From Desulfuribacillus stibiiarsenatis (GTDB lineage Bacteria > Bacillota > Bacilli > Desulfuribacillales > Desulfuribacillaceae): DNA of 64,000 bases. Positions 1-64,000 of this stretch are shown piece by piece; position 1 is the first letter of the stretch, and each line of letters begins with the position of its first letter. A program made the position numbers and the translations under genes. The DNA is taken from the NCBI RefSeq assembly GCF_001742305.1, contig NZ_MJAT01000022.1:62001-126000 (forward strand). Direction: 5' to 3'. Under the pieces are notes generated by a model. It was not told the origin of the DNA. It was given only the letters and a program-made list of their open reading frames with translations, and searched no databases.

Positions 1-8
1 TACATAAA

Positions 9-72
9 TTATCCATAAAAAACACAAACTTTCTCCACAACTTCTCCATGATTTCTCCACAACTTATCCGCG
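9..72 (+). repeat. Phased DnaA-box-like 9-mers
   Basis: Five 9-mers resembling the DnaA box TTATCCACA lie in one orientation at 9, 31, 42, 53 and 64: TTATCCATA, TTCTCCACA, TTCTCCATG, TTCTCCACA and TTATCCGCG. The last four are exactly 11 bp apart and the first is 22 bp before the second, so all face one side of the helix. They could be DnaA sites, iterons or sites for another regulator. The window edge prevents seeing what lies upstream. Confidence 0.5.
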
Positions 73-191
73 TTAACTCCTTGTGTATCAAGTGTTGCCG
101 CCAATTGAACTATTATTTTAAGTATGAAAAATAGAGCCAAAGAAAATTAAAAATATTTATATATTTTTGACACAAAACTGTAACAAATGTA

Positions 192-220
192 TTGAAAAGA
201 AGTGTGATGCATGTCATAAT
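192..220 (+). promoter_or_regulatory. Promoter of the cytochrome genes
   Basis: TTGAAA at 192-197, 17 bp, then CATAAT at 215-220 is a good sigma-A type promoter with a start near 227. A second, weaker candidate is TTGACA at 167-172 with TATTGA at 190-195. Confidence 0.55.
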
Positions 221-229
221 AGGGTATGT

Positions 230-252
230 AATTGTGAAATTGATTCACAATT
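230..252. promoter_or_regulatory. Operator-like inverted repeat before cytochromes
   Basis: Perfect 9-bp arms AATTGTGAA and TTCACAATT are separated by 5 bp, just downstream of the predicted transcription start. The half-sites match those of Rex (TTGTGAA-N4-TTCACAA) and resemble CRP/FNR sites, but the centre is one base longer than the Rex consensus. The position fits a repressor. The regulator is not in the window. Confidence 0.6.
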
Positions 253-309
253 GAAAGTATAGAAAGTTGTCTATACAAGAAAATTCATCTTTAGAAGGGA
301 GAAAGAGAA

Positions 310-1356
310 ATGAAAAAGAGCTTATTTTTAGCTTTTGCAGTTCTAGTTGCTGTTTCTGTGTTTGTAGGCGTACAATACCAAACAGTTGCAGAACCTGCGA
401 TTGAAACAAGTGCTTTTGCTGAAGCGGCTGTTCTTGGAGTAAGCAACCTGGAAATGGTTGAGAAGATTTCAGCTGAGTGGAAGACCTCTGATAAGGCTTT
501 TGCTCAAGTGAGTACCCCAATCACTAACAGCCCAGGGCAAAGAGAAGGATGTACTCATTGTCATAACGGTATGGTATTTGCAAGTGGTGTACATACCAAT
601 GGTGTAGTAGGTGACCACATGACGGGATTAAACTGTCAAGCTTGCCACACTGGTACTGGTGAAGAGTTAATGAAAGCTGGTAAATTGAACGTATCTATGA
701 GACATTTTACAGGAACATATATTAAGAGTGATTTTACTGAAGGTAAAGCTGGGAAAGGTGCATTATGTATTACTTGCCACAGTGGAAGACGTGATCCAGC
801 TACGAATCTTAAAGGTTATATCGCTGGTACAAATGGAATGGCTTATTCACACTATGGTCAAGGTCCAATTATCTTTGGTCAAGGAGCAATGCCAATTGAA
901 GGTGTAACTTTCAAGACTTCTTCTGCTCATGCTAGTATCCAAGATTCTTGCGTAGCGTGCCATATGTCTGATACAAAAGACGGCTATGCATCTCACTCAT
1001 TCAAAATGAACAAGGATAACGTCGCTACAGCTTGCGGTACTTGCCATACTGGAGCGAAAGACTTCGATATTAACGGTGTCCAAACAGATATGTACAAGAA
1101 ATTAAATATTGTGTATGACGAAATCAAGAAATTCTCAGGCGCTGCAGAAGTTAGAACTTCGGGGAGCACAGGATTTACGTTCCACAAAGCTGATGGAACA
1201 GCAATAGCTTACAAGCCAACACCTGCACAATACACATTAATGTACAACTGGTACCTTGTAAAAGGTGACAAGAGTAAGGGCGTTCATAACCCACAATACT
1301 TAAAATCTGTGTTAAGCGAGTCGTATAAAGCTGTAACCGGCAAAGGACTTTGGTAG
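310..1356 (+). CDS. Exported pentaheme c-type cytochrome
   Basis: 348 aa electron-transfer protein of the cell surface. An N-terminal hydrophobic segment (residues 3-21) after two lysines is a signal peptide or anchor. Five CXXCH haem-binding motifs start at C81, C109, C153, C214 and C242. Further histidines (for example in SAHAS, ASHSF and HYG) could be distal axial ligands. The C-terminal 90 residues have no CXXCH. The next gene encodes a paralogue with the same haem spacing, 37 bp away. The SD and first codons are shared exactly with that gene (30 identical bases at 292-321 and 1376-1405). The partner and terminal acceptor cannot be told from sequence. Confidence 0.9.
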   Translation: MKKSLFLAFAVLVAVSVFVGVQYQTVAEPAIETSAFAEAAVLGVSNLEMVEKISAEWKTSDKAFAQVSTPITNSPGQREGCTHCHNGMVFASGVHTNGVVGDHMTGLNCQACHTGTGEELMKAGKLNVSMRHFTGTYIKSDFTEGKAGKGALCITCHSGRRDPATNLKGYIAGTNGMAYSHYGQGPIIFGQGAMPIEGVTFKTSSAHASIQDSCVACHMSDTKDGYASHSFKMNKDNVATACGTCHTGAKDFDINGVQTDMYKKLNIVYDEIKKFSGAAEVRTSGSTGFTFHKADGTAIAYKPTPAQYTLMYNWYLVKGDKSKGVHNPQYLKSVLSESYKAVTGKGLW

Positions 1357-1393
1357 GAATTACATTGATTATTACTAGAAGGGAGAAAGAGAA

Positions 1394-2434
1394 ATGAAAA
1401 AGAGCCTAATATTAGTGCTAGTTTTTCTAGCTACTATGTTTGTTATAGCTGGTTGTGAACTTGAAGAAATGGCTGAGACACCAGCAGTATCAACTCCAGC
1501 TCCTACGCCAGCACCTCAACCGGCTCCGGTTGTAATGTCGTTAAGCAGCTTAGAGTTAACGAACAAGATTACTGCAGAGTGGAAAACATCTGATAAAGTA
1601 TTTGCAATCACTGATCCAGCAGGTAGAGGTATCGGTTGTGCAAAGTGTCACGATGGATACGGTTTCTCAATGTTTAAAACGTTTGACCCTGCTGTAGCGG
1701 GAGCTCCTGCGTATGCTCCAAAACATGCTACAGGGATTGATTGCCAAGCTTGCCACACAGGCCAAGGTAAAGAACTAATGGAGTCAGGTTCCGTTAAATT
1801 ATTGTTCATGGATCAGCCATTACAAGCTGGCAAATCTGCTATGTGCTTAAGCTGCCATAACAGTAATCGTAATCCTAAGGATTTAGCAGCACAATTTAAA
1901 GCAGGTACATTAACGCAAATGACATACCCACACTATGGTATGCAGGGTGCAGTTTATACAGGTAAAGGTGGTATGGAGATTCCAGGAGTTACACTTCCTT
2001 CATCTCCAATGCATTCACAAATTCAATGTTCGAATTGCCATATGCCAACAACGGAAGAAGGCTACAAGTCACACTCATTCAAAGCTGATGTAGAGAAGAT
2101 CGACAAGACTTGCGGAACTTGCCACACAGGTATTACATCTTTTGACCACAAAGGTTTCCGCAGTGAAATGAACTACATGCTTGGCAAGCTTAAGAAAGCT
2201 ACTATGGCGAAAGCAGGAGCTTCTGACTTAACTTATGGCAGTGGACGATTTACCTTCCATGATGCTAAGGGAGCTGCTATCGACATGAAGATGATTCCGT
2301 TTGAAGCATATGTTGGTGCATACAACTGGAGATTAATTGCTCTGGATGGAAGTTTAGGAATCCACAACCCGCAATACTCTAAAGCGATTGTAAAAGAAAC
2401 TTACAAGTTCGTGACTGGGGAAGAGTTAAAGTAA
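1394..2434 (+). CDS. Pentaheme cytochrome c lipoprotein
   Basis: 346 aa paralogue of the preceding cytochrome. Its signal peptide ends in a lipobox (VIAG|C21), so it should be lipid-anchored to the outer face of the membrane. A Pro/Ala-rich linker (about 29-46) follows. CXXCH motifs start at C82, C117, C151, C212 and C240, matching the first protein. The shared blocks include AEWKTSDK near residue 61, YKSHSF/YASHSF, ACGTCHTG-like haem 5 and a closing HNPQY motif. A plausible arrangement is anchored electron entry by this protein and relay by the other; that is inference. A strong terminator follows, so the pair forms one transcription unit. Confidence 0.9.
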   Translation: MKKSLILVLVFLATMFVIAGCELEEMAETPAVSTPAPTPAPQPAPVVMSLSSLELTNKITAEWKTSDKVFAITDPAGRGIGCAKCHDGYGFSMFKTFDPAVAGAPAYAPKHATGIDCQACHTGQGKELMESGSVKLLFMDQPLQAGKSAMCLSCHNSNRNPKDLAAQFKAGTLTQMTYPHYGMQGAVYTGKGGMEIPGVTLPSSPMHSQIQCSNCHMPTTEEGYKSHSFKADVEKIDKTCGTCHTGITSFDHKGFRSEMNYMLGKLKKATMAKAGASDLTYGSGRFTFHDAKGAAIDMKMIPFEAYVGAYNWRLIALDGSLGIHNPQYSKAIVKETYKFVTGEELK

Positions 2435-2470
2435 TTAGAATTAGCTCTTGAAATGATATTAAACCTTTAT

Positions 2471-2505
2471 AACAGCTTGATAGCGTGCTATCAGGCTGTT
2501 TTTTT
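2471..2505 (+). terminator. Intrinsic terminator after cytochromes
   Basis: A 14-bp stem (one G-T pair) with a 2-nt loop is followed by seven T residues. Confidence 0.9.
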
Positions 2506-2586
2506 AACGCAATTTGAGTTGAACTTTAAGAGTCTTAGCAAATGTAGTAGAATAAACTCACCACTATGTTAGGGAGATTACAAGTT

Positions 2587-3609
2587 ATGAACAATTTTCA
2601 GAAAAAACCTATAAGATTTGTAATGGCAACCGCACTTTTGCTCGCTTTTATAGCAAGCGTCTGGATTGTTCATCAACATATAACAGTTGAAAGACAGAGA
2701 AATGCTGATGGTAGACTTAGTTTGTTTGACATTTCCATAGGAGATTCTGAAAAGGAAGTGATCCAAAGACTAGGCCTTCCCGACAGAAAAGAATTAAGTA
2801 AATATGGTTATGAGTGGTGGGTATATAATCAGGACCTCAATCGGTATTTACAAATTGGTCTAGAACGAAATCGAGTTGTGACAATGTTTAGTAACTCTAC
2901 GGGAATTCAGTGGAAGGATATTATGGCAGGAGAAACGACACAGAAGGACATTGAAAAGAACTATCAAATCGATGAAGCTGTGACGGTTACTTTTGACGGT
3001 GCAGAGTTTTTATTGAATAACGCAAATGAAAAAGAAGATAGAATTCTATTAGTAGAAGAAAATCTCGCGGTAGAGATTTATTTTGATATATTAGCAGGTA
3101 AGACGGCTCATGCAATCCGCTTACAAAATATAGACACACTTGTCAAATCTAGAGGTTATCATATGACCTGGTCGTACAATAAAAGGCCACCAAGTATCAG
3201 TGCGCCTCAGTTGTCGGAACAGGAGCTTGAGCAAGTTCATGAAGGAATAGAAAAACAATCATTCGATCTCATTAATACTATGCGTATGCAAAATGAACTG
3301 CCGCTGCTCACGTGGGATGATGAGCTAGCGGTATTAGCGAAAAATCACTCAGTGGATATGAGTCAAAACAGATTCTTCAACCATTCATCACCGCGGTCTG
3401 GAATTGCAGCAGATCGACTCAAGGCAGCAGGGTATCCGTTTCAGCGAGTTGGTGAAAACCTCGCCTATGCTCACTCGGATGCGATTGATGCGTATATCGC
3501 GTGGATTAACAGCCAAGGCCATAGGAATCACATTTTGACAAAGGAATATCAGAAAATTGGAATCGGTGCCATCGATGAATTTATCACAGCGAAATTTGTA
3601 GCTAATTAG
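2587..3609 (+). CDS. CAP-domain protein with CAP-associated N-terminal domain
   Basis: 340 aa extracytoplasmic protein of the YkwD/CAP (SCP/PR1) group. Residues about 10-30 form a single hydrophobic signal or anchor. Residues about 45-190 fit the CAP-associated N-terminal domain (FDISIGDSEKEVIQRLG and YEWWVYNQ). The C-terminal 130 residues are a CAP domain with HSVDMSQNRFFNH, VGENLAY and SQGHRNHIL. The CAP fold is often involved in cell-wall or spore-surface roles; the function here is unknown. Start: an ATG at 2566 lacks a ribosome site, while ATG 2587 has AGGGAG 10 bp upstream. The 3' end overlaps the convergent MFS gene by 8 bp. Confidence 0.85.
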   Translation: MNNFQKKPIRFVMATALLLAFIASVWIVHQHITVERQRNADGRLSLFDISIGDSEKEVIQRLGLPDRKELSKYGYEWWVYNQDLNRYLQIGLERNRVVTMFSNSTGIQWKDIMAGETTQKDIEKNYQIDEAVTVTFDGAEFLLNNANEKEDRILLVEENLAVEIYFDILAGKTAHAIRLQNIDTLVKSRGYHMTWSYNKRPPSISAPQLSEQELEQVHEGIEKQSFDLINTMRMQNELPLLTWDDELAVLAKNHSVDMSQNRFFNHSSPRSGIAADRLKAAGYPFQRVGENLAYAHSDAIDAYIAWINSQGHRNHILTKEYQKIGIGAIDEFITAKFVAN

Positions 3610-4966
3610 TAGCTTTTCGTTGCAAGTGGATTTTATAATACGCGCGATGAAAGATGAGTAATCCTAACATAACAGAAATCATAAAAGAGAACGAAATATT
3701 ACTATAGATAGTTGCGGAATCAACAAAGTGCAATGGATTCAATTGAAATGAAGGATTGTTGAAATCCAACAGCTTACCGCTAATGGCAGAAATGAAAGCC
3801 CCAGATATAAAAAACGTCAAATTATATAGGCCCATCCCAATGCCTGTTTGTTGTGGTGGCAGGACACGGGAAACAGTATTTGATAAAGACGATTGTATAA
3901 AGGAAAAACCTATATATAAGATGAGTAGGATGCTCGTAATCACAATCGGTAAACTGCCAGCGAAAAATGAGAGCAAAAGTAGACTGATAAACAACAGGGA
4001 CATACCGGCATATACCACAGGAATACTGCCAACTCTATCGGCAATGCGCCCGCTAATTGCCCCCATTACAGAAGCGCTCATCGCACCGGGGAAAAGTACT
4101 AACCCAATCTCTCCGCTAGAAAGATGATTCATATCGCGAAGCATGATTGGTATCATAAATAAGGTAGCAAACACTGTGCCGACTGTTACGAAGGCGGCAA
4201 TTAGACCATTCCGAAACAACCGATTTTGAATTAAAGAGGGCTGAATAAAAGGATTTTCGGTAGATATCATATGATGTCGGACAAGAAACGTCATAAGTAG
4301 ACCAACAGGCAATAGCCAGAAAATCAGTTGATTCACGGCGACTAGGAAAATCGCGATTGTAAAAGCTAGTAATAATGCCCCCTTGATATCCAATGCCCCA
4401 CCTGTAACCTCTTCTTTTGGCAACCATTTATGATAGAAATAGATTGCAAGTAATGAAAATAACGAGATTAGAAACAGATAGTTCCACTCCCATGTGTTTG
4501 TAATAAAACCGCCCAACACTGGACCGATTCCAGAGCCGAATGCGACTGTTGAAGCGATAAAGCCTAATACTTTACCTCTTTTCTCAGGAGGTGCATACCG
4601 TGTAGCGACAAGCATGGCAAGGGCTGGAATGGAACCGGCACCACAGGCTTGAATATATCTAGCAGTCAATAGCATCGGATACCATTCAGCAAGAAAGCCA
4701 AGTAACGAACCAATATTGAATAGGACAAGGCCGGTAGAAATAAGATTTTTGACTGGGTACATGTCTGCTAACTTTCCAAAGATAGCAGCGCTTAACGCAA
4801 ATATTACGGTATAACCAGTGACTACCCAGCTCACTTGTGACGGAAGTATAGAAAACTGGGTCGATATATTAGGGATTGCGACGTTGAACATAGTGCCATT
4901 AATGACGGAAAAGAAAATCGTGAAGCTTAATAAGGGAACTAATTTTTGTGTATTATCAGCGCTCAT
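3602..4966 (-). CDS. MFS drug exporter, DHA2 type (TetL/QacA-like)
   Basis: 454 aa integral membrane transporter. The length, about 14 hydrophobic segments and the TM5 signature GSGIGPVLGG (antiporter motif C) point to the 14-TM drug:H+ antiporters of the TetL/TetK/QacA group. The N-terminal motif A is GKLADMYPVKN. Substrate cannot be assigned; tetracycline or cation export are only family precedents. Start: ATG 4966 has AAAGGA 8 bp upstream; the longer frame from 4996 has none. It is alone on the minus strand and converges with the CAP gene. Confidence 0.85.
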   Translation of the reverse strand: MSADNTQKLVPLLSFTIFFSVINGTMFNVAIPNISTQFSILPSQVSWVVTGYTVIFALSAAIFGKLADMYPVKNLISTGLVLFNIGSLLGFLAEWYPMLLTARYIQACGAGSIPALAMLVATRYAPPEKRGKVLGFIASTVAFGSGIGPVLGGFITNTWEWNYLFLISLFSLLAIYFYHKWLPKEEVTGGALDIKGALLLAFTIAIFLVAVNQLIFWLLPVGLLMTFLVRHHMISTENPFIQPSLIQNRLFRNGLIAAFVTVGTVFATLFMIPIMLRDMNHLSSGEIGLVLFPGAMSASVMGAISGRIADRVGSIPVVYAGMSLLFISLLLLSFFAGSLPIVITSILLILYIGFSFIQSSLSNTVSRVLPPQQTGIGMGLYNLTFFISGAFISAISGKLLDFNNPSFQLNPLHFVDSATIYSNISFSFMISVMLGLLIFHRAYYKIHLQRKATN

Positions 4967-5209
4967 TACGAAAATCCTTTCTAATCTGCTGGACAAGTAA
5001 GCAGAGCATTATTCTTCATAAGGATATTATACTGGGAATAGAAAAAAATAGAAATCATTTCTAAACTATTATGTTTCCGGCAGAAATGAAGTATAATAGT
5101 ATCAATTTTAATGGAATAGTTTTTATAGATAAGGAATTCGATATTTTCAATGAATACATGGATATAATGGATAGATAGGGAGCAAAACTGATCGAGAAGG
5201 AAGATGAAG

Positions 5210-6586
5210 ATGAAAATTGATAAGCAAGCAGATTTCGAAAATGAAAGTTTGGGATTTTGTGAGATTGATCAGGGATTTGGCATCCGAGAGGCAATTGAAG
5301 AAGCGAAGCGTTGCCTAAATTGTAAAAATCCTCTCTGTCGTAAAGGTTGCCCAATTGAAAATGATATTCCTCAATTTATACAAGCCTTAGCGCATGGGAA
5401 CATCGGGGAAGCGGGCGTAATCATTTCAAAACGCAGTAACTTACCTGCCGTTTGCGGACGTGTATGTCCCCATGAGCAGCAATGCGAAGGGTCTTGCATT
5501 TTAAATGCCAAAAAAGAGCCAATTAAAATAGGGAAGCTAGAGCGTTTTATTGCTGACTTTGAAGCGGAAATGGGTGTAACGATAGAGCGCCCGCCATATA
5601 AGGATGGAGATATTGCAGTCATTGGTGCAGGCCCTGCAGGACTTACCGTTGCTGGTGACTTAGCAAAGATGGGCTTTTCTGTGACTGTTTTTGAATCGCA
5701 ATCGGAGCCTGGTGGGGTTCTGATGTATGGGATTCCTGGTTTTCGATTAAATAGAGAAGTGGTACGTCGAGAGATTCGTAAGATTGAACAGCTTGGGGTC
5801 AAATTTAGGACGAATACCTTAGTAGGCCAAGATATCACAATCGATGAAATGCTAGAAAAGGAATTTGATGCAGTATTTATTGGGACTGGAACTGCTCTGC
5901 CGAAAACATTAAATGTTCCTGGCAAGGAACTAACAGGTGTGATTCAGGCGATGTATTTGTTGCGCATGGTAACCCTTGCGAACCATGGCGATGTCAGCGA
6001 TAAAGAGATTCCAATCGATCAAGGAGACCGAGTGATTGTCATTGGGGCAGGGAACGTCGCGATTGATGCTGCGCGAACGGCACTACGTCTTGGGGCAACT
6101 AGCGTGACGATTGTCTACCGAAGAACGATTGAAGAAATGCCAGCGTTACGCTCTGAGTATGAGCATGCAGTGAAAGAAGGGGTACAGTTTTCGTGGCTTT
6201 CAAGCCCTGTTGCCTTTTTGGGCGAAGAAAATGTCCAACAACTGCAATACGAAGTGCAAGAAGTCGATGAAAATGGAAAAATTCGAGGGACAGGGAACAT
6301 GGAAATCATCCCTGCAGACAAAATTATCTTGGCGATTGGTCAGCGACCAGCAGCAAGAGTCATTAGTACTGCAAAGGGCATAGAAGTTAATGAAGAGGGA
6401 TATGTCATTACCAAGGAGTATCCATACGGCATGACGACGCGTAAGGGTGTGTTTGCTGGTGGCGATGTCGTTCATGAGCCGGCGACGGTTGTTTTGGCGA
6501 TGAAAGAAGCGAAAAAGGTCGCGGCAGGTATTGCAAAATACGTAGAAGCGAAGAAGCTAATAGAAGCATTAGATAAAAACATATAA
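5210..6586 (+). CDS. GltD-like NAD(P)H flavoprotein, stand-alone glutamate synthase small-subunit family
   Basis: 458 aa cytosolic Fe-S flavoprotein. Eight cysteines near the N-terminus (C35, C38, C43, C47 and C82, C86, C92, C96) match the two [4Fe-4S] clusters of this family. A Rossmann FAD motif (VIGAGPAGLT) and an NADPH motif (VIGAGNVAIDAAR) follow. The length fits the homotetrameric GltA type and NfnB. No NfnA or glutamate synthase large subunit is adjacent, so whether it makes glutamate or acts as a general NADPH oxidoreductase is open. Start: ATG 5210 is 9 bp after AGAAGG, better than ATG 5204. The next gene follows after 12 bp. Confidence 0.8.
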   Translation: MKIDKQADFENESLGFCEIDQGFGIREAIEEAKRCLNCKNPLCRKGCPIENDIPQFIQALAHGNIGEAGVIISKRSNLPAVCGRVCPHEQQCEGSCILNAKKEPIKIGKLERFIADFEAEMGVTIERPPYKDGDIAVIGAGPAGLTVAGDLAKMGFSVTVFESQSEPGGVLMYGIPGFRLNREVVRREIRKIEQLGVKFRTNTLVGQDITIDEMLEKEFDAVFIGTGTALPKTLNVPGKELTGVIQAMYLLRMVTLANHGDVSDKEIPIDQGDRVIVIGAGNVAIDAARTALRLGATSVTIVYRRTIEEMPALRSEYEHAVKEGVQFSWLSSPVAFLGEENVQQLQYEVQEVDENGKIRGTGNMEIIPADKIILAIGQRPAARVISTAKGIEVNEEGYVITKEYPYGMTTRKGVFAGGDVVHEPATVVLAMKEAKKVAAGIAKYVEAKKLIEALDKNI

Positions 6587-6598
6587 GAGGGTGATGAT

Positions 6599-7690
6599 TT
6601 GCTAGATTCGCCATATTTTCGATTTGCGATTTGGGTGCTTGTCTTGTTTCTCATTATCTTAGTAGGAAGTCAGATATCCTTTATCTTTCACCCACTAGTT
6701 GTCATTGTACAAACGGTGTTCTTCCCGATCTTATTATCGGGGGTGCTGTATTATCTCATGGTGCCCACGGTTGACAGGCTCACGGAAAAGAGGGTGCCTA
6801 GAGGGATTGCAATATTGCTGATCTATCTTGCATTTGCAATAGTAGTAACAATTTTAGTTCTTGTACTAGGTCCGATACTACAAAGGCAAATTGGCAGTTT
6901 AATAGAAAATGCACCGACAATCGTCAATGGAATACGCGTGCGTTTGCTAGAACTACAAGACCATCCGTATGTGCTACAACTGGCGCAACAAGAGTCTTTT
7001 ACATTTGAGGATTTAGCAAGGCGTTTATCACAATATATCAATCAGATTTTTGTATCTGTAGTGAATAATGTAGCAAGTTTTTTTGGCACATTAACAAATG
7101 TCTTTACTACGTTGCTGATGATACCGTTCATCTTGTTCTACATGCTGCAAAGTGGTGAAAAGCTACCTGGTGCTATGACAAGATTTTTGCCAAAGCATCA
7201 CCAAAAAGAAGGTAAGTCCATCATCTATGACATGGATCGCACGTTAAGTGCGTTTATCCAAGGGCAAATTATAGTCTGTTTATGCGTAGGGGTGTTGTGC
7301 TATATCGGGTTTATGCTAATCGGTATCGATTATCCATTAATTCTGGCGATTGTCGCAATGGTGACGAATGTAATTCCGTTCGTGGGACCGTTTATTGGAG
7401 CAATACCAGCGATTATTGTGGCTATTCTCCACTCGCCAACAATGGTTGTGAAGGTTGCAATTGTAATCATTATTGTACAGCAAATTGAAAGTATGTTTAT
7501 TTCGCCGCGCATTATGGGTGATAAACTAGCGATTCATCCAGTCACCATTATTCTCATTATCTTAATCGCGGGTCGACTAGCTGGTTTTCTAGGTTTGATA
7601 TTAGCAATTCCAACCTATGCAATTTTAAAAGTCATAGCATCCTATATGTACCGTTTCGTAAAGTTACGCATGGGATGGGATCATAAATAG
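6599..7690 (+). CDS. AI-2E family transporter (YueF/PerM type)
   Basis: 363 aa membrane protein with about eight hydrophobic segments, a soluble stretch near residues 95-150, and the PF01594-type C-terminal half (FVGPFIGAIPA and IQQIESMFISPRIMG-like text). Members export varied solutes, and some are Na+/H+ antiporters; autoinducer export is not established in general. It starts with TTG, preceded by AGAGGGTGAT. It lies 12 bp after the GltD-like gene and 34 bp before DUF1653, so the three probably form one operon. Confidence 0.85.
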   Translation: MLDSPYFRFAIWVLVLFLIILVGSQISFIFHPLVVIVQTVFFPILLSGVLYYLMVPTVDRLTEKRVPRGIAILLIYLAFAIVVTILVLVLGPILQRQIGSLIENAPTIVNGIRVRLLELQDHPYVLQLAQQESFTFEDLARRLSQYINQIFVSVVNNVASFFGTLTNVFTTLLMIPFILFYMLQSGEKLPGAMTRFLPKHHQKEGKSIIYDMDRTLSAFIQGQIIVCLCVGVLCYIGFMLIGIDYPLILAIVAMVTNVIPFVGPFIGAIPAIIVAILHSPTMVVKVAIVIIIVQQIESMFISPRIMGDKLAIHPVTIILIILIAGRLAGFLGLILAIPTYAILKVIASYMYRFVKLRMGWDHK

Positions 7691-7724
7691 CATCATTACA
7701 AGTAGTAAATCTAGGGGTGAGGAA

Positions 7725-7961
7725 TTGACTCAAGAGAACGTTCGTGAAGTACGAGTAGGATCGCGATATCGCCATTTTAAAGGGAACGAATATCTTGTAT
7801 TGCATGTTGCGAAACACTCAGAGACGATGGAGGAATATGTGGTGTATCAACCGCTCTATGGGGAGCGAGGGATTTGGATACGACCGTTGTCGATGTTCTT
7901 GGATAAAAAGGAAGTCGATGGAGTCCTTGTCCATCGCTTTGAAGAAATTGATGAACGATGA
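7725..7961 (+). CDS. DUF1653 protein
   Basis: 78 aa small soluble protein that is essentially one DUF1653 domain (GSRYRHFKGNEY, VVYQPLYGERGIWIRP and VHRFEEI). The start is TTG after GGTGAGG. Function is unknown. Last gene of the operon, with a terminator 30 bp downstream. Confidence 0.85.
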   Translation: MTQENVREVRVGSRYRHFKGNEYLVLHVAKHSETMEEYVVYQPLYGERGIWIRPLSMFLDKKEVDGVLVHRFEEIDER

Positions 7962-7989
7962 GTGTTTAAGAGAATGATGACATAAAAAG

Positions 7990-8027
7990 AGATTGCCGAC
8001 GTTTCGAATGTCGACAATCTTTTTTTA
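7990..8027 (+). terminator. Intrinsic terminator
   Basis: AGATTG...CAATCT stem of about 14 bp (one mismatch, one G-T) with a short loop and seven T residues. Confidence 0.85.
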
Positions 8028-8064
8028 TCATCAGAAAGTGTAATTCCGTAATTTTAAAGAGAGT

Positions 8065-9747
8065 TTATTGCTTACCACTACAAGATTTGGCAGTAACGCA
8101 AGATAATTTATACACGAATTGCTTTCTTGCGGTATGGTACGTAGAACTTATAGAGAAGAAGTTATCCCACATGTGAGATAATTCTTCATTTCGATAATCC
8201 TCTAATGGTTTTATTTGTTCATCGAGTTTTCGCTGGATTTGTTTGTCTTTTAACAGCTGTTCATACTTTTTAGATGCTACTAAATGCTCTACAAATGCTT
8301 TTACCCCAGGTATTAAAGCGGAAGAATCATAAATTACATCAATTAAACCAATGGCTTTTGCTTTTCTCGTACTTAATGGCAGGCAGCTCTCGGTCAAAGT
8401 GGATGTTAATGTGGTCCCTACTCTGCTTGGTAATAGATACGTCCAATACTCAGAACCATACAAACCCATTTTTTTATAATGAGGATTTAAGATAATGCCA
8501 TCTCTAGCAAACACATAATCGCTAGCTAAAGCCATAATAACGCCCCCTGCTGCTGCGTTGCCCTGTAATGCAGAAATGACAATTTTTGAATCTGTCAGTA
8601 TAATATCTCGAACTAAATCATCAATCGCGTTAATATTGCGCCAAGATTCATGTCCAGGATGCGGGGAAGCTTCTATAACATTTAAGTGTATACCATTGGA
8701 CCAGAAGTCTTGTCCACCAAGCAGTACTAATACTTTTGTGTTTTTTGATAAAGCGGTTTGATACGCATCGCGCAATCGATAGCACTGTTCTGTGCTCATA
8801 GCACCATTGTAGAAATTGAACTGCAAATAGCCGACTTCATTTTTCTCATGATAAAAGATTTCTCTGTAAGTAGAGCCAGAATGAGAATCGAATGGAGACA
8901 GAGCTATACTAGGAACTTGATCGAGCTGATCTTGAAGAACCATTTCGGCAGGGAGTTTGCACGACAATTCTCCCTGGAGCGGCTTCTTTTTCAGATGGCT
9001 TATCCATACGGCACCATCGCCAGTAGCGCGACATATAGCTCCATCGCGCTTTGCTATAATATCGCCGGGAGCTCCCTTGAGTTTCGACTCCTCGTGCACT
9101 CCATATAGATAATAAGATTGGCCGTTAATTGTATCCAGCACTCCAGGCTGACTGTCGGCACAACGAATTTTTCGTGCGATCTGTGATGTAGGCTCGTGCC
9201 AATTGATTGCACGGTCTAGTTGTTTCATAGGAGTATGAAGGATTCCGATGGTATCAGAATGACTATAATCTAATGGTGTAGGTTTAAATGTTCCAGATTC
9301 AAACTTTTCGATAGTATCTAACAAACCCTTGATTGCAGCATCACAACCCTCCTTGCGATATAAGGCGCTTTTTGAAGCATTGCGTACTGGAAAGTTATGA
9401 GTTGCCCAGATATCTCCAGCATCCATCTCTGGAGAAGCTTCTAATAAAGTCACTCCCCACAGTTTTTTGCCGTTTAGGATAGCCCAGTCAAGAGAAGATG
9501 GACCGCGATCACCCTTCACGCCTGGGTGGACAATGATGCACTTATATCGCATCCATAATTGATCAGGGATATATTCTTTTAAAAAAGGTGCAATGATTAA
9601 TGAAGGATTAAAGCGTTCAGCAGCCTCCAACATTTTCTCACTGCTAGTAGAAAGTTGCACAAGTACATTATGGCCTCTGTCAGTTAACTCTACATAAGCC
9701 CTTTGGCTAAGACTATTATGGGCAGAAACGAGAAATAGGATTTTTAT
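8065..9747 (-). CDS. hypX: HypX/HoxX, hydrogenase CO-ligand maturation protein, apparent AUA start
   Basis: 560 aa. The N-terminal formyltransferase-like domain has HPGVKGDRGPSSLDWA near residue 75 and EMDAGDIWA. The C-terminal half (about 280-530) is a crotonase-like domain (LLGGQDFWSNG, ALQGNAAAGG). HypX uses a formyl donor to make the active-site CO of [NiFe] hydrogenase. The first canonical start in frame is GTG 9660, which would cut off the first strand. The family N-terminus (KILFLVSAHNSLSQR) is present upstream in frame, with no ATG, GTG or TTG before a stop. AAGGGGG at 9762-9756 lies 8 bp before ATA 9747 and 5 bp before ATC 9750. No hydrogenase genes are in the window. Confidence 0.85.
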   Translation of the reverse strand: MKILFLVSAHNSLSQRAYVELTDRGHNVLVQLSTSSEKMLEAAERFNPSLIIAPFLKEYIPDQLWMRYKCIIVHPGVKGDRGPSSLDWAILNGKKLWGVTLLEASPEMDAGDIWATHNFPVRNASKSALYRKEGCDAAIKGLLDTIEKFESGTFKPTPLDYSHSDTIGILHTPMKQLDRAINWHEPTSQIARKIRCADSQPGVLDTINGQSYYLYGVHEESKLKGAPGDIIAKRDGAICRATGDGAVWISHLKKKPLQGELSCKLPAEMVLQDQLDQVPSIALSPFDSHSGSTYREIFYHEKNEVGYLQFNFYNGAMSTEQCYRLRDAYQTALSKNTKVLVLLGGQDFWSNGIHLNVIEASPHPGHESWRNINAIDDLVRDIILTDSKIVISALQGNAAAGGVIMALASDYVFARDGIILNPHYKKMGLYGSEYWTYLLPSRVGTTLTSTLTESCLPLSTRKAKAIGLIDVIYDSSALIPGVKAFVEHLVASKKYEQLLKDKQIQRKLDEQIKPLEDYRNEELSHMWDNFFSISSTYHTARKQFVYKLSCVTAKSCSGKQ

Positions 9748-9899
9748 GATAAGAACCCCCTTGGTGGTATCAGAATTTGATACAAAGATAACGAAACTAT
9801 CTTAGGTAATAGATATTAAGTAATTATATAAGATAAATCGGAAATTACTATGAATTCCGTCACATGTATAGAAAAAAATAAAGTTTAGTCAAAAACAAA

Positions 9900-9934
9900 A
9901 AACTAGGATGCTTATATGCAAGCAATCCTAGTTT
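9900..9934 (-). terminator. Intrinsic terminator after metA
   Basis: A stem of about 14 bp with one bulge is followed on the minus strand by a T-rich run. It ends the metA transcript. Confidence 0.85.
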
Positions 9935-9946
9935 CGACAAGTTATA

Positions 9947-10864
9947 TTAGCCAATTTCGTTAAGATCATATGGCGTTTGTTGGTATACATAGTAGTTGAG
10001 CCAGTTCGAGAAAAGCAAGTTCGCGTGAGAGCGCCAACGCACGATTGGTTCTTGTGTTGTGTCATCGTTAGGGTAATAATTCTTAGGAATTGCAATTTCT
10101 TTACCAAGGCCACAATCGCGATCGTATTCGTATTTTAGAGTAAGAGGGTCATACTCAGAATGTCCTGTTACGAATACTTGTCGACCGTCCTTGGAAGCTA
10201 CTATATAAACGCCGGCTTCTTCTGACTCGGATAACACCTCAAGGGCGGGTACGTTTTCTATGTCCTCTTTGCGTGTGTAGGTATAGCGCGAATGAGGTAC
10301 GAAGAAAATGTCATCAAAACCGCGTAATAAAGCAACTTTCTTTTGATTTAATGTATGTTTAAAGACCCCAAACTGTTTTGATTCAAGTGGAAACTTGGGT
10401 ACGCCGTAATGGTGGAATAGCCCCGCTTGTGCACCCCAACATATATGAAAGGTAGAGGTTACATTCTTCACGGTCCAATCCATGATTTCTGCAAGCTCAT
10501 TCCAATACTTCACTTCTTCGAATTCCAAATGCTCAACAGGTGCACCAGTAATAATCATGCCGTCAAACTTTTCGTGTTTGATATCTTCGAAATGCTTATA
10601 GAACATGCTCAAGTGATCAATCGGTGTGTTCTTAGGCATATAGGATTTCGGATGAAGTAGTACAATATCAACCTGAATCGGAGAGTTTCCTAACAAACGC
10701 AAGAGATGAATCTCTGTTGCGACTTTCGTCGGCATCAAATTAAGAATAAGAATCCGTAACGGTCGGATATCTTGATGTAACGCTTGTTTTTCCCCCATAA
10801 CGAAAATATTCTCATTTTGTAATATTTCAGTTGCCGGCAAATTGTCCGGTATTTTTACTGGCAT
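9947..10864 (-). CDS. metAA: Homoserine O-acetyltransferase (MetA family)
   Basis: 305 aa cytosolic enzyme that acylates homoserine for methionine synthesis. The nucleophile C142 sits in [10 protein letters not shown], and the His/Glu catalytic region VTGHSEYD is present. Residue 111 is Glu (GAPVE111HLEF). In this family Glu111 goes with acetyl-CoA and Gly111 with succinyl-CoA, so acetyl transfer is predicted. Start: the family N-terminus [11 protein letters not shown] begins at 10864, behind GGGGAGGG; the frame opens 20 codons earlier without support. No S-box riboswitch is visible upstream. It follows the 10979-11683 gene after 114 bp with no terminator between. Confidence 0.95.
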
Positions 10865-10978
10865 TTGCAAATCCCTCCCCAATGAAAATGCAACTATAGG
10901 AGCATAGCTGGACTGATTATTCAAAAAATTCTTTAAAATCCATCATAGCACGAAAAAACAAAATTGAAAACAATATAT

Positions 10979-11683
10979 TTAGGTTTTCTGTTCGATTATT
11001 AATCCCTTTAAATCACCACTAAAGTTCTCGTGTTCCAAATATTTATTACGGGAGCGGTACTTCGGCAAACGAATGTTTTGTAGTGCTTTATATAATGGAA
11101 GGATAATCTCTTTCATTGGTGAAAAAATTGCATCTGTAGGATTCTTAGTTGAATGCTGATCTGTTGTAAGCTCACCAAATTCATTAGTTAACGATAGCTT
11201 TCGGATATATGTATCAGCATCTAGTGTTAGTCTTCCCTGCTCGACACCGCTAATACCGAAATCTTCAAGAACGCTTTTGTAACTCGTGAGCAGATGTTGG
11301 ATGTTGTGACTTTGACTCGTTTTTGCTGCTGTATCGAATGCTTGTAATGAATGATAGGCGGTGTTGAATTTTGAGATAAGCTCTTGCATGTGATCTATTA
11401 AATGACCCTCGGTATCATCGTGTATGCGCACCAATGTTTGCTTTACTGCCTTTTCATCATGGTAAAACTTCCTGAATTCTTCTTTGAGATCCTTGATGGA
11501 TTCGTAATAGTTATCATAAAACATCAATTGATGATCGGAAGGATGCTCGGAATGATTATTCATGGAACGCGTGCTGTCTATAGGGTCTACTTTGACAACC
11601 GATTGCGGTTGGTTTAATTCCTTCGCATGATGCAGACGAAAGCGACTATTTTTCAGTAATGAATATCGCGAGATGCGTGCCAT
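10979..11683 (-). CDS. Hypothetical protein, possible flagellar-cap-like segment
   Basis: 234 aa, soluble, charged and mainly helical, not recognised with confidence. It begins with a basic stretch (MARISRYSLLKNSRFR) and has a central probable coiled region (about 65-135). A later segment, FGISGVEQGRLTLDADTY, resembles the repeated 'GI...G.L.lD...L' pattern seen in FliD-type flagellar proteins. That resemblance is weak and no flagellar genes are nearby. A very strong ribosome site (GGAGGAAATCCA before ATG) supports expression. It probably shares a transcript with metA. Confidence 0.75.
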   Translation of the reverse strand: MARISRYSLLKNSRFRLHHAKELNQPQSVVKVDPIDSTRSMNNHSEHPSDHQLMFYDNYYESIKDLKEEFRKFYHDEKAVKQTLVRIHDDTEGHLIDHMQELISKFNTAYHSLQAFDTAAKTSQSHNIQHLLTSYKSVLEDFGISGVEQGRLTLDADTYIRKLSLTNEFGELTTDQHSTKNPTDAIFSPMKEIILPLYKALQNIRLPKYRSRNKYLEHENFSGDLKGLIIEQKT

Positions 11684-11853
11684 TGGATTTCCTCCTTACC
11701 TGATTTCTGTGCTAAAAAGAAACTAAGTTAATACGTAATACGGTTCTATGTTTAGGTTTAGCTCTAATATCGGCGTATTGATAAGTTTTGTTAAATCACT
11801 GTATAAGATAGTCAGGACATTATAGGGCAAGATAATGTTATACATCATATGAT

Positions 11854-11882
11854 TTGAACAGGAAAAAATTGTGCGATACAAT
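11854..11882 (+). promoter_or_regulatory. Promoter of the CBS gene
   Basis: TTGAAC at 11854-11859, 17 bp, TACAAT at 11877-11882. Confidence 0.6.
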
Positions 11883-11942
11883 ACAAGTAGACGCTACAAG
11901 CAGTAATCAAGAGATTGAAATCACATGAAAGGAGAGTTGAGG

Positions 11943-12389
11943 ATGAAAGCAGAGGATATTATGACTTCAGATGTAATTACTGTCGGTCTGCAAGACACCA
12001 TTGAAGACGTCGCTAAGATATTAGTGGAAAAGAAAATCAGTGGTTTACCAGTGGTTGACGAAGGGGAATTGGTGGGGATTATCAGTGAGGGCGATATTGT
12101 TTTTCAGAATAAAAAAGTAACGCCACCGGCTTATGTTGATATTCTTGGTGCGTTAATTACCATTGGAAGCCAGGAGCAGTATTTACATGAAATTAAACGC
12201 GCTCTTGCTACTCAAGTGAAAGATCTAATGGTAACGAATGTAATGACAGTAGAAGCAGAAGCATCTTTAGAGGAAGTAGCAACTATGATGATTGATCATA
12301 ATATTAATCGCGTTCCGGTCGTAAGCAAGAAGAAATTGTTGGGAATTATTACTCGACAAGATATCTTGAAAGCAATGGGAAATAGATAA
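11943..12389 (+). CDS. CBS-pair domain protein
   Basis: 148 aa made of two CBS motifs only (residues about 1-60 and 92-148: MKAEDIMTSDVITV and VKDLMVTNVMTVEAEAS). CBS pairs usually bind adenine nucleotides and sense energy charge; here no catalytic domain is attached. Start: ATG 11943 is 8 bp after AAAGGAG, while ATG 11925 has no such site. A monocistronic unit with its own promoter is likely. The partner is unknown. Confidence 0.9.
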   Translation: MKAEDIMTSDVITVGLQDTIEDVAKILVEKKISGLPVVDEGELVGIISEGDIVFQNKKVTPPAYVDILGALITIGSQEQYLHEIKRALATQVKDLMVTNVMTVEAEASLEEVATMMIDHNINRVPVVSKKKLLGIITRQDILKAMGNR

Positions 12390-12546
12390 ACACCAGGTTT
12401 CAGTAACGAAAAGGTTGTTTCTTACTAGTTAGTTGTACCAAAAATTACACTATTTTAATGTAGACTCCAAAAATAATTTTAGGAAATGATAATAATTAAA
12501 GACGATTAATTAGAATCTACTAGTTGTTGAGGGGGAAATAGATAAA

Positions 12547-13698
12547 ATGGCTGTATTTACTCGAGAAAATATAAAACAATTGATGGGTCATGGTGATAAA
12601 CTTTGTATTTCTATTTATTTGCCAACAGGCACTACGGGGGCTGAAGGTAAGCAAGGGCAAATCCGTCTGAAAAATTTATTAAGACAAGCACAAGACCAAA
12701 TGATAGAAAATGGGTATAAGAAACAAGATATTGAAGGATTAACGGAACCTATTCAAACACTTATTTCAGACACACTATTTTGGAGCTACCAACGTGGGGG
12801 CTTAGCAATCTTTTTAGCGGAAAATGTGTTTGAATATTATCAAGTTCCGTATGAGTTTGAAGAGTTGGCAATCATTGCTCAGAACTTCCATCTTAAACCG
12901 TTGATGCCATTGTTCGTAGAAGATGGAACGTTTTATGTCTTGGCATTAAATCAAAAGCACGTGAAACTACTTGCCTGCTCAAGATTTCTGCATTATGAAA
13001 TACCGTTAGAGGATGTACCGACAAGCTTAGAAGAATATTTAAAATACGATGATCCGGAAAGGCAATTACAATTCTCTTCCTTTAACCCTGCGGGGGGCGT
13101 GGGGAGAAGTGTTGCTTCTTATCATGGCCATAGCTTGAGTGATGAAGAGAAGACAAATTTGCTGCGCTTTTTCCAAGAGATTGAAAAAGGTGTGCGAAAA
13201 ACGCTGCAAGACAGTCGGTCCCCTTTAATACTGGCAGGAGTTGAATATTATCTGCCTATGTACAGAGAAGCGAACCAATATTCTACTGTGATTGAACCGG
13301 GCATAGTTGGAAGTGTAGAAGCTTTTTCGAACGATGAACTTCATGAAAAAGCATGGGAAATTGTGGAATCTTATTTTCAACAAGCGCGTGAAGAAGCATT
13401 ATCGAAATATCAAGAAATTGTTGGTACTGGAAGAACATCAACGGATATAAAAGAGATTGTTTTGGGAGCCTACACAGGAAGAATAGCAACCATGTTCGTG
13501 GCGAGCGGAAAGCAGCAATGGGGAAGGTTTGATAAGGATACAAGTGAAGTGATTCTCGAAGATCAATCAACCATCGAAAATCAAGATTTACTCAATGATG
13601 CAGCAATCCAAACCTTTTTGAACAATGGAACGGTATACGTAGTTTCAGAAAAGTTAGTGCCTGACAATAAAGAAGTAGCCGCGATGTTCCGATTCTGA
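12547..13698 (+). CDS. baeRF family 3 protein (bacterial archaeo-eukaryotic release factor-like)
   Basis: 383 aa soluble protein. The N-terminal LCISIYLPTG, the RGGLAIFLA and FYVLALNQKHVKLLAC blocks, the middle PLILAGVEYYLPMYRE, and the C-terminal part ending with GTVYVVSEKLVPDN.VAAMFRF fit the baeRF family 3 proteins. These are distant relatives of aRF1/Pelota. A role in ribosome rescue or hibernation is proposed for the group, not proven. The start has GAGGGGG upstream. It is followed by its own terminator, and the gene stands alone. Confidence 0.8.
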   Translation: MAVFTRENIKQLMGHGDKLCISIYLPTGTTGAEGKQGQIRLKNLLRQAQDQMIENGYKKQDIEGLTEPIQTLISDTLFWSYQRGGLAIFLAENVFEYYQVPYEFEELAIIAQNFHLKPLMPLFVEDGTFYVLALNQKHVKLLACSRFLHYEIPLEDVPTSLEEYLKYDDPERQLQFSSFNPAGGVGRSVASYHGHSLSDEEKTNLLRFFQEIEKGVRKTLQDSRSPLILAGVEYYLPMYREANQYSTVIEPGIVGSVEAFSNDELHEKAWEIVESYFQQAREEALSKYQEIVGTGRTSTDIKEIVLGAYTGRIATMFVASGKQQWGRFDKDTSEVILEDQSTIENQDLLNDAAIQTFLNNGTVYVVSEKLVPDNKEVAAMFRF

Positions 13699-13725
13699 TG
13701 CCCGGCGTAATACTTTAGAGTCAAC

Positions 13726-13756
13726 AAAAGCGATGCAGAGAACTTGCATCGCTTTT
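13726..13756 (+). terminator. Intrinsic terminator
   Basis: Perfect 12-bp stem AAAAGCGATGCA/TGCATCGCTTTT with a 7-nt loop. The stem itself supplies the T tract. Confidence 0.85.
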
Positions 13757-13864
13757 GCAAATAATATATATACGTGTATATAAATACATCAAGATTCACA
13801 TGAAGTGTTTTTTATAATGCCTTTTTGAATTCAAGCCCAGGTACAGACTAGTGAATAATAACCA

Positions 13865-13929
13865 TTGACTAACGATGCGCTAAAATTTATAATTTACCAC
13901 TTGTAAAATAACCGCATTTGGTATATACT
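13865..13929 (+). promoter_or_regulatory. Tandem sigma-A promoters of the candidate RNA
   Basis: Promoter 1: TTGACT 13865-13870, 17 bp, TATAAT 13888-13893. Promoter 2: TTGTAA 13901-13906, 17 bp, TATACT 13924-13929, which predicts a start near 13936, about 12 nt before the RNA's closing helix. No open reading frame with a ribosome site follows before the terminator at 14340. Confidence 0.75.
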
Positions 13930-13935
13930 AAAAGC

Positions 13936-14342
13936 AAGAAAACAGCAATAACTTCTTAAGAGACTCAACCATAAAAAGTTAAGTTCCGGTATGAAAAGAT
14001 CATAAATAGTGTTTGATCGATTATGCTGGAAGCATTTAATGACCATCTCAATAGATGGTTCCCTATAAGGGATGAAGGTTGGTTTAGTCTTAGAATGGAT
14101 TTGCGGAACTGACTGCCCATCAGGTAATTCTGAAAATGGTATGTGTAAAGTGAAGTAAAGTAACCATCAAGTAACTAAAGGTAACGATGATTCTAAATGA
14201 AACATGTAATGTTTGCTCGTGGATAGAATCGTAAGGTTTAGAGGCGAGTTATAAGCCCTGATGAGTGATGGTTGAGTCTCTTAAGAAGTTATACCATAGT
14301 TCAGCAAAAGAGTATGCTTAGAATCGAGCATACTCTTTTGTT
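13936..14342 (+). ncRNA. Candidate structured noncoding RNA, about 400 nt, unrecognised family
   Basis: Two perfect 25-nt arms (13948-13972 and 14268-14292) form a closing helix. Inside are a 7-bp long-range pair (13982-13988 with 14104-14110), a hairpin at 14042-14059 (7 bp, 4-nt loop), a hairpin at 14060-14072, and a nested pair of stems (14189-14195 with 14224-14230, enclosing 14200-14205 with 14209-14214). Tandem promoters precede it and a 14-bp terminator follows. It lacks the signature sequences of RNase P RNA, tmRNA, SRP RNA, 6S RNA, T-box and introns that I know. An internal 29-codon frame (14023-14112) has no ribosome site. A MITE is the main alternative, since TA flanks both arms. 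Confidence 0.65.
14306..14342 (+). terminator. Intrinsic terminator of the candidate RNA
   Basis: A 14-bp stem (arms CAAAAGAGTATGCT and its complement) with a short loop closes with TTTTG. It separates the RNA from the helicase start by about 100 bp. Confidence 0.85.
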
Positions 14343-14438
14343 TGCGATTAGCATTTTCAACTTCTAGGTATGAATTGTCTTTTTCTACCCAAAACTGTAT
14401 ACTATGGGATAGCTTATGATAAAGAAAGTGGGTGTCAA

Positions 14439-15785
14439 ATGCCAAGAAAATTTTCGGATTTAGGTATTCGACGGGTTCTTAATGAAGAATTACATAAACA
14501 AGGGATTACGGAAGCTACACAGATTCAGGCGGAAACAATTCCGCTGTTGTTAAAAGGGAAAGATGTCATTGGACAGGCACAGACAGGCACTGGGAAGACA
14601 CTAGCATTCTTACTGCCAATCCTTGAACGCATCAATACGAAAAAAGATGCAATACAAGCCTTAATTATTACTCCTACGCGAGAGATAGCAATTCAAATAA
14701 CGGCTGAGTTAAACAAGTATATTGATCACGTGAATGCCAAGGTTTTGGCTTGTTATGGTGGACAGGATGTGGAAAGACAAATTCAACGTCTGCGTTCTCG
14801 TCATATTGTAGTAGGGACGCCAGGTCGATTATTAGAGCATGTGGGACGTGGCACGATTAAATTATCGGATGTATCGATGGTTGTACTTGATGAAGCAGAC
14901 CAAATGCTACACATGGGTTTCTTGCCGGATGTAGAAGAAGTCATTACTAAGACATCGTCACGCAGACAGACAATGTTGTTTTCGGCAACGATTCCTAAAA
15001 ATGTACGAGTTCTAGCGAAAAAGTATATGAAGAAACCAACGTTTGTTCAAGTCCAAGAAGGTAAGAAAATCACACTAGATGACATTCAGCAAGTCATGAT
15101 TGATACGACAGAGAACAAGAAGACGGATCTGCTTTGCGAGCTTATCGATAAGTATCGTCCGTATCTTGCGATTGTATTTTGTGGGAAAAAGGAAAAAGCA
15201 ATAGAAGTAAATAAAGAGTTAGCAGAACGCGGCTATGAATGTGACGAATTACATGGAGAATTGAGCCAATCGAAACGTCAACAAGTCATGAAGCGTTTTC
15301 GTGACGCGAAGCTGCAAATCCTTATTGCAACCGACATTGCGGCACGCGGGCTAGATGTGGAAGGTGTCACACATGTATTTAGTTACGATATACCGCGGAG
15401 CACGGATTGGTATATTCATCGAATTGGGAGAACAGGTCGAGCTGGGGAAAAAGGAATGGCTATTACTTTTGTAACCCCTGATGATGTTGAAAAGCTCCAG
15501 AAGATTGAAAAAGGCATTGCGAGCAAGTTAGAGCGCCGAGATAAAGATGGCGAAACAATCATTAAACCAACGGTAAAACGGACGTATCAGCGTGGTGAAG
15601 GTAAAGCTTCTCCAGATAAAAAGAACGCTAAAGGCGGTAAAGCCCGCGGTTCAAAAACTGGCTCTGTAAAGGGCAATAGAAGTACCACGAAAGCATCAGG
15701 TAGAACGGCTGCGAAAAGCAGTTCAAGGACTGCAAAAACGTCAAGAATATCTAGAACATCAACAACACCAAGAAAACAATCATAA
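14439..15785 (+). CDS. DEAD-box ATP-dependent RNA helicase (CshA/DeaD-like)
   Basis: 448 aa. The motifs are in order: Q motif (TEATQIQAETIP), I (AQTGTGKT), Ia (PTREIA), Ib (TPGRL), II (DEAD), III (SAT), V (ARGLDVEGVTH), VI (HRIGRTGRAG). After about residue 370 a basic, Ser/Thr/Lys/Arg-rich low-complexity tail of about 75 residues probably binds RNA non-specifically. The start MPRKFSDLG at 14439 has AAGTGGGTG upstream; the frame opens 23 codons earlier without support. It unwinds RNA during decay, ribosome assembly or cold adaptation. The structured RNA just upstream makes autoregulation worth testing. Confidence 0.93.
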   Translation: MPRKFSDLGIRRVLNEELHKQGITEATQIQAETIPLLLKGKDVIGQAQTGTGKTLAFLLPILERINTKKDAIQALIITPTREIAIQITAELNKYIDHVNAKVLACYGGQDVERQIQRLRSRHIVVGTPGRLLEHVGRGTIKLSDVSMVVLDEADQMLHMGFLPDVEEVITKTSSRRQTMLFSATIPKNVRVLAKKYMKKPTFVQVQEGKKITLDDIQQVMIDTTENKKTDLLCELIDKYRPYLAIVFCGKKEKAIEVNKELAERGYECDELHGELSQSKRQQVMKRFRDAKLQILIATDIAARGLDVEGVTHVFSYDIPRSTDWYIHRIGRTGRAGEKGMAITFVTPDDVEKLQKIEKGIASKLERRDKDGETIIKPTVKRTYQRGEGKASPDKKNAKGGKARGSKTGSVKGNRSTTKASGRTAAKSSSRTAKTSRISRTSTTPRKQS

Positions 15786-15871
15786 AGAAAACTTAGTGGC
15801 AATTATTTCGAAGCTTAGCGGCTCTTATCTCCGACGTACAAAAGTGGGAGTATCAATAACGCCGCTGAGAT
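15783..15871 (+). repeat. Modular structured repeat, copy A
   Basis: It starts within the helicase stop codon with TAAAGAAAACTTAG and ends with GCCGCTGAGAT. It has the shared TTATTTCGAAGCTTAGCGGC and AAGTGGGAGTAT blocks but lacks the first hairpin of copies B and C. It lies 32 bp before the ABC-F start codon. Confidence 0.8.
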
Positions 15872-15902
15872 TAAACATGGGTATATGGAGGCAGAGTAAT
15901 CA

Positions 15903-17519
15903 ATGATAAGTACAGTAGGAATCAGTCTTCAATATGGGGGACGCAAATTATTTGAAGATGTAACAATTCAATTTACGGATGGAAATTGCTATGGTTTAAT
16001 CGGTGCTAACGGCGCTGGGAAATCTACGTTCTTAAAGATATTATCTGGGGAAATTGACGCGAATAAAGGGGAAGTAATCTTACCTGCGAATTCACGCTTA
16101 GCTGTCTTGAAACAGAACCACTTCGAGTATGAAGAGGAAGAAGTATTGAAGACGGTCATCATGGGTCACCATCGTTTATTTGCAATTATGGAAGAGAAGA
16201 ATGAATTGTACGCGAAGGAAAACTTCACAGATGAAGACGGCATTCGTGCTGCTGAGCTTGAAGGAGAATTCGCTGAGCTTAACGGTTGGGAAGCAGAATC
16301 AGAAGCGGCAATTTTACTATCCGGTTTAGGGATTACAGAAGACTACCACGATAAGAAAATGAAAGAGCTAAGCGGATCTGAAAAAGTAAAGGTTCTACTT
16401 GCACAGGCGCTTTTTGGTCGTCCTGATGTACTGCTGTTAGACGAGCCGACGAACCATTTAGACTTAAAAGCGATTGAGTGGTTAGAGAACTTCTTAATGA
16501 ACTTTGAAAGCACTGTCATTGTAGTATCCCATGACAGACACTTCTTGAATAAAGTGTGTACCCATATCGCTGACGTTGATTTTGGGAAAATTCAATTATA
16601 CGTAGGAAACTATGACTTCTGGTACGAATCAAGCCAGTTAGCATTAAAAATGGCAAGAGAACAGAACAAGAAGCAAGAAGAAAAGATTAAAGAGTTGCAA
16701 GCATTTATTGCGCGTTTTAGTTCAAACGCATCGAAGGCAAAGCAAGCAACTTCTCGCAAAAAGTTATTAGACAAAATTACCCTAGAAGACATTAAACCTT
16801 CTACTCGCAAATATCCGTACATTGATTTTAAATCAGAACGTGAAGCTGGAAATGATTTAGTGCGTGTCGAAGGAATTAGTAAAACAATCGACGGAGAAAA
16901 GGTCTTAGACAATATCTCGTTTATCGTGAATAAGGGAGATAAAATTGTTCTTACAGGTCCTAATGAATTAGCGAAAACAACTCTGTTCAAAATCCTTATG
17001 GGTGAAATCGAACCAGATAGTGGTACATTTACTTGGGGGATTACGACCACAAGAGCATATTTTCCAAAGGATAACTCGGAATATTTCGAGGGCGTGGATT
17101 TGAACTTAGTGGATTGGCTACGACAGTACTCAAAGGATCAGTCAGAGAATTACATCCGTGGTTTCTTAGGCAGAATGCTATTCTCTGGGGAAGAAGCACT
17201 TAAGAAAGCGAGTGTCCTTTCTGGAGGAGAAAAAGTACGTTGCATGCTCTCTCGAATGATGAATAGCGGAGCTAACGTATTGCTATTGGATGAGCCGACG
17301 AACCATTTAGATCTAGAATCAATTACAGCCTTGAATACGGGCTTAACAAAGTTCAATGGGACACTTTTCTTCACATCCCATGACCGTCAGTTTATTGAAA
17401 CGATTGCAAATCGCATAATAGAAATCACGCCAAAAGGAATTATCGACAGACAATGCTCGTATGAAGAGTTCCTAGGGAATGATGATTTACAAAAGCAGTT
17501 ACAATCGATGTACCAGTAA
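15903..17519 (+). CDS. ABC-F family ATPase (YkpA/YbiT-like)
   Basis: 538 aa soluble protein with two ABC domains and no membrane part. Domain 1: Walker A GANGAGKST near residue 38, signature LSGSEK (usual LSGGE), Walker B LLLDEPTNHLD. A charged linker (about 240-300) follows. Domain 2: Walker A position reads GPNELAKTT, lacking the usual second and third Gly, with signature LSGGEK and a second DEPTNHLD. ABC-F proteins act on ribosomes, as translation factors or antibiotic protection. This subgroup is mostly housekeeping, so resistance should not be assumed. An altered second P-loop seems to occur in relatives (recalled, not checked). Start after GGAGG. Confidence 0.9.
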   Translation: MISTVGISLQYGGRKLFEDVTIQFTDGNCYGLIGANGAGKSTFLKILSGEIDANKGEVILPANSRLAVLKQNHFEYEEEEVLKTVIMGHHRLFAIMEEKNELYAKENFTDEDGIRAAELEGEFAELNGWEAESEAAILLSGLGITEDYHDKKMKELSGSEKVKVLLAQALFGRPDVLLLDEPTNHLDLKAIEWLENFLMNFESTVIVVSHDRHFLNKVCTHIADVDFGKIQLYVGNYDFWYESSQLALKMAREQNKKQEEKIKELQAFIARFSSNASKAKQATSRKKLLDKITLEDIKPSTRKYPYIDFKSEREAGNDLVRVEGISKTIDGEKVLDNISFIVNKGDKIVLTGPNELAKTTLFKILMGEIEPDSGTFTWGITTTRAYFPKDNSEYFEGVDLNLVDWLRQYSKDQSENYIRGFLGRMLFSGEEALKKASVLSGGEKVRCMLSRMMNSGANVLLLDEPTNHLDLESITALNTGLTKFNGTLFFTSHDRQFIETIANRIIEITPKGIIDRQCSYEEFLGNDDLQKQLQSMYQ

Positions 17520-17552
17520 TAGCTAAATCTCAAAAATCAAAACGCAACTCTT

Positions 17553-17586
17553 AAGATTCAAAACTCAAGATTCAAAACTCAAGATT
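17553..17586 (+). repeat. 14-bp tandem repeat
   Basis: Two exact copies of AAGATTCAAAACTC and the first 6 bp of a third, between the ABC-F gene and the next terminator. No function is evident. Confidence 0.8.
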
Positions 17587-17600
17587 TAAAAATAATAAAG

Positions 17601-17646
17601 GGCTAGGCAGTTCGCTATTCTATATAGTGGATGCCTGGTCTTTTTG
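17601..17646 (+). terminator. Terminator-like hairpin after ABC-F
   Basis: GGCTAGGCA pairs with TGCCTGGTC (two G-T pairs) around an inner CGCTAT/ATAGTG stem, followed by five T residues. Confidence 0.6.
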
Positions 17647-17759
17647 TGCGTCACGGCATCTAAAGCATTTACCGCGCTTTTTATCACATTCATTAGGAGG
17701 AATTTCTATAGAAAATGAAGAATATATGTAGTAAACAAGTATGGCAAGTAGGGTTAACT

Positions 17760-17873
17760 ATGGAACAAACGTATCAGGCAATTGTGATTGAAGATAATCA
17801 AGATACAGGGGAACTGATTGTACGAGCTCTTGCTAAATCGGGTATTCAGACCATTCACTTTTGTCGATACTAA
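17760..17873 (+). pseudogene. Receiver-domain remnant (response regulator fragment)
   Basis: A 37-codon frame starts MEQTYQAIVIEDNQDTGELI, like the first strand, acidic pocket and helix 1 of a CheY-type receiver, then ends at TAA after helix 1. No continuation appears in other frames before the mocA-like gene. An in-frame ATG at 17715 extends it by 15 codons, but AGGAGG lies 14 bp from it. A decayed gene is more likely than a functional peptide. Confidence 0.55.
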
Positions 17874-17971
17874 GGGTGCCATCGATATCTGTCCGAAACG
17901 ATAATGCTCTCGAAACTCATGTGCGGTTATATAACGTAAGAAGTAAGGTCATACTTATTAGGAGGCGCTAA

Positions 17972-18556
17972 ATGAAGGTTGAAGGAGTCATCTTAGCTGC
18001 AGGTCTTTCGAGTCGAGCCATCGTGTACAAGATGGAACTTGACTTTGGTGGTAAAACTCTGATTGAACGGAGTATTGAGGCGATTTATGATCTGTGTGAC
18101 CAAGTAATCGTCGTCGGTGGGTACAAGATTGAGGTCATTAGAGAGTTAACGAAAAGGTTTTCCAGGGTGAAAGTAGTAGAGAACCCTGCATATGCAAAAG
18201 GTATGTTTACTTCAGTCAAGGCGGGCCTAGTGGCAACAACGGCAGAGAAAGTGCTGTTTACTCCAGGAGATTACCCGTTGATAACCCCGAAGACATGTGA
18301 GATAATGTTACATAAAGAGGGAGAGGTCGTCGTTCCTTTATGGAAAGGGAAGAAGGGACATCCGATTGTATTACGCCGGTCACTTATCAATGAAATTTTA
18401 TTGGAACCGGATGACTCCAATTTGAAAGCAATTTTACGGCGCAAGATAGCTGCTTTTGTGGATGTAAATGACCCTGGTATACTCATCGATATTGATACCA
18501 TGAGTGACTATAACAATATCATAGAACGGTATAAAGATTTCTTTCAGCATAAATAA
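17972..18556 (+). CDS. mocA: MobA-like nucleotidyltransferase, molybdenum cofactor cytidylyltransferase family
   Basis: 194 aa cytosolic enzyme of the NTP_transf_3 type. It has LAAGLSSR and a following Lys, VVGGYK, the metal-binding GDYPL and a GHPIVL block. It probably transfers CMP from CTP to molybdopterin, giving the dinucleotide cofactor of xanthine dehydrogenases. The normal pattern LAAGxSxRMGxxK is altered here (SRAIVYK, without the MG pair). It is the first gene of a five-gene purine operon, behind a perfect AGGAGG. Confidence 0.8.
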   Translation: MKVEGVILAAGLSSRAIVYKMELDFGGKTLIERSIEAIYDLCDQVIVVGGYKIEVIRELTKRFSRVKVVENPAYAKGMFTSVKAGLVATTAEKVLFTPGDYPLITPKTCEIMLHKEGEVVVPLWKGKKGHPIVLRRSLINEILLEPDDSNLKAILRRKIAAFVDVNDPGILIDIDTMSDYNNIIERYKDFFQHK

Positions 18557-18583
18557 TTGCGTGCAGCAAGAGGAGAGACGAAG

Positions 18584-20710
18584 ATGACGGTACGAACATA
18601 TAGTTCATGTATTAGCAAACCGATTCCGAAGCTGGATAATCATTCGAAATTAAGTGGGTCAGCAAACTATGTTGCTGACTTATGCTTTGAGGGCATGTTA
18701 TTTGCAAAGACAATTCGATCAACAAAAGCGAAAGCTAGAATTATGCATGTAGAAATTCCTCCATTGCCTGAGGGCTATTATGTGATTGATCGACACGATA
18801 TCCCTGGGAAGAACATTGTTAAGATGATCTATGAGGACCAACCGTTTCTAGCGAATGAAATTGTCAACTATGTAGGGGAGCCGATTCTCTTAGTTGTCGG
18901 TCCTGATAAAGAGAAGATACTTTCCATTACGCAAGCGATTACTATTATTTATGAGGAATTACCAATGGAGCAAGCGCCATTTGTCGAATATACCTACAAG
19001 AAGGGTAATGTTGACACGATATTTGGTGATGCTTCATATGTGATAGAAGATGAATATAAAACGGGTTATCAGGAACAATTATATATCGAACCCCAGGGCG
19101 TTATTGCAGTGCCAGAAGGGGGCCGTATGTACATTTACGGTAGCTTGCAATGTCCGTATTATGTAAAAGATGCTGTAGCCCAAGGATTAGGGTGGGAAGG
19201 CGATCGAATTTCCGTCAATCAAACAGTCATTGGTGGAGCGTTTGGCGGAAAAGAGGATTATCCATCGATCATTGCAGGTCATGCGGCATTTGCTGCGCAA
19301 AAGACTGGCAAGCCTGTACAGCTGATTTTCGATAGAAATGAAGATATCATTTCGACGCCAAAGCGACATCCGTCTGTGATCCGATATAAGACAGCCATTA
19401 ATGAACGAAAACAGATTTTAGGCATGGTTGTTGAAGTGGAAATCAATGCCGGCGCATATTCAGGATTATCGAATGTCGTATTGCAGCGCTCAATGTTTGC
19501 TGTCACTGGTGTATACGACATTCCGAACTTATATGTAGAAGGTAAGGCGATGCGGACCAACACTGTACCTTCTGGCGCATTCCGCGGTTTTGGTGCACCG
19601 CAATCTTTCTTTGCAATCGAGCGGCACATGGACAATGTTGCACGGAAGTTATCGATTGACCCTTTAGAGTGGAAGCAGAAGTATATGGCGAAGCAAGGGG
19701 GTTCTACGGCGACGGGAGGAACCTTTATCGATCCTATCAAGCTACCAGAAATGATAGAGATGGTCGATCAAATGGCGAACTACTCTAGCAAAAGAAAGAG
19801 TTATGAGCAGCAAAATGACAGAGTATGGCGTGGGGTTGGCATGTCGTTATTTTTACATGGCTGCGGTTTTACGGGTAGTGGAGAACAAGACTACATTAAG
19901 GCAAAGGCCAAGCTACGTAAGAGTGCAGACGGTACAGTAGAGATACTGGTTGCAAATGTGGACATGGGACAGGGGTTAAAAACTACGTTTTCCAAAATTG
20001 TTGCCCAAGCATTGGAACTACCAATTGAACAAATAATTTATGAGAATCCTAACACAGATCGTGTGCCGAACTCCGGACCTACAGTTGCATCACGCTCTAT
20101 TATGATTGTCGGAGGATTACTAGAGCGAGCAGCAATAGAGTTAAAGGAACGTTGGAATGAGTCAGATATCGTAGAAGTGATGAAACAATATCGCCAGCCG
20201 GAGCACATTCGTTGGAACGATGCTAAGTTTGAAGGAGATGCGTATCCCACATATTCTTGGGGAGTCAATGTCGTAGAAGTAGAAGTCGACCCTGTAACCT
20301 ATGAAGCTACCACAAAAGGGGTATGGGGAGTTTATGATATAGGTACGGCGATTGATGAACGAATTATTATGGGACAAATCGAAGGTGGAGTCGTACAGGG
20401 GCTAGGATATGCATCAATTGAAGTGATGAAGGAAAAGCAAGGTCAACTTTTACAAAAAAGCATGACTGACTACAAGGTGCCAACCGTCAAAGATGTACCA
20501 ATCATAGAAAGCAAATTGATAGATAACTACTATGGGGCAGGGCCTTTCGGAGCGAAGGGTGCAGGGGAATTAACTTTGATTGGAGCGGCCCCGGCATATG
20601 CTCAAGCTGTAGAACAAGCGATAGCAAGACACGTTACACAAATCCCTATCACGCCGGAATATATCATGGAGGTTATAGAAGATGAAACTGCCGATACAGA
20701 TCTCAATTAA
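18584..20710 (+). CDS. xdhA: Xanthine dehydrogenase, molybdopterin-binding subunit
   Basis: 708 aa catalytic subunit of a xanthine dehydrogenase-family molybdenum hydroxylase. The aldehyde oxidase/xanthine dehydrogenase a/b hammerhead is N-terminal (GSANYVADL), and the Mo-binding part begins near residue 135. Family signs are GGAFGGKEDYPS, GAFRGFGAPQ, the DMGQG loop, and GAKGAGELTL carrying the catalytic Glu near the C-terminus. Neighbouring FAD and [2Fe-2S] subunits and guanine deaminase make xanthine the likely substrate. Start: ATG 18584 is 8 bp after AGGAG, preferred over TTG 18557. Confidence 0.92.
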   Translation: MTVRTYSSCISKPIPKLDNHSKLSGSANYVADLCFEGMLFAKTIRSTKAKARIMHVEIPPLPEGYYVIDRHDIPGKNIVKMIYEDQPFLANEIVNYVGEPILLVVGPDKEKILSITQAITIIYEELPMEQAPFVEYTYKKGNVDTIFGDASYVIEDEYKTGYQEQLYIEPQGVIAVPEGGRMYIYGSLQCPYYVKDAVAQGLGWEGDRISVNQTVIGGAFGGKEDYPSIIAGHAAFAAQKTGKPVQLIFDRNEDIISTPKRHPSVIRYKTAINERKQILGMVVEVEINAGAYSGLSNVVLQRSMFAVTGVYDIPNLYVEGKAMRTNTVPSGAFRGFGAPQSFFAIERHMDNVARKLSIDPLEWKQKYMAKQGGSTATGGTFIDPIKLPEMIEMVDQMANYSSKRKSYEQQNDRVWRGVGMSLFLHGCGFTGSGEQDYIKAKAKLRKSADGTVEILVANVDMGQGLKTTFSKIVAQALELPIEQIIYENPNTDRVPNSGPTVASRSIMIVGGLLERAAIELKERWNESDIVEVMKQYRQPEHIRWNDAKFEGDAYPTYSWGVNVVEVEVDPVTYEATTKGVWGVYDIGTAIDERIIMGQIEGGVVQGLGYASIEVMKEKQGQLLQKSMTDYKVPTVKDVPIIESKLIDNYYGAGPFGAKGAGELTLIGAAPAYAQAVEQAIARHVTQIPITPEYIMEVIEDETADTDLN

Positions 20711-21161
20711 CCAACAGCAAATGACGCTACATGTGGACCCATTGAAACGGTTAATCGATGTATTACGTGAGGAATTAGCGCTTATGGGTACGAAAGAGGG
20801 TTGCGGTGAAGGGGAATGTGGTGCTTGCTCTGTATTTGTGGATGGTAAATTAGTGAATGCTTGTCTAATGCTGATGGGGAACCTTGACAAGGCAGAAGTC
20901 CTTACCATCGAATGGTATAAGCACACGGAGCGGTACAAAATCCTTGAAACAGCATTTGTGGAAGCAGGAGCAGTACAATGTGGCTTTTGTACACCTGCTA
21001 TGATTATGGCGGCAGAAACGTTATTGAAGATATGTGCGAAACCAACGAAAGAACAAATTAGAGATGCAATCTCAGGCAACATTTGTCGTTGTACAGGATA
21101 TAACATGATTGTCGAGGCGATTTACCAAGCAGGACAAAAGGGGGAATTCGCATGGAAGTAA
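20682..21161 (+). CDS. xdhC: Xanthine dehydrogenase, [2Fe-2S] subunit
   Basis: 159 aa. The plant-type [2Fe-2S] site is CGEGECGAC with a later Cys near residue 63; the second cluster is CGFC and CRC in the C-terminal helical domain. It passes electrons from the Mo centre to FAD. It overlaps the Mo-subunit gene by 29 bp and the FAD-subunit gene by 10 bp, so the three are translationally coupled. The symbol follows E. coli usage; naming differs in Bacillus (pucE). Confidence 0.92.
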   Translation: MKLPIQISINQQQMTLHVDPLKRLIDVLREELALMGTKEGCGEGECGACSVFVDGKLVNACLMLMGNLDKAEVLTIEWYKHTERYKILETAFVEAGAVQCGFCTPAMIMAAETLLKICAKPTKEQIRDAISGNICRCTGYNMIVEAIYQAGQKGEFAWK

Positions 21162-22069
21162 CGGAGCTACGAAGCCACTTACCGAGAACCCTAGCGGAAG
21201 CACTAACGATTCGTAAAAATTGTAGTGCCATTCCTTTTGCTGGTGGAACGGATGCGATCGTTCAACGACGTACTTGGGCTGGAGTGCCTGTGCAATTCCA
21301 GGCAGATGTGCTGTTCTTGCAGTATATACAGGAGTTAACAAAGATGGAGATAGAAAAAGGGCAGATTCAGATTGGCGCTATGGTAAAGCTAGCGGATTTA
21401 GCAGAGTATGTACTTGCAAATCCGCACCTTCTACCGCATGTGTTAGCCGAGATCATTCAAGAGATGGCATCCCCCGCAATACGCAATATCGGTACAATTG
21501 GCGGGAATATTTGCAACGCCTCCCCGGCGGGCGATTTATTTCCATTTCTGTATGCTATGGATGCGCAGGTTGAAGTTCAATCGTTGGCAGGTACACGAGT
21601 TCTGCCTATTAATGAATTCTGGCAAGGCCCGCGGAGAATCCAATTAGCATCCGATGAACTACTGACGAAGGTGATAATTCCGTATGCAGGTAAAGCAACT
21701 TATGAAGTTGAGGCGGGTTCTGCGTATAGAGAAGATTGGACAGTTCAATACTATAAAAAAGTCGGTACAAGGAAAACGGAGACCCTTTCCAAGCTTTCGT
21801 TCCTAGGGCTAATGAAGCTATCGGACAATGGGCAGATGATTGAAGATGTGCGCATTAGCTTTGGTGCCGTTGCGCCTGTCGCAGTGCGGTCGATTGCAAT
21901 CGAACAAGGTCTCATTGGTCTATCGGTAGCACAAGTGAAGGATCAGTTGGACAGCATATTGAATCAGTATGAACCTTTAATTGCACCAATTGATGATCAA
22001 CGCTCTACTGCAGCATATCGGAAAAAGGTAGCTTTACGTATTTTACGACACTTCCTTAAGGAGCTATAG
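21152..22069 (+). CDS. xdhB: Xanthine dehydrogenase, FAD-binding subunit
   Basis: 305 aa of the CoxM/XdhB FAD-binding type. It has PFAGGTDAI near the N-terminus, the TIGGNICNASPAGD loop of the FAD site, and a C-terminal CO-dehydrogenase flavoprotein-type domain. It oxidises the electrons to NAD+ or another acceptor. The gene begins inside the [2Fe-2S] subunit gene and its stop directly precedes the guaD start. The order Mo, FeS, FAD is unusual compared with E. coli xdhABC but is common in Bacillota. Confidence 0.9.
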   Translation: MEVTELRSHLPRTLAEALTIRKNCSAIPFAGGTDAIVQRRTWAGVPVQFQADVLFLQYIQELTKMEIEKGQIQIGAMVKLADLAEYVLANPHLLPHVLAEIIQEMASPAIRNIGTIGGNICNASPAGDLFPFLYAMDAQVEVQSLAGTRVLPINEFWQGPRRIQLASDELLTKVIIPYAGKATYEVEAGSAYREDWTVQYYKKVGTRKTETLSKLSFLGLMKLSDNGQMIEDVRISFGAVAPVAVRSIAIEQGLIGLSVAQVKDQLDSILNQYEPLIAPIDDQRSTAAYRKKVALRILRHFLKEL

Positions 22070-23368
22070 ATGTTAAGAACAGAGAATACTCATCTTCTCA
22101 AAGGGAACTTTATTTATACACCCACATCCCAAGAAATACAGTATTTCGAAAATGCTTACTTAGTCTGTGTAGAGGGCATTGTTCGTGGTATTTATCAGTC
22201 TAGCGATGAATTACCAGAGTCAGTTAAGGACTTGCCAATAGAGGATTATTCGAATCACTTGGTGATTCCTGGATTTGTTGATTTGCATGTACATGCTGCC
22301 CAATACTATCAACGGGGAATTGGACTTGATAAAGAATTGATTGCTTGGCTGGAAGAGTATACGTTTCCTGGTGAAGCGAAATTTGCAGATGAACAATATG
22401 CAGAGCAGGTGTATCACGAGTTTATCACACAACTACTGCGTCAAGGGACGACCCGCGCAAGTATTTTGGCGACGATTCATAAGCATAGCACGGATTGTTT
22501 ATTTCAGATTGCAGAAGACATCGGCATGCATGCGAGAATTGGCAAAATCAACATGGATCAAAACTGTCCAGAGTTTCTCCGCGAGACTACAGAACAATCG
22601 TTAATCGACACGGAGGAACTGATACTTGCCCATGGGCAGAATAAGTATGCGAAACCAATCATCACACCGCGTTTCGTGCCAACCTGTTCGGCGGCATTGC
22701 TGCAAGGACTTGGCGAACTTGCTAAGCAATATCAAGTGCCAATCCAATCTCATTTGTCAGAAAATCGTGATGAAGTCCGTTGGGTGAAAAGTCTATATCC
22801 AAATGCGGTATCTTACGGTCATGTCTATCATCAATTTCAGTTGTTCGGACATAATCCTACATTGATGGCCCATGGTGTATATCTTGAGGAGCAAGAAATT
22901 GCGCTAATGAAGGAACAACAGGTTATGATAGTGCATTGTCCAGAAGCGAATTTGAATTTAGCAAGTGGCATTATGCCAGTAAAGAAATTGCTTGAGCAAG
23001 GGCTAGCGATTGGACTTGGAAGTGATGTCGGTGCAGGGCATAACCTATCTATGATGAAAATTATGGTTCAAGCCATGCAGAGCTCGAAGGCTTTACAAGC
23101 GGTACAGAATCAATTAACAGACCAAGCAACGAAGGTAGCACTTTCGCTGTCAGAAGTCCTGTATATGGCTACAAAGGGGGGGGGGCGCTTCTTTGGGAAG
23201 GTTGGTAGTTTTGAAGAAGGATATTGCTTTGATGCCATTGTAATCGATGACCGTAATTTAGGGCCCCAGAACATTCCATTGTCGGACCGATTACAAAGGC
23301 TTGTGTATATAGGAGATGATCGTAATATCGTGCAACGGTTTATCGATGGAAGAGAAGTGCGGATTTAA
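22070..23368 (+). CDS. guaD: Guanine deaminase
   Basis: 432 aa amidohydrolase converting guanine to xanthine, the substrate of the enzyme encoded just upstream. It has the metal-binding PGFVDLHVHAAQ, the guanine deaminase segment ...GLDKELIAWLEEYTFPGE, SHLSEN, a conserved His near 265 (AHGVYL) and GSDVGAG with the metal Asp. ATG is at 22070, immediately after the previous stop, with AAGGAG 6 bp upstream. A run of ten G (23176-23185) within codons for KGGG could slip and shift the frame after about residue 369. Confidence 0.93.
   Translation: MLRTENTHLLKGNFIYTPTSQEIQYFENAYLVCVEGIVRGIYQSSDELPESVKDLPIEDYSNHLVIPGFVDLHVHAAQYYQRGIGLDKELIAWLEEYTFPGEAKFADEQYAEQVYHEFITQLLRQGTTRASILATIHKHSTDCLFQIAEDIGMHARIGKINMDQNCPEFLRETTEQSLIDTEELILAHGQNKYAKPIITPRFVPTCSAALLQGLGELAKQYQVPIQSHLSENRDEVRWVKSLYPNAVSYGHVYHQFQLFGHNPTLMAHGVYLEEQEIALMKEQQVMIVHCPEANLNLASGIMPVKKLLEQGLAIGLGSDVGAGHNLSMMKIMVQAMQSSKALQAVQNQLTDQATKVALSLSEVLYMATKGGGRFFGKVGSFEEGYCFDAIVIDDRNLGPQNIPLSDRLQRLVYIGDDRNIVQRFIDGREVRI
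23176..23185 (+). repeat. G10 homopolymer inside guaD
   Basis: Ten consecutive G in an AT-rich genome, encoding the end of a Lys and three Gly. A candidate slippage tract or a sequencing-sensitive site. Confidence 0.8.
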
Positions 23369-23398
23369 GCTGACATCTATTCGGTAGATTCGCAAGGA

Positions 23399-24616
23399 TC
23401 AGTTTAATTGGTCCATAACTTCATTCACCCAATCAATTGCTTCGAGGTAAATATCAGGAAGCTCCTGATTCTGAATTGGAATAGTCGCTATTAAAGCTGA
23501 CAGGTGATGCCAGTCGGCTTTTTCTATTGTCAAAATAATGTCTAAGATAGTACGGAACTGATTTTCTTTTCCTAGTAGACAGTCTTTCACATCTTCTGAT
23601 AGTGGAAGATCACTGATAGCCTCTTCCATCGGTTTTTGTAGCAGCACATGGACCATCGACAATAATCCCATTAAAAAACATTCGGATTTCCTTTTCTGCA
23701 AGTTTATTTTTGACGATAGGGACTCAGCTATTCTGGCCCGGATTAAGCACGAAGTAATCATTTCGTTTGAAGAATGATTGGCTAAATCTTTTAGTGCTAT
23801 AATGGAGACCCATTTACGGATTTCGCGTAGACCTAGCAACACAACGGCATGTTTAATCGATGTAACGGTGCTTTTGAGTCCAAAGGCAGCAGAATTTATA
23901 AGTTTTAATAACTTGTAAGAAAGGGATAAGTCTAATTCTATATTTCTTGCGATACGATCAACGTCTGGCTCTGATGCACTTAATTCTTGGAGAAGTTGAA
24001 GGTAGCGGAAATTGCTCACTGGCACATCGCTACTGGTTAAGATAACAGGCTTACTGAAAAAATATCCTTGGAAGAATGTAAATCCCATCGATAGAGCTTG
24101 TTGAAATTGCTCTCGAGTTTCCACTTTTTCTGCAAGAAATTTGACCTTCCTAGAGCTAAGGCTGCGCACGATATGGAGACGATCAAGTGCTGATGTACTG
24201 AGGAAATCAATTTTTACAATGTCCGCCACTTCGACTAATGGGTATAACCTTTTTTGTAGGACAAAATCATCAAGGGCAATCGTATAGCCATGCTCCTTAA
24301 GTTTCTTACATACTGCAATGATTTCATCCGTTGGCTCTACGTTTTCAAGGATTTCCACAACAACATGTTCATGTGGGAACAAAAAAGGAATCTCTTTAAT
24401 GAGTAGATTTTCGGTAAAATTAATAAAACACTTCTTACGGTTCGATATGCGGTCGATTCCAATATTTAAGAAGCTATTGATAATGACATCTGTAGTCGCT
24501 TGATCACCATTGACGTTATCATAAAAGTTGTCTTCTCCACTACGATATAACAATTCGTAGGCAACTACCTCTTCTTTTTCTGTAAAGATTGGCTGCCGTG
24601 CGACAAATACGTTCAT
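23399..24616 (-). CDS. EAL-HDOD signalling protein (YuxH-like)
   Basis: 405 aa cytosolic protein. The N-terminal half (about 1-200) is an EAL-type domain, in which the EAL signature reads YELLYR; QGYFFSKP is near its end. The C-terminal half is an HDOD domain (LLKLINSAAFGL, VLLGLREIRKW). The proteins of this YuxH-type architecture often have lost phosphodiesterase residues, so c-di-GMP binding without hydrolysis is possible. Start: ATG 24616 is 8 bp after GAGGTG, and matches the family start MNVFVARQPIF. Confidence 0.88.
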   Translation of the reverse strand: MNVFVARQPIFTEKEEVVAYELLYRSGEDNFYDNVNGDQATTDVIINSFLNIGIDRISNRKKCFINFTENLLIKEIPFLFPHEHVVVEILENVEPTDEIIAVCKKLKEHGYTIALDDFVLQKRLYPLVEVADIVKIDFLSTSALDRLHIVRSLSSRKVKFLAEKVETREQFQQALSMGFTFFQGYFFSKPVILTSSDVPVSNFRYLQLLQELSASEPDVDRIARNIELDLSLSYKLLKLINSAAFGLKSTVTSIKHAVVLLGLREIRKWVSIIALKDLANHSSNEMITSCLIRARIAESLSSKINLQKRKSECFLMGLLSMVHVLLQKPMEEAISDLPLSEDVKDCLLGKENQFRTILDIILTIEKADWHHLSALIATIPIQNQELPDIYLEAIDWVNEVMDQLN

Positions 24617-24702
24617 AGGCTGTACACCTCGTATACTCAAGATAGTTCAAGATATTAAAAGATATTAAAAGATTTTTTTAAGATATTCTTACTATAACAT
24701 AG

Positions 24703-25878
24703 CTATTGGTTCAAGCGTTGAAACTGAAAGGTTCTGTTGGCGTAAAGCGGTATAGATGCGGCAATCACGAAGATTCCGAACAAAAGCATAGAAAAGGACA
24801 GTCCAAGATAACTCCCAGTAATTCCGAAAATCAATGAGCCACTAGCTACGGAAACATCGATTGTACTTTCTTGAATTGATAAAGCCGTTGCTCGTAATTC
24901 CTCTTTTACTAAATCTACTAGCCATGCAATGAGAACCAACAAACCACCAGAGAAACCAAAACCAGCAAACATACTACTTATAAATAGTGAGACTGGAGCA
25001 TAAGGTAGAGTAAAAAAAGCAAGGAAGCCTAGTCCGAACAGGATCATACAAGGCCAGACGACTATCAATCGCCCAAAGCGATCGGATAATTTTCCAACAG
25101 AAAGATTGGCAACAATCCCGGCAAGCGCGAAATATGTAAAAAATACTCCAGGGTTTTGTAATTGAGTCACACTAGAAATATAAATCGCGGCAAAGGTTAA
25201 CAATGCTCCGTATCCAGTAGACAATATGGCGATACCGAGATACACAGGGTATGTGTTCGGTTGCTTTAAAACTGTTTTCATCCACTGTAAGGAATGTAGT
25301 TCTTGTGACCTTTGCGCTGGCCTGGCAGTAAGGATTGAAATGAAGAAAACACCAATTAAGCCGATAGCAAAGCTAGCAAGAAACCAAGTAGTATAACCCC
25401 ATTGATTGATAATCCAATATCCTAGCGCAGGTCCTAATAGCAGACCGAAGGAATGAACCGTACGATACACGCCTAAGTATACTCCTAGCTTTGCGGGAGG
25501 CGCTATGTCAGAAACAAAGGAACTGCCACTCGAAAAGAATGCAGCTAGCCCAATGGCGTGATAGACGCGGGCTAAAGTTAATGTCGTAAAGTCATAGCTA
25601 ATCGCAAATAACAGTGGGGCAGTAGCAAAAGCAATCCCACTAATTAATAAAGGAAGCTTCCTGCCGTGGCTATCTGCCATAGGCCCGAGATACATTCGCA
25701 GAATGACAGCAGCCAAAAAATATATCGTTGCTTGTAAACCAGACAAGAATTCATTGCCACCAATAGTTAATAAATATTGAGGGAGAATGATGACAGAAGA
25801 TGAAAAATTCATCATAAAACTTAAAGTAGCCATTAGGAAAAAACCAAGATTAAAAAAATGCCTCTTAGACTGTGTCAA
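24703..25878 (-). CDS. MFS transporter, 12-TM type
   Basis: 391 aa with about 12 hydrophobic segments. Motif A is GPMADSHGRK (loop 2-3), repeated as GKLSDRFGR (loop 8-9). The LGPALGYW segment in TM5 suggests an efflux carrier (DHA1-like). Substrate unknown. Start: TTG 25878 has GAGGTG 8 bp upstream, giving a typical N-terminus; longer frames from 25905 or 25953 have no ribosome site. It lies 86 bp upstream of the EAL-HDOD gene on the same strand. Confidence 0.85.
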   Translation of the reverse strand: MTQSKRHFFNLGFFLMATLSFMMNFSSSVIILPQYLLTIGGNEFLSGLQATIYFLAAVILRMYLGPMADSHGRKLPLLISGIAFATAPLLFAISYDFTTLTLARVYHAIGLAAFFSSGSSFVSDIAPPAKLGVYLGVYRTVHSFGLLLGPALGYWIINQWGYTTWFLASFAIGLIGVFFISILTARPAQRSQELHSLQWMKTVLKQPNTYPVYLGIAILSTGYGALLTFAAIYISSVTQLQNPGVFFTYFALAGIVANLSVGKLSDRFGRLIVVWPCMILFGLGFLAFFTLPYAPVSLFISSMFAGFGFSGGLLVLIAWLVDLVKEELRATALSIQESTIDVSVASGSLIFGITGSYLGLSFSMLLFGIFVIAASIPLYANRTFQFQRLNQ

Positions 25879-25979
25879 AGATGATTCACCTCGTATAGGA
25901 ATCATTGTAACAAGTTTGTACTTTAAATTCCACTGTTTTCCTATTCGGAACATTCTTTAGTAAAAAGCATAGGAGAAAG

Positions 25980-26008
25980 TTGACATTTTATTTTAAAGGT
26001 GATTTAAT
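25980..26008 (+). promoter_or_regulatory. Promoter of the cold-shock gene
   Basis: TTGACA 25980-25985, 17 bp, TTTAAT 26003-26008. The leader is about 60 nt, with TTGGAGG before the start codon. Confidence 0.6.
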
Positions 26009-26076
26009 AAATATAAGGCGTATGTAGGTACATAACCGAAAGAAACGCTTATCAATTTTTTGGAGGTTTTATCGTA

Positions 26077-26277
26077 ATGCAAAAAGGTAAAGTTAAATGG
26101 TTTAATGCAGAAAAAGGTTTTGGTTTCATCGAAGTTGACGGAGGAAGCGATGTATTCGTTCACTTCTCAGCAATCACTGGTGACGGTTTCAAGTCTTTAG
26201 ACGAAGGTCAAGAAGTTGAGTTTGAGGTTGTTGAAGGACAACGCGGACCTCAAGCTGCTAACGTTGTAAAGTTATAA
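26077..26277 (+). CDS. Cold-shock protein (CspA/CspB family)
   Basis: 66 aa, the full length of the family. RNP1 is KGFGFIEV and RNP2 is VFVHFSAI. It binds single-stranded RNA and DNA and acts as an RNA chaperone. It has its own promoter and terminator. The DEAD-box helicase at 14.4 kb may act on the same RNAs, but they are not linked genetically. Confidence 0.97.
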
Positions 26278-26301
26278 TTTGAAACTACAATAGTGAACTC
26301 G

Positions 26302-26329
26302 AAAACGACCTTTTATGGGTCGTTTTTTT
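26302..26329 (+). terminator. Intrinsic terminator after csp
   Basis: AAAACGACC pairs with GGGTCGTTTT around a 6-nt loop, then a T run. Confidence 0.85.
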
Positions 26330-26481
26330 CATGTAGTTTATTAATTGTTTGATAGGATTCCATGGCATTCCATTGTCTAAAAAACAACAATCAGGTAGAA
26401 TGAAAATATCAATGGAATGATGTAATGGATTAGATTGCATCCAATATCAGATAATTATAGAAGAGAAACGTGGTGTAGCCA

Positions 26482-27486
26482 ATGCAATATATACAGTACA
26501 ATCCAATGCATTATAAGGTACGCTTTTTAATCGTTGGACTTTTGATTTTTGCTCTCTTAATCATTCCTTCGCCACTGGTTTATGGTGCACAACCCGCAGA
26601 CCCTAAGTCGTTCCCTGTCATGAATCAGCATCCAGAATTGCCAACGGGTTGCGAAGCTACGGCAGCAACGATTTTGTTCCATTACCATGGAAAGCTTGTA
26701 TCTAAAGCCGAAGTGGCTCGGAAGATTCCAGTAGAGCCTGTGCCGCAGACGATTGGCGATAGAGCTGTTGGTGGCGACCCGAAGAAGGGTTTTGTAGGAG
26801 ACCCATTTAGCTCCAGTGGGTTTGGTGTGTATCATCAACCAATGGAAGCATTACTTAACGAATATTTCCCAGGGAAAGTTGTGAATCTTTCGAAAGAGCC
26901 TTTTCAATCCGTACTGGAAGAAGTACGTAAAGGTAACCCAATGATTATATGGGTAACGATTGGATTAGCGCCGACAGAGATTTCGCATTTTTGGTGGACT
27001 GAAGAAGAGCATCTAATTCAATGGAATAAGAATCTGCATACCGTAGTATTGTTCGACTATGATGAGAATTTTGCATATGTGAGTGACCCTTACACTGGGA
27101 AGATAGAATCTTATCCGAAGAATCTTCTGGAAAGACGTTGGCTTGACTTAGGTAGTAGAGCCATTGGCATTGATTTAAATCGACAACCATCAGATGTAAG
27201 CCCTGGCCAGGATGGGACGAATAATAGTGGTAATATTAGCAATACTGATTACGAGCTTGAGCGCCAGAGAATCGTGAAAGAAGCACAGTTAAAGAAAGAT
27301 CCTAAACTGCAAGCGATTGAACAAGCTGCACAAGAAGGGTCTAAACCGAAGAGTAAGCTTCCGTTGTGGTTGTTTATTGGAGCGGCGGCAATCTTGCTCA
27401 TTTCATCAACGATTTTGTTAATCATTACATTGAAAAACAGAAAAACCGCTAAACAAGAAGTGGCGCCAACAAAGGAAGAAGATTAA
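26482..27486 (+). CDS. Membrane-anchored C39-like cysteine peptidase
   Basis: 334 aa. It has an N-terminal signal or anchor (about 12-35), then a Peptidase_C39_2-type domain with LPTGCEATAA carrying the presumed catalytic Cys (near 57), LHTVVLFDYD (His) and VSDPYTG (Asp). A charged linker (240-290) and a C-terminal membrane segment (about 294-318) with a basic tail follow. The active domain should face outside. Its target is unknown; no bacteriocin genes are close. The start codon has a weak ribosome site, so the exact start is less sure. Confidence 0.8.
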   Translation: MQYIQYNPMHYKVRFLIVGLLIFALLIIPSPLVYGAQPADPKSFPVMNQHPELPTGCEATAATILFHYHGKLVSKAEVARKIPVEPVPQTIGDRAVGGDPKKGFVGDPFSSSGFGVYHQPMEALLNEYFPGKVVNLSKEPFQSVLEEVRKGNPMIIWVTIGLAPTEISHFWWTEEEHLIQWNKNLHTVVLFDYDENFAYVSDPYTGKIESYPKNLLERRWLDLGSRAIGIDLNRQPSDVSPGQDGTNNSGNISNTDYELERQRIVKEAQLKKDPKLQAIEQAAQEGSKPKSKLPLWLFIGAAAILLISSTILLIITLKNRKTAKQEVAPTKEED

Positions 27487-27508
27487 TAAGCAAAAACGAC
27501 TCGCTATG

Positions 27509-27558
27509 AACTGCACCCCAATTGTTAGACAGACCTAATAATTGGAGGTGCAGTTTTT
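27509..27558 (+). terminator. Intrinsic terminator
   Basis: Stem of about 15 bp with one bulged base (AACTGCACC...GGTGCAGTT) followed by five T residues. Confidence 0.85.
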
Positions 27559-27644
27559 ATTATTTTACCTTGTATGCAATTATAGAATCACCTTGTGTCC
27601 TTAGAACTTGGTGTTGTCGGTTTTTTATCGGAGTTGCAGAGACG

Positions 27645-28841
27645 CTACTCTGTTGCCGGTCTCTTATCGAGTACTGGATTCATAAAGAATAACAGGCCGC
27701 CGGCAATGAGGCATAGTACGGATGCAACCATAAAAGCATCTAAAAGATCAAAGTACGTGGCTAATATTGGGCCAGCAAAGGCAGCAAGCCCATACGCTTG
27801 ATACACAATTCCATAATTCATACCCAGATTTCTAGTACCATAATAGTCAGCTGTCTTTGACGGGAATAACGCGAGGAATCCGCCGAAAAAGAAGCCAACT
27901 AACGATACATTAATTAAAAATGAAAAATATGTAAGCTGAACCGAATTCATGTATAGCATAACGAGAGCGGTCAATAAATAGATAAGGGTAATCGTAAACT
28001 TTCGCCCTAGGCGATCGGAAATGATGCCCCAAATAATTCTTCCTGCTGCATTTAACAATGCGATGGTGATAATCGCGTTCCCTGCCGTGCTGGCATCTAG
28101 CCCTACCAACGTAACCCCAATATCAACGGCAAGACTAATGACGAGTAAGCCAGTCATACACCCGATGAAATAAATAATCCAAATCATGTAGAACTGATGA
28201 GTCTTCAACATTTCCACCGTTGTATACTCTTGTTTGATAGTGATAGCAGTAGAGTTCCTACCGTCTGGTACGAAGTCAACCGGTGGGTTTACTAAAAACT
28301 GTGAGCCAATCACAATGGCGATGGCATAGATAATGCCGAGATAGAGGAACGTGTCCATAACCCCTACATTTTCAATCAAGCTAACAATGATCGGTTTGAA
28401 CAGCAAACCGCCTGCACCAAATCCTGCTACGGCAACACCTGTAATCAGTCCGCGCTTGTCAGGAAACCATTTCACGCAGGTTGCTAGTGGACAAACATAG
28501 GCAGCGCCAATCCCTGCTCCACCTACAACGCCATAATAAAAGTACAATTGATAAATCGACGTAGCAGTACTTGCGAGTAACAATCCAACACCAAGTAAGA
28601 TTCCCCCACCCATTGCCACAAGACGTGGACCAATACGATCCTGCAGCTTTCCAGCTATAATAGTGAAAAAGGCAAACGTAGCTATCGTAATCGAAAACGT
28701 TAATACAACATCTTCGCGATTCCAGCCAAATGCCTCAACGAGGGGCTTGTTGAACAAACTCCATGCATAAACTGCACCTAAACACAATTGAATGAGTACA
28801 GCGCCAAAAACTACACTCCATCGATTTCTGATTTTAGTCAT
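27645..28841 (-). CDS. OFA family MFS transporter (oxalate/formate antiporter-like)
   Basis: 398 aa, 12 hydrophobic segments. The N-terminus RNRWSVVFGAVLIQLCLGAVYAWSLF-type text, GPRLVAMGGG, YVCPLATCVKWFPDKRG and GRIIWGIISDRLGRK are typical of the oxalate:formate antiporter (OxlT/YhjX) group. Members carry various mono- or dicarboxylates; the substrate is not assignable. Start: ATG 28841 has AGAGGAG 7 bp upstream; the frame opens 31 codons earlier without support. Confidence 0.85.
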   Translation of the reverse strand: MTKIRNRWSVVFGAVLIQLCLGAVYAWSLFNKPLVEAFGWNREDVVLTFSITIATFAFFTIIAGKLQDRIGPRLVAMGGGILLGVGLLLASTATSIYQLYFYYGVVGGAGIGAAYVCPLATCVKWFPDKRGLITGVAVAGFGAGGLLFKPIIVSLIENVGVMDTFLYLGIIYAIAIVIGSQFLVNPPVDFVPDGRNSTAITIKQEYTTVEMLKTHQFYMIWIIYFIGCMTGLLVISLAVDIGVTLVGLDASTAGNAIITIALLNAAGRIIWGIISDRLGRKFTITLIYLLTALVMLYMNSVQLTYFSFLINVSLVGFFFGGFLALFPSKTADYYGTRNLGMNYGIVYQAYGLAAFAGPILATYFDLLDAFMVASVLCLIAGGLLFFMNPVLDKRPATE

Positions 28842-28858
28842 CTTTAGTCTCCTCTTGA

Positions 28859-28895
28859 TGCAAAGGCTTTGGGCCTTACATATAATGCCTTTGCA
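28859..28895. promoter_or_regulatory. Inverted repeat upstream of the OFA carrier
   Basis: Perfect 9-bp arms TGCAAAGGC/GCCTTTGCA, 19 bp apart, begin 18 bp before the OFA start codon. They could be a regulator site or a leader hairpin near the ribosome site. Confidence 0.5.
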
Positions 28896-29048
28896 ATTAT
28901 ACAAAAAAGTTGGAAAAAGGAAAAGAGATTCCATTGATTTTTTCTAGAAAGTAAGGTTATAATGTTTTTTATTTACTTCTACTACATTTGTTTAACTGTA
29001 GTAAACGTGCAAGAGTCGTATGAATAACAAAATAAATAAAAAATATTA

Positions 29049-29115
29049 ACTCATATAATAGTGGGGATATGGCCTGCGAGTTTCTACCAGCTACCGCAAA
29101 TAGTTGACTATGAGT
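29049..29115 (+). promoter_or_regulatory. Purine riboswitch aptamer, guanine type
   Basis: P1 arms ACTCATA (29049-29055) and TATGAGT (29109-29115) close a three-way junction with the class signatures TATAAT, GATATGG, GTTTCTACC, CCGCAAA and GACTATG. The discriminating base after GA in the last block (position 74 of the xpt aptamer) is C, so guanine or hypoxanthine is predicted rather than adenine. It controls xpt and the permease. Confidence 0.95.
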
Positions 29116-29184
29116 GAAATGATTGATTTTTAAGTGTATGATTATTTGTCATCGAGACTTAGAATGATGTCTTTTTCACTTTTG

Positions 29185-29212
29185 AAAAGGGACATGCATG
29201 CTGGGTCTTTTT
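29185..29212 (+). terminator. Riboswitch expression-platform terminator
   Basis: AAAGGGAC pairs with GTCTTTTT (two G-T pairs), ending in T residues, about 70 nt after the aptamer and 77 bp before xpt. This fits a ligand-dependent OFF switch. Confidence 0.6.
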
Positions 29213-29258
29213 CAATATCTGTTTTTACTAGTTTTCCAATGGAAACCATAATTATTAG

Positions 29259-31407
<2,149 letters not shown>

Positions 31408-31515
31408 ACATAATTAAGATGAATAATGAGTTATAAGTAATAAAGCTATAACGAGAACTTGGGTAAATAAAAAGGTAGAATAATACACGGTATCAAAAAC
31501 AAAGTAACAAAACAA

Positions 31516-31563
31516 AAAACAAGGACAAAGTGCGAATGCTAAACGCTTTGTCCTTGTTTTCTG
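31516..31563. terminator. Bidirectional terminator
   Basis: Perfect 15-bp stem (arms 31516-31530 and 31546-31560) with A-rich and T-rich flanks on both sides. It serves the permease operon and the convergent nitroreductase. Confidence 0.85.
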
Positions 31564-31608
31564 TCGATTAGTATATAATTACCACTCGTTTAATTGTCTC
31601 TTAGAATA

Positions 31609-32112
31609 TTACCAAGTATCTGAATGCACGCGAGCATCGTTATATCGATCTGCAGGAGGCTTAGTCTCCGCTGGGTGTCCAATTGGAATGACTGCTAAAG
31701 GAATCACATGCTCAGGAATATTCAGCAATTTACGGAAATCCTCTGCTTTTGCAGATTCTTCTGGATAGATACCGACCCATACTGCACCTAGACCTAAATC
31801 TTCTACAGCAATCAAGATGTTCTGAATCGCTGCAGAGCAGTCCTGAACCCAATACCCCTTATAGCGTTCTATTGTAGGATCACCACATACCACAATTGCT
31901 AACGGAGCATCCTTCATCATGTTGGAATACGGATGAATCTTCGGAATTTCGTTAAGGATTGAGCGCTTTCTAATCACAATAAAATGCCACGGCTGCTGAT
32001 TGCCGGCGGAAGGCGCACTCATAGCTGCTTTTAGGATGGATTGCACGTCTTGCTCTGAAACATCCTGCTTTGTGTATTTTCTAATACTTCTTCTCTTTAA
32101 AATAGCCTCCAT
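31609..32112 (-). CDS. Nitroreductase family flavoprotein
   Basis: 167 aa, FMN-dependent type. The N-terminal RRSIRKYTKQDV, the SAPSAGNQQPWHF block and GLGAVWVGIYP are typical FMN-contact sequences. It catalyses NAD(P)H-dependent reduction of nitro compounds, quinones or related acceptors. The physiological substrate is unknown. Short relative to NfsA, normal for this small subgroup. It stands alone. Confidence 0.9.
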   Translation of the reverse strand: MEAILKRRSIRKYTKQDVSEQDVQSILKAAMSAPSAGNQQPWHFIVIRKRSILNEIPKIHPYSNMMKDAPLAIVVCGDPTIERYKGYWVQDCSAAIQNILIAVEDLGLGAVWVGIYPEESAKAEDFRKLLNIPEHVIPLAVIPIGHPAETKPPADRYNDARVHSDTW

Positions 32113-32287
32113 ATGTATTACCTACCTTCCTTTGTGTACTTATTATCATTATATGAAATACTAGAGTATACGTAAAATAATTATGTGTATTTTAGAGCGT
32201 AATCTAGAGTTATCAGATCGGACTTATAGTATAATATGACTACAAGTTTCTTTACATTATTATTTCAATAGAAGGGTGATTGCCTAT

Positions 32288-33142
32288 ATGAAAAAAATTA
32301 TTATCCTCGACCCGATTAAAATGGCACGTGACCGTGTACGCGCAATCACGGATAAGCATCAACACTTATTATTAGAGGCGGAAAATGTAACGCGTTTCTT
32401 TGATTTACTAACAGAGACTCGGTATGATGTGGACCTCGTCATTGTTGATGTGCAGGTAGAAGAAAATGGTTTTGATGTCATTTCCAAGCTAAAAGAAAAA
32501 AATCCTCTCGTCCCAGTGGTAGTCGTTACAGGCGAAACCAACCGAAATGCATTTATAAAAGGCATTCGCGCTGGTGCGGAAGATTATATATTAAAACCAT
32601 ATGAAGACTTCGTTTTGGAACAGAGAATCGTTAAGATTTTGGGTACTATTAATCAGTCTTTAGATACCTTTGCTCAATCGGTTCAAGCGGTGAATCTTTC
32701 ACTCGATCAATACTTGCGTGGAGAGATTCGAAAGGCTCAAAAGGCAAATATTTCATTATCGATAGTCTTAACAACATTTTTTGCTACACAGATGGATTAT
32801 AACGACAAAGTTGAACAAAAATATCGTAAGCGCAGTTTATATTTGTATGAACAGTTGAAAAAAGTATTTTGGGAAACTGATATTTTTCTTCCTTACGGTT
32901 CCCAAACATTTATTGGTATCTTCCCTTTTTGTGATCCTGAACACACGCATATCGTCAATGATAAAATTCATGCTAAATATCTGGAAATACTAGAAATTAA
33001 TGAACAATATCGAGAGTTTGCCGTAGAAAATTCATGGGTTTCTTTTCCAGAGGATGGAACCACACGTGAGAATCTCCTTGATACGCTCATTGAGAGAGCT
33101 ACAAACGCAATGCGAAATAGGAAACATAGGTCAATTATATAA
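32288..33142 (+). CDS. Receiver domain fused to a degenerate GGDEF-like domain
   Basis: 284 aa. Residues 1-120 are a receiver: VIVDVQ carries the phospho-acceptor Asp, VVTGE and the KPY loop follow. Residues about 145-280 keep GGDEF-like framework text (WETDIFLPYGSQTFIGIFP, VSFPEDGTTRENLLDTLIERATNAM) but the GGDEF signature is missing. It is therefore unlikely to make c-di-GMP and may bind a partner or ligand. No histidine kinase is adjacent. Start: ATG 32288 has AGAAGGGTGAT upstream, better than GTG 32276. Confidence 0.8.
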   Translation: MKKIIILDPIKMARDRVRAITDKHQHLLLEAENVTRFFDLLTETRYDVDLVIVDVQVEENGFDVISKLKEKNPLVPVVVVTGETNRNAFIKGIRAGAEDYILKPYEDFVLEQRIVKILGTINQSLDTFAQSVQAVNLSLDQYLRGEIRKAQKANISLSIVLTTFFATQMDYNDKVEQKYRKRSLYLYEQLKKVFWETDIFLPYGSQTFIGIFPFCDPEHTHIVNDKIHAKYLEILEINEQYREFAVENSWVSFPEDGTTRENLLDTLIERATNAMRNRKHRSII

Positions 33143-33279
33143 ACCAATAATAGAATATTCAATCAATTGTGTATTTTTGGAATACTCTTTTAAATTGCAT
33201 TTTCTCCTTTTTTATGAAGAATATATAGTATAGGACATTTTAACATATTAAATCATCAACGAATGAAAGGGAGAAGAAA

Positions 33280-34467
33280 ATGCAAAAATTTGGTTTATTG
33301 CCGAGGTTGATTCTTGCAATAGTTCTGGGTATCGCTTTAGGGGCTTACGCACCAGAGTTTATTGTGCGTATTCTCGTTACGTTCAATGGCATTTTTGGTA
33401 GCTTTTTAGGATTTATTATTCCTTTAATCATTTTAGGATTCATTGCTCCAGGTATTGGGGAGCTAGGAGCTCGTGCAGGGAAAATGCTAGGTATTACAGC
33501 AGGGTTAGCTTATGCATCGACAATCATTGCTGGAACACTTGCGTTTTTCGTATCATCATTAGTTCTACCACAAATGATTGAAGTTGGTAGTTTCTTAACA
33601 TCAGGAATTGCTGATGCAGAAGCGGCTAATGTAAAACCTATCATTGAGTTAGCGTTCCCTCCAATTATGGGTGTAATGACAGCTCTATTATTAGCGTTTA
33701 CATTAGGACTAGGTATTGCAGCAATTCAAGGCGACACATTACGTAAGTTCATGAATGATTTCCAAGAAATTGTGAAAAAAGTCATTACAAATGTTATTAT
33801 TCCGTTACTTCCAATTCATATTATGGGTATCTTTGCAAACATGACGTATGGTGGCAAAACAGCTATGATTCTATCTGTATTTGCGAAAGTTTTCGTTATG
33901 ATTGTTTTATTACACATTACGTATCTATTGATTCAATACACGGTTGCTGGTTCTGTTGCTGGAGCAAATCCATTCCGTTTAATCAAAACAATGCTTCCTG
34001 CATATTTCACAGCGATTGGAACCCAATCGTCAGCGGCTACAATTCCAGTTACACTTCGTCAAACAAAGCGTAATGGTATTAACGAAGACGTAGCAGATTT
34101 TGCAGTGCCATTATGTGCTACCATCCATTTATCAGGGAGTACAATCACATTAGTAAGCTGTGCAATGGCAGTTATGCTATTGAATGATATGCCTACAACT
34201 TTTACGGCGATGTTCCCGTTTATTCTTATGCTTGGTGTTACAATGGTTGCAGCGCCAGGTGTTCCGGGTGGGGCAGTTATGGCTGCATTAGGTTTACTTG
34301 AGTCAATGCTAATGTTTGACCCGACTTTAACAGCATTAATGATTGCCTTATACCTTGCACAAGATAGCTTCGGAACTGCTGGTAACGTAACTGGGGATGG
34401 AGCATTAGCGACAATCATCAATCGTATTTCTGGCCACAAGCTGGAGAAAGTAAGCGAAGAAGTATAA
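33280..34467 (+). CDS. Dicarboxylate/amino acid:cation symporter (DAACS)
   Basis: 395 aa with about eight TM helices and two re-entrant hairpins. The serine-rich HP1 motif reads GTQSSAATIPVT, HP2 carries PGVPGGAV, and NVTGDGA lies in TM8. This is the GltP/DctA fold: uptake of C4-dicarboxylates, glutamate, aspartate or serine with Na+ or H+. The substrate is not determined. Strong SD (AAAGGGAG) and own terminator. Confidence 0.92.
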   Translation: MQKFGLLPRLILAIVLGIALGAYAPEFIVRILVTFNGIFGSFLGFIIPLIILGFIAPGIGELGARAGKMLGITAGLAYASTIIAGTLAFFVSSLVLPQMIEVGSFLTSGIADAEAANVKPIIELAFPPIMGVMTALLLAFTLGLGIAAIQGDTLRKFMNDFQEIVKKVITNVIIPLLPIHIMGIFANMTYGGKTAMILSVFAKVFVMIVLLHITYLLIQYTVAGSVAGANPFRLIKTMLPAYFTAIGTQSSAATIPVTLRQTKRNGINEDVADFAVPLCATIHLSGSTITLVSCAMAVMLLNDMPTTFTAMFPFILMLGVTMVAAPGVPGGAVMAALGLLESMLMFDPTLTALMIALYLAQDSFGTAGNVTGDGALATIINRISGHKLEKVSEEV

Positions 34468-34504
34468 TACGATATCGAAGAAAAGTAAAATATAGATATT
34501 TTGG

Positions 34505-34540
34505 CACCGATTGACTTCATTGTCTGTCGGTGTTTTTTTT
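34505..34540 (+). terminator. Intrinsic terminator after symporter
   Basis: CACCGA/TCGGTG stem with a 16-nt loop followed by eight T residues. Confidence 0.8.
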
Positions 34541-34647
34541 GCACCTTCTTGTCAAAAAATATTTACGCAGAAGCGATGAATATTCACTGTATATCCCTTA
34601 ATAGACTTATATATAGACAGCTAAGTACGTTTAAGGGGGAGTATACT

Positions 34648-35754
34648 ATCGCACAGATACTATCGGTTGGTTTAAGTAATCCGCCTTACGAGGTCACACA
34701 AGATACAACCAGAAGCTTTGTGAAAAGATTGTTTTCAGAGCACCATGCAGATATCGAACGTTTACTCAGCATTGTGCAAAATGGTGAGATAGACAGGAGA
34801 TATGTATCGGCACCACTAGCGTGGTTTGATAAAGAGCATACCTTTGAAGAGAAGAATAAATTATTTATCGAGATGGCAACCCATCATGGAATAAAAGCCA
34901 TCGATGCTTGCTTAAATGCCAAACATTTTATTCGTGAGTCCATAGGATATCAAGAGATAGATGCGATTTTCTTTATTACTAGCACGGGGATAGCAACACC
35001 AACGATTGATGCGAAGATCATGAATCATTGCGCATTCTCACAACATACAAAACGCATCCCGATATGGGGCATTGGTTGCGCGGGTGGGGTATCGGGGGTC
35101 TCTCGAGCATATGAATATTGCAGAGCATATCCAGCAGCGAATGTCTTGGTACTATGTATAGAATTATGTAGCCTAACATTCCAGAAGAACGACTATTCGA
35201 AAAGTAATTTAATTGGTGCATCGCTTTTTGCTGATGGGGCGGCCTGTGTACTTGTTTCGGGAGAGCGCTCTAAGCTAGTAGAAAGGGAAAAGAGTACACA
35301 GAATAGCACTAACAAGGCCCACCCACGGATTTTAGACACAATGTCCACCTTTATGCCGGATTCTGAAGATGTCATGGGCTGGGACGTTCGGAATAACGGA
35401 TTGTACGTAATCTTCTCTAAAGATATCCCGACAATTATTCGTAGCTGGTTAAGTCCGAATGTAGAGAAATTCTTAAATCGCCACTCTTTAAAATCTGATG
35501 ATATTCAGCACTTTGTAGCCCATCCAGGAGGAAAGAAAGTCATTGAAGCATACTATGAAGCTTTGTCTTTACCTTCTGATAAAACATTGCCATCACGTAC
35601 GATTCTTCGAAATTACGGCAACATGTCATCGCCTACAGTGATATTCGTCTTGGAATCGATTATGAATAGTAGTGCGAAGGAAGATGATTTAGGCTTAATG
35701 CTTGCACTCGGACCAGGCTTTAGCTCAGAATTGATTTTATTAGAGTGGACCTAA
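34648..35754 (+). CDS. bpsA: Type III polyketide synthase (BpsA-like), apparent AUC start
   Basis: 368 aa from AUC, close to the size of Bacillus BpsA (about 365). Catalytic Cys is in GIGCAGGVSG, His in FVAHPGGKKVIE, Asn in NYGNMSSPT. It extends long-chain acyl-CoA with malonyl-CoA into alkylpyrones or alkylresorcinols, membrane lipids. AAGGGGGAG (34633-34641) lies 6 bp before ATC 34648, and the product then begins like relatives (IAQILSVG). The nearest canonical in-frame start is ATG 34576, with no ribosome site; it would add 24 residues foreign to the family. bpsB follows. Confidence 0.9.
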   Translation: MAQILSVGLSNPPYEVTQDTTRSFVKRLFSEHHADIERLLSIVQNGEIDRRYVSAPLAWFDKEHTFEEKNKLFIEMATHHGIKAIDACLNAKHFIRESIGYQEIDAIFFITSTGIATPTIDAKIMNHCAFSQHTKRIPIWGIGCAGGVSGVSRAYEYCRAYPAANVLVLCIELCSLTFQKNDYSKSNLIGASLFADGAACVLVSGERSKLVEREKSTQNSTNKAHPRILDTMSTFMPDSEDVMGWDVRNNGLYVIFSKDIPTIIRSWLSPNVEKFLNRHSLKSDDIQHFVAHPGGKKVIEAYYEALSLPSDKTLPSRTILRNYGNMSSPTVIFVLESIMNSSAKEDDLGLMLALGPGFSSELILLEWT

Positions 35755-35828
35755 TAAAGAAAGTAATATTAGAATGGTATAGAAATTAAAAGGCAACACT
35801 AGGATTAAAAATTTGAAAAGGTGATCCT

Positions 35829-36359
35829 ATGTTGTTTTTTCTTTGTCTATTCTTATTTGTAGTTTTACAGCGACTTGCAGAACTTCAACTCGCAAAACGC
35901 AATGAACGCTGGATGCTTTCCCAAGGAGCTGAAGAGTCTGGGCAAAGCCATTATCCATACATTGTAGCTTTGCATGTCTTATTTCTTGCTTCTTACTTTG
36001 TCGAAGTAATGAGTACAGGTGCTCAACGTATTACTGGGTGGTGGATTCCATTCTCTGCTTTTATGCTTGCACAGGCACTTAGAGTATGGACACTGAGGTC
36101 GTTGGGGAAATATTGGAATACCAAAATATTAGTGCTTCCATCTGCCACACTTGTGAGCAGAGGACCATATAAATATATTAGGCATCCTAATTACTTGATT
36201 GTAGCACTGGAGATTCTTGCACTTCCTATGATTTTTGGTGCGTTTTATACGGCAGCTATTTTTACAATATCTAATGCAGCATTGCTACTATTTATAAGGA
36301 TTCCAGAGGAAGAAAAGGCACTTAAAAAAGTTCGTGAAAAAAATCACGAAATTGGGTAA
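35829..36359 (+). CDS. bpsB: Isoprenylcysteine methyltransferase-like protein (BpsB/YpbQ)
   Basis: 176 aa membrane protein with about four helices and the ICMT-type signature GPYKYIRHPNYL. In Bacillus, BpsB methylates alkylpyrones made by BpsA; the gene order here is the same. It follows bpsA after 74 bp with AAAGGTGAT upstream. The last residues lack the usual basic/EE end motif only partly (EEEKAL is present). Confidence 0.88.
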   Translation: MLFFLCLFLFVVLQRLAELQLAKRNERWMLSQGAEESGQSHYPYIVALHVLFLASYFVEVMSTGAQRITGWWIPFSAFMLAQALRVWTLRSLGKYWNTKILVLPSATLVSRGPYKYIRHPNYLIVALEILALPMIFGAFYTAAIFTISNAALLLFIRIPEEEKALKKVREKNHEIG

Positions 36360-36366
36360 AAGTGTA

Positions 36367-36395
36367 TTGTAAAAAGTGAGATTCTCTTGTATAAT
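36367..36395 (+). promoter_or_regulatory. Promoter of ndh
   Basis: TTGTAA 36367-36372, 17 bp, TATAAT 36390-36395; predicted start near 36402. Repeat copy B then lies in the leader. Confidence 0.7.
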
Positions 36396-36409
36396 CTTTC
36401 TTAACAGTA

Positions 36410-36431
36410 TGTGAATGTGAGAACATTCACA
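36410..36431. promoter_or_regulatory. Operator-like inverted repeat before ndh
   Basis: TGTGAATGT/ACATTCACA, perfect 9-bp arms, 4 bp apart, about 8 bp after the predicted transcription start. The outer TGTGAA/TTCACA halves equal those before the cytochrome genes, but the spacing differs. Rex controls ndh in Bacillus, so a redox regulator is a fair guess. A transcript hairpin is an alternative. Confidence 0.55.
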
Positions 36432-36446
36432 AAGTTGTACATACTA

Positions 36447-36570
36447 TAAAGAAAACTTAGTTCAGATGGAGTTTTTACTCCACCTGAACTCTAGTTGCAC
36501 TTATTTCGAAGCTTGGCGGCACTTATCTCCCGCTTATAGAAGTGGGAATATTAGTAAACGCCGCTGAGAT
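36447..36570 (+). repeat. Modular structured repeat, copy B
   Basis: TAAAGAAAACTTAG, then a perfect-ended hairpin (36461-36472 with 36477-36488), a TTATTTCGAAGC block, GGCGGC (36514-36519) pairing with GCCGCT (36560-36565), and an inner TCCCGCTT/AAGTGGGA hairpin, ending GCCGCTGAGAT. Confidence 0.85.
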
Positions 36571-36709
36571 AAGTGAGTGATTTCACGAGGTAGTAGCGGA
36601 TATGATTGAGCTAGTTATCAGTCATATTTTACGAAAGCAGTTTGCTTCGCCTTAGGCTTGGTGGATGCAAAGATTTTTTAAAAATTTTAGTATAAAGGAG
36701 GTTCGGGTT

Positions 36710-37954
36710 GTGCAACAGTCTAACAAGAAAAGAGTTGTAATTCTAGGAGCAGGGTACGGTGGTGTAATAGCTGCACAAGGCTTAGGCAAGTTAGCTAAGA
36801 AATTAAACCTAGATATTACTTTGGTGAATAAGCACAATTATCACCAGATGGTGACAAGATTACATGAACCTGCTGGCGGCTTTGCAGAGGGTGATGAGGT
36901 ACGGATTCCTCTGAAAAGGCTTGTTAACGATAATGTGAAGCTTATTAAGGATTGGGTAGAGGCTATTGATCCTGTGAATAAACAAGTAACACTAAAGGAA
37001 CAAGTGGTTGCTTATGATTACTTAGTGATTGGTTTAGGGTCCGATCCAGAGTATTTTTGTATCCCAGGACTGCAAGAGCATAGCTATACGTTACGCAGCT
37101 TAAATGCAGCACGACTAATCAAGACCCAGATTGAAGGAAGTCTAGCCAAATACAAGGTCGAAAGTCAATCAGAGGAAGGTCTACTGAATATAGTGGTCGG
37201 TGGGGCCGGGTTTACAGGTATTGAGCTGTTAGGGGAACTAGCGGAATGGTTACCAGTTGTAGCTCCTAAATACGATGTAAACGTCAAAGATATTCGCCTC
37301 ATCTGTGTCGAAGCAGCACCAACGGTAATGCCAGGCTTTGATGAGGAATTATCCATTAAAGCCGCAGATATTCTACGCAATAAAGGTGTGGAGTTAAAGA
37401 TAGGCACTCCAGTGAAGGAAGTCACTCAAGACTACGTCATGATTGGTGATGAGAAAATACCTACGAAACTTATGATCTGGACAGGTGGAGTACGAGGTAA
37501 TTCCGTACTCGAAGATTCAGGCTTTACTACACAACGCGGTAGAGCGAATATCAATGAATTTCTACAGTCCACGAACTTCGAGGATGTATTCATTATTGGT
37601 GATAGCTCGATATACTACGATGAAAACGGAAGACCATTGCCGCCAACAGCGCAAATCGCAATGCAGCAAGGCGAACATCTTGTGCACAACATTGAGCGCC
37701 TATTAACAGGGCAAGAGATGACGCCATTTGTATTCATCAATCGAGGAATCATTGCATCCATCGGTCCTAAAGAAGCAGTTGGAATCGTGTTTGGCAAGCG
37801 CGTATCAGGTCTTCTAGCGGTGTATCTGAAGCGCTTAGTACATTACCGTTATTTGTTTATCTTCGGTGGTATTCCATTGGTGATTCAGGGTTTTTTGGGG
37901 CAATTCATTCCGCAAGTGAGCATTAAATCAGATTATACAACGCTAAATGGATAG
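36710..37954 (+). CDS. ndh: Type II NADH dehydrogenase (NDH-2)
   Basis: 414 aa peripheral membrane flavoprotein that passes electrons from NADH to quinone without proton pumping. FAD motif VVILGAGYGG, NADH motif VVGGAGFTGIEL, second FAD motif FIIGDSS followed by PPTAQIAMQQ; a C-terminal amphipathic region (FIFGGIPLVIQGF) probably holds it to the membrane. Start: GTG 36710 is 8 bp after AAAGGAGG; ATG 36665 has no site. The 300-bp leader holds a promoter, an inverted repeat and repeat copy B. Confidence 0.92.
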   Translation: MQQSNKKRVVILGAGYGGVIAAQGLGKLAKKLNLDITLVNKHNYHQMVTRLHEPAGGFAEGDEVRIPLKRLVNDNVKLIKDWVEAIDPVNKQVTLKEQVVAYDYLVIGLGSDPEYFCIPGLQEHSYTLRSLNAARLIKTQIEGSLAKYKVESQSEEGLLNIVVGGAGFTGIELLGELAEWLPVVAPKYDVNVKDIRLICVEAAPTVMPGFDEELSIKAADILRNKGVELKIGTPVKEVTQDYVMIGDEKIPTKLMIWTGGVRGNSVLEDSGFTTQRGRANINEFLQSTNFEDVFIIGDSSIYYDENGRPLPPTAQIAMQQGEHLVHNIERLLTGQEMTPFVFINRGIIASIGPKEAVGIVFGKRVSGLLAVYLKRLVHYRYLFIFGGIPLVIQGFLGQFIPQVSIKSDYTTLNG

Positions 37955-37978
37955 GTAATTAAATATATATGGAATAGG

Positions 37979-38013
37979 AACAAGGGCCAGCTTCGCATAG
38001 GCTCTTGTTTTTT
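37979..38013 (+). terminator. Intrinsic terminator after ndh
   Basis: AACAAGGGCC pairs with GGCTCTTGTT (one G-T), loop of 11 nt, then T residues. Confidence 0.85.
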
Positions 38014-38082
38014 GTTAAGGTTTATTTTTCTTTATGCTATAATTAGTTTAAATTAGACGGCTTGAAATTGGAGGTATGCTAC

Positions 38083-38508
38083 ATAAGTAAAGACGATATT
38101 CGTTGGATACAAAGACTTAAGAACTACCAAAAAGCCCTAGGGCAATTAGAAGAAGCTGTAGACTTAATGGCGGAACGACAGCTCAGCAATTTAGAGAAAC
38201 AAGGGCTAATACAGGCTTATGAATTTACACATGAATTAGCATGGAATGTTCTGAAAGACTTTTTGACTAGTAGAGGAAATACAAATATTTATGGTTCAAG
38301 GGATGCGACGAAAGAGGCATTTTCCGTAGGGATAATTAGCAATGGCGATATTTGGATGGATATGATTAAAAGTCGCAACTTAACTAGTCGTACATATAAC
38401 GAGGGGACATTAGAGGAGATTGTTCAGTCAATAAGAAATGGATATTATCCAGCATTTAAACAATTAGAAGTAACAATGGATGAATTCGCTAAGAAAGAGT
38501 TGGCTTAG
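38083..38508 (+). CDS. HepT/HI0074-family protein (nucleotidyltransferase partner), apparent AUA start
   Basis: 141 aa all-helical HEPN-type protein, 'nucleotidyltransferase substrate-binding' HI0074 family. It pairs with MntA-like enzymes in toxin-antitoxin modules, where HEPN proteins cut RNA through an RX4HXY motif. Here the motif is R98-NLTS-R103-T-Y105: the His is replaced by Arg, so RNase activity is doubtful. GGAGG (38070-38074) lies 8 bp before ATA 38083, and the product SKDDIRW then aligns with the usual N-terminus. TTG 38062 is the only canonical start and precedes the ribosome site. Confidence 0.85.
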   Translation: MSKDDIRWIQRLKNYQKALGQLEEAVDLMAERQLSNLEKQGLIQAYEFTHELAWNVLKDFLTSRGNTNIYGSRDATKEAFSVGIISNGDIWMDMIKSRNLTSRTYNEGTLEEIVQSIRNGYYPAFKQLEVTMDEFAKKELA

Positions 38509-38832
38509 ATGAAATACGGATTAAAAGAGGAAGTAATCGACAATCTACTTGAAGTGATCACTGGAAATCCTAAAATAGAAAAAGTAGTGCTATATGGTTC
38601 ACGTGCTAAAAATACATATCGAGTAGGGTCAGATATTGATCTAGCTTTATATGGTGAAGATATTAATGTCATAGATATCAATTTAATTTCTAATAAGCTA
38701 GACGACCTATATTTACCCTATCATATTGATCTCTCAATTTATAATAAAATTGAAAATCCTGAATTTGTCGAGCACATAAACCGTGTAGGAATTACACTAT
38801 TCTCTAAAGATGATAATACTGTCATCTTATAG
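38509..38832 (+). CDS. MNT-type minimal nucleotidyltransferase (MntA-like antitoxin)
   Basis: 107 aa. The signature is G30-S31-x10-D42-x-D44 (YGSRAKNTYRVGSDIDLA), with a likely third carboxylate in HIDLSIY. MntA proteins transfer AMP onto a tyrosine of the HepT motif and neutralise it; Y105 of the partner is retained. The start codon touches the stop of the HepT-like gene, so the two are coupled. The module could also act outside TA biology. Confidence 0.85.
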   Translation: MKYGLKEEVIDNLLEVITGNPKIEKVVLYGSRAKNTYRVGSDIDLALYGEDINVIDINLISNKLDDLYLPYHIDLSIYNKIENPEFVEHINRVGITLFSKDDNTVIL

Positions 38833-38846
38833 CAAGGAGCCCTATA

Positions 38847-39659
38847 ATGTACGAAAATATATTGTTAATCTGTGATATGGATGGTACTTTGCTTAACAGT
38901 AAAGATGAGATAAGTAAGGAAAACATAGAGGCAATAGAAGAATTTAAAGCAAAGGGTGGTCTGTTTACGATTGCAACGGGTCGCAAAGAGTCATCGGTAA
39001 TAGAATATTTACAACAAGTACCGATTAACGCTCCAGCCATTTTATATAACGGTTCGCTAATCTATGATTTTAACAACCAACAGGTGCTGTGGGAACGAGA
39101 ATTGGATTATGACGTACAGGAAATCTTATTAGATATCGTCAAGAGATTCCCAAACATCGGGATTGAAATATATCAAAAGAGTAACATACGACTGATTAAG
39201 GATAATGAATATACGCAAATCCATCGTTCCAAAGAAGAGTATCCATATATCATCCATTCATTAGTCGATTTAACACCACCTTGGCGTAAGGTTCTGATTG
39301 CAGCAGAGACAGATACGTTGACGGAAATTGAGCAGTATATGATGGAACTTTTTGCGAATCAGCCAATGCCTTTTCGGATATGTCGATCGGAACGATACTT
39401 CCTAGAGTGGCTACCAACGAATGTATCGAAAGGGAAGGCCATAGAAGTATTAAAGGAGCAGTTTGGTTTTGCAAACCATAACATTATTACCGCAGGCAAT
39501 GAAACGAATGACCTTGAAATGCTTGCAGAACCGAATATCGGGTTTGCTGTTGAGAACGCTCACCCAGATGCAAAGAGTGTAGCCAAATATATCTGTGCCA
39601 ATCACAATGAACATCCAATTCGAGAGATTATCCATAGATTGCAAGAGGTAATACGATGA
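38847..39659 (+). CDS. Cof-type HAD phosphatase
   Basis: 270 aa cytosolic enzyme. Nucleophile motif DMDGTLL at the N-terminus, TGRKE, a C2 cap in the middle, Lys in VSKGKAI and the final motif AGNETNDLEML. Members dephosphorylate sugar phosphates, flavin or pyridoxal precursors; the substrate is unknown. Its stop overlaps the next start by 4 bp. Confidence 0.92.
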   Translation: MYENILLICDMDGTLLNSKDEISKENIEAIEEFKAKGGLFTIATGRKESSVIEYLQQVPINAPAILYNGSLIYDFNNQQVLWERELDYDVQEILLDIVKRFPNIGIEIYQKSNIRLIKDNEYTQIHRSKEEYPYIIHSLVDLTPPWRKVLIAAETDTLTEIEQYMMELFANQPMPFRICRSERYFLEWLPTNVSKGKAIEVLKEQFGFANHNIITAGNETNDLEMLAEPNIGFAVENAHPDAKSVAKYICANHNEHPIREIIHRLQEVIR

Positions 39660-40999
39660 ATAGCAAAAATAAGAATACAATGAATAGTAAAAAAATAGCT
39701 GTCATCGGTGGCGGGCCAGCGGGAATGATGGCTGCTGCAACGGCAGCTATTAGAGGTCTGGACGTTACCCTGTTTGAGAAGAATCATCTTCAAGATCAAG
39801 TATTACTTGGGAAAAAACTGCTCATTACCGGGAACGGCCGTTGCAATATCACAAACAACACGGACGTGAAGGGACTCATGGCTAACATTCCAACGAATCC
39901 TCGATTTTTGCACAGTGCCTTTTATTGCTTTGGCCCCAGCGATCTTATCGATATTATGAAGCGCTATGGAGTGCCAGTAAAAGTGGAAGATCGCAACCGA
40001 GTGTTACCGATGTCTGATAAATCGAAAGACGTGGTCAACGCACTAAAGCAATACATGAGTGATCAAGGGGTGAAAGTATATTTACAAGAGATCGTGTCAG
40101 TGCAAAAAGAAGCAACAGGACAACGTTTTATCCTACAGTACAAAAACCCGCTGACTAAGCAACAAGCACAAGGAATTTTTGATGCGGTGGTGATTACGAC
40201 AGGCGGGAAATCCTATCCGCAAACTGGATCTACAGGAGATGGATATAAATTTGCTAAACAGTTTGGCCATAGTATTGTAACGCCGAAAGCAGCGCTTGTA
40301 CCACTTGAAACATCGGATGCATGGGTGAAGAGCTTGCAAGGAGTTGCATTGCGAGATGTGGCGATTACTGTGTATAAAGCTAAGAAGGAACACGAAACGA
40401 AGGGAACTCATGAAACAAAGGGAAGTCGGGAAATCAAGGAAATCGTGTTCAAAGACTCAGGGGACATACTCTTTACCCATTATGGACTGACGGGTCCAGT
40501 AATGTATTCAGCAAGTCCCCACATGCAGGATTTTCGTGGGTACAACTATTCTGTAGAAATCGACATGTTTCCTTCTCATACAGTGAAAGAGTGGGAGCAG
40601 CAATTACTGAAAGAAATTGAGGCGAATGGGAAGAAACAGATGGCAAATGTTTTACAAGGATTGATTCCAAAGAAGATGATCCCAATCCTATTAGATGTTG
40701 CGGAGATTCATCAGGACAAAGTTGCCCATCAAATCACCCAAAAGGACAGGAAAGCAATTGTACGTTTAACGAAATCTATGGCTATCCAAATCAAACGCCT
40801 CCGACCAATAGAAGAAGCAACGGTGACATCGGGTGGAGTAGATATACAAGAAATAAATCCCTCCACCATGGAATCTAAATTAGTGGAAGGATTGTACTTT
40901 GCAGGTGAAGTTATCGATGTTGATGGGTATACAGGCGGTTTCAATCTGCAAATTGCTTTCTCTACTGGCTACATAGCAGGTCATAACATCCTGAGATAA
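39656..40999 (+). CDS. HI0933/YhiN family flavoprotein
   Basis: 447 aa with an N-terminal FAD motif (VIGGGPAGMMAA), GKKLLITGNGRCNITN, TTGGKSYPQTGSTGDGY, and the C-terminal TSGGVDIQEINP and GLYFAGEVIDVDGYTGGFNLQ blocks that define the group. The physiological reaction is unknown (annotated elsewhere as aminoacetone oxidase family). A small in-family insertion holds an internal duplication HETKGTHETKG at about residue 245. It is coupled to the HAD gene by ATGA overlap. Confidence 0.9.
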   Translation: MNSKNKNTMNSKKIAVIGGGPAGMMAAATAAIRGLDVTLFEKNHLQDQVLLGKKLLITGNGRCNITNNTDVKGLMANIPTNPRFLHSAFYCFGPSDLIDIMKRYGVPVKVEDRNRVLPMSDKSKDVVNALKQYMSDQGVKVYLQEIVSVQKEATGQRFILQYKNPLTKQQAQGIFDAVVITTGGKSYPQTGSTGDGYKFAKQFGHSIVTPKAALVPLETSDAWVKSLQGVALRDVAITVYKAKKEHETKGTHETKGSREIKEIVFKDSGDILFTHYGLTGPVMYSASPHMQDFRGYNYSVEIDMFPSHTVKEWEQQLLKEIEANGKKQMANVLQGLIPKKMIPILLDVAEIHQDKVAHQITQKDRKAIVRLTKSMAIQIKRLRPIEEATVTSGGVDIQEINPSTMESKLVEGLYFAGEVIDVDGYTGGFNLQIAFSTGYIAGHNILR

Positions 41000-41045
41000 A
41001 GCAAATTCTCTAGTTTATGCTACTAAGCAAATAGTAAAGCAAGTG

Positions 41046-41945
41046 TTACATTTTATCGAGCGCTTCGATTCGCTTATTAATCGGTGGGTGTGTACTAAAT
41101 AACGAACTTAATTGAGATGGTTTCATCAGCGGGTTTACAATAAATAGGCTAGCAGTAGCCTCGCTGCCGATTCCGTCTCTTTTTGCTGTTTCTGGATTAC
41201 TATATTGCGCAATTTTTTGTAAAGCGGAAGCTAATCCCTTCGGATAGCCTAACATCCTGGCGGCCGTGGCATCAGCAAGGTATTCCCTTGTGCGCGATAC
41301 TGCCATTTGCACGAGCTTTGCAAGGAGCGGTGCAAGGATTACAGTGACAAGCCCTATAATCAAAAACGCCGGATGCCCGCCATTTCGGTTATTATTACCA
41401 CCACGACGGAAAAATAAAGCCCGGGATGCAAATTCCGCAAGGTACACTAACGTACCAGCCAGCACGATGACAACGGACGAGTACAAGATATCATAGTTCT
41501 TAATGTGGGCCATTTCATGGGCAATCACACCCTCTAATTCCTCGCGATTTAATGTATTCATCAATCCGCGTGTAACAGCTACCACGCCATGTTCCGGATT
41601 CCTCCCTGTTGCAAAAGCATTGGGTACATCTGTCTCAATAACGTATGCCTTCGGGGTTGGAATGCCAGCCGCTAAAGCTACACCCTCAATTGTATGGTAT
41701 AGATAAGGCTCTTGTACTTTCGAGACCGGCCGTGCATTCGTCATCCGTAGTATCATCTTGTCACTGTTATAGTAACTATAGAAGACTCCGATGCCGGAGA
41801 AGATTAAGGCAATCCCAGCAAAGGAAATGCTTGAAGCAGGGTCTAATAAATATCCGATGAAATACGCTGAACCAAGAATCAATCCTATGAAAAAGATGAT
41901 AAATAGTACGGTATTTCTTTTGTTTTGACTGATTTGTTGATACAT
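41046..41945 (-). CDS. htpX: HtpX-family membrane zinc metalloprotease
   Basis: 299 aa. Two N-terminal TM helices, zinc motif HEMAHIKN, two further TM helices, and the third zinc ligand in SRTREYLADATAARM. It degrades damaged membrane proteins; active site in the cytosol. It follows lemA on the same strand after 50 bp, a frequent pairing. Strong SD (GGAGGG). Confidence 0.95.
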   Translation of the reverse strand: MYQQISQNKRNTVLFIIFFIGLILGSAYFIGYLLDPASSISFAGIALIFSGIGVFYSYYNSDKMILRMTNARPVSKVQEPYLYHTIEGVALAAGIPTPKAYVIETDVPNAFATGRNPEHGVVAVTRGLMNTLNREELEGVIAHEMAHIKNYDILYSSVVIVLAGTLVYLAEFASRALFFRRGGNNNRNGGHPAFLIIGLVTVILAPLLAKLVQMAVSRTREYLADATAARMLGYPKGLASALQKIAQYSNPETAKRDGIGSEATASLFIVNPLMKPSQLSSLFSTHPPINKRIEALDKM

Positions 41946-41995
41946 CTAAAGGTTCCCTCCATTGCTTGAAACCAAACTAGAAACTAATAGCTAAA

Positions 41996-42541
41996 CTAGA
42001 AACTAACACGAACAGCCTTTCTTGCTTCTTCATTTTCAATAGCAAAAGAGTCAGCTGCCTGAAAGTTAAACATGTTGGCGAAGATGTTATTCGGAAACAC
42101 TTGAAGGGCAGTATTATAGTCCATCACAGAATTATTGTAACGCTGTCTTGCGTAAGCAATTTTATTCTCAGTTCCCGCTAGTTCTTCTTGTAGCATCATG
42201 AAGTTCTGTGATGCCTTTAAGTCTGGATAATTTTCTGAAACGGCAAACAGTGACTTTAAAGCGCCTGCCATCATGTTTTCTGCGGCCGCTTGGTCCTTTA
42301 CGCTGTCAGCATTCATGAACGCAGTACGGGCTTTGGTAACAGCTTCAAGCACCCCTTTTTCATGCTCCATATAACCTTTCACTGTTTCCACTAAATTTGG
42401 AATTAAATCAAATCGACGTTGTAGCTGTGTATCAATTGTTGCCCACGCATTTTTGACTTCATTTCTTTTAGAGATTAGTTGATTGTAAGTAAGTACTGCA
42501 AATAGTGCTAACACTAAAACTGCGCCAATTGCCCAAAACAT
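41996..42541 (-). CDS. lemA: LemA family protein
   Basis: 181 aa. One N-terminal membrane helix (about 2-18), then a four-helix LemA domain with [16 protein letters not shown] and [13 protein letters not shown]. The function is not settled; often encoded with HtpX, as here. SD GGAAGGATGATG before the start. Confidence 0.95.
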
Positions 42542-42765
42542 AATACATCATCCTTCCGTATCTTCTTATACTATAGTGTGTCATATAGATAATTCTTATA
42601 TTAGCAAGAGTTAATATTTTTTCCTAGTAATGATATGCACTTTAAAGCAATTATTTCCTTTTTAAATCGTGAAAAATGTATTTAAGCTAATGTTTTTTGT
42701 ATGAACACTGTATAATTACTCAACCATAGAGCATTCTAAGAAAAGGAAGGAAAGGAGAGTGCTTT

Positions 42766-43272
42766 ATGAACGGAAATAAACAAGACAAACTATTTTTAAG
42801 AGCTACAACTGTTTTAACATTGCTTAGTTTGATGATTTTATTATTTAGAAAACCACCCATGAAAGATTGGGTTATCGTTTATTTATTCAATGCCGTTACA
42901 AATGGTATTATCGATAATTTCATGACATCGTACAAAATACTCAAATATCCTGTTCGCTTTTTCCCTAATGTATTTAAAACACATGTGCTCTTCGACTTTT
43001 TAATTTATCCAACGTTCACTGTTCTTTACAACCAAGTCACCGAAAAAGATAAGCCTTTAGCCATTTTTTATAAATTACTGTACTTTACTGTTCCTATGTT
43101 TTTCATTGAATATTGGGCAGTAAAGAAAACAAACTTAATCAAATGGGAAAAGGGATGGGAATGGTATCATACTTTTATAAGCGTTACTATTAAATCACTT
43201 GTAACACGTTTTGTTATTGGCATTATAAGAAAAGTGGATCAAAAGACTCCTATGACAGACAATTTACATTAA
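42766..43272 (+). CDS. CBO0543-family membrane protein
   Basis: 168 aa with about five hydrophobic segments. The segments WVIVYLFNAVTN and DNFMTSYKILKYPVRFFP are typical of CBO0543-type proteins of Bacillota. Function unknown. A second, divergent member lies at 45525-46052 on the other side of typA. Confidence 0.8.
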   Translation: MNGNKQDKLFLRATTVLTLLSLMILLFRKPPMKDWVIVYLFNAVTNGIIDNFMTSYKILKYPVRFFPNVFKTHVLFDFLIYPTFTVLYNQVTEKDKPLAIFYKLLYFTVPMFFIEYWAVKKTNLIKWEKGWEWYHTFISVTIKSLVTRFVIGIIRKVDQKTPMTDNLH

Positions 43273-43290
43273 TAATATTTTATCAAAATC

Positions 43291-43319
43291 AGGCGATTGC
43301 TTTCAAAGTGATCGTCTTT
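43291..43319 (+). terminator. Terminator-like hairpin
   Basis: AGGCGATTGCTTT pairs with AAAGTGATCGTCT with wobble pairs and a short T stretch. Confidence 0.5.
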
Positions 43320-43539
43320 CGCATTCTGTAAGTCTGTAAAGTGAATTAAGTATTATGAAATTGATTCAATTATGTGTTGTTTACGAAATTTTTGTAAATA
43401 ATAAGAAAAGAAATAGCCAAATAAGCGTAGTTATGAGATAATAGCTAGATGTTTATGAATTTCAGGAGAAATAACATAATTTGAGGCTAAAACTGTGTAT
43501 ATAAACAGCAAATACAATAATAGAAGTGGAGAATCATAA

Positions 43540-45345
43540 GTGAAGAATCGAGTTAGAAATGAAAAGGTAAGAAATATTGCAATTATTGCCCATGTTGACC
43601 ATGGCAAAACAACGTTAGTAGACCACATGTTAAAGCAAAGTGGTACTTTCCGTACGGGTCAAGAAGTAGATGACCGAGTGATGGACAGTATGGATTTAGA
43701 GCGTGAACGCGGAATTACAATCGCTGCGAAGAACTGTTCTGTATACTGGCGCGATGTAAAAATAAACATTTTAGACACACCTGGTCACGCCGATTTTGGC
43801 GGAGAAGTGGAACGTGCATTGAAAATGGTAGATGGAGCAATTCTATTAGTAGATGCTTCAGAAGGCCCATTGCCACAAACGCGTTTCGTATTAAAAAAAG
43901 CATTGGAAGCGAATCTTCGTATCATCGTATGTATCAATAAGATTGACCGAAGTGATGCGAGGCCAGAAGAAGTATTAAATGAAATTTACGACTTATTTAT
44001 AGATTTAGATGCGTCTGAAGAGCAATTGGAATTCCCAATTCTATATGCGATTGGCGTAAAAGGGCTTGCACAACATTCATTAGAAGAGTCGAATGATAAT
44101 CTACATCCGATATTTGATACGATTGTGGAAGAAGTTCCAGCGCCTTCATATAATCCAGATGAGCCATTCCAAATGCTGGTGACAAACCTAGATTATTCTG
44201 AATACCTTGGTCGTTTAGCAATTGGCCGCGTATTCCATGGGAAAGTACAGGGTAATGATCAATTAGTGTGCATTAGTGATAAAGGGGAGCAAATTCCTCT
44301 TCGTATATCAAAGCTACAAGTATATGATGGCTTAAAGCTATTAGAAGTGAAAGAAGCAGACGCTGGGGACATCGTAATTCTTGCTGGGATTGAGAATGTT
44401 AAGATTGGTGATACAATCGCTAACAAAGAAACCCCTAAGGCATTACCAAGAATCACTGTGGACGAGCCAACGGTATCGATGTTATTTACAATTAACACTT
44501 CCCCGTTATCAGGGAAGGAAGGTAAAATTGTACAAGGTGCAAAAATCCGTGAACGCCTTTACAAAGAGACTTTACGTAATGTTGCAATTAAAGTTGAGGA
44601 TACGGATGAGCGCGATAGCTTTATCGTGAAGGGCCGTGGTGAGCTGCAAATGGCAATCATCATTGAGCAAATGCGCCGTGAAGGATTTGAATTTACAGTT
44701 GGAAGACCAATCGTAATATATAAGCATGAGAACGGCAAGAAGCTTGAACCAATTGAGCGATTATTCGTGGACTGTGATGAGAACTTTGTAGGTATTGTTA
44801 CGGAGAAGCTATCCCTGAGAAAAGGTCGCCTTATGAATATGGAGAATAAGGGTAGCGGTAGAACTATGATGGAGTTTTCTGTGCCATCTCGTTCCCTATT
44901 AGGATATCGTAACGAATTCCTAACAGATACGAAAGGTACCGGGATTATGAATTCTTATCTTGAAGGATTTGAAGAATATCGTGGAGATTTCCCTACACGT
45001 ATCAATGGATCCCTTGTATCAGACCGATTAGGAACTGCTGTACCGTACGCTTTATTTAACCTAGAACCGCGTGGGATATTGTTCGTACAACCAGGAGAAC
45101 CTGTTTATGAAGGAATGATCATTGGCGAAAACGCTCGACCGCAGGATTTAGATGTCAACCCTTGCAAAGAGAAGAAAGCTACCAACGTCCGTTCATCTGG
45201 CAAGGACAACAGTATCTCTTTAACGCCAGTTTTGCCTATGACATTGGAGAAAGCAATTGACTTTATCCGTGAAGATGAGCAAATTGAAGTAACGCCAAAA
45301 TCTATCCGTCTACGTAAAACGATATTACAAGAGAACATGAGATAA
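43540..45345 (+). CDS. typA: Ribosome-associated GTPase TypA/BipA
   Basis: 601 aa translational GTPase. G1 [10 protein letters not shown]2 ERGITI, G3 [13 protein letters not shown]4 NKID, then EF-G-like domains and the TypA-specific C-terminal part ending in SIRLRKTIL. It acts in 50S assembly, cold and stress adaptation. GTG start behind GTGGAG. Alone between two CBO0543 genes. Confidence 0.97.
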
Positions 45346-45401
45346 TTAGAGCATAAGAAGCTATAGATGTACAAGTAAATGAATCGTTAAGAGGGAAATA
45401 T

Positions 45402-45437
45402 AAAGGGATACTTCACACTTTAGTGGAGTATCCCTTT
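45402..45437. terminator. Hairpin after typA
   Basis: 15-bp stem (one G-T) with a 5-nt loop; A-rich before, T-rich after, so it can serve both typA and the convergent gene. Confidence 0.8.
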
Positions 45438-45524
45438 CGTATATTATGAACCTTAATGCATTGATAAAAATAATGCATTGATATCCGTAAATGGAATGAT
45501 CGTGTCATTATAATACAAATTATA

Positions 45525-46052
45525 TTAGTAATTAGGCCTAAGTTCTATTGGTAAGTGGATTGGAACGTCGAACCACCAAATTACTAGAACGACAACTAGA
45601 CTAGATAGTGCATAGGTCAAGATCGGGCGCGTTTGGTGTAGCCGTATTAACGGGAACATCACTAATAAAAACGCAATCGACCAACCAATGTTCCATCCAT
45701 GTTGATATTCAATTCTTCCAGTAATGTAAAAACCATATTCCCAAACACCGTAAATGAAGACCCATTTTAGTGTGCGTAGGATTTTCCCCTTCCAACTCAG
45801 TGGAAAATTATATAAAAAAATCAATACTGAACAAGGCAACACAATGAATGTATACAGTAACTTAGTGAATGAATAATGAGCTAGGAAATCATCCACTTGA
45901 TATTGCCAGAGAAAATAGTTCGCAGTCATTGTGTTGTAAAGCAAATCACCGAGAACAACAAAAAGCAAAGTCGTATGATACTTCTGCCAATTCTGCCAGT
46001 CCCCATAATACCACGTTGCGATAATTGCAATAATTGCTGTACCTATGTGCAT
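45525..46052 (-). CDS. CBO0543-family membrane protein, second member
   Basis: 175 aa with about six hydrophobic segments. VLGDLLYNTMTANYFLW and YGVWEYGFYITGRIEY fit the CBO0543 group. Distantly related to the 42766 gene product. SD TAGGGGATG before the start. Confidence 0.75.
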   Translation of the reverse strand: MHIGTAIIAIIATWYYGDWQNWQKYHTTLLFVVLGDLLYNTMTANYFLWQYQVDDFLAHYSFTKLLYTFIVLPCSVLIFLYNFPLSWKGKILRTLKWVFIYGVWEYGFYITGRIEYQHGWNIGWSIAFLLVMFPLIRLHQTRPILTYALSSLVVVLVIWWFDVPIHLPIELRPNY

Positions 46053-46485
46053 GAAAACATCCCCTAGATATATTGATACTATTGTTTCACAGACGAGGGA
46101 ATATATGTAAATAAACGCTGAATAAGTTTAAAAATTAAGTATATTTGTCCTGAATAGTTCTCAATAGAAATGGCATATTAAGCGTTAATCGTACTTTGAA
46201 GAGGTAATATAATGCAAAGCACTGCGTTACCGGCCAGTTGAATAAATAGCAAATTAGTGTAAACAACAATTAAAGTATATAAAGCAAAAAGATTGGCCAT
46301 GTGGTCAATCCTTTTTGCAGTGTCTAAGGAAAAAGGTCGGGAACTTCTTCACTAATATTTCATATCGCTGTCCAACTAAGCTGCTTAAAATAGTAAACAT
46401 TATCTAATTGTAACGTGTAAAAAAATGGGATACAATAATAAAAGAGATGGCAATCGGAAAACAAGTGTTATGTTGAGGTGGTAGA
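46053..46485. other. Gap with an orphan hairpin
   Basis: No gene of normal size. A hairpin at 46284-46318 (GCAAAAAGATTGGCC with GGTCAATCCTTTTTGC, one bulge) looks like a bidirectional terminator without an obvious transcript. A 9-codon frame at 46212-46241 has GAAGAGG upstream, which could mark a leader peptide or nothing. Confidence 0.5.
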
Positions 46486-46776
46486 ATGAAGAACACAGCA
46501 CAGCATGAAAGAAAAAAGTTATATACCTGTGAACCTATCCTACAACTTCAGCACGACATGCGCACCCCTTTAAATGTGATACTCGGATACGCACAGTTAC
46601 TAGGATGTGATCGAACAATGAACCTGACGGACGCTCAAATCAATAAGATTCAGGGTATTATTACAGCTTGTCGAAAGCTTAATGGAATTCTGGATGAGTC
46701 CATTAGTACATGTGTACATGGAACAGCAAGAGAGATAGAAAATCCGGAAGTAGGTGAGCCTGGTGAAAAGGATTAG
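46486..46776 (+). CDS. Free-standing HisKA phospho-acceptor domain
   Basis: 96 aa. The H-box QHDMRTPLNVILGYAQLL carries His23, and a second helix follows up to about residue 75. No ATPase domain follows and none is lost to a visible frameshift, since the response regulator begins inside this gene (14-bp overlap). It could be a phosphotransfer protein, or be phosphorylated by a separate kinase such as the one at 47637. SD GAGGTGG. Confidence 0.75.
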   Translation: MKNTAQHERKKLYTCEPILQLQHDMRTPLNVILGYAQLLGCDRTMNLTDAQINKIQGIITACRKLNGILDESISTCVHGTAREIENPEVGEPGEKD

Positions 46777-47488
46777 TGCAGTAATTGCTGAGGACTGTAA
46801 TGAATCGAGAGATATACTGAAACAATTTTTAGAAATGGATTCCGATTTAGACATCATCGGTGAAGCCAATAATGGTGAAGAATTATTAGAGTTACTTTTC
46901 AACAGACGGCCAATGGTTGCATTTGTTGATATAGATATGCCGAAAATGACAGGATTTGATGCGGTTGCTATGGCGAGCAAGATTTCTCCACAGTTACAGG
47001 TCATATTAATCACTGGACATAAAGACTATGCCATTAAAGCTTTTGAAATTAACGCTACAGATTTTTTAGTGAAACCCATTGAGAGATCTAGATTACTAGT
47101 GTCGTTACAAAGGATAAAGGAAAATGCAAAAAAAGCAAGGATTAGTGAAGTTCAGGAGAAAAAAGATAAAATCATATTAAAGTCTGAAAAATCAATATTC
47201 ATGATACCGTATCAAGACATTATTTGCATTGAAAGAATTGGTAGAAAGAGTGAGGTATGGACGAAAGAGAGAAAGATTGATACGGTAGAGAATTTTACTG
47301 AGCTAATGAGTAATCTTCCAAATCGTTTTTTTCAGACACATCGCTCCTTTATTGTAAACTTAGACTACCTGTACAAAATTACAAAGTCGGGTGACACTAA
47401 TATCGGATATCTAAAACACATTGATAAAACTATTCATATATCTAAAAATAAAATCATGGAATTGCAAAAATATCATGAAAATATTTAA
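46763..47488 (+). CDS. LytTR response regulator
   Basis: 241 aa. Receiver domain 1-120 with E10/D11, phospho-acceptor D56 (FVDIDMP) and KPIE; LytTR DNA-binding domain about 140-241 (RFFQTHRSFIVNLDYL). It activates genes at pairs of direct repeats in related systems. Start: GTG 46763 has TAGGTGAG upstream and gives the normal N-terminus MKRISAVIAEDC. It overlaps the HisKA gene. Confidence 0.92.
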   Translation: MKRISAVIAEDCNESRDILKQFLEMDSDLDIIGEANNGEELLELLFNRRPMVAFVDIDMPKMTGFDAVAMASKISPQLQVILITGHKDYAIKAFEINATDFLVKPIERSRLLVSLQRIKENAKKARISEVQEKKDKIILKSEKSIFMIPYQDIICIERIGRKSEVWTKERKIDTVENFTELMSNLPNRFFQTHRSFIVNLDYLYKITKSGDTNIGYLKHIDKTIHISKNKIMELQKYHENI

Positions 47489-47492
47489 CATG

Positions 47493-47527
47493 AAAAGCTT
47501 CTTTCAACATCTGAAAGGGGCTTTTTT
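47493..47527 (+). terminator. Intrinsic terminator
   Basis: AAAAGCTTCTTTCA pairs with TGAAAGGGGCTTTT (wobble pairs), then T residues. It separates the LytTR gene from the kinase. Confidence 0.7.
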
Positions 47528-47636
47528 ATTATGCGAATAGCCCGGAAAGTGCGTTGAAATGCTACACAATCAACTGGACAGACCATTGTAACATCAAGTA
47601 ATCTTAACAATAATATTGCGGGAAGGATTGATTAAC

Positions 47637-49001
47637 ATCTTTATTCTTTTAATTTCTTTAAACATTATCCCTGTCTTTATAGGGTACTACTTATTACGAC
47701 TATATAGTAGAAATCGCTTGATTCTATCCATTCAACTACTAATATTTTTATTTGCATGCTGGCAAATGGCAAGAGCCGTTTCAGATTATAACTTTATGCT
47801 TTCAAATGGTCTTTTGTTTTCAAGAATCATTAGTAATGCGGGGCTTCTTCTTACTGCACCGACGATCTCATTAATTATATATTTTATTATTGCTGAAACT
47901 TCAAGTAAACATTTGTTGATTTTAGGTGTCAAGAGATTTGTACAAGCTCATTATTATTGGGCTTTTATAGTATTTATAAATACGTTTGCATTAACCGATA
48001 AGAACATACAATTATTATTTGTTGCTCATTTTTTAGTACATATATTGGTGGCGATTATACTAATAGTAGTCGTTAAATACCTGAATAATTTCTATTTAAA
48101 AGAACTGCTTAGTCCTTTTTCATATGGTATTCTCGCATATACATTCATAGAGATATTCGCTTATCAGAGACTATCTGAATATCTCATAGCGATTATGTCT
48201 AGCATTGTTTTCACGTTATTTTTAGTGTTTGCAGTATTGATGGCATATGAGCGAACGAATAGAGATTATAAGAATTTTCTATCCAAATTTTTCGTAGATA
48301 ACTCTTTAAACCTTTATTCTACAGAGTTTATGCATGAGATAAAGAATAATTTAGGTGTGATTAAAGGCTTTAGTGATTTAATTAATAGATCATGTAAAAC
48401 AATAGAGGTAGCGGGTGTGAATCATATTCCGTTGTTTGTTCAAGAGATCAATACAGCAGTAGATAATATGGATGGTTTTATTAAGGAATTTAAAGATTAT
48501 GCGAATACAAAGGAGAATAATCTCAGAGAAGAGGACATAAGGCAACTGATTGAAAAGGTATATTACCAATTTTACAACAGAGGAAACGTAAGAATTACTA
48601 TTAACAGCGATACGAAAATATTCGCTTGGGTGAATCGATTTTTTCTAAAGCAGATTCTGTTTAATATTATAAAGAATGCTGCAGAAGAAGCCGGGCGTCA
48701 GGATCTTTCGTTTTGTGAGATCAATTTTAGTCTCTACTACAGAGAACGCTATACATATATTGATATTTTTGACTCATGTAACCAAATAAAAAAAGAATAT
48801 GCAGAAGATATATTGAAAATTTTTAAATCATCAAAAGAGGATGGTTTTCGGATTGGGCTTGTTGCAAGTAAGAAACTTGCTATCTATCAATTTGGAAATT
48901 TAACAATTGAAGAAGTAAATGGGAACAACATTATCAGGCTTATTTTTAGAAGATCCGATATAGGAGAGATGGAAATTGAAAATATACACAATGGACGATA
49001 A
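47637..49001 (+). CDS. Multi-TM sensor histidine kinase, apparent AUC start
   Basis: 454 aa. About seven hydrophobic helices (residues 1-215), H-box HEIKNNLGVIKGF, N-box ILFNIIKNAAEEA. The G1 box reads DIFDSC where DxGxG is normal, and G2 reads GFRIGL, so the nucleotide pocket is altered but not clearly dead. GGAAGGA (47621-47627) lies 9 bp before ATC 47637; the upstream TTG 47616 has no ribosome site and TTG 47628 touches it. The next gene overlaps its 3' end by 26 bp. Confidence 0.8.
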   Translation: MFILLISLNIIPVFIGYYLLRLYSRNRLILSIQLLIFLFACWQMARAVSDYNFMLSNGLLFSRIISNAGLLLTAPTISLIIYFIIAETSSKHLLILGVKRFVQAHYYWAFIVFINTFALTDKNIQLLFVAHFLVHILVAIILIVVVKYLNNFYLKELLSPFSYGILAYTFIEIFAYQRLSEYLIAIMSSIVFTLFLVFAVLMAYERTNRDYKNFLSKFFVDNSLNLYSTEFMHEIKNNLGVIKGFSDLINRSCKTIEVAGVNHIPLFVQEINTAVDNMDGFIKEFKDYANTKENNLREEDIRQLIEKVYYQFYNRGNVRITINSDTKIFAWVNRFFLKQILFNIIKNAAEEAGRQDLSFCEINFSLYYRERYTYIDIFDSCNQIKKEYAEDILKIFKSSKEDGFRIGLVASKKLAIYQFGNLTIEEVNGNNIIRLIFRRSDIGEMEIENIHNGR

Positions 49002-49734
49002 TAAGCAGATTAACTTTCTATATAAAAGCTTGTTTATGGAAGAATATGAAATCACAACATTTGATAATATAGGGGATTTCATGCGTAAGATTTCCTTAGT
49101 ATTACCAGAAGTAGTCATACTGGATTTGAACTTTCAAGGGAAATCTATTGGATACGACATTGCAGTAAAAGTACGTGAAATCAGTAAAACTGTTTCTATA
49201 ATCATTATATCGTCCTTCATCGACCATCACATTATTAAGAAGTTTATGTCACTAAATATTTATGAATTCCTAAGTAAACCAATTGACCTTCGGCGTCTTG
49301 ACGCGATTATTCATGAGATAGCCAATGCTACAGATGCTTATTGCGAATTAGCAAAACGATTGTATACGAATCGATTGTGTATTTTAGAGGATACAAACCA
49401 AATGAGATTGCTTTACGGATATCAGTTTAGCGAGTTTCAATTAAGTTTATGTAAACATTTTGATGAGTTGAAAAAGCTACAGGACAAGCATGAAGTAAAC
49501 ACTATTATATTAGATTATAAGCTAGCAGATAATGAGAATTTCGATGATGTACTAGATTATACAAGGAAATACTATCAAAATGCGAAGATTATCTTGATTT
49601 CTGGAAGCATCATGAATCTAAGGTTAGATCAAAAATACAGAGATGTAATACAATATTTCTTTGAAAAGCCTGTTGATTGCTTTGATACAATTAAAGCAGC
49701 GATTCGCGAATCTAACGTAAGAACTCTTGTGTAG
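48976..49734 (+). CDS. Dual-receiver protein (REC-REC)
   Basis: 252 aa with two receivers and no output domain. Receiver 1: DD near residue 7, VILDLNF with the acceptor Asp, LSKPID. Receiver 2 (about 130-250): ILEDT, IILDYKL, FEKPVD. Likely a phosphate sink or relay for the overlapping kinase. TTG start, GGAG about 10 bp upstream. Confidence 0.85.
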   Translation: MKIYTMDDNKQINFLYKSLFMEEYEITTFDNIGDFMRKISLVLPEVVILDLNFQGKSIGYDIAVKVREISKTVSIIIISSFIDHHIIKKFMSLNIYEFLSKPIDLRRLDAIIHEIANATDAYCELAKRLYTNRLCILEDTNQMRLLYGYQFSEFQLSLCKHFDELKKLQDKHEVNTIILDYKLADNENFDDVLDYTRKYYQNAKIILISGSIMNLRLDQKYRDVIQYFFEKPVDCFDTIKAAIRESNVRTLV

Positions 49735-49833
49735 TATTAGATTTCTATACAAACGAAAGCAAACACATCCTTTCACGAGGTAAAGTCTCTAAATTGAAAT
49801 ATATCGGCTAAAGGCAAGGATTGATATTTAGCT

Positions 49834-49863
49834 AAAAAAACCGCAGTAACCGGCGGTTTTTTT
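49834..49863. terminator. Bidirectional terminator
   Basis: AAAAAAACCGC and GCGGTTTTTTT around a 8-nt loop; T run in both directions, between convergent genes. Confidence 0.85.
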
Positions 49864-49866
49864 GAT

Positions 49867-50535
49867 TTAAAGAATACGTTCCAGTCGGTGTAACCATTGG
49901 TCAAAATGTTTGCAGTGTTGACGTATCATGGGAAGACCAATCTCAGCAGCAATCATTGGCCCAGCAGTCCTCTTAGAATATCGATAGGCAGGTATTTCGT
50001 TGATAATCCGTTTCGATGGGGCAGTCGCTACCCCATGGTTAATATGTTCAGGGGATGGGAAGTGTATCGTCATTTGCTTAAGATTGTTAATCTGTTCTTG
50101 TCGTTTGAAGAAGTACACGTCAAATTTTAATGGATCAGTTAAGATGAGCGCCTCAAATTCATGAAGCTGAATATAGGGAATGAAGAAGGGTCGACGTATA
50201 TCTTTAGCAATCGCCCGTTCGATTCGTTTGACAAGATTATACGGATTATTATAGATATTGATGAAATGGTATCCAGGAAAGTCCTTTGGTAATGCGTAAA
50301 AATCTATCATAGTGGTATACCAAGCCGTTTTGTCTTCATCCATCCAGTTCAACAGATCGCGCTTTAACTTTTCGTAGCTTGCAAGCCCGCCGCGAAATAT
50401 TTTCCCATCCCGCCGGCTAGTCTCAACCATCCTTGCGCGCACATCAATGCCGTGTAGCCCTAAATGGGCGGCTAATAAATCCCTTACGAAAGTTTCTTCT
50501 GTCTGTCCTTCTACGATGATATTCAAACGTTTCAT
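49867..50535 (-). CDS. DUF4276 protein (TOPRIM-like)
   Basis: 222 aa. IIVEGQTEETFVRDLL at the N-terminus resembles the first TOPRIM strand with its Glu; MIDFYALPKDFPG carries an acidic second motif, and FEALILTDP a third. DUF4276 genes usually sit next to an SMC/ABC-like ATPase, as here (4-bp overlap). A nuclease role by analogy with OLD-type TOPRIM proteins is inference. Confidence 0.8.
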   Translation of the reverse strand: MKRLNIIVEGQTEETFVRDLLAAHLGLHGIDVRARMVETSRRDGKIFRGGLASYEKLKRDLLNWMDEDKTAWYTTMIDFYALPKDFPGYHFINIYNNPYNLVKRIERAIAKDIRRPFFIPYIQLHEFEALILTDPLKFDVYFFKRQEQINNLKQMTIHFPSPEHINHGVATAPSKRIINEIPAYRYSKRTAGPMIAAEIGLPMIRQHCKHFDQWLHRLERIL

Positions 50536-51569
50536 AAGGAAGGCCTACCCCCTATGATGTTTTTCTCCCACAACTCACCTAACGTATAGTCTTCAAGCCA
50601 CTTAGCTAAAGATTGATGTTGTAACCGCTGGAATGTCGATTGGCCATTTTTACGATCGACAACGACTACATCTTCCACTTCCAAATGGTTTAATAAGGTA
50701 ATCGACTGTGTAGAAATGATCAACTGCGTTTCTGTGGCTAAACTCTTTATAATGCAAGCTAGTACATTGATTGCATAGGGGTGTAGTCCTAATTCCGGCT
50801 CGTCAATGCAAAGTAATGCAGGAGGATTCGGTTGAAGTAATATGGTGACTAATGTAATCATGCGGACCATGCCATCCGATAGATGACTCGTGTTAAACAC
50901 CATATCCGAACCTTTTTCACGCCAATAAAATACAGATGGATCTGACCAAACAAAGTCATCGAAAAACGGTAGCATTTGCTGCAATGTATGGAGAATCCTT
51001 TTGTAATGGCTAGGTTCGTTCAGATAAATAGAATGCAGTTTTGATACAATTGATAAATCGGGTGCATGATGAAAACGATAGAACTCCCAACTATTTACGT
51101 ATTCAAGGAAGGGGTGTATCTGCTCATGACTAAACGAATCGAGTTTTGTTTCGGTGTGCCCAGTTCCCAAGCTATGTACTCCCGAGTTCAGTGAAATACG
51201 CTCTTTCGCAAAGACAAGCTGATCACTTAAGCCACAAGTTAAGTCAAAGTCATATTCAATTTTCCCAGATTCTTGAGTAAACTGAAGATTGCTTGATAAA
51301 ACACTCGTTTTCTGATTTCCGAAGTATAATAAGTGAGAGGCTCCGTTACAGTTTGCTACAATCTGCTGGAGATTCCTCTTTGTTAGCATTTGAATCAATT
51401 GGAGAAATGAAATAAGATTTGATTTACCAGCACCGTTTGCTCCAATTAATACCGTTAAAGGTGCTAATTCGAGTTGTAGTTCGCGAATTGACTTGTACCC
51501 TTTAATCTCGATTTGGTGTAGAATAGAAATCCATCCCCTCTGCTGAAAATACTTGGTAAATAACGACAT
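50532..51569 (-). CDS. AAA/ABC-type ATPase of the AAA_21 group
   Basis: 345 aa from ATG 51569. Walker A GANGAGKSN, then a helical insertion, signature-like LSDGMVRM, Walker B LLCIDEPELGLHP and STQSITLLN after it. Together with the DUF4276 gene it resembles two-gene ATPase plus TOPRIM systems (OLD- or PARIS-like), mostly phage defence. ATG 51569 has only a weak GAGAG site. AGAGGGG at 51541-51535 suggests initiation at ATT 51530 instead, giving an N-terminus (SILHQIEIKGYKSI) typical of the family. Confidence 0.85.
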   Translation of the reverse strand: MSLFTKYFQQRGWISILHQIEIKGYKSIRELQLELAPLTVLIGANGAGKSNLISFLQLIQMLTKRNLQQIVANCNGASHLLYFGNQKTSVLSSNLQFTQESGKIEYDFDLTCGLSDQLVFAKERISLNSGVHSLGTGHTETKLDSFSHEQIHPFLEYVNSWEFYRFHHAPDLSIVSKLHSIYLNEPSHYKRILHTLQQMLPFFDDFVWSDPSVFYWREKGSDMVFNTSHLSDGMVRMITLVTILLQPNPPALLCIDEPELGLHPYAINVLACIIKSLATETQLIISTQSITLLNHLEVEDVVVVDRKNGQSTFQRLQHQSLAKWLEDYTLGELWEKNIIGGRPSL

Positions 51570-51719
51570 TCTAAGGCTCTCAATGCTATTGAAAATCAAT
51601 AATCTACTGTATATAGTATACATGGAATCGTACTCTAATTGAAACAATTGTACTAACGATGTCGTCTAACTTGATAATACATTGGTTTACATTTTGAGTT
51701 TTAAAAGGAGTGGTTTGTC

Positions 51720-52631
51720 TTGTCAGAAAAAATGGTATTCAAGCGTACGAATGGTTTAAAGGTCATGCTCATCACATTAGTATTACTCATCACACTCGTT
51801 GGATGTGGGAATACGAAGTCGAGTATGGAATCTGTAGCGAACGACGCAGCTCAATATCCGAATAGTAGTCCTGCGATGGAGCCGCGCGATATGAAAAGTG
51901 AAGAGTACGGTGAATCTGGCTCAAATCTATCAAACGGTAGTACAGAGTTAGCAGATCAAGCTGAGAGGCTAGTAATCAAAAGTGGTGATATCTCATTATA
52001 TGTAGATAGCACAGAAAAGGCTTTTACAGATATTACAACGATTGTAGAATCAAGTGGTGGGTTTATTCAAGATTCTCACGTTTGGAATTCTGATCGTGGT
52101 ATGTCAGCAAATCTTCAATTAAGAATTCCTGCGAAACAGCTGCAGCAGGTTGTAGAGCAGTTGGAAGCATTAGGTCGAGTGCAAAGCAAGCGCATTGGTG
52201 GGCAAGACGTAACGGAAGAATTCGTTGATTTAGAATCACGGTTACGTAACTTAAACAGACAGGAACAAAGGTATCTAGAATTATTAGAGCAAGCAAAGAA
52301 CGTGGAAGATATATTACGTATTGAAAAAGAGCTAAATCTTGTTCGTGGGGAAATTGAACGCATTACGGGTCGATTGATTGGCCTCAAAGATAAAATCAGT
52401 TTCGCGACATTGCATGTGAATATTAGTGAAGCTCTGAAGCAAGGGGAAGTATTACCTCCTTCGTTCTCTAAGGCTATGCAGGACGCGAAACAGGGGATTA
52501 TCAATTCCGTGCACTTGCTGCTCCAAGCTATTACGGGTGCGATTGTGTTTATTGGATATTTAATCCCATTCGTTCCAGTGATATGGATTGGATATTATAT
52601 CTATCGCAAACGTCAGAAGAATAATAGCTAG
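51720..52631 (+). CDS. DUF4349 lipoprotein
   Basis: 303 aa. Signal peptide with lipobox (ITLVG|C29), a Ser-rich spacer, DUF4349 domain (about 84-245) with RIPAKQLQQVVEQLEALG and a long predicted coiled coil, then a C-terminal membrane helix (about 268-293). A surface protein of unknown function. TTG start after GGAG. A shared terminator follows. Confidence 0.85.
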   Translation: MSEKMVFKRTNGLKVMLITLVLLITLVGCGNTKSSMESVANDAAQYPNSSPAMEPRDMKSEEYGESGSNLSNGSTELADQAERLVIKSGDISLYVDSTEKAFTDITTIVESSGGFIQDSHVWNSDRGMSANLQLRIPAKQLQQVVEQLEALGRVQSKRIGGQDVTEEFVDLESRLRNLNRQEQRYLELLEQAKNVEDILRIEKELNLVRGEIERITGRLIGLKDKISFATLHVNISEALKQGEVLPPSFSKAMQDAKQGIINSVHLLLQAITGAIVFIGYLIPFVPVIWIGYYIYRKRQKNNS

Positions 52632-52637
52632 AAGAAT

Positions 52638-52682
52638 AAAAGGCATTCACGGTCTATTAACAGACTAGTGAATGCCTTTTAT
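52638..52682. terminator. Bidirectional terminator
   Basis: AAAAGGCATTCAC pairs with GTGAATGCCTTTT, with an inner GTCT/AGAC stem. It lies between convergent genes. Confidence 0.85.
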
Positions 52683-52705
52683 TGAAGGAAGCAGGTTTTC
52701 ATTCG

Positions 52706-53443
52706 TTACTTCATGTTAAATTGTGCTTGAACGGACGCGCGGATTACTATTTCTCCAGTCATAATCGGAGTTGAAGCATCGCCAGCCATTTTTGCCATTT
52801 CTGGTGCATAGAATACTGGAGGGGTTACTGAAGCTGAATCTGTTGATATGCTTACGACGTCAGCTACTTTTTTATTTAAGGCAGCAGCAACTACATCAGC
52901 TTTCTTTGCTGCATCTTGTACAGCTGCGGTTAATGCTTGCGAGCGTAATACCTCTTCTTTCGTCGAATAGAACTGAACGTTGTTCACTTCATTGGCACCT
53001 GCTTGACTCGCTTTGTCGATAATTGCTCCAAGCTTATCAATGCTTTTTACATCGACAAGTAGCATGTTTCTTGCTTGATAACCAATTATTTCCGCCTGAC
53101 CATTACGGTTTATGCTATAATCGTATTGAGGGTAGACGCTGTAGTTTTGAGTTTGAATTTGCTTTTTATCAATGCCTGCGGCTGCCAAAGCAGTCATCAC
53201 ACGATTTGCCGCTTGTGCATTGTCCTTTTGTGCTTGTTCGGCAGTTTTTGCAGTTGTGACGACACCAATGGAGATTTTTGCTGCATCAGGCTCCACGAAG
53301 ATTTCGCCGACGCCTCCGACATTCACGACAGGAATACCACTTTTACCGTCGACTTCCGCGTTGGCTGGTTCGCTAAAATGCGAGAACAGCAAGGCAGCAG
53401 TTACAATTAATACGGGGATTAAAATACTAGATAATTTTTTCAT
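52706..53443 (-). CDS. SIMPL (DUF541) domain protein, exported
   Basis: 245 aa. Signal peptide with AxA site (PANA, about 30), then a full SIMPL domain: VNVGGVGEIFVEPDAAKISIGV, QTQNYSVYPQYDY and GYQARNMLLV. Related proteins (oxidative stress or outer-surface proteins) have no fixed function. SD TAGGAGG. Confidence 0.88.
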   Translation of the reverse strand: MKKLSSILIPVLIVTAALLFSHFSEPANAEVDGKSGIPVVNVGGVGEIFVEPDAAKISIGVVTTAKTAEQAQKDNAQAANRVMTALAAAGIDKKQIQTQNYSVYPQYDYSINRNGQAEIIGYQARNMLLVDVKSIDKLGAIIDKASQAGANEVNNVQFYSTKEEVLRSQALTAAVQDAAKKADVVAAALNKKVADVVSISTDSASVTPPVFYAPEMAKMAGDASTPIMTGEIVIRASVQAQFNMK

Positions 53444-53571
53444 TCGACATAACCTCCTAGAATATTTTACTACATATAAACATTGTTGCTAATTAAGACG
53501 ATGTTTCGCTCATAATGGTTTCGTGGAAATTGCTGGTTACAGGTTAGTGATGTAAAGGTTTATTACAATTC

Positions 53572-53577
53572 GATATA
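53572..53577 (+). promoter_or_regulatory. Possible -10 element before copy C
   Basis: TATAAT with no good -35 at 17 bp. If used, the transcript would start within a few bases of the start of repeat copy C. Confidence 0.35.
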
Positions 53578-53589
53578 ATTAACGTAACA

Positions 53590-53784
53590 TAAAGAAAACT
53601 TAGTTCAGATGGAGTGTTTACTCGAAGTGAACTCTAGTTGCACTTATTTCGCCTGTACCCCTTGTGGGTGAAGCTTGGCGGCACTTATCTCCCACTTTCA
53701 CCAAGGGTACGTAATGGTTCTAACTATTTTTAAAATAGAAGAACCATTCTGTAGAAGTGGGAGTATTAGAAACGCCGCTGAGAT
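53590..53784 (+). repeat. Modular structured repeat, copy C (longest)
   Basis: It carries all blocks of copy B plus two insertions. The 5' insertion has GTACCCCTTG (53655-53664), which pairs with CAAGGGTAC (53702-53710) in the 3' insertion. A further AATGGTTCT/AGAACCATT hairpin is inserted near 53712-53749. TCCCACTT (53690-53697) pairs with AAGTGGGA (53755-53762). It ends 36 bp before the next start codon. Confidence 0.85.
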
Positions 53785-53819
53785 GAAATATGGGAGATTT
53801 CCAAAAGGAGTGTGTAAAA

Positions 53820-54539
53820 ATGGCATCTATGCAAAGAAATTTTGTACCAGGGCTGATTGTATTAGGGTTAGGGGTATTGCTCCTGCTGAAGAACTTAGGA
53901 TTTATAGAAATAAGTATTGGACAATTTTTTGCTGATTTTTGGCCTATAATTCTTATGATATGGGGATTTCAATTATTGCTTCGGGGTAAAGGGAATGGTT
54001 TCCCTTTTACAGGCATCATATTGATTGCCATTGGGGCTATTTTACTAGGAAATAAAAGAGGTTGGTATGAGATTGACTTATCATCGATATTTCCTTTTAT
54101 TTGGCCCGTCATTCTAATTTTGGCGGGAATTAGCTTGCTGCGAGGACCTAAATCTTTTGGCAATAGTAATGTTGCATTCATGGGTGGATTTGAAAAGAAA
54201 AAAGAACAGTGGAAGCTGGAGGATGGAGATTTTTGGGCTGTAATGGGTGGCATCGAGTTAGACGTTCGAAAAGCGATTCTGGATAAGTCTGAATATCAAT
54301 TAAACTGTACGGCTATCATGGGTGGCATCAAAATAACTGTACCAAGAGATGTTACGGTAATCTGTGAGGGAAGTGCAATTCTTGGTGGTGTAGAAATCAT
54401 GGGAGAGGGTGCAGGTGGTATTGTTGCTACCTTGAAAGAAAAATCGATCGTTGCAGCGGGGACGAGTCGAGCAACTTTGAGGATATACAGCCGTGCTATT
54501 ATGGGTGGTATTGAAATTAAGGCTAAGGGGTCGGAGTAA
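53820..54539 (+). CDS. LiaF/YvqF-like membrane protein
   Basis: 239 aa. Four TM helices in the first 110 residues (DUF5668-type), then a C-terminal beta domain with repeated AVMGGIELDV, AIMGGIKI, AILGGVEI and AIMGGIEIKA strands. LiaF inhibits the cell-wall stress LiaRS system; no liaRS genes are adjacent, so a role in envelope sensing is inferred. Start: ATG 53820 has AAAGGAG. It lies downstream of repeat copy C. Confidence 0.85.
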   Translation: MASMQRNFVPGLIVLGLGVLLLLKNLGFIEISIGQFFADFWPIILMIWGFQLLLRGKGNGFPFTGIILIAIGAILLGNKRGWYEIDLSSIFPFIWPVILILAGISLLRGPKSFGNSNVAFMGGFEKKKEQWKLEDGDFWAVMGGIELDVRKAILDKSEYQLNCTAIMGGIKITVPRDVTVICEGSAILGGVEIMGEGAGGIVATLKEKSIVAAGTSRATLRIYSRAIMGGIEIKAKGSE

Positions 54540-54541
54540 TC

Positions 54542-55114
54542 ATGAGAATTGCATTTGTGCTCTTTCATGGGATGACGATGCTTGATTTTATCGGTTTTTA
54601 TGATTGTGTAACACGTCTCAAGACGATGGGTTTTATCAAGGATTTAAGTTGGGACACCTGCGCTTTAACACCAACGGTACGCGATGACCGGGGGATTGAG
54701 ATGAAGATCGATAAACAGAATGCGGATTTAAGTGAATATGATATGATTTTTATACCAGGTGGTATGGCAACAAGGCAATTAATTCATGATGAAACTCATA
54801 TCGAGTGGCTAAAAAAGGCAAGATATGTTCGATATATTGTATCTGTTTGTACTGGCTCGCTATTATTAGGGGCTGCTGATATCTTGCGAGGGAAAAGAGC
54901 AACAACGCACCCCAATGCATACAGCCTATTAGAATCTTACGATGTTGTCGTCAATAAAAAGCGGATTGTCTTTGAGGATAATATCATTACTGCGGGTGGG
55001 GTAGCAGCATCGATTGACTTAGGACTTTTTATATGCGAACTGCTTGCAGGGTACGATGCTCGTTCAGTAATACAAAAACAGATGGATTATCCTTATGTGT
55101 ATCAAGGGATATAA
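54542..55114 (+). CDS. DJ-1/PfpI family protein
   Basis: 190 aa. The nucleophile elbow is VSVCTGSLLLG with the Cys, the conserved Glu/Asp and FHGMTMLDFIGFYD match isonitrile hydratase-like members. Catalytic role unclear. It starts 3 bp after the LiaF-like stop, so it is cotranscribed. Confidence 0.85.
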   Translation: MRIAFVLFHGMTMLDFIGFYDCVTRLKTMGFIKDLSWDTCALTPTVRDDRGIEMKIDKQNADLSEYDMIFIPGGMATRQLIHDETHIEWLKKARYVRYIVSVCTGSLLLGAADILRGKRATTHPNAYSLLESYDVVVNKKRIVFEDNIITAGGVAASIDLGLFICELLAGYDARSVIQKQMDYPYVYQGI

Positions 55115-55180
55115 GATTATGTACTACATACGTGAAGTGGTAAGTATTATACAGTAAACAGTATAAAGGAGTGTGAGGGA

Positions 55181-56209
55181 TTGGCAAAACTTACATTAGA
55201 GGATTTATTTGAACGCAATGTGCCACTTGCTGAACATTGTTCCTATGAAATTGGTGGAATCGCTGACTTCTTTGCATTGCCAGAGAATGTCGAGGAGCTA
55301 CAGATATTACTGGAAGCTTGTCAAACATCCGGGGTGCCATATTTTTTATTTGGCTATGGTTCGAATCTATTGTTCCCAGACAATCCGCAAAGAGGAAAAG
55401 CGTTTATTTCTTTGAAGAAAATGATTGACTGTCAATGGGATTCAACCCAAAAAGACCAATTGTTCCTATCAGCTGGTGTGCCTTTGTCGTTTTTGGCGAT
55501 TATTGGTTTGTTATGCAACCATTCAAAGCTTAATTTTACACATCTATTGCCTGGATGCATCGGATCAGGCATTTACATCAATGCTAAGTGCTATGACGAC
55601 CAAATGAGTGGAGTGATAGAGCGAGTTCATTACATTGACCCTTTTGAGAAAAGTCCAACGATTGTTACAATTGATATAGAAAGTTGCGAATTTGCTTATA
55701 AGCAATCGATTTTCCAAGGCAAACCATGGATTATTGTCGGAGCTGATTTCAAGGTTTCCAATATGACAGAGTCAAATGTCCACCGAATTCGAGATTTGCT
55801 CACGAAATATAGAGAGTCGGATTCGATTACGAAGCTATATGATTTCTATCAGCATTTTAAAATGTTGTTTGAATTTGTTGCTTACGAAAAACAAGCAAGT
55901 GCTGTGAATTTCATAAAGATTGATGAAGATCGTAATGCGAAGAAGCATTTCTCGTTTCCGTCCTGCGGGTCGGTATTTAAGAACAATTATGGATTTGGAA
56001 CTCCGATGGGAGTCATTGTAGATCAGTTAGAACTAAAGGGTAAAGCCTATGGAGGGGCTATGATCTCCCCTTATCATGGGAATTTTATAATTAACTATAA
56101 AGATGCAAAATCGGAAGATGTAAAGTATCTAATTCAACTTGTACAAGAGAAAGTTCATGCAGCCCATGGCTTTGTACCAGAACCTGAGGTAGTGATTGTG
56201 AAAAGTTAG
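55181..56209 (+). CDS. murB: MurB-like UDP-N-acetylenolpyruvoylglucosamine reductase
   Basis: 342 aa FAD enzyme of peptidoglycan precursor synthesis. FAD site GYGSNLLF, GCIGSGIYINA and the catalytic Ser in CGSVFKN are present. A 40-residue insertion (about 220-258) precedes the catalytic Ser motif, longer than usual. This may be a second copy or a paralogue with another role. TTG start after GGAGTGTGAGG. Confidence 0.85.
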   Translation: MAKLTLEDLFERNVPLAEHCSYEIGGIADFFALPENVEELQILLEACQTSGVPYFLFGYGSNLLFPDNPQRGKAFISLKKMIDCQWDSTQKDQLFLSAGVPLSFLAIIGLLCNHSKLNFTHLLPGCIGSGIYINAKCYDDQMSGVIERVHYIDPFEKSPTIVTIDIESCEFAYKQSIFQGKPWIIVGADFKVSNMTESNVHRIRDLLTKYRESDSITKLYDFYQHFKMLFEFVAYEKQASAVNFIKIDEDRNAKKHFSFPSCGSVFKNNYGFGTPMGVIVDQLELKGKAYGGAMISPYHGNFIINYKDAKSEDVKYLIQLVQEKVHAAHGFVPEPEVVIVKS

Positions 56210-56222
56210 GAGGCTATTCGCC

Positions 56223-56756
56223 TTGAAAGCAGTTATCATTGATGCATTAGATAAAGAGCATATATCTGGTCTAGTCGACGTGCTGATGCAGGAATTAAAG
56301 CAATTGGCGATTGTCATTGATCACTATGACCTTGGAACATTAGATTTTGAGAAATGTAGGGAATGTTATCATTGCTGGCTGAAGACCCCGGGGAAATGCG
56401 TAATACAAGACCCTGGCAATGACTGGGTCCGAGCGATTGTGCAGAGTGATCTAGTAGTAGTCGTGACGGCAATTCGAGATGATGGGATTGGCCGGGATGT
56501 AGCAGAAATGTTTAAGCGAATGATTCCGACATTAGCACAGCCTTTAAAGAAGGCGAAACGACCGAGGTTATTCGGTGTCGGACTGTCACTGGAAAGAGAT
56601 ACTATGCTAGAAAAGAATTTTCAAGAGAAAATAAGAAGGTTAGCTATTGATTTCCGCTTTACAGCCTATGACAGTATCATTATAGATTCGGAAGAAGATT
56701 TCTTACAACATACAGAGATTATTCATGCAAAGATTTCCAAAGCGAATCAACTTTAG
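56223..56756 (+). CDS. Flavodoxin-fold NAD(P)H oxidoreductase
   Basis: 177 aa. Cys-rich CRECYHCWLKTPGKC resembles iron-sulfur flavoprotein/FMN-reductase text, followed by VVVVTAI. FMN binding is likely; whether the cysteines hold a cluster is open. TTG start after GGAGG. It lies 13 bp after murB. Confidence 0.8.
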   Translation: MKAVIIDALDKEHISGLVDVLMQELKQLAIVIDHYDLGTLDFEKCRECYHCWLKTPGKCVIQDPGNDWVRAIVQSDLVVVVTAIRDDGIGRDVAEMFKRMIPTLAQPLKKAKRPRLFGVGLSLERDTMLEKNFQEKIRRLAIDFRFTAYDSIIIDSEEDFLQHTEIIHAKISKANQL

Positions 56757-56771
56757 ATAGGAGGTTATGTC

Positions 56772-57962
56772 GTGGAGAGAAAATGGGCGAGACGTTCATT
56801 AAAAGTTTGGGGTATGCTAATCTTGATGGTAATCGGTATGACGACTATTGTTTTTGCCACTCCAATGCAACTTCAATCGGGAGATGTAGTAGAGGTAGAA
56901 GCTGGTCAGCTAGTAAAGGGGCCAGTGTTCTATGGTGGGAATAATATCCGTATTAGTGGCGACATTATGGGCACGGGATTTATTGCTGGCGGCACAGTGC
57001 AGATTGACGGAACGGTTGATGGCGACTTATTTGTTGCTGGGCAACAGGTTGTGCTTAACGGTGTAATTACTGGGAACTTATATATTGCTGGAATGGACTT
57101 GCAAATTAACGGTCAAATTCTAGGCGATGTATTCAGCGCAGGTCAGAAAATCCATCTAAGCAAGGATAGTGTGGTGGAGAGAGATTTCTTAGCAGCGGGA
57201 GAGACGATTTTTAGTTCCGGGAATTTAGGGCGGCAGTTTTTCGGGGCGGGAACGAATATTGTATTAGCTGGCACAGTTCAAGACGATGTGCGAATCGCTG
57301 CTGACCGGCTAGAAATACGAGACAATGCTGTGATTGAAGGGGATCTTACATACACAAGTTCTAAAGAAGCAATCATTGGGACAAATGCGACGCTTGCGGG
57401 TGTTACAGAATGGAAGCTTCCGGAGCCAACATATAACGAGCGTGAACAGCAAACAAGTATTATAGGGACATTGTTCGCTGCAGTATCTAGTATCATCGCA
57501 GCAATCCTCGTATGGTTTGCATTATCGATGGTAATCCCTAGTCTGTGGAAGGGCACGAGTGAACCGTTGCAGAAGACACCTTTCCGTACGTTAGGATTAG
57601 GGGTAATGATTTTAATTGGAACACCGATTATTGCTATTATTGCGATGGTTACAGTCGTAGGGTTACCACTCGGGTTGATTATTATGGCAATGTATACGGT
57701 CGGAATCTACATTACGAAGATTATCGTAGCTACTGCCATAGGATATATGATTGCCAAGAAGTTTGGGTGGAACGATATTCATCAGGGTTTCTGGCTCGTA
57801 TTGCTGGGCTTGATTATACTGAAGGTATTATCTTTTGTCCCAATTGTTCGTGTAATCGTAAGCATTGCAGTTATCCTGGGTGGTCTAGGCGCAATTCTAA
57901 TCTTCTTCTTGAATCGAGACAATAAAGAAGAAGTACCCATTGAAGAAATCAGTGAATATTAA
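56772..57962 (+). CDS. Bactofilin-like polymer-forming membrane protein
   Basis: 396 aa. N-terminal TM segment, then a right-handed beta-helix (about 40-210) of short repeats such as GTVDGDLFVAG and GVITGNLYIAG, a linker and four TM helices (about 240-385). It probably forms surface polymers or a scaffold outside the membrane. GTG start after TAGGAGG, 15 bp after the preceding gene. Confidence 0.82.
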   Translation: MERKWARRSLKVWGMLILMVIGMTTIVFATPMQLQSGDVVEVEAGQLVKGPVFYGGNNIRISGDIMGTGFIAGGTVQIDGTVDGDLFVAGQQVVLNGVITGNLYIAGMDLQINGQILGDVFSAGQKIHLSKDSVVERDFLAAGETIFSSGNLGRQFFGAGTNIVLAGTVQDDVRIAADRLEIRDNAVIEGDLTYTSSKEAIIGTNATLAGVTEWKLPEPTYNEREQQTSIIGTLFAAVSSIIAAILVWFALSMVIPSLWKGTSEPLQKTPFRTLGLGVMILIGTPIIAIIAMVTVVGLPLGLIIMAMYTVGIYITKIIVATAIGYMIAKKFGWNDIHQGFWLVLLGLIILKVLSFVPIVRVIVSIAVILGGLGAILIFFLNRDNKEEVPIEEISEY

Positions 57963-57976
57963 AAAAGAGGTGGATA

Positions 57977-58432
57977 ATGGTAATAACAATTCTAATACCA
58001 GTGATTCTTATAGCAGTCGTATTAATTATAGCTTCGGGAATTCGGGGCAGTGAACAAGGAGGAGAAGACATGATTAAGAATGTATATGTATATTTAGTTT
58101 TATTTGCAACCCTTATGATGATTATTGGAGGTAGCGTGGCATCGTTTATGGCCATCGCAGATATAGTGGCACCAGCACCATACTTCCAGTCCTATGAGGA
58201 GTATAAGCAGTGGGGCATGGAGAAACCAAATCCTGAAAGTGGGCAACCGCAAACACAACTGACAGAAGAGGAAATGAGACAGAAATATGAGATGATGGTA
58301 AGAACTGAGACGGAAAGGCAAGTAGAAAGGGCAAAGAACACATTGATCAAGAGTCTTGGTTGGATTGTTATTCCATTGCCAGTATTCATGTTTTATCAAA
58401 GAAAGCTTTCGCGAAACCGCGAAGCAGAATAA
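57977..58432 (+). CDS. Small membrane protein with two possible starts
   Basis: 151 aa from ATG 57977 (GAGGTGG upstream), or 120 aa from in-frame ATG 58070 (AAGGAGGAG upstream, stronger). The long form has an extra N-terminal TM helix. Common part: one TM (about 40-60), a Gln/Glu-rich coiled region (90-120), a C-terminal TM (about 125-143). Not recognised. It follows the bactofilin-like gene after 14 bp. Confidence 0.75.
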   Translation: MVITILIPVILIAVVLIIASGIRGSEQGGEDMIKNVYVYLVLFATLMMIIGGSVASFMAIADIVAPAPYFQSYEEYKQWGMEKPNPESGQPQTQLTEEEMRQKYEMMVRTETERQVERAKNTLIKSLGWIVIPLPVFMFYQRKLSRNREAE

Positions 58433-58441
58433 GAAAGATTC

Positions 58442-58475
58442 TATAATCCAGAGGGAGACTTCTGGATTATTTTAG
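58442..58475 (+). terminator. Intrinsic terminator
   Basis: ATAATCCAGA pairs with TCTGGATTAT, then a weak T stretch. Confidence 0.7.
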
Positions 58476-58609
58476 TTGTAATAGATTGATTTTGCTAGCG
58501 ATACAATGTAAAAAAATCTAGCGATACAATGGTAAAAAGATTATGAAATTATGATATGATAAAAACTGAAAACTAGCATATTATGGCTCTTAGCAGATGG
58601 GAGGCAGTT

Positions 58610-59242
58610 ATGAGACGTAAAATTGCGCGGGTGATTACGGGAATTATCGTATTAATTCTGGGGGCCCTCATAATTTCTTTTATATTCATACAATTTAAAA
58701 TACATTCTGAAAAGAATGTTTCCGAAGATATAGAAGTGAAGTATCTCTTGATATTAGGTGCTGGCCTACGAGGCGATGAACCTTCGTTAAGCTTGTGGTA
58801 TCGTCTGAATGAGGGCTTAGAATATTTAAAGCAGTATCCGAATACGAAGGTTGTTGTGTCAGGGGGACTTGGGCCTGGGGAACAATATACCGAAGCAGAA
58901 GTTATGAAGCAATTTTTAGTGGACCGTGGCATTACGGAAGACCGGATTATTAAAGAAGAGCGTGCTACGAATACCAAAGAGAATATACAATACACGAGGG
59001 AGATCCTCTTGCAGTTGGAGCAACAACGGAATACGGTAAATAGCACTTTTGATATCGGCACAAATCCGATTCAACTGATGATTATTACGAACGACTATCA
59101 TCTCTATCGCTCGAAAAAATTAGCGGAACGTTTCGGATTTGAAGCCTATGGAATACCAGCAAAGACGCCGGCTGTGGTAGCTTTTAAATATTTTATTCGT
59201 GAATATTTTGCAGTCGTTAAATCTTTTGTATTCGATCGATAG
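58610..59242 (+). CDS. YdcF/SanA (DUF218) membrane protein
   Basis: 210 aa. N-terminal membrane anchor (about 5-27), then DUF218: LILGAGLRGDEPS, VVVSGG, EATNTKEN-like NTKENI, TNDYHLYRSKKLA. Often tied to envelope or peptidoglycan-related roles. Start: ATG 58610 has GGGAGG; ATG 58583 has none. Confidence 0.88.
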   Translation: MRRKIARVITGIIVLILGALIISFIFIQFKIHSEKNVSEDIEVKYLLILGAGLRGDEPSLSLWYRLNEGLEYLKQYPNTKVVVSGGLGPGEQYTEAEVMKQFLVDRGITEDRIIKEERATNTKENIQYTREILLQLEQQRNTVNSTFDIGTNPIQLMIITNDYHLYRSKKLAERFGFEAYGIPAKTPAVVAFKYFIREYFAVVKSFVFDR

Positions 59243-59321
59243 CAACTAATACATTGGGATTCGAAGGTTTAATACTAAATTTTTGCTCATTTAATAGTAT
59301 TACATGTGTGGGGGTATGGGG

Positions 59322-60266
59322 ATGAAGACGATTAGTCAATTTCAATCTGGTGAGTCAGTCATCAATTATTTTCTCGTGAAAGCAGCCTCAATGAAGAGTG
59401 CTTCGAATCAGAATAAGTATCTAGATGTTACATTATGTGACCAAACAGGGGATATCAATGCAAAGCTATGGGACGCTTCCGAGGATTTTGAGGCAGTATT
59501 TCAACCGAATGCATTAGTAAAGATTAAAGGAACAGTGACGGAATGGCAAGGAAAGCTACAACTGAAGATTGAAAAGGTCAGAGCAGTCAATGACAGTGAT
59601 GATGTAGATATAGCTGACTTCGTGCCATCAGCGCCGCACGATCCTGCATTTATGTATCAAGAGGTAATGCGATATGCTGATCAAATTGTTGATCAAGAGA
59701 TTCAATCAATTGTAAGAATTATCCTTGAAGAAAGTAAAGAAAAGCTTCTATACTATCCTGCTGCGCAAAAAAACCACCATTCTATTCGCGGTGGTCTGCT
59801 GTTCCATGTGATGACGATGTTGCGCACGGGCGAGCGAATATCGGAAGTCTACCCAATCATTAACAAAGATTTATTATACGCCGGGGTCATTCTCCATGAT
59901 ATCGCGAAGCTAGATGAAATGGCTGCCAATCACCTAGGCATCGTTTCTGATTACACTACCGAAGGCCATCTACTCGGGCATATCATCCAAGGGATTAAGA
60001 AAGTAGAGCGAATCGCTAAGGAAATTAACGCGAGTGTAGAGAAGTCGTTAATCCTTCAGCATATGATTCTAAGCCATCACTCGATACCGGAATTCGGTAG
60101 TCCTAAGCCACCAATGATTCCAGAAGCAGAGCTACTACATTACATTGATATGATTGATAGTCGTATGTATGATATGGAAAAGGCGTTATCGAATACGGAG
60201 AACGCGAAGCTCTCCGAAAAGGTTTGGTCATTGAACAATCGTAGGGTATATAAGACAGATTTCTAA
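59322..60266 (+). CDS. yhaM: 3'-5' exoribonuclease YhaM
   Basis: 314 aa, the size of Bacillus YhaM. N-terminal OB-fold nucleic-acid domain (about 1-100: LDVTLCDQTGDINAKLWD), HD domain with HH and LHDIAKLDE. It degrades single-stranded RNA from the 3' end. Start: ATG 59322 has GGGGG; ATG 59304 has none. It overlaps the convergent HD gene by 4 bp. Confidence 0.95.
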   Translation: MKTISQFQSGESVINYFLVKAASMKSASNQNKYLDVTLCDQTGDINAKLWDASEDFEAVFQPNALVKIKGTVTEWQGKLQLKIEKVRAVNDSDDVDIADFVPSAPHDPAFMYQEVMRYADQIVDQEIQSIVRIILEESKEKLLYYPAAQKNHHSIRGGLLFHVMTMLRTGERISEVYPIINKDLLYAGVILHDIAKLDEMAANHLGIVSDYTTEGHLLGHIIQGIKKVERIAKEINASVEKSLILQHMILSHHSIPEFGSPKPPMIPEAELLHYIDMIDSRMYDMEKALSNTENAKLSEKVWSLNNRRVYKTDF

Positions 60267-60847
60267 AATACAACCCGAATTTCACTCTGGAATATCTCGC
60301 GAAATAAAGCGGATTTTTCAGAGATTCTTTTTATAACGGTAGGGGATGGGTAGCCACATAGATGAATACAGAATTGGTGATTGTCCATGTACATATCCTC
60401 AATGCGAATGTTGCTTTCTCTAGTATAATCAATGGCATCCGCAATACGAAGAATCCCTGCCAGTTGTAAAATGATATATTGCTCGTCTTTGGTATGTTCA
60501 CGAATTTTGTTCGATATCGACTTGCGATGTCCACCAGCAATAATGGCAAGCATGGAACGTAAACGGTCTGGTACACAATCGAAAACATGATCATGGGCAA
60601 TCAAATATTTCGTGTGTTTGTCGTGTTTATTCTCATGGATAAAGTGCCCAATATCATGGAGATACGCACAGTATTGTAGAAGTGCAAGCTTCTCGTCAGC
60701 CCACTGCTTATCTTGTATTAACGCATGGAATAGCGACGTAGCGTAGGAATGCACACGTTGCTCATGGGATTCATCGAAAGCAACCTCATACTTTTTAAAC
60801 ACGAGTGCTAGTTGATCCTCTGGTAGATACTTCCGTATATCCAACAT
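60263..60847 (-). CDS. HD-domain protein, exopolyphosphatase C-terminal type
   Basis: 194 aa. HD motif LHDIGHFIHENKHDKHTKYL, GHRK, and DAIDYTRE near the C-terminus match the C-terminal HD region of Ppx/GppA proteins; the actin-like half is absent. A phosphohydrolase role is likely. SD GGAGAG. Confidence 0.8.
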   Translation of the reverse strand: MLDIRKYLPEDQLALVFKKYEVAFDESHEQRVHSYATSLFHALIQDKQWADEKLALLQYCAYLHDIGHFIHENKHDKHTKYLIAHDHVFDCVPDRLRSMLAIIAGGHRKSISNKIREHTKDEQYIILQLAGILRIADAIDYTRESNIRIEDMYMDNHQFCIHLCGYPSPTVIKRISEKSALFREIFQSEIRVVF

Positions 60848-60900
60848 CCATCATCTCTCCGATTTCTGAGTAGAATTTGTCCAACCTTACGTATTTATGA

Positions 60901-60967
60901 GGAAGACTTGTGGTCAGATAGAGTTTTTTACTCCGCCAACCTTTAGTCGCAATTATTTCGCCTGTAC
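60901..60967 (+). repeat. Modular structured repeat, copy D (partial)
   Basis: It matches the first third of copy C, including the GGTCAGATAGAGT hairpin arm, the GCAATTATTTCG block and the CCTGTAC insertion specific to C. The 3' half (GGCGGC to GAGAT) is missing. It lies 115 bp before the uracil-DNA glycosylase gene. Confidence 0.75.
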
Positions 60968-61081
60968 AATATGTTTATTTTCATTTTAGAAAATTAAAAC
61001 CTCAATTTCATTAATTCTCATGATAAAATAATATTAGATGAATACAGTGGCCTTATATTATGCGTAAAGAAGGAGATATTC

Positions 61082-61648
61082 ATGCGAGACTGGGACGAGT
61101 TATATCATGCGTGTCGGAACTGCAAAAGCTGTAATCTTTATCAAACGCGTAAAAACGTCGTAATCGGCATGGGAAACCGCGATGCGGATGTCATGTTGAT
61201 TGGCGAAGCACCAGGGCGACAAGAGGAAAGTATTGGGCTGCCATTCGCAGGAGCGGCAGGGATGCTTCTCGATAAAATGGTTGCCAGCATTGGTTGGTCA
61301 CGCGATCAGGTGTATATTGCCAATGTGGTCAAATGTCACCCGCCGAAAAACCGCGATCCACTAAAAGCGGAAGTAGATGCTTGTATGAATCATTTAAGGC
61401 ATCAGGTGCGATTCGTCAAACCGAAATTCATCATATGTTTAGGGAGAATTGCAGCCCAAGCTGTCATCGATCCGAATTTCCTTATCACTGCTCAAAGGGG
61501 CCAATGGTTCGAGAAAAAAGGGTATCTCATGACAGCCATTTACCACCCGTCTTCTTTGCTGCGCGATGAAAGCAAGAAGCAGCCCGCGTGGGAAGACTTG
61601 AAAAAGATTCGCAAACGATACGATCAATACCTGAAGACAGGCCAATAA
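61082..61648 (+). CDS. Family 4 uracil-DNA glycosylase
   Basis: 188 aa. Cysteines C11/C14 and a second pair near 84 and 100 fit the [4Fe-4S] site; GEAPGRQEE, PFAGAAG and HPSSLLRD are the active-site motifs. It removes uracil from DNA. SD AAGGAGATATT. Confidence 0.93.
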   Translation: MRDWDELYHACRNCKSCNLYQTRKNVVIGMGNRDADVMLIGEAPGRQEESIGLPFAGAAGMLLDKMVASIGWSRDQVYIANVVKCHPPKNRDPLKAEVDACMNHLRHQVRFVKPKFIICLGRIAAQAVIDPNFLITAQRGQWFEKKGYLMTAIYHPSSLLRDESKKQPAWEDLKKIRKRYDQYLKTGQ

Positions 61649-61675
61649 ATTAAAGTTACTGGGAGAATAAAATTC

Positions 61676-62479
61676 ATGAAAATTACAGGGATGATACGAG
61701 GCCTTGCGCACCAATATCAAGAGCCTTTACAATATTTTATTAAAATAAACGATAATCGTCAGGAAATCAACTCTTGGTTAGACGCAAAAGTGAAAATTGA
61801 ATACGAAGGACATATTCAATGTATATATTGCGGCCGAGTGATTAAGAAAACCTTTAATCATGGGTCTTGCTTTCCGTGCTTTCAAAAGCTTCCGGAAAAC
61901 GACTTATGCATTGTGAAACCTGATTTATGCCATTATGATAAAGGCACTTGTCGTGATTCGGAATTCGGTGATTCCCATTGCATGCAGCCGCATTTTGTGT
62001 ATTTAGCAGTCAGTAGTGACCTAAAGGTTGGTCTTACTAGAGAGTGTAATCATTTAAAGCGTTGGGGTGATCAAGGGGCGGTACAAGCAATTCCGATTGC
62101 GAAACTGCCAACCAGGAAATTGGCTGGTGAACTGGAAATGCGTTTAGCAGAGCGCTTCCCTGACAAAACGAACTGGCGCAAAATGTTAAAAGGTGATACA
62201 CCAGAGATTGATTTATTACAATTTCGAAAGGAAGCATATTCCATGGTGCAGGAGGAGTACGGAGACTATTTTCTGCACGAAGAATCCTTAACAAGTCTTC
62301 GATATCCGATACGCCAGGAAATGGAGAAAGTGACTACATTTAATCTCGACAAACAGCCTGTGATAGAAGATGTTTTAATCGGAATCAAAGGCCAGTATTT
62401 AATGTTTTCCTCAGGGGTACTCAATGTGAAGAAGTATGCGGGTTATCACGTTACCATTACTTTACTAGATACCATGTAA
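61676..62479 (+). CDS. DUF2797 protein
   Basis: 267 aa. Zinc-binding-like CIYCGR and CFPCF in the middle, then YLAVSSDLKVGLTR and WGDQGA. DUF2797 genes have no known function; a nuclease-like (GIY-YIG) fold has been suggested by the YLA...VGLTR text (inference). It overlaps the convergent membrane gene by 23 bp. Confidence 0.85.
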   Translation: MKITGMIRGLAHQYQEPLQYFIKINDNRQEINSWLDAKVKIEYEGHIQCIYCGRVIKKTFNHGSCFPCFQKLPENDLCIVKPDLCHYDKGTCRDSEFGDSHCMQPHFVYLAVSSDLKVGLTRECNHLKRWGDQGAVQAIPIAKLPTRKLAGELEMRLAERFPDKTNWRKMLKGDTPEIDLLQFRKEAYSMVQEEYGDYFLHEESLTSLRYPIRQEMEKVTTFNLDKQPVIEDVLIGIKGQYLMFSSGVLNVKKYAGYHVTITLLDTM

Positions 62480-62930
62480 ATACCGTGGTGATTAACAAGA
62501 TACCAATAATCACAAGTCGTATGGGTAGAGCCAATGGCTTCTTTTGCAAGACGGAGACGGCCGATAGGAGTCCATAGGATATCAATGCGATTAATAATAA
62601 GGCAGCACACCAGACAATGCTAAAGCTGATAGAGAATCCCCATAAGTTAGTTGTTGCTATGATGATGCTTTGTGTTGACCAAGGAATGGTAATCAGTGTG
62701 CAGAACACTAAAATCGAAGATGCGACGGGTGCGATGACACCTAAACGATAGAGAAGCATTTCTAATCCGCGGACGTCTTGGTAATATATAAGGCTCGCAG
62801 CCGCACGAGTAAATTGTTGGAACGGTAAATGGAATAAATACAGCACCAGAACGATAGCAAATATGCTGAGGATAAGACCTACGAATATATAGAATCTCTT
62901 GTGTTTCATTAATTTATTCTGTTGCTCCAT
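62457..62930 (-). CDS. Small membrane protein, weakly TVP38/DedA-like
   Basis: 157 aa with about four hydrophobic segments. RLGVIAPVASSILVF resembles the entry of the TVP38/TMEM64 domain, but the rest is short and lacks the usual GP..G loops. Function unknown. Start ATG 62930 after AGGAG (12 bp, long). Confidence 0.65.
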   Translation of the reverse strand: MEQQNKLMKHKRFYIFVGLILSIFAIVLVLYLFHLPFQQFTRAAASLIYYQDVRGLEMLLYRLGVIAPVASSILVFCTLITIPWSTQSIIIATTNLWGFSISFSIVWCAALLLIALISYGLLSAVSVLQKKPLALPIRLVIIGILLITTVFTWYLVK

Positions 62931-62970
62931 TGACCTATTCAACTCCTATAATCGAAAATGGATGTTTAAA

Positions 62971-63000
62971 AACAAGCTACCAATCCGTTGGTAGCTTGTT
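62971..63000 (-). terminator. Intrinsic terminator after the rhodanese gene
   Basis: Perfect 13-bp AACAAGCTACCAA stem and its complement, 4-nt loop; T-rich on the minus strand. Confidence 0.88.
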
Positions 63001-63028
63001 CTGGGAAGTTGTAAATTGTAAATGTTGA

Positions 63029-63949
63029 TCACTTATTCATTGGTAAAGCGTCATTTGCAGCCCACTCATAGATTGATGCATCATAGTTCTTAACGTTCTG
63101 GTAACCAGCCATTTCTAAGATCATCGTCATATGAGCTGAACGGATTCCAGCAGTGCAATATGTGACAATTTCAGAGTTTTTATCAATTTGCTTTGCTTTC
63201 ATAATGTCCTCTACCTCTGTTGCTGTCTTAATTGTACCATCATTGTTGAAGAAATCCTTAAAAGGAATATTGATTGCTCCTGGAATATGTCCACCACGTT
63301 TTTCACCAAAATCAGTTGCGCCCTCAAACTCTTTCGCATTACGTGTGTCTAATATCACTACATTGTCTAAGTTAGTAGACAACCAATCCGTTGTTGCAAG
63401 AGAGTCTAAATCTAAGCTTGCCACTTGAAAATTTGATGCTACAGGGGTAGTCGCATCCTTAGATACTTCAAATTTCGCATCATTCCATGCTGGCCAACCA
63501 CCACTTAACATCTTGCTGTTCGTTAAGCCAGCCATACGCAACATCCATACGATACGACCATCTTCACCCCAGCCATTAGGGTCAGCGTATACAATAATTG
63601 TTTTGTTTTGATCGATTCCTAGCTCGCTTAACTTCGCAGATAGTTCTGGAGCATTAAGCACCGTACCCCAATCAGTATCGCCAGGGGCACCATCCATTTT
63701 AGCAAATTGCTGCCACTTCACTGGGATAGCCCCAGGGATATGACCTTGTTCGAATGATTCCGGGCCTCTAGCATCTAAAAGTAGTAGATTGTTCGTATTT
63801 AAATTTTCATTTAACCATTGTACGTTTACTAAATAGTCATTGCTTTGCGCTACTGAGCCTGCATCAGGAGCCTTTGGAGTAGTTCCACAAGCAACCAGCA
63901 TGACAGCTAGTAGAATGATAAAGCTAAGTAAAAGATGTTGTTTTTTCAA
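63029..63949 (-). CDS. Two-domain rhodanese lipoprotein (sulfurtransferase)
   Basis: 306 aa. Lipobox (VMLVA|C21), then two rhodanese domains. Domain 1 (about 45-165) has no catalytic Cys (VYADPNGWGED); domain 2 (about 190-300) has CTAGIRSAHM with the Cys. Transfers sulfane sulfur from thiosulfate or similar to an acceptor, on the outer face. TTG start after AGGAGG, 9 bp. Confidence 0.9.
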   Translation of the reverse strand: MKKQHLLLSFIILLAVMLVACGTTPKAPDAGSVAQSNDYLVNVQWLNENLNTNNLLLLDARGPESFEQGHIPGAIPVKWQQFAKMDGAPGDTDWGTVLNAPELSAKLSELGIDQNKTIIVYADPNGWGEDGRIVWMLRMAGLTNSKMLSGGWPAWNDAKFEVSKDATTPVASNFQVASLDLDSLATTDWLSTNLDNVVILDTRNAKEFEGATDFGEKRGGHIPGAINIPFKDFFNNDGTIKTATEVEDIMKAKQIDKNSEIVTYCTAGIRSAHMTMILEMAGYQNVKNYDASIYEWAANDALPMNK

Positions 63950-64000
63950 ATCGAATAGCCTCCTAGTGGGTTAATTGAATAGTTATTACCGTCCATATGA

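Follow-up and report, generated by a model that had tools for sequence, protein, structure and literature searches.

What kind of element is closed by the long perfect helix that lies upstream of a DEAD-box helicase gene of Desulfuribacillus stibiiarsenatis, in the 64,000-nucleotide stretch of DNA analyzed here (hereafter, the window)? A previous sequence-only reading had proposed a new structured RNA, either independent or representing an attenuating leader for the helicase, and had also considered the possibility that the arms of the helix were MITE terminal repeats. The 5′ arm of this helix, referred to as P1 (13948..13972, + strand; ATAACTTCTTAAGAGACTCAACCAT), and the 3′ arm (14268..14292, + strand; ATGGTTGAGTCTCTTAAGAAGTTAT) are complementary at 25 out of 25 positions and are spaced by 295 nt. 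They represent the longest perfect inverted repeat spanning up to 1 kb in the 64-kb window, the runner-up being of 16 bp, and the longest inverted repeat in shuffled window sequences (n = 20) was of 15 bp; the perfect 25-bp helix of the previous reading is thus real and its coordinates exact. The segment including arms and terminator folds at −136.4 kcal/mol (z = −9.6 versus shuffles), a stability mostly due to the clamp and the terminator.

The gene run around the RNA (window 11925-17519) comprises a CBS-domain gene, a baeRF gene, the DEAD-box helicase gene, and an ABC-F ATPase gene, several of which are translation-related. The baeRF gene, found in 2 of the 61 genomes searched, both of the family, possesses a 13-bp terminator hairpin (window 13725-13757), which isolates it from the RNA. 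DNA similarity searches in 151 relatives, phages, and plasmids did not retrieve anything but the window locus itself, and it was the gene order that allowed us to locate a syntenic orthologue (L044:8549-8922) in G001, the one other family genome compared. In G001, the baeRF-domain gene (59% identity at the protein level) and the helicase gene (70%) lie 5.5 kb apart, in the order baeRF, GGDEF-EAL, RNA locus, opposite-strand histidine kinase, and helicase; the window has neither the GGDEF-EAL gene (L044:5841-8399) nor the MASE3 histidine kinase gene (9014-10927) between baeRF and helicase. The orthologous clamp is a perfect 24-bp inverted repeat around 326 nt, directly followed by a 22-bp terminator hairpin; its arms are identical to those of the window at 20 out of 24 positions, and each of the four that differ is matched by a compensating change in the partner arm. 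Searching the genome contigs for related loci via the baeRF neighbor did not reveal any.

Furthermore, the innermost nine pairs of P1 (CTCAACCAT..ATGGTTGAG, at the right distance) were used as a search pattern over 400 genomes of the class. The pattern was retrieved from the window, from L044, from a second locus of the window's own genome G000 (L136:1485-1818, contig C1), and from G105, where the helix is of 10 bp and attributable to chance. In L136, the helix reaches 26 bp, closes a 282-nt loop, and is followed after 3-4 nt by a terminator hairpin of 20 bp; this copy is located between a CAAX-protease gene and rmuC, the RNA being upstream of the latter. The exact arm pattern occurs at two loci in total in the whole G000 genome, and a repeat scan of 2.33 of its 3.12 Mb did not reveal any further similarity to the arms. 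From viral contigs, the arm pattern yielded 24 matches, whose helices end at 9-14 bp and which were discarded as chance. An interior-block pattern (CGGAACTGACT..CATCAG) was also probed in class genomes, genome contigs, and viral contigs; the matches inspected lack a long flanking helix and were attributed to chance. The covariance search proposed in the previous reading, carried out with a model of the 5′ domain built on two sequences (so that distant relatives could be missed), recovered, out of 400 genomes of the class and 399 of the phylum, the two family genomes and no others; a weak class match was rejected as an intergenic chance match. Two other long inverted repeats were observed in G000. 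One of them (CTCCATCTGAACTAAGTTTTCTTTAT, 26 bp, perfect; L197:4350-5038, contig C36) surrounds an ORF that by eye resembles SGNH/GDSL hydrolases, and part of its arms recurs at L216:18310-18465, which suggests that it is probably a repeated palindromic intergenic element. The other (L179:1174-1322, contig C17), of 27 bp with four G-U pairs and a 95-nt loop, shows no sequence relationship with the clamp family.

The alignment of 24 P1 pairs from the three copies (three rows from two genomes, two rows belonging to one of them) revealed that 72 out of 72 cells are paired, with five pairs bearing double compensatory changes and one C-G pair changed into U-G. Such pairing and changes were matched by 2 out of 500 shuffles, and in a control in which the partner was slid by one to three columns pairing fell to 28-46%. 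The variation sits in the outer part of P1, since the innermost twelve pairs (AGRCUCAACCAU/AUGGUUGAGYCU) vary at one pair and the innermost nine are invariant, their invariance in L136 being partly the result of hit selection, as these nine pairs were fixed by the search pattern. The outer fifteen pairs, absent from the pattern, represent an independent test. All three copies are closed by a terminal duplex of 24-26 bp with doubly compensated pairs, corresponding to about two turns of A-form RNA. With three rows, the evidence for covariation can be considered good, short of overwhelming; moreover, template switching at the DNA level can homogenize the arms of an inverted repeat, mimicking covariation. 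As for the drift of homologues without covariation, which the previous reading had envisaged as an argument against an RNA, the arms do covary in two relatives, and it is the interior that drifts.

The three copies also share the same transcription-unit anatomy, that is, a −10 box, a distance of 18-23 nt, the 24-26 bp helix with a 282-326 nt loop, and a terminator within 0-12 nt. Two near-consensus promoters had been described upstream of the helix, and both sites, resembling sigma-A promoters, are present in the window: a distal promoter-like site (TTGACT-17-TATAAT; 13865..13893, + strand), which lacks a counterpart in L044 and may or may not be used, and a proximal promoter (TTGTAA-17-TATACT; 13901..13929, + strand; TGGTATATACTAA), which resembles TGGTATATTCTAA of L136. 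As a class, promoter-like sites show no excess over chance in this AT-rich window; the proximal promoter gains weight because a −10 box precedes P1 at a similar distance in all three copies (18 nt in the window, 23 nt in L044, with TTGTTA-17-TATAAT, and 18 nt in L136, with TATATT). The 14-bp terminator previously reported after the helix is present as a terminator-like hairpin (14305-14318/14327-14340, + strand), and a strict consensus scan omitted it because its U run is inside the stem; the hairpins following P1 differ in sequence, as in length, among the copies. No ORF of at least 60 aa overlaps the window RNA, and its smaller ORFs (<60 aa) do not have a counterpart in L044, in agreement with the absence of a coding frame noticed earlier. 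The + strand is favored as the RNA because the loop of the − strand folds more weakly (−73.2 kcal/mol for + versus −56.5 for − in the window) and because the + strand as such folds far better than the − strand (for example, −129 versus −71 kcal/mol in L136). These data suggest that P1 is very probably an RNA helix under selection, within a stand-alone ncRNA.

The interior of this putative RNA behaves differently. The window loop (295 nt; 13973..14267, + strand) contains 12% C, has a GC skew of +0.33, and is poorly conserved. All three loops are C-poor, with a positive GC skew on the transcribed strand (0.33-0.40); an absolute skew of at least 0.27 occurs in about a tenth of the 295-nt pieces of the window. 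The loops of the window and of its orthologue share, in a colinear arrangement, the blocks AGUUCCG, UGAUCG, GGAAGC, UAGAUGG, CGGAACUGACU, and CAUCAG; over 1000 shuffles, this homology was equaled 54 times for the local score, 67 times for the longest exact match, and 50 times for the colinear chain, and is therefore borderline (p about 0.05). In the window, AGUUCCG (13982..13988, + strand) can pair either locally with CUGGAA (14026-14031) or at long range with CGGAACU (14104-14110), and the partner preferred in silico differs between the two species. The block CGGAACUGACU-NN(N)-CAUCAG (14104..14123, + strand) is common to the orthologue and absent from L136. A further element, CCUGAUG (14257..14263, + strand), can pair with CAUCAGG (14118-14124), the corresponding pair being CUGGUG/CAUCAG in the orthologue, with a pairing probability of 0.06 in the window and 0.99 in the orthologue. 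Of the hairpin ACCAUCU-CAAU-AGAUGGU (14042..14059, + strand), 5 bp persist in the orthologue, two of them with changes on both sides. When the 5′ part was aligned without regard to structure, two common helices emerged, with one (UUCCGG/CUGGAA to UUCCGA/UCGGAA, from window to orthologue) and two (CAUCU/AGAUG to UGUCU/AGACA) double changes; a common helix as good as the 14042-14059 hairpin was obtained in 25 out of 500 column shuffles, so that the support is modest. None of these blocks was found in the L136 loop. When loops alone were folded, the z-score was −3.0 to −3.4 in the window, −1.4 in the orthologue, and −0.75 in L136, the last two not being significantly more stable than shuffles. 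Hence, the four or more further stems previously fitted inside the helix are possible in the window copy, and their conservation is doubtful. Since the interior blocks are borderline in the orthologues and missing from L136, what is conserved is the end-clamp with its transcription unit, and the interior represents either a fast-evolving or a different cargo. The new structured RNA of the previous reading would accordingly hold as an independent RNA closed by a helix, and much less as one with a richly structured and conserved interior. A stretch of the window loop (14194-14214) and a different DEAD-box helicase gene of G000 (C21:20072-20092) agree at 20 out of 21 nt (E 0.035), which is probably due to chance; as the match is in sense orientation, that gene is not an antisense target.

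The comparison with Rfam 15, also suggested in the previous reading, did not bring any family to the gathering score in the window locus, L044, or L136, and the sub-threshold matches of the three copies (E 0.08-10) lie far below gathering and look like chance hairpins. Elsewhere in the window, a purine riboswitch (RF00167, 84.6 bits) is located at 29031-29130, + strand. A retron was considered and rejected, no reverse transcriptase being encoded by the neighboring genes examined.

In principle, the same locus might be explained by a DNA element, either MITE-like, with the arms as terminal inverted repeats, or a long-lived inverted repeat whose arms are prevented from diverging by template switching or gene conversion. 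A unit of ~345 bp with perfect 25-bp terminal repeats recalls MITEs, and the two G000 copies, alike in their arms and not in their interiors, exhibit the terminal-repeat-only pattern. However, the locus occupies an orthologous position in two genera, none of the three copies is flanked by target duplications (AACAGCA..ACCATAG, ATAGCC..AAAGAAG, and GAAGAAC..CGGGAAA), and the promoter and the terminator lie outside the arms in each of them; moreover, the arms remain complementary within each copy even though the copies differ from one another, tolerating a G-U pair in one case. MITE repeats had been expected at many loci with target duplications, and the genome harbors one extra copy; the MITE reading of the window locus is disfavored, and a DNA origin of either type appears improbable. 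An attenuating or riboswitch-like leader of the helicase gene is even harder to reconcile with these data, and we consider it very unlikely. The same-strand helicase gene (14439-15785) does start about 100 bp downstream of the RNA, as previously noticed, with the terminator before the gene; nonetheless, in G001 the opposite-strand histidine kinase gene intervenes, the second copy lies upstream of rmuC, and the helicase keeps a conserved promoter of its own after the RNA terminator (window 14375-14407 versus L044:11047-11079, 79% identity), that is, a TTGTCT-17-TATACT site outside the RNA (14375..14403, + strand) detected by consensus scan and by its conservation in L044. Of the two options left by the sequence-only reading, the independent RNA is the one that survives, having no Rfam family and two relatives with compensatory changes in the helix.

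As for known independent RNAs, their size and closed-ends architecture are similar to those observed here; nevertheless, none of the families concerned (6S, SRP, RNase P, tmRNA, OLE, raiA/ModT, ROOL, and GOLLD) matches any of the three copies in Rfam up to E 10, the 6S, SRP, and RNase P genes were found elsewhere in both genomes, and ARAGORN did not detect any tmRNA in the window. Thus, a divergent housekeeping RNA or a member of a known ornate family is extremely unlikely. The locus resembles 6S RNA in being stand-alone with paired ends, 6S RNA being much shorter. It resembles OLE, raiA (ModT), ROOL, and GOLLD, several of which occur in Bacillota, in being a large stand-alone ncRNA, and differs from them in its interior, which is not strongly conserved; with regard to this comparison, no tRNA was found in the window and no phage-like gene among the neighbors examined. 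A different scenario is that of a structured RNP or ornate RNA whose function would reside in an interior core (AGUUCCG/CGGAACU, CAUCAG/CUGRUG, and the 14042-14059 hairpin), with P1 doing no more than closing it. The colinear blocks of the orthologues, their two doubly changed interior helices, the window loop z-score of −3.4, and the two competing conserved partners of AGUUCCG, which could form a switch, are in line with such a core. On the other hand, block sharing is at p about 0.05, the favored pairing is not the same in the two species, and L136 has neither the blocks nor a specially stable loop; therefore, we regard this scenario as rather unlikely.

The best explanation overall, toward which we lean, is that of an independent ncRNA family whose terminal duplex represents a processing and stabilizing clamp for RNase III. 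Substrates of RNase III comprise roughly two turns of duplex, and the 24-26 bp of P1 match them in length. A comparable architecture is known in Campylobacter jejuni, where RNase III matures the sRNA precursor pre-CJnc190 by cleaving the duplex formed by its two ends (PMC8687705). In both cases the RNA is enclosed by a long duplex between its 5′ and 3′ flanks, and there is more than one promoter or promoter-like site; unlike pre-CJnc190, a precursor of 186 nt, the clamp RNA has a perfect 24-26 bp duplex closing ~300 nt and is present at two loci, the interiors of which are unrelated, so that the likeness is one of architecture, from which a role of RNase III may be supposed. In Bacillus subtilis, RNase III also matures the scRNA (PMC3531473). 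The long terminal duplex is consistent with a maturation of this kind, as in Bacillus scRNA (SRP RNA) and in rRNA processing stems, whereas the clamp RNA, unlike scRNA, lacks an Rfam match, and SRP RNA is encoded elsewhere in both genomes. Judged by these analogies, the specific role of RNase III maturation clamp is evenly poised.

According to this model of an RNase III clamp, transcription would proceed from about 13936 to about 14342 on the + strand, and the ends of the RNA would snap into the 24-26 bp duplex, which would be the conserved functional element. RNase III (or Mini-III) would then cut the outer half of P1, whose freedom in sequence combined with complementarity fits a cleavage region, releasing an RNA of ~300 nt held closed by the inner 12 bp; these near-invariant pairs fit a retained clamp, perhaps recognized by a protein. 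The C-poor and fast-changing interior would represent the cargo, possibly a target-pairing or scaffold part. A more far-reaching version, which we put forward tentatively and consider somewhat unlikely, is that of a new ncRNA class, in which one conserved 24-26 bp duplex module, an invariant end-clamp, is reused with its promoter and terminator at different loci to package unrelated interiors of ~300 nt and possibly has a recognition protein of its own, either RNase III-like or clamp-binding.

Homology searches based on the interior miss this RNA, including the orthologue and the second copy, both of which are revealed by the helix and the gene order. If expressed, it would represent an RNA family in which the closing duplex is the part under selection and the interior keeps turning over, contrary to what is seen in most structured RNAs. 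This, in turn, would make it a clean case for understanding what a terminal duplex does, be it maturation, stability, or protein recognition.
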